Origin: Culicoidibacter larvae
Lineage (GTDB): Bacteria; Bacillota_I; Bacilli_A; Culicoidibacterales; Culicoidibacteraceae
NCBI RefSeq assembly: GCF_005771635.1
Contig: NZ_VBWP01000011.1
Coordinates: forward strand, 1-48,990
Direction: 5' to 3'
Length of the DNA: 48,990 nt
Shown: in pieces, positions 1 to 48,990 of the stretch
Layout: each line of letters opens with the position of its first letter
Position numbering within the stretch: the stretch's first letter is position 1
The notes under the pieces: generated by a model
Database searches by the model: none
Seen by the model: only the letters and a program-made list of their open reading frames with translations
Told to the model about the DNA's origin: nothing
Program-made: the position numbers and the translations under genes

Positions 1-30
1 GAGTAAGACGTCGCCGGGCTTTTTTTATTT
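1..30 (+). terminator. Right arm of a terminator cut by the window edge
   Basis: A GC-rich piece (GTCGCCGGGC) is followed by seven T at 20-26. This looks like the 3' arm and U-tract of an intrinsic terminator for a gene upstream of the window. The left arm is not visible. Confidence 0.4.
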
Positions 31-106
31 TCATCAACATTCCTTGGAGCAGCATTCATGTCTGTTCCTTTTTTGTTGCCAAAAAATGATATATTTTTTT
101 TTTTAT

Positions 107-119
107 GAAATATTATTTC
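107..119. promoter_or_regulatory. Putative MurR operator 1
   Basis: Half-site GAAAT (107-111) and its exact complement ATTTC (115-119) are separated by 3 nt. The element sits 16 nt upstream of the murR -35 box. The same half-sites and spacing, with the same flanking T on each side, recur upstream of murQ at 1065-1077. RpiR-family regulators commonly bind AT-rich dyads with TGAAA/TTTCA-like arms, so autoregulation by MurR is a reasonable inference. Confidence 0.5.
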
Positions 120-135
120 TGTTTAATGCATATAG

Positions 136-165
136 TTGAAAATATTTTACATTTAAGCTTATAAT
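136..165 (+). promoter_or_regulatory. murR promoter
   Basis: TTGAAA (136-141), an 18-nt spacer and TATAAT (160-165). The start codon follows about 27 nt downstream. Confidence 0.55.
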
Positions 166-191
166 AAAGATAGAAATAAGGAATATAGGTG

Positions 192-1052
192 ATGTATATG
201 AGTTTAATTGTACAATTACGTGATGCACGTACTTTATCTCCTGCTGAGTTGAATGTAGCTCAATATATTATTGGGCATCCAAAAGAAGTATTGACTTTAT
301 CATGCTCACAGTTAGCTAAGCGAACATATACAAGTGCTTCTACTGTTGTACGACTTTGTAAGCGCATTGGTATTAAGGGATTTCCTGAATTTAAAGTACA
401 ATTAGCAAGTGAATTAAATACTTTTACAAAGAATAGTTTACATATAAAGGAAAATCGGCAGATTAAACCGGATGATTCTTTAGATTCTATTATTCAAATG
501 ATTACTGATATTAATATTGATTCTTTAAAAGAGGCAAAGATTCTATTAGATGATCAGGTTTTAGAGCGTGTTGTTGCTGCTATCGATAAGGCTAAAATTA
601 TTGATATTTATGGTGTAGGAGCTTCACACTTTGTTGCTTTGGATGCAAATTATAAGTTCTTGCGTGTTGGTAAGAATTCGGCTACTTATGCCTTGTCAGA
701 TCAACAATATATTCAAGCACAAAATTCTGATGAAGAGCATTTAGCGATTATTTTTTCATATTCAGGTCAGACAAAGGAATTGTTGGAGCTTGCTGAGGTG
801 TTATCAAAAAACGGCACAATGATTGTTTCAGTTACTAGCAGCACGGATAATGATTTGATGCGTTTAGCGGATGAATCTATTTTTGTAAGTGCCCGGGAGA
901 CTATTTTTAGGAGTGCGGCAATTTCCTCGCGGATTACAATGTTGAATGTGATTGACGTTCTTTATACTGCATATTCTAACTTACATTATGAGGCTACTCT
1001 TGAATCTTTAGCAAAAACTCATATTGAAAAAACCAAGTCACGGCGGGGATAA
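192..1052 (+). CDS. murR: MurR/RpiR family transcriptional regulator
   Basis: RpiR-type sugar-phosphate regulator of about 286 aa, the usual family length. An N-terminal helix-turn-helix region lies at about residues 15-75 (the stretch containing LTLSCSQLAKRTYTSASTVV and RIGIKGFPEF). A SIS phosphosugar-binding domain lies at about 120-260, with IDIYGVGAS and IIFSYSGQTKELLELA typical of the fold. Three in-frame starts exist: GTG 189, ATG 192 and ATG 198. AAGGA at 178-182 suits 192 and AGGTG at 187-191 suits 198. The adjacent murQ and the shared palindromes make MurNAc-6-phosphate the likely effector. Family assignment is firm; the effector is inferred from context. Confidence 0.85.
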   Translation: MYMSLIVQLRDARTLSPAELNVAQYIIGHPKEVLTLSCSQLAKRTYTSASTVVRLCKRIGIKGFPEFKVQLASELNTFTKNSLHIKENRQIKPDDSLDSIIQMITDINIDSLKEAKILLDDQVLERVVAAIDKAKIIDIYGVGASHFVALDANYKFLRVGKNSATYALSDQQYIQAQNSDEEHLAIIFSYSGQTKELLELAEVLSKNGTMIVSVTSSTDNDLMRLADESIFVSARETIFRSAAISSRITMLNVIDVLYTAYSNLHYEATLESLAKTHIEKTKSRRG

Positions 1053-1064
1053 TTTCCTGAATGT

Positions 1065-1077
1065 GAAATAAAATTTC
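1065..1077. promoter_or_regulatory. Putative MurR operator 2
   Basis: GAAAT (1065-1069) and ATTTC (1073-1077) form a perfect dyad with a 3-nt centre, flanked by T on both sides exactly as at 107-119. It lies upstream of the murQ -10 region. Confidence 0.5.
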
Positions 1078-1114
1078 TAAGTTACTCGATTTCATGGTTA
1101 TTCTTTTTTAAATA

Positions 1115-1123
1115 TGTGATAAT
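1115..1123 (+). promoter_or_regulatory. murQ extended -10 promoter
   Basis: TG (1115-1116), one base, then GATAAT (1118-1123). There is no good -35 at 17 nt (TGGTTA). Confidence 0.4.
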
Positions 1124-1154
1124 GAATGAGAAGAAAGCTTGAGGAGTTGAAACT

Positions 1155-2039
1155 ATGATTGAATCATTAGTTACAGAGAAACGTAATGAGAAAACTTATA
1201 ACTTAGATCAGATGGATGTTTTGAGTTTATTAAAGGTCATGAATGAGGAAGACCAAAGTGTGCCTGTTGCAATTCAAAAAGTGTTACCAATTATTGGTGA
1301 GGTTGTTCAAGTAACTGTTAGTCGATTACAGAATAGTGGTAGAATCATTTATATTGGTGCCGGTACTAGTGGTCGTTTGGGTGTTCTAGATGCTGCTGAG
1401 TGTCCACCGACATTTGGTACTACTGATGAAGTGATAGGTTTAATCGCAGGTGGTGAAGAGGCTTTTGTAAAGGCAATTGAGGGTGCTGAGGATTCAATGA
1501 CCCTTGCAGTCGATGATTTGAAAAGTATTCGTTTATCAGATAAAGATGTTGTTATAGGTATTGCAGCAAGTGGGCGGACACCATATGTAATTGGTGGTTT
1601 GGAATATACTCGCGAGATTGGTGCGTATGCAGTGGCTTTCAGTGCCAACCCTAATGCTAAGATTTCTGATCATGCTGATATTGCTATTGAAGTTGATTGC
1701 GGACCGGAAATTTTGACCGGTTCGACAAGATTGAAGGCTGGAACAGCTCAGAAGCTTGTATTGAACATGATTTCCACGGCATCAATGGTTGGGATTGGTA
1801 AGGTTTTTGGTAATCTGATGGTTGATGTTCAGCCAACAAATGAAAAATTGGTTGAGCGGTCAAAACATATTATTACTGAGGCAACCGGAGTATCATATGA
1901 GCAAGCTGAACAAGTTTTAGAAGCAGCTAAAGGAAAAGTAAAGGATGCAATTGTCATGATTTTGGCTAATTGTAATTATGAAGAAGCACAAGTTCGTTTA
2001 AAAAACAGCAATGGATTTGTAAGGATGGCAGTTAAGTAG
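1155..2039 (+). CDS. murQ: N-acetylmuramic acid 6-phosphate etherase
   Basis: MurQ cleaves the D-lactyl ether of MurNAc-6-P to GlcNAc-6-P and D-lactate in the cytoplasm, a step of peptidoglycan recycling. The 294-aa length matches the family (about 300). The SIS fold is evident: IIYIGAGTSGRLGVLDAAEC at about residues 65-85 and VVIGIAASGRTPYVIGGL at about 130-147. The MurQ-specific stretches GGEEAFVKAIEGAEDS and GPEILTGSTRLKAGTAQK are intact, including the acidic residues of the active site. RBS GAGGAG (1141-1146) gives 8-nt spacing to the ATG. It sits behind its probable regulator MurR and ends in a terminator. No MurNAc PTS gene is next to it. Confidence 0.96.
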   Translation: MIESLVTEKRNEKTYNLDQMDVLSLLKVMNEEDQSVPVAIQKVLPIIGEVVQVTVSRLQNSGRIIYIGAGTSGRLGVLDAAECPPTFGTTDEVIGLIAGGEEAFVKAIEGAEDSMTLAVDDLKSIRLSDKDVVIGIAASGRTPYVIGGLEYTREIGAYAVAFSANPNAKISDHADIAIEVDCGPEILTGSTRLKAGTAQKLVLNMISTASMVGIGKVFGNLMVDVQPTNEKLVERSKHIITEATGVSYEQAEQVLEAAKGKVKDAIVMILANCNYEEAQVRLKNSNGFVRMAVK

Positions 2040-2066
2040 AAGCAGGTAATCTGCTTCTTTTTTTTG
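2039..2066 (+). terminator. murQ terminator
   Basis: Arms GAAGCAG (2039-2045) and CTGCTTC (2051-2057) with a 5-nt loop and a run of T. The hairpin starts in the murQ stop codon. Confidence 0.85.
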
Positions 2067-2114
2067 TACGCTCGTAGTATAATAAATCTATTAGTATTCA
2101 GGAGGGATTTATCT

Positions 2115-2999
2115 ATGAGTAAGCAAGTAGAGTTATTGAGTAAGGGGTATCAGTTTGGCTTAACTGAGGGACCGCAGTGGAATGAACGTGAGCGGCGGTT
2201 GTATTTTATTGATGCAACGCACAATACAGTGAATTATTGGCAGCAAGCTGATAATAGTATTACTACTGTTCAGGCCGAGGAAATGGTTACCGCACTTGCT
2301 TTTGCTGTTGATGATAGCTATGTTGTTGGGGTGACACCGCATGGTGCGCAGTTGTTTGATTTAGTAGGTGGTAATTTATCTAATTTGCTTGATCCAGAGG
2401 CCGGTATTGTTGATAATCGTTTTAATGATGGCAAGGTTGGTCCGGATGGGAATTTCTGGGCTGGTACAATTTCTGCAAAGCGGACACCAACAGCAGCGCT
2501 CTATTGTTTTTATGATGATCAGCGAGTTGAGTTGAAGGTAAGCGGTGTTCATAATTCCAATGGTCTTGGTTGGAGTCCTGATGGTAAAACTTTTTATCAT
2601 ACAGATACGACTTTATTACAAGTGTTTGCCTATGATTTTGATGTCGCAACTTCAACAATCAGCAACCAACGTGTTTGTGTTGATTTCAACGGTTTAGACA
2701 TAGGTAAGCCGGATGGGCTTTGTGTAGATAGTCAAGGTCACTTGTGGATTGGACATTGGGCTGGAGGTCAAGTGAGCGTTTGGAATCCAATGACGGGTGA
2801 GATGCTTGAAAGTATTGCGGTTCCGGCAAAGAATGTAACTAGCTGTACTTTTGGTGGCGATGATTTACAAACTTTGTTTATAACTACGGCACAGGAAGAT
2901 GAGCAAGATGTTGTTGGCGGACAGATTTATTGTTTAAAAACTCAGGTAAAAGGGTTGCCAATGGCACGTTTACACGACCATTGGCTAACATTTAAGTAA
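2115..2999 (+). CDS. SMP-30/gluconolactonase/LRE family protein
   Basis: A 294-aa six-bladed propeller protein of the SMP-30/regucalcin type, expected to be a metal-dependent sugar lactonase. The family entry motif is LTEGPQWNERERRLYFIDA near residues 14-32, which supplies a metal-binding Glu. NRFNDGKVGPDGNFWAGT (about 100-117) and KPDGLCVDSQGHLWIGHW (about 200-217) carry the conserved Asn and Asp ligands. The ATG at 2115 is chosen because GGAGGG (2101-2106) precedes it; the ORF is open further upstream into the murQ terminator. -10 TATAAT lies at 2078-2083. It stands alone between murQ and a membrane protein gene. The substrate is unknown. Confidence 0.85.
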   Translation: MSKQVELLSKGYQFGLTEGPQWNERERRLYFIDATHNTVNYWQQADNSITTVQAEEMVTALAFAVDDSYVVGVTPHGAQLFDLVGGNLSNLLDPEAGIVDNRFNDGKVGPDGNFWAGTISAKRTPTAALYCFYDDQRVELKVSGVHNSNGLGWSPDGKTFYHTDTTLLQVFAYDFDVATSTISNQRVCVDFNGLDIGKPDGLCVDSQGHLWIGHWAGGQVSVWNPMTGEMLESIAVPAKNVTSCTFGGDDLQTLFITTAQEDEQDVVGGQIYCLKTQVKGLPMARLHDHWLTFK

Positions 3000-3058
3000 G
3001 ATTACTGTGCAAATGTGAATCTATCTAGTATAATTATAAGAGTAAAGGAGGAACGATT

Positions 3059-4174
3059 ATGAATCCATTTTTAAAACAACCAATGATGTCATTCGGAGAG
3101 TATTTTGCTAAGTCATGGGAACTTTTCAAAAAACATGTTAAGTATATAATCGCTTCAGTCGCTATTTTTGTAGGAATTGGGGTGCTGATTGGTTTAGTCT
3201 TTGGACTATTTGGCATAGTTATTGCTATGACCAGAAATCCGTTAGCAATTTTGCCAATGTTATTACTTTACTTTATAGTTATTTTGGGGCTTTTTGCACT
3301 CTCAACATTGTTTATGTCTGGTCTTGTGATGCAGGTATATTATCCGGAGTTAAGCTTCGGTCAGGCAATTAAAGCTGGCAGTAAACGTTTTTGGCCAGCG
3401 CTTGGCGGTATTGTTTTGGTCGGACTGATTAATTTTGGTGTTGGTATTGTAGGCGGATTGCTAGTTATGCTTTCAGTTTTTACAATTATTTTGGCACCAT
3501 TTGCAGCAATTGGGTTGCAGTTTGCTATTTTGCTTTTGAATGCTAAGTTAGCTTTTGTATTACCTGCAATTCTGATTGATGGTAAAGGGCCTGGTGAAGC
3601 AATCGGAGAAAGCTGGAATACAACTAAAGATTATTTATGGCAGTATGTAGGTCGCTTTATTGTTCTTGAATTAATTATCGGAGCAATTGCAGTAGGTATT
3701 TCGTTTATTGGAGTATTCCTTATTCTGATTCCGGCACTTATTAGTCCGGTTTTAGGAGCAATATTCGGTATAATTTTTGGGATATTGATTTCTTTTGGCG
3801 CGGCAATATTGGTATATTATATGTTGCCAATTAATATTTATATGTATGGTTATTTAAAAGATTTAAATAACCAAAATCAAGCTAACCAAGCAAATTACTA
3901 TGCAAACAATCCGCAACAGCCGGTTCCGCCGCAACCGCAACAACCAGTTGCACCGCAAGCTGCGGCACCAGTGGTACCGCCTGTTACACCGGAAGTAACA
4001 AGAGAGGAGGCTGTCAATATGAATACTAATGACATTCCTAAAACTCATGAAGATATGACTATTAGTCCTGAAGGTGAACCGATGTTTGAGAATGACTTCC
4101 AAACAGAAGAAGACGATCCAGAGTTTGATGCAGATACAATGCATGATGAACCTGTATATGATGAAGAAAAATAA
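3059..4174 (+). CDS. Polytopic membrane protein with proline-rich and acidic tail
   Basis: A 371-aa protein. The first about 260 residues hold five or six hydrophobic segments (about 28-60, 65-92, 115-135, 138-170, 195-225, 228-258). After KDLNNQNQ there is a soluble tail of about 100 residues: first Pro/Gln/Ala-rich (NNPQQPVPPQPQQPVAPQ), then strongly acidic to the end (DEPVYDEEK). The body resembles uncharacterised glycerophosphodiesterase-membrane-domain or DUF975-like proteins, but I cannot name the family with certainty. A strong RBS AAAGGAGGA (3044-3052) precedes the ATG. It is monocistronic with its own terminator. Function unknown. Confidence 0.8.
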   Translation: MNPFLKQPMMSFGEYFAKSWELFKKHVKYIIASVAIFVGIGVLIGLVFGLFGIVIAMTRNPLAILPMLLLYFIVILGLFALSTLFMSGLVMQVYYPELSFGQAIKAGSKRFWPALGGIVLVGLINFGVGIVGGLLVMLSVFTIILAPFAAIGLQFAILLLNAKLAFVLPAILIDGKGPGEAIGESWNTTKDYLWQYVGRFIVLELIIGAIAVGISFIGVFLILIPALISPVLGAIFGIIFGILISFGAAILVYYMLPINIYMYGYLKDLNNQNQANQANYYANNPQQPVPPQPQQPVAPQAAAPVVPPVTPEVTREEAVNMNTNDIPKTHEDMTISPEGEPMFENDFQTEEDDPEFDADTMHDEPVYDEEK

Positions 4175-4192
4175 CTTTTTGAGTGAATTTTG

Positions 4193-4224
4193 AAAAGAGC
4201 GTGCGATTGGGCACGCTCTTTTCT
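4193..4224 (+). terminator. Terminator after membrane protein gene
   Basis: Twelve-bp arms: AAAAGAGCGTGC (4193-4204) and GCACGCTCTTTT (4211-4222). Confidence 0.85.
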
Positions 4225-4252
4225 TAGCTTTTATAAAAATGTTATAAAAAAC

Positions 4253-4281
4253 TTGTGGTTGGCGCTCGAAAAGCGTATAAT
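4253..4281 (+). promoter_or_regulatory. Promoter of the M42 peptidase gene
   Basis: TTGTGG (4253-4258), a 17-nt spacer and TATAAT (4276-4281). Confidence 0.6.
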
Positions 4282-4312
4282 AAAGATAATTTAAATTTAA
4301 ATAGAGGAGCGT

Positions 4313-5401
4313 ATGTGCAGTATGGATAAACAGTGGCAGTTAATGTATGATTTAACAATGGCTGATGCCCCGAGTGGTAATGAGAAAGAGGCTCGCGATG
4401 TTATGCAACGTTTTGTTAAGCCTTTAGCAGACAAGGTTGAAGTTGACCGTTTAGGATCGCTGATTGCAGTGCAAAACGGAGCTGAAAATGGTCCGAAAAT
4501 TATGGTTGCCGGACATCTTGATGAAATTGGCTTTATGGTTACTCGTATTACCGATGGTGGCTATATTAAATTCCAAACACTCGGTGGCTGGTGGGGACAA
4601 AATATGTTGTCTCAACGAGTTACTGTTACTAACCGTGATGGTAAAAAGTTTGTTGGCGTTATCGGCAGCAAGCCGCCACATATCTTACCTGCAGATGAGC
4701 GCAATAAACCAGCGGACATTAAAGATATGTATATTGATCTTGGTGTTGACAGCAAGGAAGAAGTTGCCGCTTTGGGCATTCGTCCTGGAGATACAATTAC
4801 ACCATATTGCGAGAGCATGAAAATGGCTAATGAGAAATATTTATTGGCCAAAGCATGGGATAATCGTGTTGGTTGTGCTGTTGCAGCTTTAGTTTTAGAG
4901 CAACTGAAAGATAAAAAAGTTGATGGTACTGTTTATGGTGTAGGTACAGTACAAGAAGAAGTTGGATGTCGTGGTGCACAAACGAGTAGCTATAAAATCC
5001 AACCGGATATTGGGTTTGCTGTAGATGTTTGTATTTCACAATCTTTAGGCGTTACTGAAGAAAACGTATTGAGCAAACTTGGCGGTGGTCCAGCTTTAGG
5101 ATTGTTTGACGCTGGAATGATCGGTCATAAAGCATTGCGCGAATTTGTTGAGAATATTGCTGATGAGCTTAATATTCCTTATCAATATGATTCAATGGCT
5201 GGCGGAGCAACTGACGGAGCTAAAATTCATATGATTCATGAAGGAACACCAACTATTAATGTTTCAATTCCCTCACGTTATATTCATTCAAATGTTTCAA
5301 TAATTCACCAAGACGATATTGATAATGCAGTTAAATTAATTGTTGCAGCAATTGAGCGATTGGATAATAAAACCGTTGAAACGATTACTTACGGTAAATA
5401 A
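4313..5401 (+). CDS. M42 family metallopeptidase (glutamyl aminopeptidase/endoglucanase-like)
   Basis: A cytoplasmic tetrahedral aminopeptidase of the M42 family, about 360 aa as usual. The di-metal ligands are readable: H68 and D70 in VAGHLDEIGFMV, D183 in AWDNRVG, the catalytic Glu pair E215/E216 in VQEEVGCRGA, D238 in AVDVCIS, and the His in SRYIHSN near residue 325. The start is ambiguous. GAGGAG (4304-4309) is only 3 nt from ATG 4313 and 12 nt from ATG 4322, which would drop three residues. It probably trims peptides to free amino acids. Monocistronic with a clear promoter. Confidence 0.92.
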   Translation: MCSMDKQWQLMYDLTMADAPSGNEKEARDVMQRFVKPLADKVEVDRLGSLIAVQNGAENGPKIMVAGHLDEIGFMVTRITDGGYIKFQTLGGWWGQNMLSQRVTVTNRDGKKFVGVIGSKPPHILPADERNKPADIKDMYIDLGVDSKEEVAALGIRPGDTITPYCESMKMANEKYLLAKAWDNRVGCAVAALVLEQLKDKKVDGTVYGVGTVQEEVGCRGAQTSSYKIQPDIGFAVDVCISQSLGVTEENVLSKLGGGPALGLFDAGMIGHKALREFVENIADELNIPYQYDSMAGGATDGAKIHMIHEGTPTINVSIPSRYIHSNVSIIHQDDIDNAVKLIVAAIERLDNKTVETITYGK

Positions 5402-5408
5402 TTTAAAT

Positions 5409-5466
5409 AAAAAAGCTTAGCCGTGGAAGACTTGATAATGAAGTTGAGCACAGCAAGCTTTTTTGT
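5409..5466 (+). terminator. Terminator with long structured loop
   Basis: Outer arms AAAAAAGCTT (5409-5418) and AAGCTTTTTT (5455-5464). Shorter inner pairings (GC/GC, GTG/CAC, ACTT/AAGT) follow inside the 36-nt interior. No purine riboswitch consensus was recognised here although guaB follows. Confidence 0.6.
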
Positions 5467-5492
5467 CAAATATAAGCGATAATTTTTATTAA

Positions 5493-6977
<1,485 letters not shown>

Positions 6978-6988
6978 GAAACTCTTTG

Positions 6989-7020
6989 AATGAAGGCAAG
7001 CGTTGTCGCTTGCCTTCATT
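6989..7020. repeat. Perfect 14-bp inverted repeat between guaB and guaA
   Basis: Arms AATGAAGGCAAGCG (6989-7002) and CGCTTGCCTTCATT (7007-7020) enclose a 4-nt TTGT loop. The following bases (CCAGCTTTT) are a poor U-tract, so it may be a weak or leaky terminator or an mRNA-stabilising hairpin between the two genes. Confidence 0.6.
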
Positions 7021-7063
7021 CCAGCTTTTAAAAATAAAAATAAGTAAGGAGAACTAATTTTAT

Positions 7064-8599
7064 ATGAAACATGATAGTATTCTGGTTTTGGATTTTGGGA
7101 GTCAGTATAATCAGCTTATAGCACGGAGGATTCGGGATTTTGGTGTGTACAGTGAGTTGCTGCCACCGACTACCACAGCTAGAGAGATTTTGGACCGTGG
7201 TAATGTGCGGGGAATTATTTTTTCCGGTGGTCCGGACGTGATTACTGATAAGGATGCATTGATGTGTGATCCGGCTATTTTTGAGTTAGGAATTCCAATT
7301 CTTGGAATTTGTTATGGGTTGCAATTAATGGCTCATCATTTTGGTGGTGAGGTTGAACGGGCAGTGAATCGTGAGTATGGTATGGCACGAATCAGAGTTA
7401 TCCATGAGTCACCTTTATTTAAGGGATTAGCACATGAGCAGACAGTGTGGATGAGTCATGGCTATCACGCTACCAAGGCACCGGAAGGATTTACTATTGA
7501 TGCAGTTTCAGAGTCTTGCCCAATTGTAGCAATGAGTGATGAGCGACGTAATTTTTATGGGTTGCAGTTTCATCCTGAGGTTCGTCATTCTGAACATGGC
7601 ATCGCTATTTTAGGTAAGTTTGTATTTGATATTTGTGGTGCCGTTGCTGATTGGTCAATGAAGAATTTTATTGATGAGCAGGTTGCGAATATTCGTGCTG
7701 AGGTTGGTAGTGATAAAGTGCTTTGTGCATTGAGTGGTGGTGTTGATTCCAGTGTAGTTGCTACCTTATTGCATCGGGCAATCGGAGATCAGTTGGTTTG
7801 TATGTTTGTTGATCATGGATTGTTGCGTAAAAATGAAGGCGACATGGTTATGGATATGCTTGAGAATGAGTTCAATATGCATATTTTGCGTATTGATGCG
7901 CGTGAGCGGTTCTTAAATAAGCTTGCGGGTGTGAGCGAGCCGGAGGCGAAGCGGAAGATTATTGGTGAAGAGTTCATTCGTGTGTTTGAGGATGAGTCTA
8001 AGAAGTTGACTGATGTGAAGTTTTTAGCACAGGGAACTTTATATACGGATATTATTGAAAGCGGGACAGCAACGGCACAGACGATTAAGTCGCATCATAA
8101 TGTTGGCGGGTTGCCGGAAGATATGCAGTTTGCTTTAATTGAGCCGGTAAAGACTTTGTTCAAGGATGAGGTACGCGCACTTGGTATCGAGCTGGGGATT
8201 GCTGAAGATATGGTATGGCGTCAACCGTTCCCCGGTCCAGGACTTGGTATTCGGGTTATTGGCGATGTAACTGAAGAGAAATTGCATATTGTGCGTGAGA
8301 GTGACTGGATTTTACGTGAAGAGGTTGCTAAAGCTGGTCTTGAACGTGAAATTTGGCAATACTTTACGGTATTAACTAATTTGAAGAGTGTTGGAGTTAT
8401 GGGTGATGAGCGCACATATGATTACACTGTTGGTATCCGGGCAGTTACTTCAATTGATGGTATGACTGCTGATTTTGCCCGTGTCCCTTGGGATGTTTTA
8501 CAGGCAGTGTCGGTGCGTATTGTTAATGAAGTGAAGCACGTCAATCGTGTCGTCTACGATATTACTTCGAAACCGCCGGCAACGATTGAGTGGGAGTAA
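7064..8599 (+). CDS. guaA: GMP synthase (glutamine-hydrolysing)
   Basis: Converts XMP to GMP using glutamine and ATP. At 511 aa it is the complete two-domain form. The class I amidotransferase domain has C83 in GICYGLQLM and the His/Glu pair in QFHPEV at about residue 170. The ATP pyrophosphatase domain starts around 205 with the P-loop LSGGVDSSV (about 224-232). The C-terminal dimerisation domain contains [12 protein letters not shown] and ends [11 protein letters not shown], the invariant family terminus. RBS AAGGAGA (7046-7052) is 11 nt from the ATG. It lies directly after guaB and ends at a strong terminator. Confidence 0.98.
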
Positions 8600-8640
8600 T
8601 ATAATTGTTATTGTAGGCTATTTTTAAAGAAGAATATTAA

Positions 8641-8675
8641 AGCCAGCAGAATTTATATTCTGCTGGCTTTTTTTG
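8641..8675 (+). terminator. guaA terminator
   Basis: Arms AGCCAGCAGAAT (8641-8652) and ATTCTGCTGGCT (8657-8668), a 4-nt loop and a T run. Confidence 0.9.
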
Positions 8676-8743
8676 TTTTATGCCATTAGTGTTAAACATA
8701 AAAAATGGGATAGGAATATGTAAGGTGACAAGAGTGTTTAAGA

Positions 8744-9619
8744 TTATAGCGTGTTATTTTTCAGTTCTTTCAGAAACAATTCAGCTGACTGTGATAACAT
8801 TTGGTTACTTGGCCAGATTACTTTCATTGGAGACGAAATTGTTGGGGTTATTTCTTTGAAAATCAGATCACTTTCTGAGCTTGTGTCTATCAAGTTATTA
8901 AAACAGAGAGCATAGCCTAAGCCCTCACTTACAAAAAGGCTCGCATTGTAAAGTAGGTCATATGTTCCGGTGATATTCATTTTTGATTGCATATTTTTTA
9001 ACTCATTGGGCATTTCATCAGAAAATCCTTGTCTAGAAATAATTAGCGACAACTTTGAAATGTCTTGTATACTAATTGTGTTTTTTTTTGCTAAGAGGCT
9101 GTCTTTTCGCATTAAAATTCCCCATGTATCAGTATAGGGCAGACGTAATGAATTAAATGCAGAAGTATCTATGTTTTGTACTGTTATAGAAAAATCTAAA
9201 AGGCCATTATTTAGCTGTTCAGTGACTGTTTGAAAATTGCCACTGTAAAGGTGGAATTTAATGTTAGGATATTTTCTAGTTAATGATTTTAACGCTTTCG
9301 CAATAATTGTTATTCCATAGGATTCGGCACAACCGATATGCAAATCACCACCATTAAAGTCGTTCATTGATTTAAATTCAGCTTTTGTTTTATCTGCGAT
9401 GGTAAGGATATCTACTGCTCTTTTATATAATATTTCTCCTTCCGGAGTTAAATTTATATTGTAATTGGAGCGTTTGAATAATTTTTGCCCCAATTCATGC
9501 TCTAAGTCTTTTAGTTGTTTTGATAGTGTTGGTTGGGTTACATGTAATTTTTTTGCTGCTTTTGTCATGCTTTTTTGGCGAGCGGTTTCTACAAAATAAT
9601 TTAAAACTCTAATCTCCAT
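8744..9619 (-). CDS. LysR family transcriptional regulator
   Basis: A 291-aa LTTR of typical length. The N-terminal winged HTH reads MEIRVLNYFVETARQKSMTKAAKKLHVTQ onward in family register, with TQPTLSKQLKDLEHELG as recognition region. The co-inducer domain runs from about residue 90 to the end. RBS AGGAGG (9629-9634, complement) is 9 nt from the ATG. It is transcribed away from the O-acetyltransferase/hydrolase pair. The 131-bp divergent region holds a perfect 8-bp dyad, which probably makes it the regulator of that pair and of itself. The gene is visibly more AT-rich than guaA. Confidence 0.92.
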   Translation of the reverse strand: MEIRVLNYFVETARQKSMTKAAKKLHVTQPTLSKQLKDLEHELGQKLFKRSNYNINLTPEGEILYKRAVDILTIADKTKAEFKSMNDFNGGDLHIGCAESYGITIIAKALKSLTRKYPNIKFHLYSGNFQTVTEQLNNGLLDFSITVQNIDTSAFNSLRLPYTDTWGILMRKDSLLAKKNTISIQDISKLSLIISRQGFSDEMPNELKNMQSKMNITGTYDLLYNASLFVSEGLGYALCFNNLIDTSSESDLIFKEITPTISSPMKVIWPSNQMLSQSAELFLKELKNNTL

Positions 9620-9691
9620 TCGAATAAACCTCCTAATTTATATAAAGGTATTATAACATAAAATAGATAAAAGGAATATCTTGAAATAGAT

Positions 9692-9712
9692 TATAGATAT
9701 TTGCTATCTATA
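9692..9712. promoter_or_regulatory. Candidate LysR operator
   Basis: Arms TATAGATA (9692-9699) and TATCTATA (9705-9712) form a perfect dyad with a 5-nt centre. It includes the T-N11-A pattern expected of LTTR sites and overlaps the -35 box of the rightward promoter. Confidence 0.55.
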
Positions 9713-9729
9713 GTTTGTGAACATATAAT
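9701..9729 (+). promoter_or_regulatory. Promoter of the O-acetyltransferase gene
   Basis: TTGCTA (9701-9706), a 17-nt spacer and TATAAT (9724-9729). The -35 lies inside the dyad at 9692-9712. Confidence 0.6.
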
Positions 9730-9750
9730 ATAATTAAAGGAGGCGATAAA

Positions 9751-10320
9751 ATGGATTTAACGAACTTTTTAGAAATCATGGATAGTGGCAAAGAAGTTGT
9801 TGCAGGATCAGAGGAGCATCAATTTATGCATGGGCTGTCTCAAGAAGCGCTTAGAGTTACAATGGAACTAAATAATCAATATCATACAGGTGATGAAATA
9901 AGGCTTCTCATGGAAAAACTTACTGGAAGAACAATCGATGAAAGTTTTGCTTTGTTTCCGCCATTTTATACAGATTGCGGAAAAAACATAAAAATTGGTA
10001 AAAATGTTTTTATAAATGCAGCTTGTATGTTTCAAGACCAGGGAGGTATTGAAATTGGTGATGGCACACTTATTGGGCATAATGTAGTGATTGCTACACT
10101 CAATCATAATATGAGACCGAAATACAGAGGTAATATTATTCCAAAACCTGTTAAGATTGGTAAGAATGTCTGGATAGGAGCCAATGTAACAATTTGCCAA
10201 GGCGTGGAAATTGGTGAGAATGCCATAGTGGCAGCAGGTGCAGTAGTTACTAAAAGTGTAGATAAAAACACTGTTGTCGGCGGAATTCCGGCGAAATTTA
10301 TCAAAAGAATTGAAGAATAA
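9751..10320 (+). CDS. Sugar O-acetyltransferase (maltose/galactoside O-acetyltransferase family)
   Basis: A 189-aa left-handed beta-helix acetyltransferase of the Maa/LacA type, using acetyl-CoA on sugar hydroxyls. The N-terminal Mac-like helical part spans about residues 1-60. Hexapeptide repeats run from about 75 to 180 (IKIGKNVFINAACMF, IEIGDGTLIGHNVVI, VKIGKNVWIGANVTI, VEIGENAIVAAGAVV). The catalytic His sits in ATLNHNM near residue 113. RBS AAAGGAGG precedes the ATG. It is followed by the hydrolase gene after 16 nt, so the two are co-transcribed. LysR divergent. The physiological acceptor is unknown. Confidence 0.9.
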   Translation: MDLTNFLEIMDSGKEVVAGSEEHQFMHGLSQEALRVTMELNNQYHTGDEIRLLMEKLTGRTIDESFALFPPFYTDCGKNIKIGKNVFINAACMFQDQGGIEIGDGTLIGHNVVIATLNHNMRPKYRGNIIPKPVKIGKNVWIGANVTICQGVEIGENAIVAAGAVVTKSVDKNTVVGGIPAKFIKRIEE

Positions 10321-10336
10321 TTGGCGGGTGAAAAAA

Positions 10337-11311
10337 ATGATGCAATCAGAACAATTAAATTTAATAAGTCAATGGGATAAAACTTTTGAAAAGAGCAATC
10401 AAGTAAGTCATAGAAAAATTACTTTTGTAAATCGCTATGGTATAACACTTGCAGCAGATTTATATGAACCAAAAGAATATACCGGGAAATTACCGGCTAT
10501 TGCTGTTTCCGGACCTTTTGGTGCTGTCAAAGAGCAATCATCAGGAAAATATGCACAAGAAATGGCAATGCGGGGATTTCTTGCTTTGGCATTTGACCCA
10601 TCTTATACGGGTGAAAGTGGTGGTCAACCAAGGTATGTTGCTTCGCCAGATATTAATACAGAAGATTTCTCAGCAGCAGTTGATTTTTTGTCTGTTCAAG
10701 ATAATGTAGATAGTGAGAAAATTGGCATTATTGGGATCTGTGGCTGGGGTGGTATGGCTCTTAATGCTGCTGCAATGGATACAAGAATAAAAGCAACAGT
10801 TGCTTCTACTATGTATGATATGACGAGATCTAAGGCACAGGGATATAATGATTCTCTAGATGCAGAGGGTAGGTATCAAATTCGTCAGAGTTTGAATATA
10901 CAAAGAACACTGGATTACAAAAATGGTTATTATGACTTAGCTGGAGGAGTTGTTGATCCGCTTCCTGATGACGCCCCTCAATTTGTAAAAGATTATTATG
11001 CGTATTATAAAACATCAAGAGGATATCATGAAAGATCGTTGAATTCTAATAATGGCTGGAATATTACTTCTACACTTTCTTTTATGAATATGCCTATTCT
11101 ACAATATGCTGATGAAATCAGGAGTGCATGCTTGCTTGTTCATGGAGAAAAAGCTCATTCTTTATATTTTAGTCAAGACGCGTTCAAAAAATTAACAGGA
11201 GATAATAAAGAACTTTTAATTATACCAAATGCTAATCATACGGACTTGTATGATAAAATGGATATTATTCCCTTTGATAAAATACAGAAATTTTTTGAGG
11301 ATAATATTTAA
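10337..11311 (+). CDS. Alpha/beta hydrolase-fold protein with Trp at the nucleophile elbow
   Basis: A 324-aa protein of the dienelactone-hydrolase/YcjY-like group. RKITFVNRYGITLAADLYEP and AMRGFLALAFDPSYTGESGG match that group, and ANHTDLYD near the C-terminus carries the expected His. The nucleophile elbow reads IGICGWGGMALNAA (codons around 10735-10775). In relatives I recall, the sixth residue is Ser (GICGSGG); here it is Trp, so hydrolase activity is doubtful. The start is not marked by a strong RBS. ATG 10337 is used; ATG 10340 and GTG 10328 are alternatives. Second gene of the LysR-linked operon, ended by a terminator. Confidence 0.8.
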   Translation: MMQSEQLNLISQWDKTFEKSNQVSHRKITFVNRYGITLAADLYEPKEYTGKLPAIAVSGPFGAVKEQSSGKYAQEMAMRGFLALAFDPSYTGESGGQPRYVASPDINTEDFSAAVDFLSVQDNVDSEKIGIIGICGWGGMALNAAAMDTRIKATVASTMYDMTRSKAQGYNDSLDAEGRYQIRQSLNIQRTLDYKNGYYDLAGGVVDPLPDDAPQFVKDYYAYYKTSRGYHERSLNSNNGWNITSTLSFMNMPILQYADEIRSACLLVHGEKAHSLYFSQDAFKKLTGDNKELLIIPNANHTDLYDKMDIIPFDKIQKFFEDNI

Positions 11312-11354
11312 TCAGGAGTAGTGCATATATCCAATATTAAATAATTATATATGT

Positions 11355-11382
11355 AAAAAGCCCTTGTTTTAAGGGCTTTTTT
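11355..11382 (+). terminator. Terminator of the acetyltransferase-hydrolase operon
   Basis: Arms AAAAAGCCCTT (11355-11365) and AAGGGCTTTTTT (11371-11382), loop GTTTT. Confidence 0.9.
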
Positions 11383-11498
11383 AGTTTTATGAAAGTAAGA
11401 TAAAAATTGTGAACTTTATGTAAAAGCATTGTTTTGATTGAATTGAAACACGTATAATTACTTAGTAACAAAAAATATATTCTGCGGGGGAATAAGTA

Positions 11499-12761
11499 AT
11501 GAAAAAAATTATGTTAACGCTTGTTTCGGTAATTTTAGTGTTTGTTGGATTGCAGGCACAAGTTTATGCGATATCGGAACACGAATATGATATGACTGAT
11601 TCACTTCGATTAATTGATAAGGGTACTTCTGATCTAAATGGTTATGGTACGTTTACTCATACCGGTTCATCATATTTCAATAAGCAATATAAGTACATGT
11701 TGCTAACCAAAACGTCAACCATTGTCAATACTAGTAATTCTACAATGAAAGCACAATTATATCTTCCATATTATTATGCGTATGGTTTGAATGATACTGA
11801 CAATACAAGTTATGTTGGTATTGGTTATCCGGCTAATTGGAATAGTGAATCAAATAAATTTCTTTTTGATAATTATGTAAGCAATGGTGCGTTTATTAAT
11901 TCTTATGATAGTGATATTGTATCGCTGAATTATCCATTGCGGAAAGACTTGAAAAACAGTGAGTATTTTATCGATGATTTAGTTTATCAACAGGGAGAAC
12001 TTGCAGATTGGTCACAAAGCGTACCGGTTGTACGTCAGTTAGCCAGCGAAAGTCCAGACGATACTGTTATTGCTTTTGACATGGGTACTTTGGCACCGGG
12101 AGAGAGTAAAACATTTTCATATGTAATTAAGAGTTATGGTTTGCAACATTACTCTGGAGTATCCGGGGTCGACTTTATAACTTATTTACGTTTTGAAGTT
12201 GCTGCTAAACCGGTTATGGTTCACTATGTTGATCAATTCGGTAATACAATAGCTGATGACAGCATTATTAATGGAAATGGTGAGCAGCTAGTCAATGAAA
12301 CATACAATACTATTGCCAAAGATATAGATGGCTATCAGCTAATTGAAACAACTGATAATACCAGCGGTACATTAAGTGATCAAGAACAAACGGTTACGTA
12401 TACATACCAAAAAGTAGATAAGCCAGTTAATGGAGAAGTAACAGTCAATTATAAAGATATTGATGGTAATGCTTTGTGTGACGCAATAATATTGAGCGAT
12501 GTTGTTGGTGCTACCTATAAAACCGATGCTAGGACTTTTAGTGGTTGGACATTGAAAACAGTTGAGGGGAATGCCGAAGGTATTTATGCAGCTGAACCGC
12601 AACAGGTTTCATATATTTATGAACCGGAAGCGGCAACTAACAGTGAAATCGGGATGTTACCAAATACCGGAAACAATCATGATTTTAATATAGTTTCTGG
12701 GGCAGGAACATTTATTATTGCCGGAGCGGTATTAGCAATAATGTATTTTAAACGGAAATAA
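11499..12761 (+). CDS. LPXTG-anchored surface protein with MucBP domains
   Basis: A 420-aa sortase substrate. The signal peptide ends near residue 26 (LQAQVYA). An unassigned N-terminal region of about 210 residues, rich in Ser, Tyr, Asn and Asp, follows. Two MucBP-like modules come next: one beginning PVMVHYVDQFGNTIADD (about 243-310) and one beginning EVTVNYKDIDGNALCD (about 314-375). Each ends in the TVTYTYQ/QVSYIYEP strand typical of the domain. The C-terminus has LPNTG, a hydrophobic helix and a KRK tail. RBS GGGGG lies upstream, with -10 TATAAT at 11453-11458 and -35 TTGTTT at 11429-11434. Likely an adhesin, probably for glycan or mucus. Monocistronic. Confidence 0.9.
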   Translation: MKKIMLTLVSVILVFVGLQAQVYAISEHEYDMTDSLRLIDKGTSDLNGYGTFTHTGSSYFNKQYKYMLLTKTSTIVNTSNSTMKAQLYLPYYYAYGLNDTDNTSYVGIGYPANWNSESNKFLFDNYVSNGAFINSYDSDIVSLNYPLRKDLKNSEYFIDDLVYQQGELADWSQSVPVVRQLASESPDDTVIAFDMGTLAPGESKTFSYVIKSYGLQHYSGVSGVDFITYLRFEVAAKPVMVHYVDQFGNTIADDSIINGNGEQLVNETYNTIAKDIDGYQLIETTDNTSGTLSDQEQTVTYTYQKVDKPVNGEVTVNYKDIDGNALCDAIILSDVVGATYKTDARTFSGWTLKTVEGNAEGIYAAEPQQVSYIYEPEAATNSEIGMLPNTGNNHDFNIVSGAGTFIIAGAVLAIMYFKRK

Positions 12762-12766
12762 TTTTG

Positions 12767-12798
12767 ATAAAAGCGGCTTCCGAGGAAGCTGCTTTTAT
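12767..12798 (+). terminator. Surface protein gene terminator
   Basis: Fifteen-bp arms 12767-12781 and 12784-12798 with one G-U pair (AAAGCGGCTTCC against GGAAGCTGCTTT). The T-rich right arm ends TTTTATTT. Confidence 0.8.
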
Positions 12799-12846
12799 TT
12801 GTTTTTTAAAATGATATAATGAGTAAAATAGGGGTGATAGTACAAA

Positions 12847-13293
12847 ATGAGTAAGAAGTTTTTTCTAAGTCCTAAGTTAGTGATTGGAATGTTAGTGTTG
12901 TTTTGCACTTTAGGTGTGATTTCACTAATGAATTTATTGAGTTTACTAGCCGGGAATGGTGGTCGAATTGGTGTTTTTTCGATGTTCGGCTTTTTAATAT
13001 TTGGAACCGTATTTATTGTAGCGCTTAGAAACAGAATAGAAGTTTCTGCTGGGAAGATTGTCTATGAGAACAAAGAGTATTACAATACTGACTATACTTT
13101 TAAAATTGTTCAGGAGGCTATCGACCAATCTTTTACTCAACGACCGCTTACGGATTTATTTAAAAAGTATTATGTTAATTTGATTATTGTGGAGCGTAAC
13201 AGCGGCAGAGTGGTTGAGCGATTAAAGTTGAATGGTATGTTTGGTTTTCAAAGAAGGAAACTCGTTGCGCTTTTAGGAATTGATTATATGTAA
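12847..13293 (+). CDS. Small membrane protein of unknown function
   Basis: A 148-aa protein with two N-terminal transmembrane segments (about residues 11-36 and 43-60). A cytoplasmic-type C-terminal region of about 85 residues with mixed charge follows (IVYENKEYYNTDYTFKIV, LIIVERNSGRVVERLKL). No known motif was recognised. The shape suggests a PH-like or regulatory domain tethered to the membrane, but this is only an impression. The gene has TATAAT at 12815-12820, a GGGGTGAT-type RBS and its own terminator. No partner gene is evident. Confidence 0.65.
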   Translation: MSKKFFLSPKLVIGMLVLFCTLGVISLMNLLSLLAGNGGRIGVFSMFGFLIFGTVFIVALRNRIEVSAGKIVYENKEYYNTDYTFKIVQEAIDQSFTQRPLTDLFKKYYVNLIIVERNSGRVVERLKLNGMFGFQRRKLVALLGIDYM

Positions 13294-13298
13294 AGGAA

Positions 13299-13330
13299 AA
13301 CCCTGCCGGTTCCGCGGAACCGGCAGGGTT
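13299..13330. terminator. Perfect 32-nt palindromic terminator
   Basis: The two 16-nt halves (13299-13314 and 13315-13330) are exact reverse complements, starting AACCCTGCCGG and ending CCGGCAGGGTT. It is followed by AAATTTTC, a weak U-tract. Confidence 0.75.
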
Positions 13331-13368
13331 AAATTTTCTCAATAAGAAATCATCTCAATTGGTGACAG

Positions 13369-13377
13369 TGGTATAAT
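13369..13377 (+). promoter_or_regulatory. Extended -10 promoter of the NagB-like gene
   Basis: TGG followed by TATAAT (13372-13377). No good -35 is seen. The same architecture recurs before many genes in the window. Confidence 0.5.
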
Positions 13378-13415
13378 AAAAATATGTAAAAACAGCAAAT
13401 GAAAGGAAGTTATTT

Positions 13416-14141
13416 ATGAAAATTATTCTTGAAAATTCTTATGAGAAGCTGAGTGAAACCTTAGCAATGATTATGATTAGTGAGATGTCGAAACCAGGCC
13501 GAGTGAATGTTGACTTTACTGATGGTGTTTCACCAGTTGGTGCTTATGAACTGGTTGCTAAGAAAGTACAGGAGGATCCTGAGCGTTATCATAATGTGCA
13601 TTATTATAGTCATGGTGAATCAACGTATCCACCAAAAAGTGTTGCTGGTATGTTGAAGGAACAGATTTTCGATCCATTTATGGTGCCGCAAGAAAATATT
13701 CATTTGATTGATGTTAATGATATTTATAAACAAATTCATGATATTGAAGCTGCCGGCGGTTTGGATTTATCAGTTTTAGGGTTAGGTGCGGATGCTCATT
13801 TTTGTGTTAACTTTCCTGATTCAACTCAGTTTGATAAATTGATTTATAAGTATGAGCCAAAGGATTATGATTGGTATGAGGAAACTCGTAAAAAATATGG
13901 TATTGATGCATTTAGCGGGATGGTCACTTTTGGATTTAAGATGGTTGCTAAAACCAGACGAGTAGTTATGATTGTTAATGGTACTAATAAGGCGCAGGCA
14001 GTGAAAGATATGTTGACACAACCGATTTCAACACATTATCCGGCAACAATTTTACGTTGTCTTGATAATTTCACTTTGATTCTTGATGCTGATGCGGCTT
14101 CGTTATTAACTGAAGAAGATATCGCTAACGCAAAACTTTAA
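13416..14141 (+). CDS. Divergent NagB/6-phosphogluconolactonase family protein
   Basis: A 241-aa protein with the NagB-like fold. DFTDGVSPVGAYELVAKKV (about residues 33-51) matches the phosphate-binding GSTPxGxY loop, and LGLGADAHFCVNFP (121-134) matches the NagB LGxGxDGHIAFNEP stretch, keeping D126 and H128. However, the Glu of FNEP is Phe (F133) and no DEY motif is seen where the catalytic base should be (YYSHGES at 63-69). Glucosamine-6-phosphate deaminase activity is therefore uncertain; another sugar-phosphate isomerase or binding role is possible. Monocistronic, with an extended -10 promoter and a strong terminator. Confidence 0.75.
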   Translation: MKIILENSYEKLSETLAMIMISEMSKPGRVNVDFTDGVSPVGAYELVAKKVQEDPERYHNVHYYSHGESTYPPKSVAGMLKEQIFDPFMVPQENIHLIDVNDIYKQIHDIEAAGGLDLSVLGLGADAHFCVNFPDSTQFDKLIYKYEPKDYDWYEETRKKYGIDAFSGMVTFGFKMVAKTRRVVMIVNGTNKAQAVKDMLTQPISTHYPATILRCLDNFTLILDADAASLLTEEDIANAKL

Positions 14142-14152
14142 GGGAAAAGTTG

Positions 14153-14183
14153 AACCCGCCAAGACTTAGGGTCTTGGCGGGTT
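14153..14183 (+). terminator. Terminator after the NagB-like gene
   Basis: Thirteen-bp arms AACCCGCCAAGAC (14153-14165) and GTCTTGGCGGGTT (14171-14183). The next gene's extended -10 (TGCTATAAT, 14187-14195) begins 4 nt after the hairpin. Confidence 0.8.
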
Positions 14184-14219
14184 CTGTGCTATAATTCAAA
14201 TAGTAACGGAGGGGTAATT

Positions 14220-14708
14220 ATGGAGCGCATCGAACAATATTGGCAACAGTTTTTGCATGAAACTGACCGCAGTGCTGATACAAAATATCTAGAGAGTTTT
14301 TATTTTGGCAGCAACGAGCAATCTGCCAATAATTTATTGCAATTAGTGCTGAGTGGTAAAAAGAAAGCAACTTGTTCTAGTTTGGCATATTTTGAAGCGA
14401 TTGGCGAGGAGGTGCCCAAACCTGGTGATTTTTCAATTATCACTGATTGGGCGGGAACGCCGTTTTGTGTTATTCAAACTAAGCAAGTAGCGCTTATGGC
14501 TTTTAAAGATATGACTTTTGATATTTGCAAACGCGAAGGCGAAGATGAGCATCTTGAGTCATGGCAAAGTAATCATATTTACTTTTTTACTGAAGAGGGT
14601 AAGCAGTATGGTTATGAATTTTCTTGGGATATGGAAGTTGTTTTTGAGGATTTCGAAGTAGTTTATACGGAGGAAAGTATGTATGATATTGATAATGCTA
14701 GATTGTGA
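14220..14708 (+). CDS. ASCH domain-containing protein
   Basis: A 162-aa protein of the ASCH superfamily (YqfB/PUA-like beta-barrel, likely RNA- or nucleoside-related). Recognisable blocks are YFGSNEQSANNLLQLVLSGKKKATCSS (about residues 27-53), where the Gly-Lys-Lys-Ala-Thr motif is characteristic, then PKPGDFSIITDWAGTPFCVIQT and FEVVY near the end. RBS GGAGGGG (14208-14214) is 5 nt from the ATG. It is a single-gene unit just before the MarR operon. Function is unknown beyond the fold; some relatives hydrolyse N4-acetylcytidine. Confidence 0.85.
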   Translation: MERIEQYWQQFLHETDRSADTKYLESFYFGSNEQSANNLLQLVLSGKKKATCSSLAYFEAIGEEVPKPGDFSIITDWAGTPFCVIQTKQVALMAFKDMTFDICKREGEDEHLESWQSNHIYFFTEEGKQYGYEFSWDMEVVFEDFEVVYTEESMYDIDNARL

Positions 14709-14715
14709 CTGAAGG

Positions 14716-14737
14716 CAAGTTCCTCCCTCGGAACTTG
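14716..14737 (+). terminator. Weak terminator-like hairpin
   Basis: Arms CAAGTTCC (14716-14723) and GGAACTTG (14730-14737) without a continuous T run. Confidence 0.35.
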
Positions 14738-14750
14738 TCATTCTTCCAAA

Positions 14751-14782
14751 ATTATTTTTGTTGCAAATGCAACAAAAATAAT
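14751..14782. promoter_or_regulatory. Candidate MarR operator (15-bp-arm dyad)
   Basis: Arms ATTATTTTTGTTGCA (14751-14765) and TGCAACAAAAATAAT (14768-14782) are exact reverse complements around a 2-nt centre. The -35 box TTGCAA (14761-14766) lies in the middle. Position and symmetry fit autorepression by the MarR protein encoded next. Confidence 0.7.
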
Positions 14783-14789
14783 GTATTAT
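14761..14789 (+). promoter_or_regulatory. marR operon promoter
   Basis: TTGCAA (14761-14766), a 17-nt spacer and TATTAT (14784-14789). Confidence 0.6.
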
Positions 14790-14818
14790 AGAAATAACTC
14801 AAAAAAGGAGTTTTGATG

Positions 14819-15271
14819 ATGCCTAATATTTTGCGTGAAATCGGGAAGATTGCCCGGGGCCTAGATTCAATTAGTAATATTGAGTTTAAAGATGTTAATT
14901 TAAGTCGTGGTCAGTATGTATATTTGGTACGTATTTGTGAACATCCGGGTATTATCCAAGAGAAACTAGCCGAGTTAATTATGGTGGATCGCACGACAAC
15001 TGCCAGAGCGATAAAGCGATTAGAGGCAAGCGGTTTTGTTGAACGTCGCGGTGATAGTGAGAACCGGAAAATCAGAAAGTTATTTCCAACTAAGCGGGCA
15101 TTGGAAGTATATCCATTTATTATTCGTGAGAATATTTATTCTAATCAAGTGGTGCTAGCCGGCTTATCAACTAAAGAAGCGGAGATACTTGCCGATTTAT
15201 TAGTTAAGGTGAGGGAAAATGTTGAGGTGGACTGGGAACTGGTCAAGAAGGGCCATAAACGTGAATATTAA
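14819..15271 (+). CDS. MarR family transcriptional regulator
   Basis: About 150 aa, the usual MarR length. The winged HTH at about residues 28-98 includes LSRGQYVYLVRICEHPGI, QEKLAELIMVDRTTTARAIKRLEASG (helix-turn-helix) and the wing ERRGDSENRKIRKLFPT. The helices at both ends form the dimer interface. AAAAGGAG (14803-14810) is 8 nt from ATG 14819 and 5 nt from ATG 14816; either may be used. It heads an operon with a PaiA-like acetyltransferase, a B3/B4-domain protein and a second GNAT. A large perfect dyad covers its promoter, so negative autoregulation is likely. The ligand is unknown. Confidence 0.92.
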   Translation: MPNILREIGKIARGLDSISNIEFKDVNLSRGQYVYLVRICEHPGIIQEKLAELIMVDRTTTARAIKRLEASGFVERRGDSENRKIRKLFPTKRALEVYPFIIRENIYSNQVVLAGLSTKEAEILADLLVKVRENVEVDWELVKKGHKREY

Positions 15272-15289
15272 GAAGGAGCGAAATTTATA

Positions 15290-15799
15290 GTGAAGTTGAA
15301 GAAATTAAGTGTAAATGATGCTGCGGTATTGCAGGAGATTAGTGTTTTAACTTATAAAGATACTTTTGACCCATATAATAGTGCAGAGAATATGGCGATT
15401 TATTTGGAGGAAGCTTATAATATTCCTAAGCTAGAACGTGAATTGCAAAATCCTGAATCAGAATTTTATTTTTTATTTGTTGATGGACGGTTAGCGGCTT
15501 ATTTGAAGTTGAATGTTGGAGCCGCGCAAAGTGAAACAATTGCTGATAATGCGCTTGAAGTTGAGCGGATTTATGTGAAGCCAGAATTTAAGCGTCGTGG
15601 TTTAGGTAAGTATTTGATGGAAAAGTCCGAAGCAATTGCCAAAGAACTTGGCAAGAGCTCAATGTGGCTTGGCGTTTGGGAAGACAACAAAGCTGCCCAA
15701 AGTTTTTATGAGCAAATGGGGTTTGCTATTGTTGGCAGTCATTCGTTTTTTATGGCTGATGATGAGCAAACAGATTTGATTATGGCAAAAGAAATTTAG
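15290..15799 (+). CDS. GNAT family N-acetyltransferase, PaiA-like
   Basis: A 169-aa acetyltransferase. The acetyl-CoA site is ERIYVKPEFKRRGLGKYLM (about residues 88-106, R/QxxGxG/A-type loop RRGLGK). It is followed by WLGVWEDNKAAQSFYEQMGF and the tail FMADDEQTDLIMAKEI, which resembles the spermidine/spermine acetyltransferase PaiA. Start is GTG 15290; AAGGAG (15273-15278) is 11 nt upstream. It lies 18 nt after marR. Polyamine detoxification is a plausible role but is inferred from tail similarity only. Confidence 0.85.
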   Translation: MKLKKLSVNDAAVLQEISVLTYKDTFDPYNSAENMAIYLEEAYNIPKLERELQNPESEFYFLFVDGRLAAYLKLNVGAAQSETIADNALEVERIYVKPEFKRRGLGKYLMEKSEAIAKELGKSSMWLGVWEDNKAAQSFYEQMGFAIVGSHSFFMADDEQTDLIMAKEI

Positions 15800-15816
15800 G
15801 TTTGGAGTTGTTAGTC

Positions 15817-16527
15817 ATGAATAGGATTATTGTTGAGTCGGCTTTTTGGGAACTTTTTCCTGAGGCGGAAATTCAGATTTTAGTAGTGAAGGCTATTGAT
15901 AATCATGTTGTTGAGGCAAAGAATGATTACTTTGCGGCTCTGCTTGCAGATGGCGCAAATGATGCCGGTCAATATTTGACCGATGCTAATTTCAGCCAAA
16001 ATAGAGTAGTTGCAGAATGGCGTGAGGCATTTTCTAAGTTTAAGACTAAGAAGGGTGCGCGGGCATCAATTGAGGCGTTATTGAAGCGAGCGAGTCAGGG
16101 ACATGAGTTTCGGCCGATTAATCCTTTGGTGGATATTTATAATTCGGTTTCGTTGCAATTTGCAGTGCCATGTGGTGGCGAGGATATTGATACGATTGAG
16201 GGCGATTTACGTTTAGGTAAAGCGCAGGGTCGCGAAAGCTTTTTGCCACTTGGTGCGGATGCGGATGCGCCGGCATTGCCTGGTGAAATTATCTATTATG
16301 ATGATGCCGGAGCGATTTGCCGTTGTTTGAATTGGCGTGAGGCGCAGCGGACAATGTTGACTGAGGATACAGTGAATGCGGTGTTGGTGATTGAGGCAAT
16401 CAATCGCGAGCAGGCTATGCGAGCGCGCGAGGCGGCAGCGAAGATGAAACAGTTGCTTGATGGCTACTTTAATGTCGAGAGCGTTACATATCAGTTGAGT
16501 GTTGAAAATCCGGAGATTGTTTTGTAG
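15817..16527 (+). CDS. Free-standing B3/B4 (tRNA-editing-like) domain protein
   Basis: About 236 aa, COG3382-type: the B3/B4 domain of phenylalanyl-tRNA synthetase beta found alone. Typical blocks are FRPINPLVDIYNSVSLQFAV (about residues 100-119), GEDIDTIEGDLRLGKAQG and GEIIYYDDAGAICRCLNWRE with TEDTVNAVLVIEAI. These line the editing-site pocket in PheT. ATG 15817 is chosen because TTTGGAG (15801-15807) is 9 nt away, while the upstream TTG 15802 lies within that Shine-Dalgarno sequence. The operon position between two acetyltransferases suggests a stress role, perhaps deacylation of mischarged tRNA. Function not proven for the family. Confidence 0.85.
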   Translation: MNRIIVESAFWELFPEAEIQILVVKAIDNHVVEAKNDYFAALLADGANDAGQYLTDANFSQNRVVAEWREAFSKFKTKKGARASIEALLKRASQGHEFRPINPLVDIYNSVSLQFAVPCGGEDIDTIEGDLRLGKAQGRESFLPLGADADAPALPGEIIYYDDAGAICRCLNWREAQRTMLTEDTVNAVLVIEAINREQAMRAREAAAKMKQLLDGYFNVESVTYQLSVENPEIVL

Positions 16528-16542
16528 AAGCGAGGTGCCGAT

Positions 16543-17022
16543 ATGGAAGTGAAGCTTTTTGCTAAGGATGATTTAGCATTGGCGGTTCAATTGGTTGATG
16601 AACTTTGGGGTGATACTAAGATGGTTTTGCGCGGCCAGCTTGTTGATGTTCATGATGCTGATGGAGCTGTGTTAGTGTACGATGGTGCTGCGATTGCTGG
16701 TATATTGACGTATATTATTCTTGAGGATAAATTTGAAATTTTGACTTTTAATAGTTTGATTGAGCATAAGGGTGTTGGCCGCATGCTTATGGATGTCGCG
16801 ATACAGATTGCTAAAGAAAGTCATTACGATGAAGTCTGGGTGCTGACAACTAATGATAATACTCGGGCATTGAAATTTTATCAGCGCTATGGTTTTGCTT
16901 TGGTTCGAGTGAATTTTAATGCACTTGATGCATCGCGCCAACTGAAACCGGAAATTCCGGAGTTTGGTGCTGATAATATTCGTTTGGATCATGAGTTTAT
17001 TTTAAAATTGGCTCTGGTATGA
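16543..17022 (+). CDS. GNAT family N-acetyltransferase
   Basis: A 159-aa acetyltransferase. The acetyl-CoA loop region is LIEHKGVGRMLMDVAIQIA (about residues 73-91, HKGVGR). It is followed by WVLTTNDNTRALKFYQRYGFALVRV, the canonical beta5-alpha4 segment with NxxAxxFY-like spacing. The N-terminus begins directly with the first beta strand. RBS GAGGTG (16532-16537) is 5 nt from the ATG, and the gene lies 15 nt after the B3/B4 gene. Last gene of the MarR operon. The substrate cannot be deduced. Confidence 0.88.
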   Translation: MEVKLFAKDDLALAVQLVDELWGDTKMVLRGQLVDVHDADGAVLVYDGAAIAGILTYIILEDKFEILTFNSLIEHKGVGRMLMDVAIQIAKESHYDEVWVLTTNDNTRALKFYQRYGFALVRVNFNALDASRQLKPEIPEFGADNIRLDHEFILKLALV

Positions 17023-17063
17023 AGTGAGCGATATTGTATTATAGTACTGACTAAATTGAGGTA

Positions 17064-17109
17064 CCGAAAAGGCGGGCGTTATTATGACGCCCGCCTTTTC
17101 GGCATTTTT
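17064..17109. terminator. Strong terminator of the MarR operon
   Basis: Perfect 16-bp arms CCGAAAAGGCGGGCGT (17064-17079) and ACGCCCGCCTTTTCGG (17087-17102), then CATTTTTG. The next gene's extended -10 TGGTATAAT (17109-17117) follows immediately. Confidence 0.85.
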
Positions 17110-17139
17110 GGTATAATAAAAAGTGACGGAGGTGGCGAT

Positions 17140-17946
17140 ATGAATCAGGACTTGCTGGTAAGGTTGACGGCTGAATGGAAGCCGGTGCCGCTCTATAATA
17201 TTTGGCGATTAATTGCTTTATCGGAACTTGATGATGCGTTTGAATTGATTTATGCGCAACAGGTTATTGATTATGTACGTGAGCATTTATTTTGTGAGGT
17301 TGGTTTTTCGTTTACCGGTAAGCGGGATGATATTGTGCCATGTTATAATGCGATGATACTTGAGGCTTTGTGTAAGTTAGGTTTAGCTGATAGCGAGGAA
17401 GTTGAGGTTGCGGTTAATTGGATTCGGCAGTATCAATTTTTTGCGCACGGCGGCATGAGCGAATGGGATGGCCGGGGAATTTTAAAGTATGGCGGTTGCT
17501 TGCAGGCAACGCCATGCTATATTGGCGTTGCTAAAACGGTAAAGGCGTTGTTAGTGTATCAGCGCACGGCAAGTAAAGCGGCACCGTGGGTTGCTGAACT
17601 GATTGAGAACGGGATGGCAGTTATTAAGCAGCATCAATTTTGTTTTAGGCTTACTAATGGCAAGCCGATTAGTAAGCACATTATGGAAACGGCATTTCCG
17701 GCTTCTTATGTGCTGAGTATTAATGAGTTGGCAGAGATTGCTTGGCTGTCAGGAAACAGCAATGATGAGTCGACTGCCAAGATGAAACAGTACTTGCTTG
17801 ATATTCGTGATGATGCCGGCATGTGGGGTGTTATGTATCAGTATAAGGGCGATGGTTACATTTCTTTTGATGGCGGCAAACGGCAATCTCCTTGGATTAC
17901 TGATAGATTGAATCGCTTTTTGTTTGCTGAGGAAAGCCTGGGCTAA
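17140..17946 (+). CDS. Putative alpha/alpha-toroid (terpene cyclase/prenyltransferase-like) protein
   Basis: A 268-aa soluble protein rich in Trp, Tyr and Cys. The repeated helical pattern (YNIWRLIALSELDDAFE, YNAMILEALCKLGLADSEEV, LQATPCYIGVAKTVKALLVYQ, SYVLSINELAEIAWLSGN) resembles squalene-cyclase/prenyltransferase-like toroid proteins. The CVxGxGG or DXDD catalytic motifs of true cyclases are not seen. ATG 17140 is supported by GGAGGTGG upstream. The extended -10 promoter is at 17109-17117. Monocistronic and closed by a strong terminator. No function can be assigned. Confidence 0.65.
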   Translation: MNQDLLVRLTAEWKPVPLYNIWRLIALSELDDAFELIYAQQVIDYVREHLFCEVGFSFTGKRDDIVPCYNAMILEALCKLGLADSEEVEVAVNWIRQYQFFAHGGMSEWDGRGILKYGGCLQATPCYIGVAKTVKALLVYQRTASKAAPWVAELIENGMAVIKQHQFCFRLTNGKPISKHIMETAFPASYVLSINELAEIAWLSGNSNDESTAKMKQYLLDIRDDAGMWGVMYQYKGDGYISFDGGKRQSPWITDRLNRFLFAEESLG

Positions 17947-17990
17947 CGAACGGTCTTTCCGCGTGAGACCGTTCGTTAGCTAAGTTTTTA
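17942..17990 (+). terminator. Terminator after the toroid-like gene
   Basis: Fifteen-bp arms GCTAACGAACGGTCT (17942-17956) and AGACCGTTCGTTAGC (17966-17980), then TAAGTTTTTA. Confidence 0.8.
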
Positions 17991-18035
17991 CCAAAATATG
18001 GTATACTTGTTATATATATGAGGAGCGAGTAGTTT

Positions 18036-19013
18036 ATGCGGGTTAGCAATGAAATGATGAACGATGAGGTACGTAATTTAGGACGCGGTATGCGGCTTTT
18101 TAATTTTCGCAATGAGACGATGTTTCGTGGGGCAGCGTGGTTGACGAGAAAAGTGATGCTGGGCAGAACTTCTAAGTTGCTTGATTGCAGTGAGGTGAGT
18201 GTGCAGCGAAGCGATGGCAGTTTGCTGCGTTTGTGTGTTTATAAGTCGTTACAAGGCGCTCAGGGAGTTCCTGGTGTGCTTTGGATTCATGGCGGTGGTT
18301 ATGCAACCGGCGTTCCGGAGATGGATTTGAGCTATTATCAGATGTTGGTTGAGCAGCATAATTGTGTGATTGTTGCACCAGATTATACGCTTTCAATTGA
18401 TAAGCCGTATCCGGCAGCAATTGATGATTGCTATCTGGCATTGCTTTGGATGAAGCAGCATGCGGATGAGTTAGGTGTTAATGATGAGCAGTTATTCATT
18501 ATTGGTCGCAGTGCCGGCGGTGGATTGACGGCAGCATTGACGATGCTGGCGCGTGACCGCGGTGAAGTGAATGTTGCTTTTCAAATGCCTATGTATCCGA
18601 TGCTGGATGATGGTAATGATTCTGCTTCGGCGCAGGATAATACGGCGCCGGTTTGGGATGCTCGCAGCAACGAGTTAGCTTGGAAATTATATTTAGGTGA
18701 AGCGTATGGTGCAGATAGGGTGCCACCGCCATATGCGGCGCCGGCACGAGCTGATGATTATCGCAATTTGCCACCGACATATACTTTTGTTGGTACCATT
18801 GAACCTTTCTATGACGAGACCCTGCAATATATTGCTGATCTGCAGCAGGCAGGAGTTGAAGCGACGGTCGATACTTATGAAGGTTGTTACCATGCTTTTG
18901 ATCAATTATGCGCCAATACTGAGATTGGCAAACTGGCAACGAAACGCTGGCTGGAGCAATATAAATATGCTGCTGAGCATTATTTCGCACCACAATTTAC
19001 TGATGAAAAATAG
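18036..19013 (+). CDS. Alpha/beta hydrolase, hormone-sensitive lipase (GDXG) family
   Basis: A 325-aa carboxylesterase-type enzyme. The oxyanion-hole motif is LWIHGGGYATG (about residues 84-94). The nucleophile elbow GRSAGGG (about 152-158) holds the catalytic Ser, the acid lies in EPFYDE (about 255) and the His in CYHAFDQ (about 287). Length and motif spacing match the HSL/GDXG family acting on short-chain or aryl esters. RBS GAGGAG (18020-18025) is 10 nt from the ATG. An extended -10 TGGTATACT sits at 17999-18007. Monocistronic. Confidence 0.92.
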   Translation: MRVSNEMMNDEVRNLGRGMRLFNFRNETMFRGAAWLTRKVMLGRTSKLLDCSEVSVQRSDGSLLRLCVYKSLQGAQGVPGVLWIHGGGYATGVPEMDLSYYQMLVEQHNCVIVAPDYTLSIDKPYPAAIDDCYLALLWMKQHADELGVNDEQLFIIGRSAGGGLTAALTMLARDRGEVNVAFQMPMYPMLDDGNDSASAQDNTAPVWDARSNELAWKLYLGEAYGADRVPPPYAAPARADDYRNLPPTYTFVGTIEPFYDETLQYIADLQQAGVEATVDTYEGCYHAFDQLCANTEIGKLATKRWLEQYKYAAEHYFAPQFTDEK

Positions 19014-19014
19014 G

Positions 19015-19054
19015 AAATCGGCGCTCGCTTAACGAGCACCGATTTTTCTTTTGT
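19015..19054 (+). terminator. Esterase gene terminator
   Basis: Arms AAATCGGCGCTCG (19015-19027) and CGAGCACCGATTT (19033-19045) with one mismatch, then a T-rich tail. Confidence 0.8.
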
Positions 19055-19136
19055 CTCTGCCATTGACGGATAGGCAATTTCATACTAAGATAGGGATAAG
19101 TATTTTATCACAAAATCATTGTCTTACAATTTTGTC

Positions 19137-19158
19137 TCTTTTGTTTATCAACAAAAGA
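19137..19158. promoter_or_regulatory. Operator-like dyad upstream of the SRPBCC gene
   Basis: Arms TCTTTTGTT (19137-19145) and AACAAAAGA (19150-19158) are perfect complements around TATC. The dyad ends 3 nt before TATAAT (19162-19167) and occupies the -35 region. No regulator is encoded next to it. Confidence 0.4.
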
Positions 19159-19193
19159 TGATATAATTTTTATAGTAAAAAGGAGGTTACATT

Positions 19194-19598
19194 ATGCGAA
19201 AGTCAGAAGTTACAGCAGAATTTTTAGCCAATATCCAGACGGTTTGGGACGTTGTTACCAATAATATGGATTTTGTTTGGCGCAGCGATCTTGAACGTAT
19301 TGAAATCACCGGTGAGCATACTTTTATTGAGTATACTAAAGAAGGTTTTAAAACTGAGTTTACTATCACCAATAAAACGCCACATGAATTTTATGCCTTT
19401 GATATGAAAAATGAGCGATTCATTGGTTCGTGGTTAGGCGAGTTCAGCGAGACAGAAAATGGCGGAACAATGATTCGGTTTACTGAATATATTGATATTA
19501 AAAATCCAATTATTGAATTTTTTTCATACTTTTTCATGAATTTAAAAAAGATTCAGGAACAATATGTTTGCGATTTACGCTTACGATTGGGAGAATAA
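19194..19598 (+). CDS. SRPBCC family protein
   Basis: A 134-aa START/Bet v1-like (polyketide cyclase/dehydrase type) single-domain protein. Family hallmarks are the opening strand MRKSEVTAEFLANIQTVWDVVTN, the central strands ERIEITGEHTFIEYTKEGFKTEFTIT and the long C-terminal helix FFMNLKKIQEQYVCDLRLRL. RBS AGGAGG (19181-19186) is 7 nt from the ATG. Such proteins bind hydrophobic ligands; nothing here fixes the ligand. Single gene, converging on a methyltransferase gene with a shared terminator. Confidence 0.82.
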   Translation: MRKSEVTAEFLANIQTVWDVVTNNMDFVWRSDLERIEITGEHTFIEYTKEGFKTEFTITNKTPHEFYAFDMKNERFIGSWLGEFSETENGGTMIRFTEYIDIKNPIIEFFSYFFMNLKKIQEQYVCDLRLRLGE

Positions 19599-19600
19599 AG

Positions 19601-19630
19601 AAAAGCGGCGATGCTTGCATCGCCGCTTTT
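19601..19630. terminator. Bidirectional terminator
   Basis: Arms AAAAGCGGCGATGC (19601-19614) and GCATCGCCGCTTTT (19617-19630). A-tract on the left and T-tract on the right serve both converging genes. Confidence 0.85.
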
Positions 19631-20368
19631 TTATTTATGATTAATGGCACTGAGCAGTAAAAACATTGGTCGCCGTAATTCATCTTTATATTCCGGATGA
19701 ACTTTCAACAATTCCGGATCCGGATCCGGCTCAGCAATTGCGGTTAGCTCAAATCCTTGCTGCAACAAAGTGTTGATATAAGTACTCATTGTTTTGTGAT
19801 ATTTTTGTACAGCTTCGCCAAGAAATGATGCAGTACGGACACTTTCATCAAAATAGCGATCAACTGGCCAGAACATCGGCTGCTGATTTTCATCATAATA
19901 CCAATCTTGTGTGCCTTGGGCAGTGAAAATCGGGTGTTCCGCTGAGAACACAAAATGACCGCCATCGACGAGTGCAGTTTTGATTTTGGCAACAACATCG
20001 GCAAATGATTGCACATAGTGGAATGCCAGTGAGCTGATTACAATATCAAAACTATCTGCAGGAAAATCAATATCTTCAATTGCCATTTGTCGGTATTCAA
20101 CTTGCGGCGCTGTTGTCAGCCGCTGCGCTTCTTTCAGCATATTTGCTGAAAGGTCAATGCCAAGCACCGACTTGGCACCGTGGGCTGCGGCATACTGACA
20201 ATGCCAGCCAAAGCCGCAGCCTAAATCAAGCACGCGTTTGCCGTTAAAGTCAGGGAGCATCGTTTTCAGCACATGCCATTCACCAGCAGCGGCGAGACCT
20301 TTGGTTGAGCGTTCCATTTTGCTGTATTGATCAAAAAAGGCGGGATTATCATATTTATTTTCTTTCAT
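19631..20368 (-). CDS. Class I SAM-dependent methyltransferase
   Basis: About 245 aa. Motif I is VLDLGCGFGWHCQYAAAHG (about residues 42-60) with the acidic motif VLGIDLS after it. Motif for adenine binding is near MAIEDIDFPADSFDIVISSLAFHYV (about 95-119), typical of the UbiE/BioC-like group. The C-terminal half (FVFSAEHPIFTAQGTQDWYYD) matches many stand-alone Bacillota methyltransferases of unknown substrate. The start is probably ATG 20368; an in-frame GTG at 20377 exists, and neither has a strong RBS. Promoter on the minus strand: TTGAAA (complement of 20426-20431), 17 nt, TACACT (complement of 20403-20408). Confidence 0.88.
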   Translation of the reverse strand: MKENKYDNPAFFDQYSKMERSTKGLAAAGEWHVLKTMLPDFNGKRVLDLGCGFGWHCQYAAAHGAKSVLGIDLSANMLKEAQRLTTAPQVEYRQMAIEDIDFPADSFDIVISSLAFHYVQSFADVVAKIKTALVDGGHFVFSAEHPIFTAQGTQDWYYDENQQPMFWPVDRYFDESVRTASFLGEAVQKYHKTMSTYINTLLQQGFELTAIAEPDPDPELLKVHPEYKDELRRPMFLLLSAINHK

Positions 20369-20468
20369 TGAATTCACTGCTTTCTGTATTTATACTAAGT
20401 TCAGTGTAGCAAATTTTAGGTAGAATTTCAATTGGTGCAGGATGAATTGCCGAGGCTGTGAAAGCTGG

Positions 20469-20510
20469 CAAGAGCGGCTCACCTTGGTGAGCTGCTCTTG
20501 TTTATTTTAT
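20469..20510 (+). terminator. Terminator-like hairpin in a divergent region
   Basis: Fifteen-bp arms beginning CAAGAGCGGCTCACC (20469-20483) and GGTGAGCTGCTCTTG (20486-20500), with one G-U pair, then TTTATTTTAT. It reads rightward, but the gene on its left runs leftward, so no known transcript ends here. Confidence 0.6.
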
Positions 20511-20581
20511 CTATTAATCAAACGGCACTTATGATATAATAGATGCAATGAAAAGTCTAATTATGAATAGAGGTTTCTTGT

Positions 20582-21742
20582 ATGCAATATTTGGCATTCT
20601 TTTGTGTTTGCTTTATTATAAGTTCACTGGCAACACCGTTTGTACAACGGATTGCAGTACATATTGGGGCATTAGATTATCCCAATGAGCGAAAAATTCA
20701 TAAGTCAGTCATTCCGCGGTTAGGTGGATTAGCGATTTTTATCTCGTTTTTATTTGGCTATACTTTTTTTGCTGCTAATTATCAAAATATGGATTTTATT
20801 TTAGTTGGGGCAATTATGATTGTGCTAATGGGTATTTTTGATGATATTAAACCGCTTAAGGCTTGGCAGAAGTTTTTAGTGCAGGTTATTGCCGCAGTTA
20901 TTGTTGTTTATTTTGGGAACTTTGTTGTTTATGATATTGGCTTTTTAGATTTTCAGTTAGTATTTACGCCGGTTTTCGCACAAATCTTTACAGTAGTGTG
21001 GATTGTTGGGATTACCAATGCGATTAATTTGATTGATGGGTTAGATGGTTTAGCAGCCGGAATTTCAACCATTAGTTTTGTAACTATCGGTATGCTGGCA
21101 ATTTTTGATAATTCTCTTGCCGGAGCAACTCTGGTTGCGACGGTGGCGATGATTTTAGCCGGAGCAACGGCGGGATTCTTGGTGTTTAACTTTCCACCGG
21201 CTAAGATTTTCATGGGTGATACCGGGGCACAGTTCCTTGGCTTCATGATTGCGATTTTATCAGTATACGGTTATAAACAAGCTGCCTTTGCATCATTTTT
21301 GGTACCGATTGTAATCTTGGCAATCCCAATATTGGATACGCTGTTTGCAATTGTCCGCCGGGTTATTAAAAAGCAGTCTTTTGCGACACCGGACCGAGGA
21401 CATTTGCATCACCGTTTATTGGATTCAACTAAATCACCGCGAATGGCAATTATTTTAATTTATTTAATTGATATTTTATTTTCGTCAACAGCAATTATGT
21501 ATTCATTTTCACGGTTCTGGGGAACAATATTATTGATTATTTTATTAATTGTCGGAGAAATATTTATTGAATATTTTGGGTTGATTAATGCAAGGTATAG
21601 ACCGTTGCTGGCAATTGGTGGCAAGGTTTATCAGAAGATAGGAACAGCTGAGCAGAAAGAGGAACGTGCGCATCGACGCCGCATTCAGCAGTTACGCAAC
21701 CAGCGTAAGCGTGAACAGAAGCGACGCGATTCCAGTAAATAA
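20582..21742 (+). CDS. tagO: Undecaprenyl-phosphate GlcNAc-1-phosphate transferase (MraY/WecA/TagO family)
   Basis: A 386-aa polytopic membrane enzyme that starts synthesis of wall teichoic acid or a related wall polymer by moving an N-acetylhexosamine-1-P to undecaprenyl phosphate. Motifs are in order: PNERKIHKSVIPRLGG (about residues 36-51), FDDIKPLKAWQK (about 89-100) with the Asp pair, NAINLIDGLDGLAAG (about 145-159), FMGDTGAQFLGF (about 211-222) and PDRGHLHHRLL (about 272-282), the cytosolic His loop. The C-terminus is a highly basic tail (RRRIQQLRNQRKREQKRR). RBS TAGAGG is 8 nt from the ATG. yhaM follows after 10 nt. TagO versus another polymer is inferred. Confidence 0.92.
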   Translation: MQYLAFFCVCFIISSLATPFVQRIAVHIGALDYPNERKIHKSVIPRLGGLAIFISFLFGYTFFAANYQNMDFILVGAIMIVLMGIFDDIKPLKAWQKFLVQVIAAVIVVYFGNFVVYDIGFLDFQLVFTPVFAQIFTVVWIVGITNAINLIDGLDGLAAGISTISFVTIGMLAIFDNSLAGATLVATVAMILAGATAGFLVFNFPPAKIFMGDTGAQFLGFMIAILSVYGYKQAAFASFLVPIVILAIPILDTLFAIVRRVIKKQSFATPDRGHLHHRLLDSTKSPRMAIILIYLIDILFSSTAIMYSFSRFWGTILLIILLIVGEIFIEYFGLINARYRPLLAIGGKVYQKIGTAEQKEERAHRRRIQQLRNQRKREQKRRDSSK

Positions 21743-21752
21743 GGAGGAACTT

Positions 21753-22712
21753 ATGATTAAAATTCAAGAATTACGAAATTTAAAAGACAATACTGAAGTG
21801 ACAATGCTATATGCATTAGTGGCAAATGTAACAAGTAAGACGGCAGCTAATGGTATTTATTTAGATGTTGATTTACAAGATAGTACCGGAAGCACTGTGG
21901 GTAAAGTTTGGCAAGCTACTGAGGAGCAATTACAAATTATTGGTGGCTTTATTGGTAAAATTGTTAATGTTACCGGGGTAAAGGTTACTTATCGTGATCA
22001 AATGCAATTAAAAATCAGTAATATTACCGAAGCTGATTCACAAGCTATTGAAATGTTTGTTGAGAGTGCACCAGTTGCGAAGAATGAGTTGCAGGAGTCG
22101 ATTGAACGCTATATTTTATTAGTTGAAGATCCTACAATGCAACGCATTACCAGAAAACTGATTAGTAAATATAGTGAACAGTTTTATACGCATCCAGCTG
22201 CCAGTAAAAATCATCATGAATATATGAGCGGACTTGCTTATCATACTGATTCAATGCTTAAATTGGCTGATGCCATGGCAACTTTATATCCGAGTTTAAA
22301 TCGTTCTTATTTGTATGCCGGTATTATTTTACACGATTTAGGGAAAGTAATTGAACTTTCCGGACCGGTTTCGCCGACATATACTACAGTCGGAAAATTA
22401 ATTGGTCATATTAATATTATTGTTAGTGAAATTCACGTGGTTGCTCATGAGCTTGGCTTAAATAGTGAAGCTGAAAATGAATCATTGATGATTCTTGAGC
22501 ATTTGGTGTTAAGCCACCACGGGAAATATGAATATGGCAGTCCTAAATTGCCAATGATGCGTGAAGCGGAGATTATTCATTATATCGACAATATTGATGC
22601 CCGTATGATGATGTTGGATCGAGCGCTCGATGCGACATCACCCGGAGATTTCACCCCAAGAATTTTTGCCTTGGAGAATCGTCAGTTCTACAAACCAAAA
22701 TCAGAAAACTAA
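21753..22712 (+). CDS. yhaM: 3'-5' exoribonuclease YhaM
   Basis: A 319-aa protein with an N-terminal OB-fold (about residues 15-90, including DVDLQDSTGSTVGKVWQAT) and an HD hydrolase domain (about 130-300). Motifs are HHEYMSGLAYHTDSMLKLAD, IILHDLGKVIEL (the HD pair), LVLSHHGKYEYGSP and EAEIIHYIDNIDARM, the full set seen in YhaM. It degrades RNA or single-stranded DNA from the 3' end in a Mn2+-dependent manner. ATG 21753 is preceded by AAGGAGGAAC overlapping the stop of the previous gene; the frame is open further upstream inside that gene but without support. Confidence 0.94.
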   Translation: MIKIQELRNLKDNTEVTMLYALVANVTSKTAANGIYLDVDLQDSTGSTVGKVWQATEEQLQIIGGFIGKIVNVTGVKVTYRDQMQLKISNITEADSQAIEMFVESAPVAKNELQESIERYILLVEDPTMQRITRKLISKYSEQFYTHPAASKNHHEYMSGLAYHTDSMLKLADAMATLYPSLNRSYLYAGIILHDLGKVIELSGPVSPTYTTVGKLIGHINIIVSEIHVVAHELGLNSEAENESLMILEHLVLSHHGKYEYGSPKLPMMREAEIIHYIDNIDARMMMLDRALDATSPGDFTPRIFALENRQFYKPKSEN

Positions 22713-22731
22713 TTGTATTGAAGAAATTTGA

Positions 22732-22770
22732 AGAGATGTCGAGCCGTCGTGCAGACATTTCTTTCTGTTT
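22732..22770 (+). terminator. Weak terminator-like hairpin between yhaM and pcrA
   Basis: Nine-bp arms AGAGATGTC (22732-22740) and GACATTTCT (22754-22762), one G-U pair and a 13-nt loop, then TTCTGTTT. Confidence 0.4.
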
Positions 22771-22792
22771 GAAGTAAGGAGTATATGGATTA

Positions 22793-24952
22793 ATGAGTGA
22801 TGCAAAACATCGTCTTTTAGACGGATTAAATGCGAATCAGCAACAGGCAGTTTCAACAACAGAGGGCTATGTACGGGTTATTGCCGGTGCCGGTTCGGGG
22901 AAGACCAGAGTATTGACGCACCGGGTTGCATATATTGTGGAAGAACACAAGGCATGGCCAAGTGAGATTTTAGCAATTACCTTTACCAATAAAGCAGCAG
23001 CTGAGATGCGCGAGCGGATTGATCATTTGCTGCCGGATGATAGCCGCAGTATCTGGATTATGACTTATCATGCACTTTGTGCCCGGATTTTACGAATGAA
23101 TATTGATGCTTTGGGTTATCCGCGTGATTTTATTATTTTAGATAGTGACGACCAAAAGCAGGTATTAAAAAATATTTATGCGGAATTACATATTGATATT
23201 AAGGAAATACCATATAATTTTGCTTTAAGTCATATATCAAACAGTAAGATGGATTTAATTAATCCTAAAGACGCTGAGGCAAGCGCAACATTTCCTTTGG
23301 AAGTGAAGCTGGCGTCCATATATAAGGCGTATGTGAAGTATTTGACTGCTCAGAAAGTTTTGGATTTTGATGACTTACTGTTATTTACTTATAAACTTTT
23401 AAAAGAAAATGCTGAAGTATTAGCACAGTATCAACGTAAATTTAAATATATTCACGTGGACGAGTTTCAAGATACCAATGGTATTCAATTTGAAATTGTT
23501 AAGATGTTAAGCGGTATGCATGAAAACTTATGTATTGTTGGTGATCCTGACCAGGCAATTTATGGCTGGCGTGGCGCTGATCCGAAAATTATTCTCGACT
23601 TTGAACAGTACTTTAAAGGCGTTCAGACAATCATTTTGGATCGCAACTACCGTTCAACGCAATCAATTTTAAATGCGGCGAATAAGTTGATTGAGCATAA
23701 CCGTGACCGAGTGAAGAAAGACTTACAGGCGCATCATGGTATGGGTGAGGCAGTTAGTTTTTTTGAAGCAGCTGACGATACTCAGGAGGCGCAATATGTT
23801 GCGCATACCATTGACCAGTTGCTTGCTGAACATGGTAATGGTATTTTAAATGATATTGCCGTGTTGTATCGCTCAAACTACTTATCTCGAATATTGGAGA
23901 CGACTTTAATTGATGCCCATATACCATACCGGATTTATGGCGATATTCGATTTTATGAACGTAAAGAAATCAAAGATATGATTTCATACTTACGTTTAAT
24001 CCATAATCCAAATGATGATTTAGCTTTTAACCGGGTTGTTAATGAACCAAAACGTGGCATTGGTCCAAAAGCGATGTCAGTGCTTGCTGATTATGCTGAG
24101 GCAAATAATTGCTCACGATTTGAATGTTTGGCTAATATTGATGCTTTGGGCTTCACGCCGAAGGTACGCAAAGCCTTGAGTGAGTTTGCTGAGGTTATTA
24201 TAGAGCTGCATGAGCTCCAAGCAACCAAGTCACTTGCTGATATTTTTGCTGAAGTATACCAAAGAAGTGGATATAAGGACATGTTGACAGCAGATCCGCA
24301 AAATCAATCGCGGGTTGAGAACATTAACGCTTTAGAAACATCGCTGAAAGAACTGGATACCCAAGAGAGTGATGATGACACTTCTAAGTTAGCTGCTTAT
24401 TTGCAGGATATAGCATTATATACTAGCCAGGATGATGATCAAAATGATGATGGTGTAACCTTAATGACGGTACATAGCGCCAAAGGATTAGAATTTGATT
24501 ATGTTTTTATTTATGGTATGAATGACGCTGTCTTTCCGTCAAAACGTTCGCTTGAAGAAGGTAATATTGAAGAAGAGCGACGGCTCGCATATGTAGCAAT
24601 GACAAGGGCTAAGAAGCAATTATACATTACCGCATCAGCGGGTTATAACTTTATTTCCAAAATGACTAAAGTACCATCGTTATTCCTTAATGAAGCTGGA
24701 CTTTGGGAAGGAAACCAATACAAAAATGAAAGAATAATACAAAAACCATTGGAAACTTTCAAGAAAAATGATAGAATACAGAATATAGAAGTAAGCACTG
24801 ATTTTAAAACCGGTCAAAAAGTCACCCATAACAAATATGGTGATGGAATAATAGTGAGTTTAGATGGTGATTTAGGCACAATTGCATTTGCAAAACCCCA
24901 TGGAATTAAAACGATTGTGGTGTCACATCAATTTCTTAAGATAAAGGAGTAA
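22793..24952 (+). CDS. pcrA: ATP-dependent DNA helicase PcrA/UvrD
   Basis: A 719-aa superfamily 1A 3'-5' helicase acting in repair and rolling-circle replication. Motif I is AGAGSGKTRV (31-40). Ia is ITFTNKAAAEMRERI, motif II VDEFQDTN (about 223-230), motif III GDPDQAIYGWRGADP, motif IV LDRNYRS, motif V MTVHSAKGLEFDYVF and motif VI EERRLAYVAMTRAK. A Tudor-like C-terminal module (FKTGQKVTHNKYGDGIIV) is kept, as used for RNA polymerase binding in PcrA. RBS AAGGAG is 10 nt from the ATG. Its stop codon adjoins the RBS of a response regulator gene 6 nt downstream. Confidence 0.96.
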   Translation: MSDAKHRLLDGLNANQQQAVSTTEGYVRVIAGAGSGKTRVLTHRVAYIVEEHKAWPSEILAITFTNKAAAEMRERIDHLLPDDSRSIWIMTYHALCARILRMNIDALGYPRDFIILDSDDQKQVLKNIYAELHIDIKEIPYNFALSHISNSKMDLINPKDAEASATFPLEVKLASIYKAYVKYLTAQKVLDFDDLLLFTYKLLKENAEVLAQYQRKFKYIHVDEFQDTNGIQFEIVKMLSGMHENLCIVGDPDQAIYGWRGADPKIILDFEQYFKGVQTIILDRNYRSTQSILNAANKLIEHNRDRVKKDLQAHHGMGEAVSFFEAADDTQEAQYVAHTIDQLLAEHGNGILNDIAVLYRSNYLSRILETTLIDAHIPYRIYGDIRFYERKEIKDMISYLRLIHNPNDDLAFNRVVNEPKRGIGPKAMSVLADYAEANNCSRFECLANIDALGFTPKVRKALSEFAEVIIELHELQATKSLADIFAEVYQRSGYKDMLTADPQNQSRVENINALETSLKELDTQESDDDTSKLAAYLQDIALYTSQDDDQNDDGVTLMTVHSAKGLEFDYVFIYGMNDAVFPSKRSLEEGNIEEERRLAYVAMTRAKKQLYITASAGYNFISKMTKVPSLFLNEAGLWEGNQYKNERIIQKPLETFKKNDRIQNIEVSTDFKTGQKVTHNKYGDGIIVSLDGDLGTIAFAKPHGIKTIVVSHQFLKIKE

Positions 24953-24958
24953 TATTAA

Positions 24959-25630
24959 ATGAACAAACGCGTATTAATAGTGGAGGATGAGACAAACCTA
25001 GCCCGATTTATTGAATTGGAATTGACCTTTCAAGGCTTTGTTGTTGAAAAAGTAGTTGAAGGCAATGCTGCGCTTGAAAAGATTGCTGAAACAAATTACA
25101 ACATGATTATTTTAGATTCGGATCTTCCGGGAGAATTACAAGGTGTGGATGTATTGAAAAAATTCCGCGCTGCTCAAGGTGATGTTGCTTTAGCAATTAT
25201 GTTTTCAGAAAATATGACTGATGCTGATGAAATTGAAACTTTAGATGCCGGAGCGGATTTATTATTACGTAAACCATTTGAAATTAATTTATTAATGGCA
25301 CATATACGCGCAATGTTACGTCGAATTAAAGAATTGACCCATGAAGGAGCAATGCTGACATATAAAGATATTACTATTAATACTAGTACTTACCAAATTT
25401 TCATTGATGATGAAGAAAAACACTTAACTCGTAAAGAGTATGAGTTATTGTTATTCTTGATTCATAATAAAGGCAGTGCATGTTCACGCCAAAAAATTAT
25501 GGAAGAGGCATGGGGTGAAGACTTCCATGACGATACCAATAGCGTGGATGTATATGTCCGCTATATTCGTATGAAACTAGGGAAAGACTATATCCGCACC
25601 GTGCGCAGTGTTGGATACTACGTTGATTAA
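24959..25630 (+). CDS. Orphan OmpR/PhoB family response regulator
   Basis: A 223-aa two-domain regulator. Receiver domain (1-118): acidic pair E9/D10, phosphoacceptor D53 in MIILDSDLPG, the switch Ser S83 in MFSEN and K105 in LLLRKPFE. Winged-helix DNA-binding domain (about 130-223): HLTRKEYELLLFLIHNKGSACSRQKI, the recognition helix in NSVDVYVRYIRMKLG and the wing IRTVRSVGYYV. No histidine kinase gene is adjacent; it follows pcrA by 6 nt, with AAAGGAG inside the end of pcrA, so it is translated from the pcrA message. Cognate kinase and targets unknown. Confidence 0.93.
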   Translation: MNKRVLIVEDETNLARFIELELTFQGFVVEKVVEGNAALEKIAETNYNMIILDSDLPGELQGVDVLKKFRAAQGDVALAIMFSENMTDADEIETLDAGADLLLRKPFEINLLMAHIRAMLRRIKELTHEGAMLTYKDITINTSTYQIFIDDEEKHLTRKEYELLLFLIHNKGSACSRQKIMEEAWGEDFHDDTNSVDVYVRYIRMKLGKDYIRTVRSVGYYVD

Positions 25631-25636
25631 AAAGGG

Positions 25637-25669
25637 AAAACCGTCATCTTATTAAGATGACGGTTTTTT
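25637..25669 (+). terminator. pcrA-response regulator terminator
   Basis: Arms AAAACCGTCATCTT (25637-25650) and AAGATGACGGTTTT (25654-25667), then TT. Confidence 0.9.
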
Positions 25670-25710
25670 GTATATTGATAATCTTATAATAGTATGTGTG
25701 AGGTGATTGA

Positions 25711-26031
25711 ATGATATACGAAATTCTAATGTATCAGTTGTATGAAAATCAAGGTTCTGACTTTCATGAAATTATGATTTCGGAAAGTTTGCCATTACAT
25801 AAACAGTGGAATATTGATGTAGTTTATGCTGCAAACTCTCTTGCAGATAGTGATAATTATATTTTGGTTAGGCGATTTGCTGATAGCTTTGCATACAAGC
25901 AAGTGTTATCAGATTTTTATGATTCAGCAGCGTGGCGAAGTGAAGTGCGAAATAAAATTGTAAGTCGTATTAAACTTTCAACTACAGTGGTATTGGATGA
26001 AACGGATTTTTTGAAACAAATGTGTGGTTGA
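25711..26031 (+). CDS. NIPSNAP-like/dimeric alpha-beta barrel protein
   Basis: A 106-aa small protein. MIYEILMYQLYENQGSDFHE, NIDVVYAANSLADSDNYILVRRF and SAAWRSEVRNKIVSRI follow the beta-alpha-beta-beta pattern of NIPSNAP and antibiotic-biosynthesis-monooxygenase-like proteins. GAGGTG (25700-25705) is 5 nt from the ATG and -10 TATAAT is at 25685-25690. Function unknown; relatives bind small hydrophobic compounds or take part in stress responses. Single gene, convergent with yjbR. Confidence 0.75.
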   Translation: MIYEILMYQLYENQGSDFHEIMISESLPLHKQWNIDVVYAANSLADSDNYILVRRFADSFAYKQVLSDFYDSAAWRSEVRNKIVSRIKLSTTVVLDETDFLKQMCG

Positions 26032-26032
26032 G

Positions 26033-26065
26033 AAAAAGCCGACCGCTTGAAGCAGTCGGCTTTTT
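26033..26065. terminator. Bidirectional terminator
   Basis: Arms AAAAAGCCGACCGCT (26033-26047) and AGCAGTCGGCTTTTT (26051-26065), one mismatch, A- and T-tracts on both sides. Confidence 0.85.
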
Positions 26066-26429
26066 ATTTTTCTCCTAAAATCTCAGTTTGGCGTTTTTTA
26101 GAAAGACTTGCAAGAATAAGCTGATACGCTTCATCTAGGCATTCTTTGATGAAGTCTTGGGAAATGTCACTTTCTAGCATAATCGTGTTCCAGTGCACTT
26201 TGTTCATGTAGTAACCGGGAATTACTTGGTCCGGATAAAGTTCACGGTAAGCAATGCCGTGTTCCGGCGAGAGTTTCAGGGTTAAGATATCATTACCGAC
26301 ATTATCCTGACCGTAGAAAGCAAACATTTTATTATCAATCATCAGTTTGTTTGCTTGCCACTCAGTTTGAAATTCTTCTTGTGCACCTGGTTTTTGTAAA
26401 CAGTAATCGCTAATCCATTGGTAGCTCAT
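26064..26429 (-). CDS. MmcQ/YjbR family DNA-binding protein
   Basis: A 121-aa YjbR-like protein with the CyaY-like fold. It begins MSYQWISDYCLQKPGAQEEFQTEWQ and contains KMFAFYGQ, TLKLSPEHGIAYRELYPDQVIPGYYMNKVHWNTIML, the typical block ending in the invariant HWNT-like segment. ATG 26429 is chosen because AAAGGAGTG precedes it by the usual distance; an upstream ATT would only add three residues. An extended -10 TGTTATACT lies upstream on the same strand. Its biological role is not established. Confidence 0.85.
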   Translation of the reverse strand: MSYQWISDYCLQKPGAQEEFQTEWQANKLMIDNKMFAFYGQDNVGNDILTLKLSPEHGIAYRELYPDQVIPGYYMNKVHWNTIMLESDISQDFIKECLDEAYQLILASLSKKRQTEILGEK

Positions 26430-26527
26430 CAAAATCACTCCTTTGTTACTTTTAGTATAACAGGTTGGTGGCAGTGGTTATTGTATAAAAGCGACAAAAA
26501 GGCGCAGGTTAATCCCGAGCGTTTTTC

Positions 26528-27793
26528 TTATTTTTTATCCCTCATCTGTTTACGCAGTTCAATATATTGTTGGTATTGGGCTGCGAGCGCTTTTTCATAT
26601 TTACCGGAGCGGTGTTCATCGAAGTTGATATATTCGGTACCGGCAAGTTCATTAGGAAGATATTGAGTTATCAGCCAAGAATCTTTGTCACCCCAGTTAT
26701 ATTGTTCTGATTTTGGTAAGTTAACCGGTTGTAATTTTATTGGATCCGGAACGTCGTAGACTTTGCCGGCATCCATGTCAGCTTTTACACGAGCAACTGC
26801 TTCGTAGGCAGTGCGTGATTTCGGGCTGAGCGCGAGGTCGACAACGGCGACTGAGAGTGGAATGATGGCTTCAGGGAAGCCAACGCGTTTGGCGACATCA
26901 ATGGCGCTAACCGTCCGTGCGGCGGCCTGGGGGTTGCCGAGGCCGACGTCTTCGTAAGCCATGACCAGCAGGCGGCGTTCGAGCGCTTCGAGGTCTTCGG
27001 TGATAGCGAAGCGGGCGAGCCAGTAGAGGGCGGCATTGACGTCGCTGCCGCGGATTGATTTTTGCATGGCTGAGAGCAAGTTGTAGAAGTTTTCACCGTT
27101 CTTATCGTAAAGGACGTTGGGACGGCCAACAAGTTCTTCAACCAGGTCGAGCGTTATTTGGTTATCGACACTTGCATAGCAGAGGGTTTCCAGCAGATTG
27201 AGCGCGGTGCGTAAGTCACCGTTAGCAAAACTGGCAATGCTATGGGCTGCGTCGTCTTGCAGGGTGATGTTAAGTTCAGCAAGTGCTTGGTCTTCCGCTA
27301 ATGTTTTATAGAGGAAGGGAACAATGTCGTCAACGTTAAGTTGGCGAAAGCCAAAGAGTTGGCAACGGCTACGGATAGCCGGATTTACCGAATGGAATGG
27401 ATTGACGGTTGTCATACCTATTACAATCAGCAATCCTGATTCCATGTGTGGCAAGAGCAGCTCTTGTTTATCTTTGTTGAGACGATGGATTTCGTCGATG
27501 ATAAAGAGCAGGTTGCCAGCAACTTCTGCTATCTTAATGGTGGAAACGATGTCGGCTTTGTTCATTGAAACCGCATTGAGAGCGACACTTTCGATAGCAA
27601 ACTTTTGTGCCAAAAGCCGGGCAAAGGTTGTCTTACCGGTGCCGGGCGGACCATATAATATCATTGAAAATAGCCGGTCTTGTTCAATCAACCGGCGAAG
27701 TGGCTTATTTGGTGCCAATAAATGTTTTTGGCCAACAATATCATCTAATGTTTGTGGGCGCATTCTGGCAGCAAGGGGAGCAGAGATTTCCAT
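26528..27793 (-). CDS. rarA: Replication-associated recombination protein A (AAA+ ATPase)
   Basis: A 421-aa RarA/MgsA protein of full length, acting at stalled forks with SSB and the clamp-loader-like AAA+ machinery. It opens with PLAARMRPQTLDDIVGQKHLL. Walker A is YGPPGTGKTTFARLLA (about residues 49-64), Walker B LLFIIDEIHRLN (about 95-106) and sensor 1 VIGMTTVNPFHSVNPAIRSRC with the Arg finger. The tetramerisation region has KSIRGSDVNAALYWLARF and EDVGLGNPQAA. RBS GGAGG is 8 nt from the ATG. Promoter on the minus strand: TTGTCG, 17 nt, TATAAT (complement of 27830-27835). Confidence 0.96.
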   Translation of the reverse strand: MEISAPLAARMRPQTLDDIVGQKHLLAPNKPLRRLIEQDRLFSMILYGPPGTGKTTFARLLAQKFAIESVALNAVSMNKADIVSTIKIAEVAGNLLFIIDEIHRLNKDKQELLLPHMESGLLIVIGMTTVNPFHSVNPAIRSRCQLFGFRQLNVDDIVPFLYKTLAEDQALAELNITLQDDAAHSIASFANGDLRTALNLLETLCYASVDNQITLDLVEELVGRPNVLYDKNGENFYNLLSAMQKSIRGSDVNAALYWLARFAITEDLEALERRLLVMAYEDVGLGNPQAAARTVSAIDVAKRVGFPEAIIPLSVAVVDLALSPKSRTAYEAVARVKADMDAGKVYDVPDPIKLQPVNLPKSEQYNWGDKDSWLITQYLPNELAGTEYINFDEHRSGKYEKALAAQYQQYIELRKQMRDKK

Positions 27794-27829
27794 TGCTCGT
27801 GCCTCCTATTCAGCTTTGTATATAAGTAT

Positions 27830-27858
27830 ATTATAATGCATCTTATGCGAAACGACAA
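27830..27858 (-). promoter_or_regulatory. rarA promoter with symmetrical -10
   Basis: Minus strand: TTGTCG (27853-27858 complement), 17-nt spacer, TATAAT (27830-27835 complement). The -10 region ATTATAAT (27830-27837) is palindromic and also reads TATAAT on the plus strand at 27832-27837. Confidence 0.55.
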
Positions 27859-27894
27859 TAAGTGGGCAGTTTTTCTTGTTTTAGTGAATTTTTT

Positions 27895-27930
27895 GAAAAA
27901 GAGGATGGCTTGGCTATCCTCTTTTTCTGA
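27895..27930 (+). terminator. Terminator-like hairpin between rarA and mnmA
   Basis: Fifteen-bp arms (GAAAAAGAGGATGGC, 27895-27909, with GCTATCCTCTTTTTC, 27913-27927; one G-U pair) and a 3-nt loop. Flanking genes are divergent, so no known transcript ends here. It is A-rich on the left and T-rich on the right. Confidence 0.6.
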
Positions 27931-27979
27931 GCTTTTTTCCGTCAAATTAAGACATTTGCAAGGGTTTTTGATATAATAG

Positions 27980-29131
<1,152 letters not shown>

Positions 29132-29149
29132 TTTTTTTGATTGAAAGTA

Positions 29150-29190
29150 GGTAGAGAGGCGCGTTAGGCGCGACTCTCTACCAAAAATTT
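29150..29190 (+). terminator. Terminator-like hairpin after mnmA
   Basis: Arms GGTAGAGAGGCGCG (29150-29163) and CGCGACTCTCTACC (29169-29182) with one mismatch, then AAAAATTTCC. Weak U-tract. Confidence 0.5.
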
Positions 29191-29207
29191 CCTCGAAAGG
29201 TGCGAAT

Positions 29208-31595
29208 ATGGAAGAAGCTTTGTTTGTTAAGGGCATGTATTTGCAAACTATTTTCTTTAATGAGAGCAATAGTTATCATGTCGGGCGTATTCAGATTCTT
29301 GAGACCAATCAACCTGAGTTCGTTGACAAAATTGGCACATCACTGATGGTGGTGGGCTTTTTTCCTATTTTAGCCGAGGATGAGGAGTATCGTTTTTTTG
29401 GTACGGTTGTGACGCATGAGAAGTATGGGATGCAGTATCAGGTGACTTCTTATCAGAGCGAGCTGCCGGAAGGGCGAGCGGGGGTTATTTCGTATTTGTC
29501 GAGTGGGTTGTTCCGCGGTATTGGTGAGAAGACTGCGACTGCTATTGCCGATCATTTAGGTGACGAGGCGATTGAGAAAATTATTGATAGTGCTGAGGTG
29601 CTTTATGATTTACCGATAGGTCGTTGGAACCGTGATAAGGCTCATGAACTGCATGATCAGTTACGTGAACATCATGGTTTGGAGAAGGTACTGGCTTATT
29701 TGACGAGCCATGGTTTTACCACTAAGATGGCAATGAAGATTTATAATCAGTATCATGAAGCGACTTTTGATAAGATTAATGAGAATCCATATCAGATTGC
29801 TTCTGATGTCGATGGTATTGGTTTTGCTAAGGTGGATGCTTTTGCTCAGACAATTGGTTTTGATAAACATCATCCTAAGCGGATTGAGCAAGCAATTTTA
29901 TATGTAATTTCACGGCATTGTATGCAGAACGGTGATACTTGCATAAATGGTGAGCAGATTTTTGATTTGTTGTATAAGCAGTTAAATATTGATGTGAGCC
30001 GAAGTGAGATTTTGGCACAGATTGAAGCGTTGGTAGAAAGCGGGAAAGTTATTCGGATTGCCGATTTATTGACGCTGCCGATTTTCTTTTATGCTGAGGT
30101 TGGCATTGAACGCCAAATTAGTTATTATCAGCAGGCGAGTACGTTGGAAGCAGTTAGTGACTTGCAGTTCAGTAAGATACGGAAGCGCACAGAAAAGGCG
30201 TTTGGTATTGTCTATGCTGATTTGCAGGTTGAAGCAATGCGGATGGCACTTGAGAATCCGGTTTGCATTTTAACCGGCGGTCCGGGTACCGGAAAGACGA
30301 CGGTTATTCGCGGTATTTTAAATGCCTTGTTTCATATCTATCATTTGGATGCGGATGAGATTGCTGAGGCTGGTGAGAAGGCTGAAATTCAGTTGCTGGC
30401 ACCAACCGGACGGGCTGCCAAACGGATGAGTGAATCGACCGGCTTTCATGCCCAGACGATTCACCGCTTTTTGAAATGGGATAAACATGAGGATCGTTTT
30501 TTTCATAATGATGAGAATCCGATTGAGGATGTAAACATGATTATTGTTGATGAGAGTTCAATGATGGATGTTTGGTTGATGAATGCTTTGTTGCGTTCAT
30601 TGCCAAATTTGCAGCATTTGATTTTGGTTGGCGATGCTGATCAGTTACCTTCGGTGCAGCCGGGGAATGTGTTGTATGATTTGTTGCAGATTGATTCAAT
30701 TCCTAAGGTGTCGCTGAATATGGTTTTCCGTCAGGCAAAGGAATCAACGATTATTAATATTGCTCATCATATTCGTACCGGTACAATTGATGGTGAGTTA
30801 TTTGAGAAGAAGCATGATTATTCATTTATTCCAACGAATACAATGACAACTTCTAAAGCAATCGCCAAGATCTGCGAGAATGCTTTGAGCAAGGGGTATC
30901 GTGAGACCGATATTCAGGTATTGGCGCCTATGTATAAGGGATCGGCAGGGATTAATCAGTTGAATGCTGATTTGCAGGAAGTGTTTAATCCGGCAGATGA
31001 TGAAAAGAATGAGGCGGTCATTTACCAAGTGACCTATCGTGAGCGCGATAAAGTGTTGCAGTTGAAGAATATGCCAGATGTCAATGTTTTTAATGGTGAT
31101 ATCGGAACGATTTACCGAATTGAGCATACAGTTGATGAATTCGGTGTGGAGTCAGCGACGTTTGAAATCCATTTTGATGAGAATGTTGTCTTATACTCGC
31201 AGTCAGATATGGATATGATTCAGTTAGCATATTGCATTTCAATTCATAAGTCGCAAGGTAGCGAGTTTCCGATTGTGATTGTGCCGGTATTACAGAGCTA
31301 TTCAATTATGTTATATCGCAAGTTGATTTATACAGCGATTACCAGAGCGAAGCAGTCTTTGATTGTTTGCGGTGAAATGGATGCTTATAAACTGGCAATT
31401 AATCGCGATTCTACACATAAGCGGCAGACTTTATTACAGGATATGTTTAAGAGCAGTGAGGCAGCAACGGACGAGGGTAAGAGTCTTGTTGGTGCGCCAA
31501 TTGTTGATGAAGATATTCCATTTGATTCGATTGGTGAGATGGGTATGGAAAATGTCACACCGTATGATTTTCTGGAAGGTGATATTTCATGGTAG
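29208..31595 (+). CDS. recD2: ATP-dependent RecD2-like DNA helicase
   Basis: A 795-aa superfamily 1B 5'-3' helicase of the RecD2 type, found in bacteria that use AddAB rather than RecBCD. An N-terminal OB/HhH region (about 1-210, containing YLSSGLFRGIGEKTATAIADHLG and NPYQIASDVDGIGFAKVDAFA) is followed by motif I GGPGTGKTTVIRGIL (about residues 358-372), motif II MIIVDESSMMD, motif III ILVGDADQLPSVQPG, and the C-terminal AYCISIHKSQGSEFP and YTAITRAKQSLIVCG. The start ATG has AAAGGTG upstream. It overlaps alkD by 7 nt, so the two are translationally coupled. Confidence 0.95.
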   Translation: MEEALFVKGMYLQTIFFNESNSYHVGRIQILETNQPEFVDKIGTSLMVVGFFPILAEDEEYRFFGTVVTHEKYGMQYQVTSYQSELPEGRAGVISYLSSGLFRGIGEKTATAIADHLGDEAIEKIIDSAEVLYDLPIGRWNRDKAHELHDQLREHHGLEKVLAYLTSHGFTTKMAMKIYNQYHEATFDKINENPYQIASDVDGIGFAKVDAFAQTIGFDKHHPKRIEQAILYVISRHCMQNGDTCINGEQIFDLLYKQLNIDVSRSEILAQIEALVESGKVIRIADLLTLPIFFYAEVGIERQISYYQQASTLEAVSDLQFSKIRKRTEKAFGIVYADLQVEAMRMALENPVCILTGGPGTGKTTVIRGILNALFHIYHLDADEIAEAGEKAEIQLLAPTGRAAKRMSESTGFHAQTIHRFLKWDKHEDRFFHNDENPIEDVNMIIVDESSMMDVWLMNALLRSLPNLQHLILVGDADQLPSVQPGNVLYDLLQIDSIPKVSLNMVFRQAKESTIINIAHHIRTGTIDGELFEKKHDYSFIPTNTMTTSKAIAKICENALSKGYRETDIQVLAPMYKGSAGINQLNADLQEVFNPADDEKNEAVIYQVTYRERDKVLQLKNMPDVNVFNGDIGTIYRIEHTVDEFGVESATFEIHFDENVVLYSQSDMDMIQLAYCISIHKSQGSEFPIVIVPVLQSYSIMLYRKLIYTAITRAKQSLIVCGEMDAYKLAINRDSTHKRQTLLQDMFKSSEAATDEGKSLVGAPIVDEDIPFDSIGEMGMENVTPYDFLEGDISW

Positions 31596-32266
31596 AGGAT
31601 ATTAAAAGCAGTTTTTATGCAGCTTCCAATCAAGCACAGGCGACGGCGATGGAAGATTATTTGCGAAATCTGTTTCCTTTTTTAGGAATCGCGGCGCCAT
31701 TGCGCAAGCAATTGCAAAAGCCGTTTATTACTGCTGCAAAGCAGTTGGATATAGAAGCACTAAAGCAAGTTATCACCGAGTTGTATGTATTGCCGGAGCG
31801 AGAGTTTCAGTATGCTGCGATTGATATTGCGGTTGCTAACACAAAGCGCTTTTCTTATAATGATATTGTCTGGCTGTATCAGTTTATTGATGACAAGCCT
31901 TGGTGGGAAAGTGTTGATTCATTGCGGAAGGTTTTTGAAGTTTGGTGTTTGAATAATTATGAATTATTTCCGCAAGTTATGTCCGACCTATCAACAAGCG
32001 CTTCATTTTGGCGCCGCCGGGTAGCAATTACAATGCAGTTGAAGTATAAGGATAAGCTTGATACTGAGTGGTTGACTCAGGTGATATTGGCTGATCGTTT
32101 AACTGAAGAGTTTTTTATTCAGAAGGCAATTGGATGGTCGTTACGGGAGTATAGCAAAGTTAATAGCCCTTGGGTTATTGATTTTGTGGCTAGTAACCAG
32201 TTATCGCCTTTGGCGTCACGGGAAGCTTTTAAAATAATTAATAAGAGGAGCAAGATAAATGATTAG
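31589..32266 (+). CDS. DNA alkylation repair protein (AlkD-like)
   Basis: A 225-aa HEAT-like repeat DNA glycosylase family protein. FPFLGIAAPLRKQLQKPF (about residues 30-47), ELYVLPEREFQYAAIDIAV, WWESVDSLRKVF (the WWD-like region around residue 108), FWRRRVAITMQLKYK and FFIQKAIGWSLREYSK match AlkD-type enzymes removing N3- and N7-alkylpurines. AlkD normally has a catalytic Asp in a WD pair; here the local sequence is KPWWESVDSL, so Glu or the nearby Asp may serve. The start overlaps recD2 by 7 nt and the end overlaps the next gene by 8 nt. Confidence 0.9.
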   Translation: MVEDIKSSFYAASNQAQATAMEDYLRNLFPFLGIAAPLRKQLQKPFITAAKQLDIEALKQVITELYVLPEREFQYAAIDIAVANTKRFSYNDIVWLYQFIDDKPWWESVDSLRKVFEVWCLNNYELFPQVMSDLSTSASFWRRRVAITMQLKYKDKLDTEWLTQVILADRLTEEFFIQKAIGWSLREYSKVNSPWVIDFVASNQLSPLASREAFKIINKRSKIND

Positions 32267-32936
32267 TTTGGCCTACGGCTATTGTGATATGGATTTTGGT
32301 ATTGTGCTTTTAGATCGCGGCGATGGTACCGGTTCAAAATATACATTTGGTTCAAAAGAGGAAATGCATACCGCTATGGAGCAGGGCGGCTGGTTGAAAA
32401 CAGCTAGTAAGCCTTTGATTATTGGTTTAATTGTTGTGATTGCAATTTTTGTGTTGTTGCATGTTCTTGAAAGTTTGAGTATTAATGATATAAACACTGC
32501 ATGGTTGAACCGGGTTTATGTGAATAATATTGTTGCGGTTATCATTATTATTGTATCGTTGATTATTGGCATTACTATTGCTTCAATTGCCATCCATATT
32601 TCTTTGAATCATCATCGCCAGTTGGTTGATATGCTTGATAACAGTAATTCAAATCGGTATGATTTTAAGATTGATCGTGATTTGAAAAATATTGTAACTA
32701 TTAAAAAACATCGTTCTAATCAGTGGTTTACTTGGATTGGTTTATTTTTAGCATTAGCATTCGTTGTTTTTTTGCTGGCAGTTATTTTATTCTATACCAC
32801 TGAATATTCGGTTGGCGGCATGATTGTATTCAGTTTGTTCAGCAATATTTTGGTGGTTTCATTTATGATGGTTTTGTATTATACCAGATATAAGATGCGA
32901 AATTATCATTTGCAGACACCGACGATGTGGAAATAG
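32259..32936 (+). CDS. Four-helix membrane protein of unknown function
   Basis: A 225-aa protein with a soluble N-terminus of about 48 residues. Four hydrophobic segments lie at about 50-72, 90-115, 162-186 and 190-212, with a basic loop between helices 2 and 3 (HHRQLVDMLDNSNSNRYDFKIDRDLKN). No family was recognised. RBS GAGGAG (32245-32250) is 8 nt from the ATG, and it overlaps alkD by 8 nt. It is the last gene of a three-gene operon with two DNA repair genes, but nothing in it suggests repair. Confidence 0.7.
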   Translation: MISLAYGYCDMDFGIVLLDRGDGTGSKYTFGSKEEMHTAMEQGGWLKTASKPLIIGLIVVIAIFVLLHVLESLSINDINTAWLNRVYVNNIVAVIIIIVSLIIGITIASIAIHISLNHHRQLVDMLDNSNSNRYDFKIDRDLKNIVTIKKHRSNQWFTWIGLFLALAFVVFLLAVILFYTTEYSVGGMIVFSLFSNILVVSFMMVLYYTRYKMRNYHLQTPTMWK

Positions 32937-32937
32937 G

Positions 32938-32968
32938 AAAAAGCAATCTCCTCGGAGATTGCTTTTTT
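32938..32968 (+). terminator. recD2 operon terminator
   Basis: Arms AAAAAGCAATCTCC (32938-32951) and GGAGATTGCTTTTT (32954-32967), then T. Confidence 0.9.
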
Positions 32969-33050
32969 AATGGATTTATTTTAATGCATTTTAGTATGTG
33001 AAATAGTGCATTGTTGATACAATATGAAGTGGAAAAGGGGTTGTTGAAAC

Positions 33051-34073
33051 ATGTACGCACATTTTAAGAAAATAATTAGTGAGGTTCATCAGGGAAATCC
33101 GGTGATTTTAAGAAGTGCAACCGAACAATACACTTTATATGCAGCAGAGCATATTAATAAAATTGCTATTGCTGATACTAGCAGCAAAATATATGTGGTT
33201 ATTGGCACTGAACAACAAAAATTAACTGATGAGCAATCGGAACATTTAGAGCGGATACTTACTGCAATTGACGAGACTAAACGTGGAAGCGAAGGACTAT
33301 TGTTAGCGAAAGCAAATGCGGGAATTAAAGACTTTCAACTGCCGGAAGCGGCAATTACTTTATGTGAGTTAGCTGACTTTGATCAAATTGCACTTTTGAT
33401 TGCTGATCCGGTTATTGACGCTGATATACCACAGGTCAGTTTAGAAGAAGTTGTAAATTATCAAAAGACAACAAAACAACTGGTTCATGCTGAAGTAAAA
33501 ACTCAACTGCCAACCCAGTATGGAACTTTTGATATTATTGCTTATAGTGATGAAATTGAGGGTAAAGAATATGTTGCATTGGTGAAGGGCGATGTTAGTG
33601 GCGGCGAAAATGTTATGGTGCGGTTACACTCTGAGTGTTTGACTGGTGATATATTTGGTTCAAAACGTTGTGATTGCGGTGAGCAACTGCATCGCTCGCT
33701 TGAAGAAATTGAAGCGAACGGCAATGGCGTGCTGCTTTATTTACGTCAAGAAGGGCGTGGCATCGGTCTGGTAAATAAGCTAAAAGCTTATAATTTACAG
33801 CAACAAGGGTTTGATACCGTGGAGGCAAATCATAAACTTGGATTTGCTGATGATTTACGCGATTATGCCGTGGCTGCCCAAATTATTCGTGACTTAAAAA
33901 TCAAATCGGTAGCATTGTTGACTAATAATCCAAGCAAAATTGAAGGGTTACAAAAGTATGGTATTCAAGTGAATGGCAGAGCTGAAATTGAGATTCATGC
34001 TAATGAACAGAATATTCGCTATTTAAAAACTAAGAAAGAAAAAATGGGTCATTTGTTGAAACAAGTGTTCTAA
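33051..34073 (+). CDS. ribA: GTP cyclohydrolase II with a decayed RibB-like N-terminal domain
   Basis: A 340-aa protein. Residues about 150-340 are a complete GTP cyclohydrolase II: zinc ligands C196, C207 and C209 in SECLTGDIFGSKRCDCG, the catalytic RQEGRGIGL (232-240), VEANHKLGFADDLRDY, LLTNNPSKIEGL and the end LKTKKEKMGHLL. The first 150 residues align loosely with the end of DHBP synthase (PEAAITLCELADFDQIALLIAD, then VSLEEVVNYQKTTKQLVHAE), but the DDxDREnEGD and GHTEA catalytic motifs are absent and the domain is short. No other riboflavin gene is nearby. An extended -10 TGATACAAT lies at 33015-33023. Confidence 0.9.
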   Translation: MYAHFKKIISEVHQGNPVILRSATEQYTLYAAEHINKIAIADTSSKIYVVIGTEQQKLTDEQSEHLERILTAIDETKRGSEGLLLAKANAGIKDFQLPEAAITLCELADFDQIALLIADPVIDADIPQVSLEEVVNYQKTTKQLVHAEVKTQLPTQYGTFDIIAYSDEIEGKEYVALVKGDVSGGENVMVRLHSECLTGDIFGSKRCDCGEQLHRSLEEIEANGNGVLLYLRQEGRGIGLVNKLKAYNLQQQGFDTVEANHKLGFADDLRDYAVAAQIIRDLKIKSVALLTNNPSKIEGLQKYGIQVNGRAEIEIHANEQNIRYLKTKKEKMGHLLKQVF

Positions 34074-34075
34074 GC

Positions 34076-34106
34076 AAAAGTCCGGGAGCTTGCTCCCGGG
34101 CTTTTT
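34076..34106 (+). terminator. ribA terminator
   Basis: Arms AAAAGTCCGGGAGC (34076-34089) and GCTCCCGGGCTTTT (34092-34105) with one G-U pair. Confidence 0.85.
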
Positions 34107-34198
34107 ATCTTTCACATGAAAAAGTTTGCAGAATCAGAAATTTTTGTCAGGTATGGCTATGATATAATGAAAGCAGAATTGAAACGAGGAGTTGTTAG

Positions 34199-35635
<1,437 letters not shown>

Positions 35636-35652
35636 TTTTTTAGAGAAGTTTG

Positions 35653-35684
35653 AAAACCCGGGGCGCTCAGGTGCCCCGGGTTTT
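35653..35684 (+). terminator. GH1 gene terminator
   Basis: Arms AAAACCCGGGGCGC (35653-35666) and GTGCCCCGGGTTTT (35671-35684), one G-U pair. Confidence 0.9.
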
Positions 35685-35741
35685 GTCGTTTTTAGTAAAA
35701 GAATCAATGGTAAAATAAATATCAGATAGGAGTGGAGTTTG

Positions 35742-36311
35742 ATGAAGCAAAATTTTAAGACAGCGAAGTTTTATCCGGGGTATCCGGTTTTTGTGATTGG
35801 TTATTGCGATGATGAGGGCAATGAGCAGCTTTCCACAAGCACTTCTTCCTATACTTTGGGAGATATGGTGATGTTTGGTGTTGGTAAGGGCAGTGCACTG
35901 GCGGCACAAGTGAAGCCGGGCAAAACTGTTACGCTCAATTATTTGAGCCGGGAACAGCTGGCTATTGCTGAGCGTGGCGGTTTCTTTTCGGCGCTTTCAA
36001 AAGCAGATAAGGCCGAGCAGAGCGGCGCAACTTTTGTGGCTAGTGAAGATAATCTGGCGCCATATGTTGATGAGGCTGATTTAATTTTCGTGTGTGTGAT
36101 TGATGATGTCAGTGATGATGGCACCTACCTGCATGTACATGCTAAAATTGAGGCGCGACTTTGTACGCCTCAGCTTCTGGATGATAATGGTAACTTTATT
36201 TATGAAAAACTGGATGTAGTTTTGTATGAAGGGGATGCGAAGCGGCGGGTATATCGCTTTTTGGAACCGGATTATGTGCCAGGTGGTTCGTATTTGTCTA
36301 AGAAGAAATAG
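35742..36311 (+). CDS. Flavin reductase-like (FMN-binding split barrel) protein
   Basis: A 189-aa protein. FYPGYPVFVIGYCDDEGNEQLSTSTSSYTLGDM (about residues 11-43), ALAAQVKPGKTVTLNYLSREQL and a later segment on LLDDNGNFIYEKLDVVLYEGDAKRRVYRFL follow the order of flavin-reductase-like split-barrel proteins, which bind FMN. ATG 35742 is used; the TTG three nt upstream is less likely, and a double GGAG precedes it. Partner enzyme unknown. Monocistronic and convergent with the alcohol dehydrogenase gene. Confidence 0.8.
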   Translation: MKQNFKTAKFYPGYPVFVIGYCDDEGNEQLSTSTSSYTLGDMVMFGVGKGSALAAQVKPGKTVTLNYLSREQLAIAERGGFFSALSKADKAEQSGATFVASEDNLAPYVDEADLIFVCVIDDVSDDGTYLHVHAKIEARLCTPQLLDDNGNFIYEKLDVVLYEGDAKRRVYRFLEPDYVPGGSYLSKKK

Positions 36312-36344
36312 AAAAACCGGAGCGCTTGGCGCTCCGGTTTTTTT
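36312..36344. terminator. Bidirectional terminator
   Basis: Arms AAAAACCGGAGCGC (36312-36325) and GCGCTCCGGTTTTT (36329-36342) with A- and T-tracts. The right arm reaches the stop codon of the convergent gene. Confidence 0.9.
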
Positions 36345-37524
36345 ATAAAGCTTTCTTATAAATAGTATAGATATCGTCAGCGGTGAGCGGTTGATAACAT
36401 CCTAGTGTGCCGGTTGTATTAACCGGGTGGTCTGCCATAGCACGGAAATGGGTATCATCAACTTTTTCTTCGTTTAGTTGTAACGGCATATTGAGTGAAC
36501 GGAAGAAATCACGTAAAGCATCAATAGTAAGTTGCGCGAGAATTGCATCATCATCAGCTTCTAAATGAAAAACATTGCGTCCCAGTTGCGTGAATTTAGT
36601 GAGTGGTAGTTTATCAACGATATCTTTAGCTAAATAACTTTCCAATACATATGGGAAGAGAATTGCCAGACCGGCACCATGAGTGATGTCATAATAAGCA
36701 CTCACTTCATGTTCAATGGCGTGACTTGCCCAGTCACCGCCGCTGCGGCCAAAACCGGTTAGACCATTTAATGCTAAAGTACTAGTCCACATAAGATTGG
36801 CACGGGCATCGTAGTTATCTGGAGTAGCAACTGCAATCGGTGCATAGTGAATGACATTAAGCATCATTGCTTCAATCATGCGATCACTAATACCTTCATC
36901 ATCATGTGATGAGAAATAGTTCTCCAATAAATGGGCGAAGATATCAACACTGCCGGCTGCGGTTTGATAAGTAGAAACAGTGTAAGTAAGCGTCGGATCT
37001 TCAAAAGTAAATACTGGCCGCAGTAAAGGCGAACCAAAACCAATTTTTTCAATCGTTGCTTCATTGCTAATTACTGAACTGCCATTCATTTCTGATCCGG
37101 TAGCTGCAAGCGTTAAAATTGTTCCAATCGGAACCGCTTTTTGAATCGTTGCTTTACCAACTACTAAGTCCCAGGCATCGCCATCATAGTGATATCCGGC
37201 GGCAATTGCTTTGGCACAGTCAATAACACTACCACCACCAACGGCCAAAATAAAATCAAGTTTATGTTCATACATCATGCGAATGCCGGCACGAACACTT
37301 TCAATGCTTGGATTGGGCTTTACACCACTTAGTTCTTCAAAAACAATACTATGATTTTTTAGCTGACCAACCACTTTATCATAAAGACCGGTCGTTTTAA
37401 TACTGTTCTTGCCATAGAGCAAAAGCACACGATTGCCATGAGCCTTAATTTCCTCAGGCAAAAGTGCCAGCCGCTCAGGTCCGAAAATAATTTTTGTAGG
37501 AATGTTATAAATAAAATCTTGCAT
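36343..37524 (-). CDS. Iron-containing alcohol dehydrogenase
   Basis: A 393-aa group III alcohol dehydrogenase, similar in layout to NAD(P)H-dependent butanol dehydrogenases (BdhA/YugJ). The NAD-binding stretch is FILAVGGGSVIDCAKAIAAG (about residues 90-109). Metal ligands are Asp/His in SVDIFAHLLENYF (about 193-205), and the His residues in WASHAIEHEVSAYYDITHGAGLAILFP (about 262-288), the family signature. RBS AAGGAGG is 9 nt from the ATG. It probably reduces aldehydes in fermentation. Single gene. Confidence 0.93.
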   Translation of the reverse strand: MQDFIYNIPTKIIFGPERLALLPEEIKAHGNRVLLLYGKNSIKTTGLYDKVVGQLKNHSIVFEELSGVKPNPSIESVRAGIRMMYEHKLDFILAVGGGSVIDCAKAIAAGYHYDGDAWDLVVGKATIQKAVPIGTILTLAATGSEMNGSSVISNEATIEKIGFGSPLLRPVFTFEDPTLTYTVSTYQTAAGSVDIFAHLLENYFSSHDDEGISDRMIEAMMLNVIHYAPIAVATPDNYDARANLMWTSTLALNGLTGFGRSGGDWASHAIEHEVSAYYDITHGAGLAILFPYVLESYLAKDIVDKLPLTKFTQLGRNVFHLEADDDAILAQLTIDALRDFFRSLNMPLQLNEEKVDDTHFRAMADHPVNTTGTLGCYQPLTADDIYTIYKKAL

Positions 37525-37605
37525 ATAAATAAACCTCCTTAGGTATATACTTGTATTATAACATTAGTAAAAGGATTGCATAGCAGAATAGCCTATAAAC
37601 GCAAA

Positions 37606-37636
37606 AAAAACATCGAACCAGAAGTTCGATGTTTTT
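37606..37636 (-). terminator. Terminator of the kinase gene
   Basis: Arms AAAAACATCGAAC (37606-37618) and GTTCGATGTTTTT (37624-37636). The A8 run on the left is a U-tract on the minus strand. Confidence 0.85.
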
Positions 37637-37647
37637 AAAATATTTTC

Positions 37648-38454
37648 TTATTTTTTCGCCAAAGCTTTATGATACAACGGCCCGACATACTCATTCAATG
37701 GGAATGAATCACGCAATGCTTCAGTGACAAAAGTTTTTGCAGTTTGCACCGCATCAAAGATATCAGCACCTTTTGCTAATTCGGCAGTGATGCAGGCAGA
37801 GAAGGTGCAACCGGCACCATGATTGTAAGTTGTATCGATTTTCTCTGATTCAAAAACCGTATGGGTTTCGCCATCATACAGTAAATCAATAGCTTTAGCA
37901 CCGCCAAGCACTTTGCCGCCTTTGACAACAACATATTTTGTCCCGAACGCAGCAATTTTTTCTGCCGCTGTTTTCATTTCGTCAAGTGTAGTAATTGGTG
38001 CCATGCCGGCAAGTTGCGCCGCTTCAAATAAGTTTGGCGTTACTACAGTTGCATATGGTAATAAATGGGTTTGCATGGCAGTCGTATTTTCCGGGAAGAG
38101 TGGCTGATCAGCGCCTTTGCATACCATTACCGGGTCAATAACTACGATTGGGGTAGCAGATTCTTGAATAGTTTTACCAACAAGGGTAATAATTTCTACC
38201 GTTGGCAACATACCGGTTTTCAAGGCATCAATACCAATACCACCCAAAACAGTTGCTAACTGCGCTTTGATAATTTCTGTTTCAATCGGGAACACCTGGT
38301 GCGCCCAACCATTATCGGGATCCATGGCAACAATGACAGTTAAGGCAGTCATACCATAAACATCACGTTCTTGGAAAGTTTTTAAATCGGCTTGGATTCC
38401 GGCACCACCACTGGTGTCACTACCGGCAATTGTTAATACTTTTTTTGGAGTCAT
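37648..38454 (-). CDS. pdxK: ThiD/PdxK family kinase (dual-cysteine pyridoxal kinase type)
   Basis: A 268-aa ribokinase-fold enzyme. It starts MTPKKVLTIAGSDTSGGAG with IQADLKTFQ, the ThiD/PdxK N-terminus; the open frame upstream of 38454 has no support. DPVMVCKGADQPLF carries a Cys, and YNHGAGCTFSACITAELAKG has Cys in place of the usual catalytic Asp (GTGD). This pair of cysteines is what I recall for Bacillota dual-cysteine pyridoxal kinases, which are often labelled ThiD. No thiamine gene is adjacent, which favours vitamin B6 salvage. RBS AAAGGA is 11-12 nt from the ATG. A hydroxymethylpyrimidine kinase role is not excluded. Confidence 0.88.
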   Translation of the reverse strand: MTPKKVLTIAGSDTSGGAGIQADLKTFQERDVYGMTALTVIVAMDPDNGWAHQVFPIETEIIKAQLATVLGGIGIDALKTGMLPTVEIITLVGKTIQESATPIVVIDPVMVCKGADQPLFPENTTAMQTHLLPYATVVTPNLFEAAQLAGMAPITTLDEMKTAAEKIAAFGTKYVVVKGGKVLGGAKAIDLLYDGETHTVFESEKIDTTYNHGAGCTFSACITAELAKGADIFDAVQTAKTFVTEALRDSFPLNEYVGPLYHKALAKK

Positions 38455-38587
38455 AGTTTTCAGTCCTTTCGTGACTAGCTGCTTATAATTATATCGGAAA
38501 TAGACACATTTCGTCAACAAAGGAACATAGTTTTCAGTAGAAAAATATGATATGCTATAGATAATAAAACGAAAGAGGGAATCAATC

Positions 38588-39082
38588 ATGAAGAAGACGT
38601 TATTCGTTTTGGTAGGAATAGCCTTGTTATTAAGTGGCTGCTTTGGTAATCCTTTAGTGAGTGCTGAATTAGTTGGTTCTTGGAGCACCGCTTTTGAAGG
38701 GCAAGACGGCGCTCCAAACATGCTTTTTGAATTTAATGAAGATGGTACCTTTAAATGGTATCAAGATGAATCAGTAACTAGTGACAACTATTACTATGGT
38801 AATTATACGGTTGTGAATGGTGAGGCAGCAATTCGTGCTGCAGAACAAGCAACCGGTAACAGTAATCTGGAAACACAGTTACAAGATTATGGCTTCGCTG
38901 CTGACTTTAACGACTTGTTTTTTGTCATTTTACAGCAGCAAGGGGTTATGATGGATGGTGTTGAAACCAAATATCAAACGGAAACTCAAGTTCCGCTCAT
39001 CTTGCAGCTGAATGGTCCGAAAAATGAACTCTATGGGGTCAATTATAATACCTTTACCCGGTATTTTATGACTAAAATATAA
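38588..39082 (+). CDS. Putative lipoprotein
   Basis: A 164-aa exported protein. A lipoprotein signal (MKKTLFVLVGIALLLSGC) has its lipobox LSGC with Cys at about residue 18. The mature part begins with a short linker and then LVGSWSTAFEGQDGAPNMLFEFNEDGTFKWYQDE, which resembles small beta-rich lipocalin-like or DUF4923-type secreted domains starting with GxW. Function unknown. RBS AGAGGGA is 7 nt from the ATG. Divergent from the kinase gene; the nitroreductase follows but has its own upstream region. Confidence 0.8.
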   Translation: MKKTLFVLVGIALLLSGCFGNPLVSAELVGSWSTAFEGQDGAPNMLFEFNEDGTFKWYQDESVTSDNYYYGNYTVVNGEAAIRAAEQATGNSNLETQLQDYGFAADFNDLFFVILQQQGVMMDGVETKYQTETQVPLILQLNGPKNELYGVNYNTFTRYFMTKI

Positions 39083-39159
39083 TGTGAAATAAAAAGCATA
39101 AATCTTGATGTAAAGATATTAATTTGATATACTGATTTGTGGAAAAAGGAGGGCATATA

Positions 39160-39903
39160 ATGTCTAATACAATTATTCAATCAATGATGGAACGCCGTTC
39201 TGTCAGAAGTTTTACTGATCAAGCAATTGCGCCTGAAGTTTTAGAATCAATTTTAAGAGCAGCACAACAAGCGCCTAACTCAGTAAACGGTCAACAAATT
39301 TCTTTAATTGTTGTTCGTGAACGTGAGCGCATTGAGCAACTAGCTGCACTTGCCGGCGGACAACCACAAGTTGCCGGCAGCAATACTTTCATTGTTGTTG
39401 TCGCCGATTTTAACCGTACTGCTACCGCTGTTGAGATGGCTGGCGGCGAACAAGTTTTTGATCAAGGTATTGAAGCAGTCATCACTGGTGCCGTTGATGC
39501 CGGAATTACCGTTGAAGCAATCACCATGGCAGCAGAAAGCTATGGTATCGGTAATGTAATTATCGGTGGTATTCGACAAAATCTGCAAGGTGTTATTGAC
39601 TTGCTGGATTTACCGGAAAAAACGTTCCCGGTTATCGGCATAAGTTTAGGCTATCCAAATCCGGAACATATGCCAAACGTAAAACCGCGTATTGCACTTG
39701 AAGCTTATGCTTTCAATGAAAAATACACCGATGCTGACTTAAAACCATTTATTGAAATCTATGATGCAGTCATCGAACAATATTGGAGCAATGTTGGTGC
39801 CACTCAACCTGTTTATACTGTTGGGATGAATAATTACTACGGAAATACCGGGCGTATGGAAACCAGCAATATTTTAAAAGCTCAAGGCTTTGGCCTAAAA
39901 TAA
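39160..39903 (+). CDS. NADPH-dependent oxidoreductase, nitroreductase family
   Basis: A 247-aa FMN flavoprotein of the NfsA/FRP type. ERRSVRSFTDQAIAPEVLESILRAAQQAPNS at residues 11-41 is the classical N-terminus with the FMN-contacting Arg-Arg-Ser. AESYGIGNVIIGGIR and FPVIGISLGYPNPEHMPNVKPR match the FRP-like subgroup. The likely role is reduction of flavins, quinones or nitro compounds. ATG 39160 follows AAAGGAGGG; the upstream in-frame ATG 39139 lies in the Shine-Dalgarno region and is unlikely. Confidence 0.92.
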   Translation: MSNTIIQSMMERRSVRSFTDQAIAPEVLESILRAAQQAPNSVNGQQISLIVVRERERIEQLAALAGGQPQVAGSNTFIVVVADFNRTATAVEMAGGEQVFDQGIEAVITGAVDAGITVEAITMAAESYGIGNVIIGGIRQNLQGVIDLLDLPEKTFPVIGISLGYPNPEHMPNVKPRIALEAYAFNEKYTDADLKPFIEIYDAVIEQYWSNVGATQPVYTVGMNNYYGNTGRMETSNILKAQGFGLK

Positions 39904-39904
39904 G

Positions 39905-39935
39905 AAAAAGACTTCGCTTTATGCGAAGTCTTTTT
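39905..39935. terminator. Bidirectional terminator
   Basis: Perfect arms AAAAAGACTTCGC (39905-39917) and GCGAAGTCTTTTT (39923-39935), between convergent genes. Confidence 0.9.
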
Positions 39936-39945
39936 AAAATTCTCC

Positions 39946-40704
39946 CTAATAAGTGTTCCAGCCGCCATCAACCGGGATGACCGCGCCATTCACGAATGAT
40001 GCTTCGTCGCTGGCAAGGAATAAGGCAACAGCAGCCAACTCAGTTGGTTCACCTAAACGGGGCATTAGTGGCGCCCCAATATTAAATAGCTGGCTGCCTT
40101 CCGGATCAAGTTGCTGCATACTTTCAGCAATATTGGTAGCAACACCGCCGGGGGCAATAACATTAACCCGAATCCCTTTTTTAGCATAGGCAAAGGCTGT
40201 GTTCAGTGCCAGGCCAACCACCGCATGCTTCGATGCCGTGTAGGCAGCGCCGCTGCGGCCGGCACCAAGCCCGGCCACTGAGCCGGTGACAATAATATTG
40301 CCGCCGCCATGTGCTGCAAAATAGTTAACTGCGGTACGCATCTGCATCATTGGTCCGGTCGTATTGATTGCGAGTAACTTTTGCCACATCTCATCACTAA
40401 GCGTACCAACCGGCGCAAAGTGGTCCATGATGCCGGCGTTGCAGACAAGAATGTCGTAACTGCCAAATTTTTCCAAAGCCAGATTGAACATTGCTTCGTT
40501 ATCGCTACTGCTGGTGACGTCAGTCACAATGCTGGCAGCTGAGCCGCCACTGGCAGTAATCGCTGCGACCACTTCTTCCAAGCGGTCGCGATTAATATCG
40601 GCAATCACGACATTGGCGCCATTTTGGGCAAAAGTTTCAGCGATTGCCCGGCCGATACCAGAGGCCCCACCAGTAATGATTGCGGTTTTGTTAGCAAGTT
40701 TCAT
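39946..40704 (-). CDS. SDR family oxidoreductase
   Basis: A 252-aa classical short-chain dehydrogenase. The cofactor loop TGGASGIGR lies at about residues 11-19 and the acidic IADINRD after strand 2 favours NAD(H). NAG sits in VCNAGIMDHF, the catalytic Ser in VTGSVAG (about 140), and Tyr/Lys in YTASKHAVVG (about 155-159). The end FVNGAVIPVDGGWNTY is typical. ATG 40704 is preferred because GGAG is 8 nt upstream. The substrate cannot be told from sequence. Confidence 0.93.
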   Translation of the reverse strand: MKLANKTAIITGGASGIGRAIAETFAQNGANVVIADINRDRLEEVVAAITASGGSAASIVTDVTSSSDNEAMFNLALEKFGSYDILVCNAGIMDHFAPVGTLSDEMWQKLLAINTTGPMMQMRTAVNYFAAHGGGNIIVTGSVAGLGAGRSGAAYTASKHAVVGLALNTAFAYAKKGIRVNVIAPGGVATNIAESMQQLDPEGSQLFNIGAPLMPRLGEPTELAAVALFLASDEASFVNGAVIPVDGGWNTY

Positions 40705-40793
40705 AGTAATCACTCCTTACACAAGAAATTGCTTGTCCTATACTTTTATTATCCTGCAAATCGCTGCATTTTACAAATCATCTGGTAAGGAAA

Positions 40794-40826
40794 AAACCTG
40801 CAACTGCACGAGGCAGTTGCAGGTTT
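40794..40826 (-). terminator. Terminator of the AraC/GyrI-like pair
   Basis: Arms AAACCTGCAACTGC (40794-40807) and GCAGTTGCAGGTTT (40813-40826). The A-tract to the left is the U-tract for leftward transcription. Confidence 0.85.
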
Positions 40827-40831
40827 CATTT

Positions 40832-41320
40832 TTATTCAATCGGAATATAGATATCAGTCAGGCTTTTGGCCTTGAAATTTTTTGGTGGTTCGCTCACGTA
40901 GAGTTCAAAGGGGAAGGCGTCGCGGGCTTTGTTTTCACCGCTAAAGAGCCAGTCTTGGTACATGTAATTCCAGGCGTCACCATACTCACCAAGATTTAGT
41001 TCAAAATGACCAACGCCAAAGTTGCCGCTTATAACCATGCTTGATATTTCATCGGTTTCAGTAACTGCGGCGTTGAGGGGAATAGTCATTGCCACACTGG
41101 TGCGCAGGTTTTTAGCGTCGGTAATAAAGGGATTATCATGGTAGATAGTCAATACTTTGCTAACGTCGGGAATTATTAGTTGATTAGCTTCCGCAAAACT
41201 GAATAGTTGCTCGAAGAGTTTTCGACTGTTTTTACGAAATTCGTTGTAGCTGCCGCGAAAGCGTACATAGATAACCCGCATCGCTTCAATGTTTTCAATA
41301 GTAATAGTTGGTTTTAACAT
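40832..41320 (-). CDS. GyrI-like effector-binding domain protein
   Basis: A 162-aa protein with the GyrI/AraC effector-binding fold. IENIEAMRVIYVRFRGSYNEF (about residues 8-28) and ISSMVISGNFGVGHFEL through EYGDAWNYMYQDWLFSGENKARDAFPFELYVSEP (about 95-150) are the family blocks. In many Bacillota this domain is the C-terminal half of an AraC regulator; here it is a separate gene placed 26 nt after an AraC DNA-binding gene, with its own RBS (AAAGGA). The two proteins probably act together. The ligand is unknown. Confidence 0.85.
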   Translation of the reverse strand: MLKPTITIENIEAMRVIYVRFRGSYNEFRKNSRKLFEQLFSFAEANQLIIPDVSKVLTIYHDNPFITDAKNLRTSVAMTIPLNAAVTETDEISSMVISGNFGVGHFELNLGEYGDAWNYMYQDWLFSGENKARDAFPFELYVSEPPKNFKAKSLTDIYIPIE

Positions 41321-41346
41321 AGTAAATCATTCCTTTCATACTTCAA

Positions 41347-41709
41347 TTATATGTTGGAAGAATCTTTATTACTTGGCATATCTTGCTCTTTTCGAAAAAC
41401 TGTCGGAGTGACGCCAAAGTGACGGCGAAAAGCACGATTATAGCTGCTGGCATCATTGTAACCGTAACGGTAGGCAATATCGGTGATACTAATATCTTTA
41501 CGCACACGCAGAAATATTGCTGAGCGCTCTAATTTGATGCGGCTGACAAACTGATTCAAAGTTTCTTTGGAATGCTTGCGAAATAGCCGGTGAAAGTGAT
41601 ATTCTGACATATGAATATTTGCGGCAACATCGGATAAAGTTATTTTTTGATCGAGATGACTTTCAATATAATCCTCGGTATGATTCAGCAACCAAGTATA
41701 ATTCTGCAC
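41347..41709 (-). CDS. AraC family DNA-binding protein (HTH domain only)
   Basis: About 120 aa, just the two-HTH AraC domain. LNHTEDYIESHLDQKITLSDVAANIHMSEYHFHRLFRKHSKETLNQ is the first HTH. The AraC signature is ISITDIAYRYGYNDASSYNRAFRRHFGVTPTVFR near residues 72-105. The start is probably GTG 41709, which has AAAGGA about 10 nt upstream; GTG 41718 is almost on top of that site. Minus-strand promoter: TTGATA, 16 nt, TACAAT around 41739-41766. Co-transcribed with the GyrI-like protein. Confidence 0.88.
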   Translation of the reverse strand: MQNYTWLLNHTEDYIESHLDQKITLSDVAANIHMSEYHFHRLFRKHSKETLNQFVSRIKLERSAIFLRVRKDISITDIAYRYGYNDASSYNRAFRRHFGVTPTVFRKEQDMPSNKDSSNI

Positions 41710-41784
41710 AATGCCCACATCCTTTTCTCACTATTTATTGTAACATTAGCGAAAAAAATATCAAAAAAGTTTTTCTAAAACAAG

Positions 41785-41794
41785 TGTATATACA
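41785..41794. promoter_or_regulatory. TGTATATACA palindrome, copy 1
   Basis: A self-complementary 10-mer followed by A, upstream of the araC-type gene's promoter. The second copy is at 41864-41873. The sequence resembles operators of GntR/HutC-type repressors (the B. subtilis TreR operator, as I recall it). Confidence 0.4.
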
Positions 41795-41819
41795 ACTATT
41801 TTTTTAGGATGAATTTTTG

Positions 41820-41858
41820 GTGAAACAGCGGGCTTTCGGACCGTTGTTTCACTGCTTT
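41820..41858 (+). terminator. Hairpin between the two palindromes
   Basis: Twelve-bp arms GTGAAACAGCGG (41820-41831) and CCGTTGTTTCAC (41841-41852) with one G-U pair and a 9-nt loop, then TGCTTTTC. It could be a weak terminator or a structural element; flanking genes are divergent. Confidence 0.4.
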
Positions 41859-41863
41859 TCATC

Positions 41864-41873
41864 TGTATATACA
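41864..41873. promoter_or_regulatory. TGTATATACA palindrome, copy 2
   Basis: Identical to copy 1 including the following A, 79 nt away, and 36 nt upstream of the glmS -35 box. Confidence 0.4.
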
Positions 41874-41909
41874 AGCGCAAGAAGTAATTTTTTTGGCAGT
41901 GTTTTTCAG

Positions 41910-41938
41910 TTGACAGGGTTCAATTATTTGGTTAATAT
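41910..41938 (+). promoter_or_regulatory. glmS promoter
   Basis: Consensus TTGACA (41910-41915), a 17-nt spacer and TAATAT (41933-41938). The predicted start point lies about 35 nt upstream of the ribozyme cleavage site. Confidence 0.75.
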
Positions 41939-41980
41939 GAGAGGCGACCATGGAAATGGAGAAAGAATATTATTTTTAAA

Positions 41981-42108
41981 GCGCCAGGACTCGGCAGAAT
42001 TGTTGAGTTGACGAGGAGTTGGGATTATCGAAAGATTCGGCGGATGTCCCAAAACGTGCCTGCACACGAACAGCAGTGACAAAGTCGCTAAGTGATTAGC
42101 GGAACAAA
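41981..42108 (+). ncRNA. glmS ribozyme: glmS ribozyme/riboswitch
   Basis: Matches the glmS ribozyme core: AAAGCGCCAGGACT at 41978-41991, with cleavage expected between A41980 and G41981. Then come P2.1-like arms ACTCGGCA/TGTTGAGT, the conserved GAGTTGACGAGG (42005-42016), GGGATTATCGA and ATTCGGCGGATGTCCC (42035-42050), whose CCC pairs back to GGG. A P3-like hairpin CGTG/CACG (42055-42068) and a P4-like hairpin CGCTAA/TTAGCG (42086-42101) follow. Family knowledge: glucosamine-6-phosphate is the cofactor for self-cleavage, after which the downstream mRNA is degraded. The exact 3' boundary is approximate. Confidence 0.93.
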
Positions 42109-42196
42109 ACATTGTTGAAATTGTAGATCATTCATTTCTATTGGTTCAATTTTTTTGGATTGCGTTTTTTGTAGTCCGCGGAAGGATGAATGAAAC

Positions 42197-43969
42197 ATGT
42201 GTGGAATAGTAGGATACGTAGGTTGCAAGCCGGCAACCGACTTTTTGGTGAGTGGATTAAAGCGATTGGAATATCGCGGCTATGATTCGGCTGGAGTGGC
42301 AACCGTAAACGGTGCGATTCATGTACGCCGCAGTTTAGGGAAACTGGCGGCGCTTGAAGCTGTACTCAGTGAGAATCCGATAGCCGGTAATGTTGGCATC
42401 GGTCATACGCGTTGGGCAACGCATGGCAAGCCAAGTGTTGCCAATGCCCATCCTCATCAAAATGAGGCGATGGATTTTGCTGTCGTGCATAATGGCATTA
42501 TTGAAAATTATATTGAGCTAAAAAATGAATTGCAGGCAAGTGGCGTAATCTTTAGTTCGGAAACCGATACTGAAGTAATTGTTCACTTATTAGCTGCAAA
42601 TTACCAGGGGTCTTTGATTGAAGCAATGCAGGCAACCGTTGAACGGCTGTTAGGAAGTTTTGCGATTGCTGCAGTGAGCAGTGATGCTCCGGACACGATT
42701 GTTGCCGTTAAAAAAGAGAGTCCGTTGGTTATTGGCAAAGGTGCAGATGGCTTTTTACTGGCTTCAGATGTCTATGCCATTGGCGAGCATATTGATGCAC
42801 TTTGCTATGTTGATGATTTTCAATTTGTTGAGTTAAAATCATCAAGCTGCACGGTTTATGACCGTGCGCTTGAACCAGTGTTTATCAACTGGCAAGAGGT
42901 TGATCATCATGCAGTTCAAAATGAATTGGTTGGCTACCCACATTATATGTTAAAAGAAATATTTGAGCAGCCTGAAGCGATTGCCCGCACAATTGCTCAT
43001 ACGAAAGTTGCATTAGAGCAACTAACAATTGATACCAGCATAATAGAGGCGGTGACGATTGTTGCCTGCGGGACTGCTTATCATGCCGGACTTGCAGCAA
43101 ATGCGATGTTGGAACAGATGTTAAATCATCCGGTTCGGGTTGAGGTTGCCTCTGAGTTCCGTTACCGGAAACCAATTATTAATAGTCATCATCTGGTTAT
43201 TATTATCAGCCAGTCAGGTGAAACTGCTGATAGTATTGCAGCATTGCGGTTAGCAAAGGCTGAAGGTGCACAAGTGCTTGCAGTTGTGAATACCAAAGGC
43301 AGTACAATTGCCCGCGAAGCTGACTCGGTTTTATATACTCAGGCCGGTATTGAAGTTGCCGTTGCCAGTACTAAAGCATATACAACCCAGATTACCGTGT
43401 TAACAATGCTTGCGGCATACTGGGGTGGAGCAGACATAAGTGCAGCCTTGGACAAACTGATTCACCAGGTACAACGTGGCCTAGAATTAGACGGTCAAAT
43501 GATGGATTTAGCTGAAGCATTAAAATATGAACAAGATGTTTACTATATTGGTCGCGGCGTTGATGCCGTAACCGGTATGGAAGCAACATTGAAACTCAAA
43601 GAGATTTCATATATTCATGCTGAGAGTTATCCTGCCGGAGAACTCAAACATGGCACAATAGCCTTAATTGAAAACGGCACGCCGATTATTGCTATTGCCA
43701 CTGATAGTGAATTAGTAGAAAAAATGAAAAGCAACATAGAAGAAGTAGCAGCAAGAGGGGCTAAAGTATATATCTTTGCGACCCCGGCATGCGCCAAAGC
43801 ATTTGGCGCCATTGCTCAGGAAATTATGTTGTTGCCAAGCACGCCGCTGTACTTTAGTCCGATAGCGGCAATTGTGCCTCTGCAACTGCTGGCATACCAT
43901 ACCGCACTCATTCGTGGTTGTGATGTCGATCAGCCGCGAAATTTAGCAAAAAGCGTTACTGTGGAATAA
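42197..43969 (+). CDS. glmS: Glutamine-fructose-6-phosphate aminotransferase (isomerizing)
   Basis: A 590-aa GlmS making glucosamine-6-phosphate, the entry to UDP-GlcNAc and cell wall synthesis. The N-terminal Ntn amidotransferase begins MCGIVGYVG with catalytic C2, then KRLEYRGYDSAGVA and GHTRWATHGKPS. Two SIS domains follow (VACGTAYHAGLAANAML near residues 293-309; IIISQSGETADSIAALRLAK; YYIGRGVDAVTGMEATLKLKEISYIHAES). The end QPRNLAKSVTVE is typical, with the His in AYHTALIRG. GGAAGGA (42180-42186) is 10 nt from the ATG. It is preceded by its ribozyme. Confidence 0.98.
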   Translation: MCGIVGYVGCKPATDFLVSGLKRLEYRGYDSAGVATVNGAIHVRRSLGKLAALEAVLSENPIAGNVGIGHTRWATHGKPSVANAHPHQNEAMDFAVVHNGIIENYIELKNELQASGVIFSSETDTEVIVHLLAANYQGSLIEAMQATVERLLGSFAIAAVSSDAPDTIVAVKKESPLVIGKGADGFLLASDVYAIGEHIDALCYVDDFQFVELKSSSCTVYDRALEPVFINWQEVDHHAVQNELVGYPHYMLKEIFEQPEAIARTIAHTKVALEQLTIDTSIIEAVTIVACGTAYHAGLAANAMLEQMLNHPVRVEVASEFRYRKPIINSHHLVIIISQSGETADSIAALRLAKAEGAQVLAVVNTKGSTIAREADSVLYTQAGIEVAVASTKAYTTQITVLTMLAAYWGGADISAALDKLIHQVQRGLELDGQMMDLAEALKYEQDVYYIGRGVDAVTGMEATLKLKEISYIHAESYPAGELKHGTIALIENGTPIIAIATDSELVEKMKSNIEEVAARGAKVYIFATPACAKAFGAIAQEIMLLPSTPLYFSPIAAIVPLQLLAYHTALIRGCDVDQPRNLAKSVTVE

Positions 43970-43975
43970 AAAATA

Positions 43976-44007
43976 AAAACCGAGATAGTAATAACTATCT
44001 CGGTTTT
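43976..44007. terminator. Bidirectional terminator after glmS
   Basis: Perfect arms AAAACCGAGATAGT (43976-43989) and ACTATCTCGGTTTT (43994-44007). The right arm overlaps the 3' end of the convergent zinc-ribbon gene. Confidence 0.85.
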
Positions 44008-44156
44008 CCAAATTCATTGGGTTTTTCTTTGATTTCGCGTGAGTAAGCTTGCGAGCCGCAATTATCACATTTTGGCAGCTCAGTAACTTTCTCGGCAATA
44101 TCAAGCTTTTTACCGCAGCCTGAACAAGTGTAAGTTCCTTTTACATAGGTTATCAT
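43995..44156 (-). CDS. 53-aa zinc ribbon protein
   Basis: A small gene reading MITYVKGTYTCSGCGK at the start, with two CxxC pairs, CSGC (11-14) and CDNC (30-33), separated by 15 residues, and ending KPNEFGKPR. This is a one-domain zinc ribbon of the kind found in many small Bacillota proteins. The ATG at 44156 is preceded by GGAGGAGGATATTT, a near-perfect RBS, which makes it very likely real despite its size. The stop codon lies in the glmS terminator hairpin. No function known; a role as a nucleic-acid or protein adaptor is possible. Confidence 0.85.
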   Translation of the reverse strand: MITYVKGTYTCSGCGKKLDIAEKVTELPKCDNCGSQAYSREIKEKPNEFGKPR

Positions 44157-44207
44157 AAATATCCTCCTCCAAGTTATTTCTGATAATTATAGTATAGCAT
44201 AAGTTTA

Positions 44208-45035
44208 TTAATCTACAAGTGGCTGACACTCAGGACAGAAGTAAATGGCGCCGCCAAGAAAATTTTGTTTTTCTTTGGCGCTGCCACAAACCGGACAAGG
44301 TTCCTTTAATGCCTTGTTGGAAAGAATTGTTTGGTAGCCGCCAACAGTTCCAAAAATATCTTTTTCAGTATCGCGACCACCCAAAGTCACAATGCTGTTT
44401 AAAGTTGTTCGCACGCTATCAAATAGACGCTCTATATCGGCTTCAGAAAATGTCTTGATTTTACGTTTTGGATGAATGCCGGCATGAAACAGAATATCTT
44501 GTAAAGCACCATTGGCAAGTCCGGGAAAGCGTTGCTCGGTAGCGAGCAACGCTTTTGCGCTTAATGTCGGTTTGGCATTGGCTACAATATCGGTAAAGTA
44601 ACTAAGCGTGAATTCATCTCCTAATAAATCAGGTTTCTCTTGAGCTACAAGATAGTAGGGGTTATCATAAGTGCCATGGGTAAAGGCCCACATGCCGCCG
44701 TACATTTGCACGCTGCCAATTAAGATACTGTTATCGGTAAAATCAATACGAAATTGGTACTTATTCGGCAATTGTTTGGCATCTTCAAAATAGCGGATAT
44801 TGACACCATCGCCAAACAGGAGTGTAGCATCTTCGACGTTGATTTCAACAAATCCGCCAAGACCGCGTGCTTCGCCGATAGTTTTACCGACAAGTAGTTC
44901 ATTGTAATCAACATCAGGATTAAAGAAGGCAAATTTGTGCGGGCTGGTGCCGCATACAACATGTTTAATTTTTTTACCATGAATGGTTTCGTTTAATTGC
45001 TTAGCATTTACTTTTGCTTCAGCATATTCCAACAT
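44208..45035 (-). CDS. Fpg/Nei family DNA glycosylase-like protein without the N-terminal proline
   Basis: A 275-aa protein with the Fpg/Nei order of elements. The N-terminal beta-sandwich includes ETIHGKKIKHVVCGTSPHKFAF. The H2TH region contains LSAKALLATEQRFPGLANGALQDILFHAGIHPKRKIKTFS. The C-terminal zinc finger is CPVCGS with FCPEC (four Cys). The N-terminus is MLEYAEAKV where canonical enzymes have M-P-E-L-P-E-V; the catalytic Pro after Met is Leu, although the following Glu is kept. ATG 45035 has AAAGGATGTG upstream. A related Bacillota group annotated as endonuclease VIII also lacks that proline, as far as I recall. Confidence 0.85.
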   Translation of the reverse strand: MLEYAEAKVNAKQLNETIHGKKIKHVVCGTSPHKFAFFNPDVDYNELLVGKTIGEARGLGGFVEINVEDATLLFGDGVNIRYFEDAKQLPNKYQFRIDFTDNSILIGSVQMYGGMWAFTHGTYDNPYYLVAQEKPDLLGDEFTLSYFTDIVANAKPTLSAKALLATEQRFPGLANGALQDILFHAGIHPKRKIKTFSEADIERLFDSVRTTLNSIVTLGGRDTEKDIFGTVGGYQTILSNKALKEPCPVCGSAKEKQNFLGGAIYFCPECQPLVD

Positions 45036-45177
45036 AAAAATCACATCCTTTATATGTTCATAATAACACAAAAAATACATGTCGGCACGGCATTAATAAA
45101 TAATATTGCGAACAAATTTACAAAGCATGCAGGACGGCATATAATAAAAGTGAAATTATGAAAGGCTGGTGGCAGTT

Positions 45178-45651
45178 ATGGCAAATATTAGTCCGTTTAT
45201 CTGGATGGATGATACTGCAGAACAAGCAGTAGATTTTTATCAAGAAGTTTTTGATGATGTACAAGTGGATAGTAAATATTACAATCTTGATGAAGATGGT
45301 AATCCAACAACGCTTTTATTAGTTAAAGTTTACATTCAAGGACAGGAATTGCGATTTTTAAATGGCGGTCCGTATTTTAAACTCAATGAGGCGTTCTCAT
45401 TGTATATCACTTGTGAGAATCAGCAAGAGCTAGACGCTATTTGGGATAAGCTTTCGGCAGAGGGTGAGATTCAAGAGTGCGGCTGGGTTATTGATAAGTT
45501 TGGTTTAGCGTGGCAAGTGGTGCCGCGAGCATACGAAGTGATGCAAGAAGAAGGTAACGCGAAACAACAGGCGGCAGTCATGCAAGCATTGCTTAAGATG
45601 AAAAAAATTGAGGTTCAGGGATTGCTGGATGCTTTTGAAAGCGCTCGATAA
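45178..45651 (+). CDS. VOC (PhnB-like) family protein
   Basis: About 157 aa. ISPFIWMDDTAEQAVDFYQEVF (residues 3-24) is the standard opening of the PhnB/3-demethylubiquinone-methyltransferase-like VOC group. Later come LRFLNGGPYFKLNEAFSLYITC, QQELDAIWDKLSAEGEIQECGWVIDKFGLAWQVVP, the second VOC half. ATG 45178 is assumed; GTG 45169 is closer to AAAGG (45161-45165) and cannot be excluded. -10 TATAAT at about 45140. Substrate unknown. Confidence 0.9.
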   Translation: MANISPFIWMDDTAEQAVDFYQEVFDDVQVDSKYYNLDEDGNPTTLLLVKVYIQGQELRFLNGGPYFKLNEAFSLYITCENQQELDAIWDKLSAEGEIQECGWVIDKFGLAWQVVPRAYEVMQEEGNAKQQAAVMQALLKMKKIEVQGLLDAFESAR

Positions 45652-45657
45652 CTTGGT

Positions 45658-45700
45658 GCGAAAAGCGACTCTTTATGAGTCGCTTTTCGCTTAGTTTTTT
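45658..45700 (+). terminator. Terminator after the VOC gene
   Basis: Perfect 14-bp arms GCGAAAAGCGACTC (45658-45671) and GAGTCGCTTTTCGC (45677-45690), then TTAGTTTTTT. Confidence 0.85.
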
Positions 45701-45708
45701 AAGTAGGC

Positions 45709-45738
45709 TTGACAGCTGGCATTATTTTGCGGTATGCT
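45709..45738 (+). promoter_or_regulatory. Promoter of the ABC-F leader
   Basis: Consensus TTGACA (45709-45714), an 18-nt spacer and TATGCT (45733-45738). It lies about 230 nt upstream of the ABC-F start codon, leaving a long 5' leader. Confidence 0.7.
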
Positions 45739-45761
45739 TATCTCGAAAAGAAAGGGTGAGC

Positions 45762-45848
45762 GTGATACATGAAGTTATAATTCATTTTCTAACAAACAAA
45801 AAAACAGCAATGATTGGCAAGGCTTTTGTCAGGGTTTTTTGTAGGTGA
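45762..45848 (+). CDS. Leader ORF 1 (28 aa) upstream of the ABC-F gene
   Basis: GTG start at 45762 with AAAGGG (45751-45756) 5 nt upstream. The peptide opens with MIHEVIIHFLTNKKTAM and ends IGKAFVRVFCR before TGA at 45846-45848. A second reading from the same RBS uses ATG 45769 and codes only Met-Lys-Leu. The C-terminus is rich in basic and aromatic residues, as in some stalling peptides. Not known to be translated; support is the RBS, its position after a consensus promoter, and the following ORF and terminator. Confidence 0.45.
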   Translation: MIHEVIIHFLTNKKTAMIGKAFVRVFCR

Positions 45849-45850
45849 AA

Positions 45851-45910
45851 ATGGGTTATCAATGTATTTATGCAAATTGGCTTTCTTTAGCTTATATTGT
45901 ATTTTTTTGA
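45851..45910 (+). CDS. Leader ORF 2 (19 aa) abutting the attenuator
   Basis: ATG 45851 follows TAGG (45842-45845) by 5 nt and begins 2 nt after the stop of leader ORF 1, so translation may be coupled. The hydrophobic peptide reads MGYQCIYANWLSLAYIVFF. Its TGA (45908-45910) touches the first base of the terminator's left arm. A ribosome held in the last codons would cover that arm and prevent the terminator from forming. Confidence 0.55.
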   Translation: MGYQCIYANWLSLAYIVFF

Positions 45911-45943
45911 GCTCGTGGACTACAATAAGACCACGAGCTTTTC
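45910..45943 (+). terminator. Intrinsic terminator inside the ABC-F leader (attenuator)
   Basis: Nine-bp arms AGCTCGTGG (45910-45918) and CCACGAGCT (45931-45939), a 12-nt loop and T4. It stands between leader ORF 2 and the ABC-F RBS AAGGAG (45954-45959), so in its formed state it would stop transcription before the gene. Confidence 0.75.
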
Positions 45944-45967
45944 ATTTGCCGTTAAGGAGATGATACA

Positions 45968-47533
45968 ATGCTATTACAAGCACAAAACCTAAGTAAGAGC
46001 TTGGGTGAACGAACATTATTTACTATTGAGCGACTAAATATTGATGAACATGCCCGGATTGGACTTGTCGGGATGAACGGCAGTGGTAAGACGACGTTGA
46101 TGAATATTTTAGCCGGGTTAGAGGCACCGGATAGTGGTGCGGTGCAAAAGCATGGCACACTTGAGATGGTTGCGCAGTTTAAATATACTGAGGATCAGAA
46201 GAGTGGCGGCGAGCTGACTTGGCAGGCACTGCGGCAAGCATTTGCAAGTGGTGCAGATATTTTACTTCTGGATGAACCTACAACCTATCTGGATACAAGT
46301 CATATTGAGCAGTTGGTTCGTAAAATCAGTCAATATCAGGGAGCAGTGCTCTGCATATCGCATGACCGGGAGTTTTTACAGGCAATTACTGATGTGATTT
46401 GGGAGCTTGCTGATGAGCAATTACATGTTTATAGTGGTAATTACCAATTTTATGTTGAGCAGAAGCAGCTGCAAGCTGATCAGCAGCAAAGTGAATATGA
46501 TGAGTATTGTAAGAAGCGCAATCAGCTTGAGGCAGCGCAAGCAGCTCAGGCGAAGCGGGCTGCCGGGCATATGAAGACAGCCAAGCATAAGATTACTGCC
46601 AGTGAGTATCAGGGTGCTAAGCTTGGGTTGGATCATAGTTTGAAGAAGAAGCAACAGGCGGCAAAGCAGATTAAGAATCGGCTTGGGCGGCTGGAGAAGG
46701 TTGATAAACCATTTGAGCAGGCGGCTTTGAAGATGAGTTTGCCACGTGCAGAGCAAGTGACCAACAAGCCGATTATTCAGTTTGCCCGGCAGAGTTGCCA
46801 GCTTTATGGGAAGCAATTGTGGCAGACACCCGGTTTTATTATTCGTGGTGGAGATCATGTTGCTATTGTTGGTGCTAATGGTAGCGGTAAAACGACTTTG
46901 ATGCGGATGATGACAGAACTTATTGGTGAAGTAACCGTAAGCCAAAATGTACGCTTCGGTTACTTCGCTCAAGATCTTTCTTCACTCAAGCAAGATAAGA
47001 CAATTTTGGAAAATGTTATGGAGGGTGCGGTGCAATCGGAAACGGTGGCGCGGACAGTACTGGCACGTTTGTTCTTTAGCGGGGATACTGTGTTTAAACC
47101 AGTTTCGGTATTATCAGGCGGGGAGCAGATGAAGGTGGCTTTCGCCAAGGTATTTCTCTCAGACATGAATGTCTTGTTGATGGATGAACCAACTAACTTT
47201 TTGGGTATTGAGGCGATTGAAGCTTTAGAATCATTGTTGAATAGTTATCCGGGAACAGTTATTTATATTACCCACGATATGGCATTTATTGAGCATACTG
47301 CCCGGCAGGTAATTAGTATTGAAAATGGTATTTTGAGTTTACATAATACGCTTGAGGAGCAACGCAGTAAGCCGGAACAAGCTGATAATAGTACAGAACA
47401 ATTAATGGTAGTTGAAACCAAGATTGCTGATGTATTGAGTCGGTTAAGTATGGCGCCAAGTGAGGCCTTAGAGCGTGAGTTTCAGGAGTTATTAGTAGAG
47501 AAGCGAGCGTTGCAGACAAAAAAAATAGTTTGA
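45968..47533 (+). CDS. ABC-F type ribosomal protection protein (Msr/Vga/VmlR-like)
   Basis: A 521-aa protein with two ABC ATPase domains and no membrane span. NBD1: Walker A GMNGSGKT (35-42), signature SGGE (79-82), Walker B ADILLLDEPTTYLD. Only about 55 residues separate its Walker A and Walker B, as in resistance-type ABC-F proteins. The interdomain linker (about 170-290) is rich in Gln, Lys and Ala. NBD2: GANGSGKT, LSGGEQMKVAFAK and DEPTNFLGIEA, where Gly replaces the usual D-loop Asp. Such proteins displace antibiotics from the ribosome. The attenuator-like leader supports an inducible role. The drug class cannot be read from sequence. Confidence 0.88.
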   Translation: MLLQAQNLSKSLGERTLFTIERLNIDEHARIGLVGMNGSGKTTLMNILAGLEAPDSGAVQKHGTLEMVAQFKYTEDQKSGGELTWQALRQAFASGADILLLDEPTTYLDTSHIEQLVRKISQYQGAVLCISHDREFLQAITDVIWELADEQLHVYSGNYQFYVEQKQLQADQQQSEYDEYCKKRNQLEAAQAAQAKRAAGHMKTAKHKITASEYQGAKLGLDHSLKKKQQAAKQIKNRLGRLEKVDKPFEQAALKMSLPRAEQVTNKPIIQFARQSCQLYGKQLWQTPGFIIRGGDHVAIVGANGSGKTTLMRMMTELIGEVTVSQNVRFGYFAQDLSSLKQDKTILENVMEGAVQSETVARTVLARLFFSGDTVFKPVSVLSGGEQMKVAFAKVFLSDMNVLLMDEPTNFLGIEAIEALESLLNSYPGTVIYITHDMAFIEHTARQVISIENGILSLHNTLEEQRSKPEQADNSTEQLMVVETKIADVLSRLSMAPSEALEREFQELLVEKRALQTKKIV

Positions 47534-47547
47534 TTGGGGTGTGGTGG

Positions 47548-48135
47548 ATGAATCAATTTGATATGATTAATTTGAAAAACGCAATTAAAGCGTTCCTTCA
47601 GGAGCATGATTGTGAGGAGACATATAATCATTGTATTGCTGTTGGTGACTATGCGGCCCAGCTTGCGGGACAATTTGCAATTGATAGTGAGAAGGCTAGA
47701 GCTGCCGGCTATCTGCATGATATTTCGGCAATTTATCCTAATAATCAACGAATTGCAATTGCTCAGCAATTAGGTATTGAATTAGTCACTGAAGAGATGG
47801 TATTGCCGATGATTATTCATCAGAAGATTTCCAAGGTGATGGCAGAGCGTCTGTTTGCAGTAGATGATGGTGAGGTTTTATCAGCCATTGAATGCCACAC
47901 AACTTTAAAAGGTGAGCATTCTAAGTTGGACTTAGTAGTATTTATTGCGGATAAGATTAAATGGGATCAACCGGGTGAGCCACCATATTTACAAGGATTA
48001 CAGAATGCGCTCAATAACTCACTTGAAGAAGCTGCATATTTCTATATCGATTATATTTTGCATAATAATATCAAAGTAGTTCATCCGTGGCTACAAGCGG
48101 GATATACGAGTTTGCAGTTTGACTTGGAAAAGTAG
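47548..48135 (+). CDS. HD domain protein, YqeK-like
   Basis: A 195-aa HD hydrolase. Metal-binding residues lie in YNHCIAVGDYAAQLAG (His near 27), AAGYLHDISAIYP (the HD pair near 58), MIIHQKISKVMAERLF and ECHTTLKGEHSKLDLVVFIADKIKWD (near 122-147). The order matches YqeK-type diadenosine tetraphosphate hydrolases, although the GxHT-like block is variant (ECHTTLKGE). ATG 47548 has GGGGTG 6 nt upstream and lies 14 nt after the ABC-F stop, so the genes form one operon. Nucleotide hydrolysis is inferred. Confidence 0.82.
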   Translation: MNQFDMINLKNAIKAFLQEHDCEETYNHCIAVGDYAAQLAGQFAIDSEKARAAGYLHDISAIYPNNQRIAIAQQLGIELVTEEMVLPMIIHQKISKVMAERLFAVDDGEVLSAIECHTTLKGEHSKLDLVVFIADKIKWDQPGEPPYLQGLQNALNNSLEEAAYFYIDYILHNNIKVVHPWLQAGYTSLQFDLEK

Positions 48136-48219
48136 CTGAAATATAGGAATATTATTGGTCGGAAAATGGTGAGTTTCAATGAAAAAAACGCCTTTTGCCA
48201 TTGTAATACAACCTTTTTG

Positions 48220-48228
48220 TGATATAAT
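48220..48228 (+). promoter_or_regulatory. Extended -10 promoter of the 100-aa gene
   Basis: TGA followed by TATAAT (48223-48228), with TTGTAA (48201-48206) as a -35 at 16-nt spacing. Its position rules out the upstream start at 48179. Confidence 0.6.
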
Positions 48229-48280
48229 GAATGAAATAAATAAGCAGGGAATTTTCCTTGCAGAGATGGAGGAATTACAT

Positions 48281-48583
48281 ATGTCAGCAGTTTTGAAAAT
48301 GCGGGTGCCGCTTCGTGATATAATTGATTTACCGATTGATCCAAATATTTTCGTGAAAGTGTATGATACAAACTACAGCGTAAATATCAAAATTTATCAA
48401 AAAGAAACCCCGATGGGAACTGAATTGTTTGTAAATGTTGATTTAGACACTGCTAGTTTACCAGGACTTTACGACGATTATGAAGCAGCGGTTTATAAAT
48501 ATATCCGCGAACATTTGCGTTTAAGCATGGAGTATGACCAAGGTGAAACACGTTACTTTGTGACCCTCCGTAATTATCGCTAA
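48281..48583 (+). CDS. 100-aa conserved-looking protein of unknown function
   Basis: ATG 48281 with GGAGG (48268-48272) at 8 nt. The protein is soluble and acidic-to-neutral, with alternating strands (VLKMRVPLRDIIDLPID, FVKVYDTNYSVNIKIYQKE, ELFVNVDLDTASLPG) and an amphipathic helix (YDDYEAAVYKYIREHLRL). It ends RYFVTLRNYR. No family was recognised. It is monocistronic, with promoter and terminator, which argues for a real gene. Confidence 0.75.
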   Translation: MSAVLKMRVPLRDIIDLPIDPNIFVKVYDTNYSVNIKIYQKETPMGTELFVNVDLDTASLPGLYDDYEAAVYKYIREHLRLSMEYDQGETRYFVTLRNYR

Positions 48584-48606
48584 ACTTCTTCTTTGGGAGA
48601 AAATTG

Positions 48607-48639
48607 AAACCCGGGATGCCTTGAGCATCCCGGGTTTTT
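48607..48639 (+). terminator. Terminator after the 100-aa gene
   Basis: Arms AAACCCGGGATGC (48607-48619) and GCATCCCGGGTTT (48625-48637), then TT. Confidence 0.9.
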
Positions 48640-48725
48640 AGTTTGCTTAAGGAAATTGTCTAACTTGTGTCTATTAATCTATTGAGAATTTGTATACAAT
48701 AAGAATATATTAAGGAGGAAATAGT

Positions 48726-48990
48726 ATGAAGAAATTTTTTTTGGTAATGGTGACACTTTTAATTTGTATGTCTGTATCACCACTTGAGGTTCTCGCTAAT
48801 ACCAGTGATTCAAGTAGTGACAATAATGTCGTAACTAGCGATAACAATAGTGAAAGCAGCAGTGATAATCAAGAGGATTTTGAGGCAGAAGATTATTCTG
48901 ATACGGAGGAACCAGTTACAATCACAACTGCATCAAGTCTCAATGTTGATTATTTGAATGGTATTTATGAAAATGATCAATTGAAAATTC
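48726..48990 (+). CDS. N-terminus of a secreted Ser/Asp-rich protein (partial)
   Basis: Open to the window end; 88 residues are visible. The signal peptide MKKFFLVMVTLLICMSVSP ends near EVLA, at about residue 25. A low-complexity stretch rich in Ser, Asp, Asn and Glu follows (SDSSSDNNVVTSDNNSESSS, then QEDFEAEDYSDTEEP), and a more ordered segment begins around NVDYLNGIYENDQLKI. RBS AAGGAGGAAAT precedes the ATG. It is probably a cell-surface or secreted protein; the rest is outside the window. Confidence 0.85.
   Translation, partial: MKKFFLVMVTLLICMSVSPLEVLANTSDSSSDNNVVTSDNNSESSSDNQEDFEAEDYSDTEEPVTITTASSLNVDYLNGIYENDQLKI

Follow-up and report, generated by a model that had tools for sequence, protein, structure and literature searches.

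A putative drug-sensing transcription attenuator of the Vga/VmlR type ahead of a Vga-type ABC-F gene in Culicoidibacter larvae

Among the closest described systems is vmlR of Bacillus subtilis, whose leader of ~220 nt carries a tripeptide uORF (MIN) within an anti-antiterminator hairpin. An intrinsic terminator lies before the gene and a weak hairpin covers the Shine-Dalgarno sequence of the gene. The underlying logic of anti-antiterminator, antiterminator and terminator has been proven by mutants and toeprints, and induction is lost on removal of the uORF start or its Shine-Dalgarno sequence (PMC9226507). Tripeptide uORFs are also found in the leaders of VmlR2, with the consensus MK[L/Q], and of CplR, with MR[I/M]; the CplR terminator itself hides the Shine-Dalgarno sequence of the gene (PMC10201436). 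The attenuation of vgaA, vmlR, vgaL, msrD and lmrC has been cited together, and the class of drugs countered by Vga proteins is reported to stall ribosomes at the start codon of the uORF (PMC12421871).

The DNA analysed, referred to here as the window, is a stretch of 48,990 nt from Culicoidibacter larvae. It contains an ABC-F gene whose leader (Table 1) is, at a probability of about 0.85, a transcription attenuator of the Vga/VmlR type, modelled here as sensing drug through a Met-Lys-Leu (MKL) uORF. The leader resembles that of vmlR in its length, in the tripeptide uORF enclosed by an anti-antiterminator hairpin, in the intrinsic terminator before the gene and in the weak hairpin over the Shine-Dalgarno sequence of the gene, but the uORF encodes MKL and the protein is Vga-type, not VmlR. 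The tripeptide uORF is shared with the VmlR2 and CplR leaders, MKL falling within the VmlR2 consensus; unlike that of CplR, the Culicoidibacter terminator does not hide the Shine-Dalgarno sequence. This kind of switch is already known from vmlR, and the Culicoidibacter leader is very probably a new, divergent case of it.

An earlier sequence-only reading of the locus had described a consensus promoter about 230 nt before the gene, two small ORFs in the leader and an intrinsic terminator ahead of the ABC-F ribosome binding site, all of which were recovered. The end of the -10 element lies 230 nt from the ATG of the gene. The two ORFs are the MKL uORF and a longer frame, here termed ORF 2. The terminator hairpin consists of 10 pairs plus 2, followed by a short U tract; it was not listed by a simple consensus scan. 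The promoter match is by itself weak, because promoter-like matches across the region are not commoner than chance (15 versus 12.2 in shuffles). It lies directly 3′ of the terminator of the upstream gene and 12 nt 5′ of the Shine-Dalgarno sequence of the uORF, and transcription would begin near 45745. As the upstream gene has its own terminator, the leader is regarded as a separate transcription unit. The folding of the full leader has a z-score of -4.8, and none of 200 shuffles was as stable. A search of the whole window against Rfam gave no family match for the leader. The same window holds a glmS ribozyme (RF00234, 41969-42127, + strand, 94 bits) directly before glmS at 42197, an ordinary arrangement.

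Table 1. Features of the Culicoidibacter leader and its flanking genes, in window coordinates
Feature	Position	Strand	Details and basis
Upstream gene, 3-dmu-9_3-mt domain protein	45181-45651		terminator 45658-45690 assigned to it
Intrinsic terminator of upstream gene	45658-45690	+	14-pair stem and T run
Promoter, TTGACA / 18-nt spacer / TATGCT	45709-45738	+	-35 at 45709-45714, -10 at 45733-45738; consensus match only
Long hairpin containing the uORF (anti-antiterminator)	45747-45888	+	predicted fold, z -3.65
Shine-Dalgarno of uORF, AAAGGGTGA	45751-45759	+	conserved in leaders of relatives
uORF ATGAAGTTATAA, ATG AAG TTA TAA (Met-Lys-Leu)	45769-45780	+	proposed drug sensor
3′ arm of anti-antiterminator, also 5′ arm of antiterminator	45839-45862	+	predicted pairing
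ORF 2, MGYQCIYANWLSLAYIVFF	45851-45910	+	ATG to TGA, 19 codons; probably a chance ORF across the hairpin 3′ arm
Terminator left arm and loop, 3′ partner of antiterminator	45907-45925	+	folding models
Leader intrinsic terminator, GAGCUCGUGG...CCACGAGCUU	45909-45940	+	predicted, -17.7 kcal/mol
Shine-Dalgarno of ABC-F gene, AAGGAG	45954-45959	+	partly paired, weak predicted hairpin
Vga-type ABC-F ribosome protection protein, 521 aa	45968-47533	+	profile, structure-relative and tree comparisons

The top NCBIfam family of the ABC-F protein was Vga (NF000170) at 585.7 bits, below the cut-off of 725, and the general family of ribosome-protection ABC-F proteins (NF000355) matched with 446.7 bits, above the cut-off of 380. 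Its closest relatives in the PDB were Vga(A)-LC (7nhl) and VgaL/Lmo0919 (7nhn), with 432 bits to Vga(A)-LC compared with 187-241 to two structures of the ExpZ/VmlR type. Identity to the nearer Vga proteins, from plasmids and Bacillales genomes, is 42-48%. A quick tree placed the protein on the Vga side with a support of 86, and the genes of its neighbours carry the same type of leader. It sits on a long branch in this tree and for this reason is called ‘Vga-type’ and not ‘a Vga’. The ABC-F protein is predicted to be active in resistance. Among 395 genomes of the same class, a search at E <= 1e-75 found one further Vga-type gene (L031, in genome G356), and a phylum-wide search for nearer relatives found none. 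In the second ATPase domain of this protein the D-loop sequence is DEPTNFLG (residue 413, 47204-47206); the relatives in which the motif was located all have D at this place, in DEPTNFLD or DEPTNYLD.

For comparison, 40 leaders were collected ahead of Vga-type genes in other genomes and on plasmids. A uORF of the form M-x-x was found at the equivalent place in essentially all of them, beside the same or a similar Shine-Dalgarno sequence, (A/G)AAGGGTGA, and with a stop codon mostly running into TAATCC. MKY is the commonest peptide; MIN, MKL, MKN, MIY, MYN and others also occur. In two relatives (L128 and L129) the 12 nt of the uORF are identical to ATGAAGTTATAA; the uORF of L128 was missed by the search pattern, yet ATGAAGTTATAATCC is visible in its sequence. 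The gap of 9 nt between AAAGGGTGA and the ATG is shared with most relatives, and the pattern of Shine-Dalgarno sequence plus uORF occurs only once in the 2.5-Mb genome, even at <=2 mismatches. The leader of L031, the further Vga-type gene of the class, lies on the reverse strand and is not detected by the covariance model described below; it probably carries an MNK uORF, again with TAATCC after it. A strong Shine-Dalgarno sequence and an M-x-x uORF stand at the 5′ end of the leader, as in attenuators of the Vga/VmlR type, and this comparison of sequences supports the MKL uORF as the conserved leader element and as the sensor.

The uORF lies inside the long predicted hairpin. When pairs were read outward from the uORF, the same helix was found behind it in 38 of the 41 leaders, the Culicoidibacter leader included. 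Seven of the Culicoidibacter pairs are changed on both sides relative to the commonest pair of the family and still pair. These compensatory pairs are supportive but not independent evidence, since they were taken from each sequence’s own fold. The uORF-anchored comparison was used in place of RNAalifold on nine relatives, which gave almost no covariation because the nine are too alike.

A covariance model was built from the leaders of nine relatives, with the Culicoidibacter leader excluded. It recovers the leaders of 30 relatives (L121-L150; L132 and L039, the latter part of the training set, are one locus). Its sole match in the Culicoidibacter genome at E <= 10 is 45750-45895, with 29.9 bits and an E-value of 0.0235, although the 3′ arm of the hairpin is misaligned. 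This match is near noise level. A search of 99 further genomes from the class gave an unrelated match with a higher score, 36.8 bits (L153, G070:C94:20962-21107), which has no ABC-F gene downstream; as a chance match can score higher, the score alone is no proof. It is the position of the Culicoidibacter match, directly before the only Vga-type gene, that convinces.

The leaders of vga(A), vga(C) and chromosomal Vga-type genes of Bacillales (L034, L118 with L033, and L121-L150) share the Shine-Dalgarno sequence, its spacing, the M-x-x uORF and the topology of the hairpin, and MKL itself occurs in L123, L128 and L129. In these leaders one repeated motif (CCTATTCTG / CAGAATAGG) serves both hairpin and terminator. 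The Culicoidibacter leader, in contrast, has no CCTATTCTG-type motif common to the two and carries other sequences there, which nevertheless pair. By sequence it is a divergent relative of the Bacillales vga-leader subgroup and not a member. The Listeria lmo0919/vgaL leaders (L036 and L075) likewise have a short uORF (MKF, MKM) followed by TAATCC and score 19-31 bits with the covariance model, similar to the Culicoidibacter leader; the Listeria protein is more distant, with 31-35% identity.

We infer ribosome stalling, read-through and drug specificity at this leader, in the following order of events. When no drug is present, ribosomes would complete the MKL uORF and depart. With the uORF free, the long anti-antiterminator hairpin would fold, the terminator would form and transcription would end before the ABC-F gene. 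A pleuromutilin, lincosamide or streptogramin A drug would hold an initiating ribosome on the uORF, at ~45754-45784, where it would block the 5′ arm of the hairpin and release the 3′ arm. The released arm could then pair with the left arm and loop of the terminator, and through this antiterminator RNA polymerase would read through, allowing the Vga-type ABC-F protein to be made. Pleuromutilins, lincosamides and streptogramin A are the predicted inducers, by analogy, because the drug class countered by Vga proteins stalls at the uORF start codon (PMC12421871); macrolides such as erythromycin are not expected to induce.

The predicted antiterminator is composed of the pairings UUGUAG/CUACAA, AUGGGU/GCUCGU and UCAA/UUGA. 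In models of the nascent RNA its pairing probability rises from 0.00 with the uORF free to 0.72-0.78 with the uORF covered by a ribosome, a range that spans five transcript starts and three ribosome footprints. The computed antiterminator is exclusive with both the hairpin and the terminator, and forms when the uORF is occupied. An equally large change was seen in 2 of 300 controls in which the downstream part was shuffled. Scoring of all leaders gave a change in the same direction, with the median pairing moving from 0.39 to 0.87. An earlier metric with loose region bounds had given no change for the Culicoidibacter leader (0.53 to 0.47) because it counted a local hairpin and not the actual 3′ arm. 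The duplex alone is weak: it includes G-U pairs, its energy is -12.7 kcal/mol, and a set of 1000 one-arm shuffles contained 65 that were as good. With a transcript start at 45740 and a shorter footprint the pairing in the blocked state falls to 0.1-0.65. Folding models also give the completed terminator as the more stable structure in both states. Since the terminator wins once fully transcribed, the switch would rest on kinetics, with the decision made during transcription. This is the case in other attenuators.

The sequence-only reading had assigned the sensing role to ORF 2, proposing that a drug-stalled ribosome near its end would cover the left arm of the terminator and allow read-through. 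ORF 2 does exist, AGGTG lies close to its ATG, and its TGA, ending at 45910, does overlap the beginning of the left arm, but that position is at chance level: an ORF of 8-19 or more codons ending within 3 nt of the terminator arises in 9-46% of shuffles, depending on the settings. ORFs ending near the terminator were found in 10 of 37 leaders, including that of Culicoidibacter, and their peptides are dissimilar except for one motif that the RNA arm imposes, so that ORF 2 is not conserved. Its start region is buried in the hairpin, the AUG having an unpaired probability of ~0 in the predicted no-drug fold. A ribosome that reached the stop at 45910 in the absence of drug would lie over the left arm as well, and for this reason such a switch would not depend on drug. 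Moreover, drugs of the Vga class stall at start codons and not after 19 codons (PMC12421871). ORF 2 was rejected as a sensor on accessibility, conservation and chance; it is probably a chance ORF over the 3′ arm of the hairpin and probably not the sensor, and stalling near its end is a very improbable explanation. What stands of the earlier proposal is its class of mechanism, in which a drug stalls a ribosome on a leader ORF ahead of an intrinsic terminator and a resistance ABC-F gene; this class is well supported.

A two-step relay would give both ORFs a role, with stalling on MKL opening the hairpin and freeing the ribosome site of ORF 2, and translation of ORF 2 to its stop keeping the terminator open. 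The start of ORF 2 inside the 3′ arm and its stop abutting the terminator would suit such a relay. However, even with the uORF blocked the AUG of ORF 2 stays largely paired (unpaired 0.1-0.2), the frame lacks conservation, and the drug would inhibit its translation too; with the RNA antiterminator already accounting for the switch, the relay is hardly to be expected. It is just as doubtful that the leader is a decayed remnant of an acquired vga, in which the terminator gives only constant, low-level expression. The terminator and antiterminator sequences depart from the CCTATTCTG arms of the family, the distance of 140 nt from uORF to terminator is at the short end of the range and the branch in the tree is long, as decay would have it, but decay would keep neither the pairings, which persist despite changed letters, nor the switch, which survives the shuffle control.

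Attenuation through the MKL uORF is the preferred reading. It would mean that a probably inducible Vga-type gene with a drug-sensing leader is placed in a lineage that has few such genes. It is a little unusual that the uORF and its Shine-Dalgarno sequence have hardly changed in sequence, whereas the terminator and the pairing arms have lost the motif of the relatives and yet form the same alternatives, a pattern that suggests constraint by sequence on the former and by pairing only on the latter.

A yqeK-like HD-domain gene (47548-48135, + strand; TIGR00488, 89.7 bits, above cut-off) starts ~14 nt past the ABC-F stop codon. As no terminator was found in between, the attenuator may govern this gene too. 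A second yqeK domain is encoded on contig C4, in an open frame of 393 codons that is apparently a nadD-yqeK fusion.
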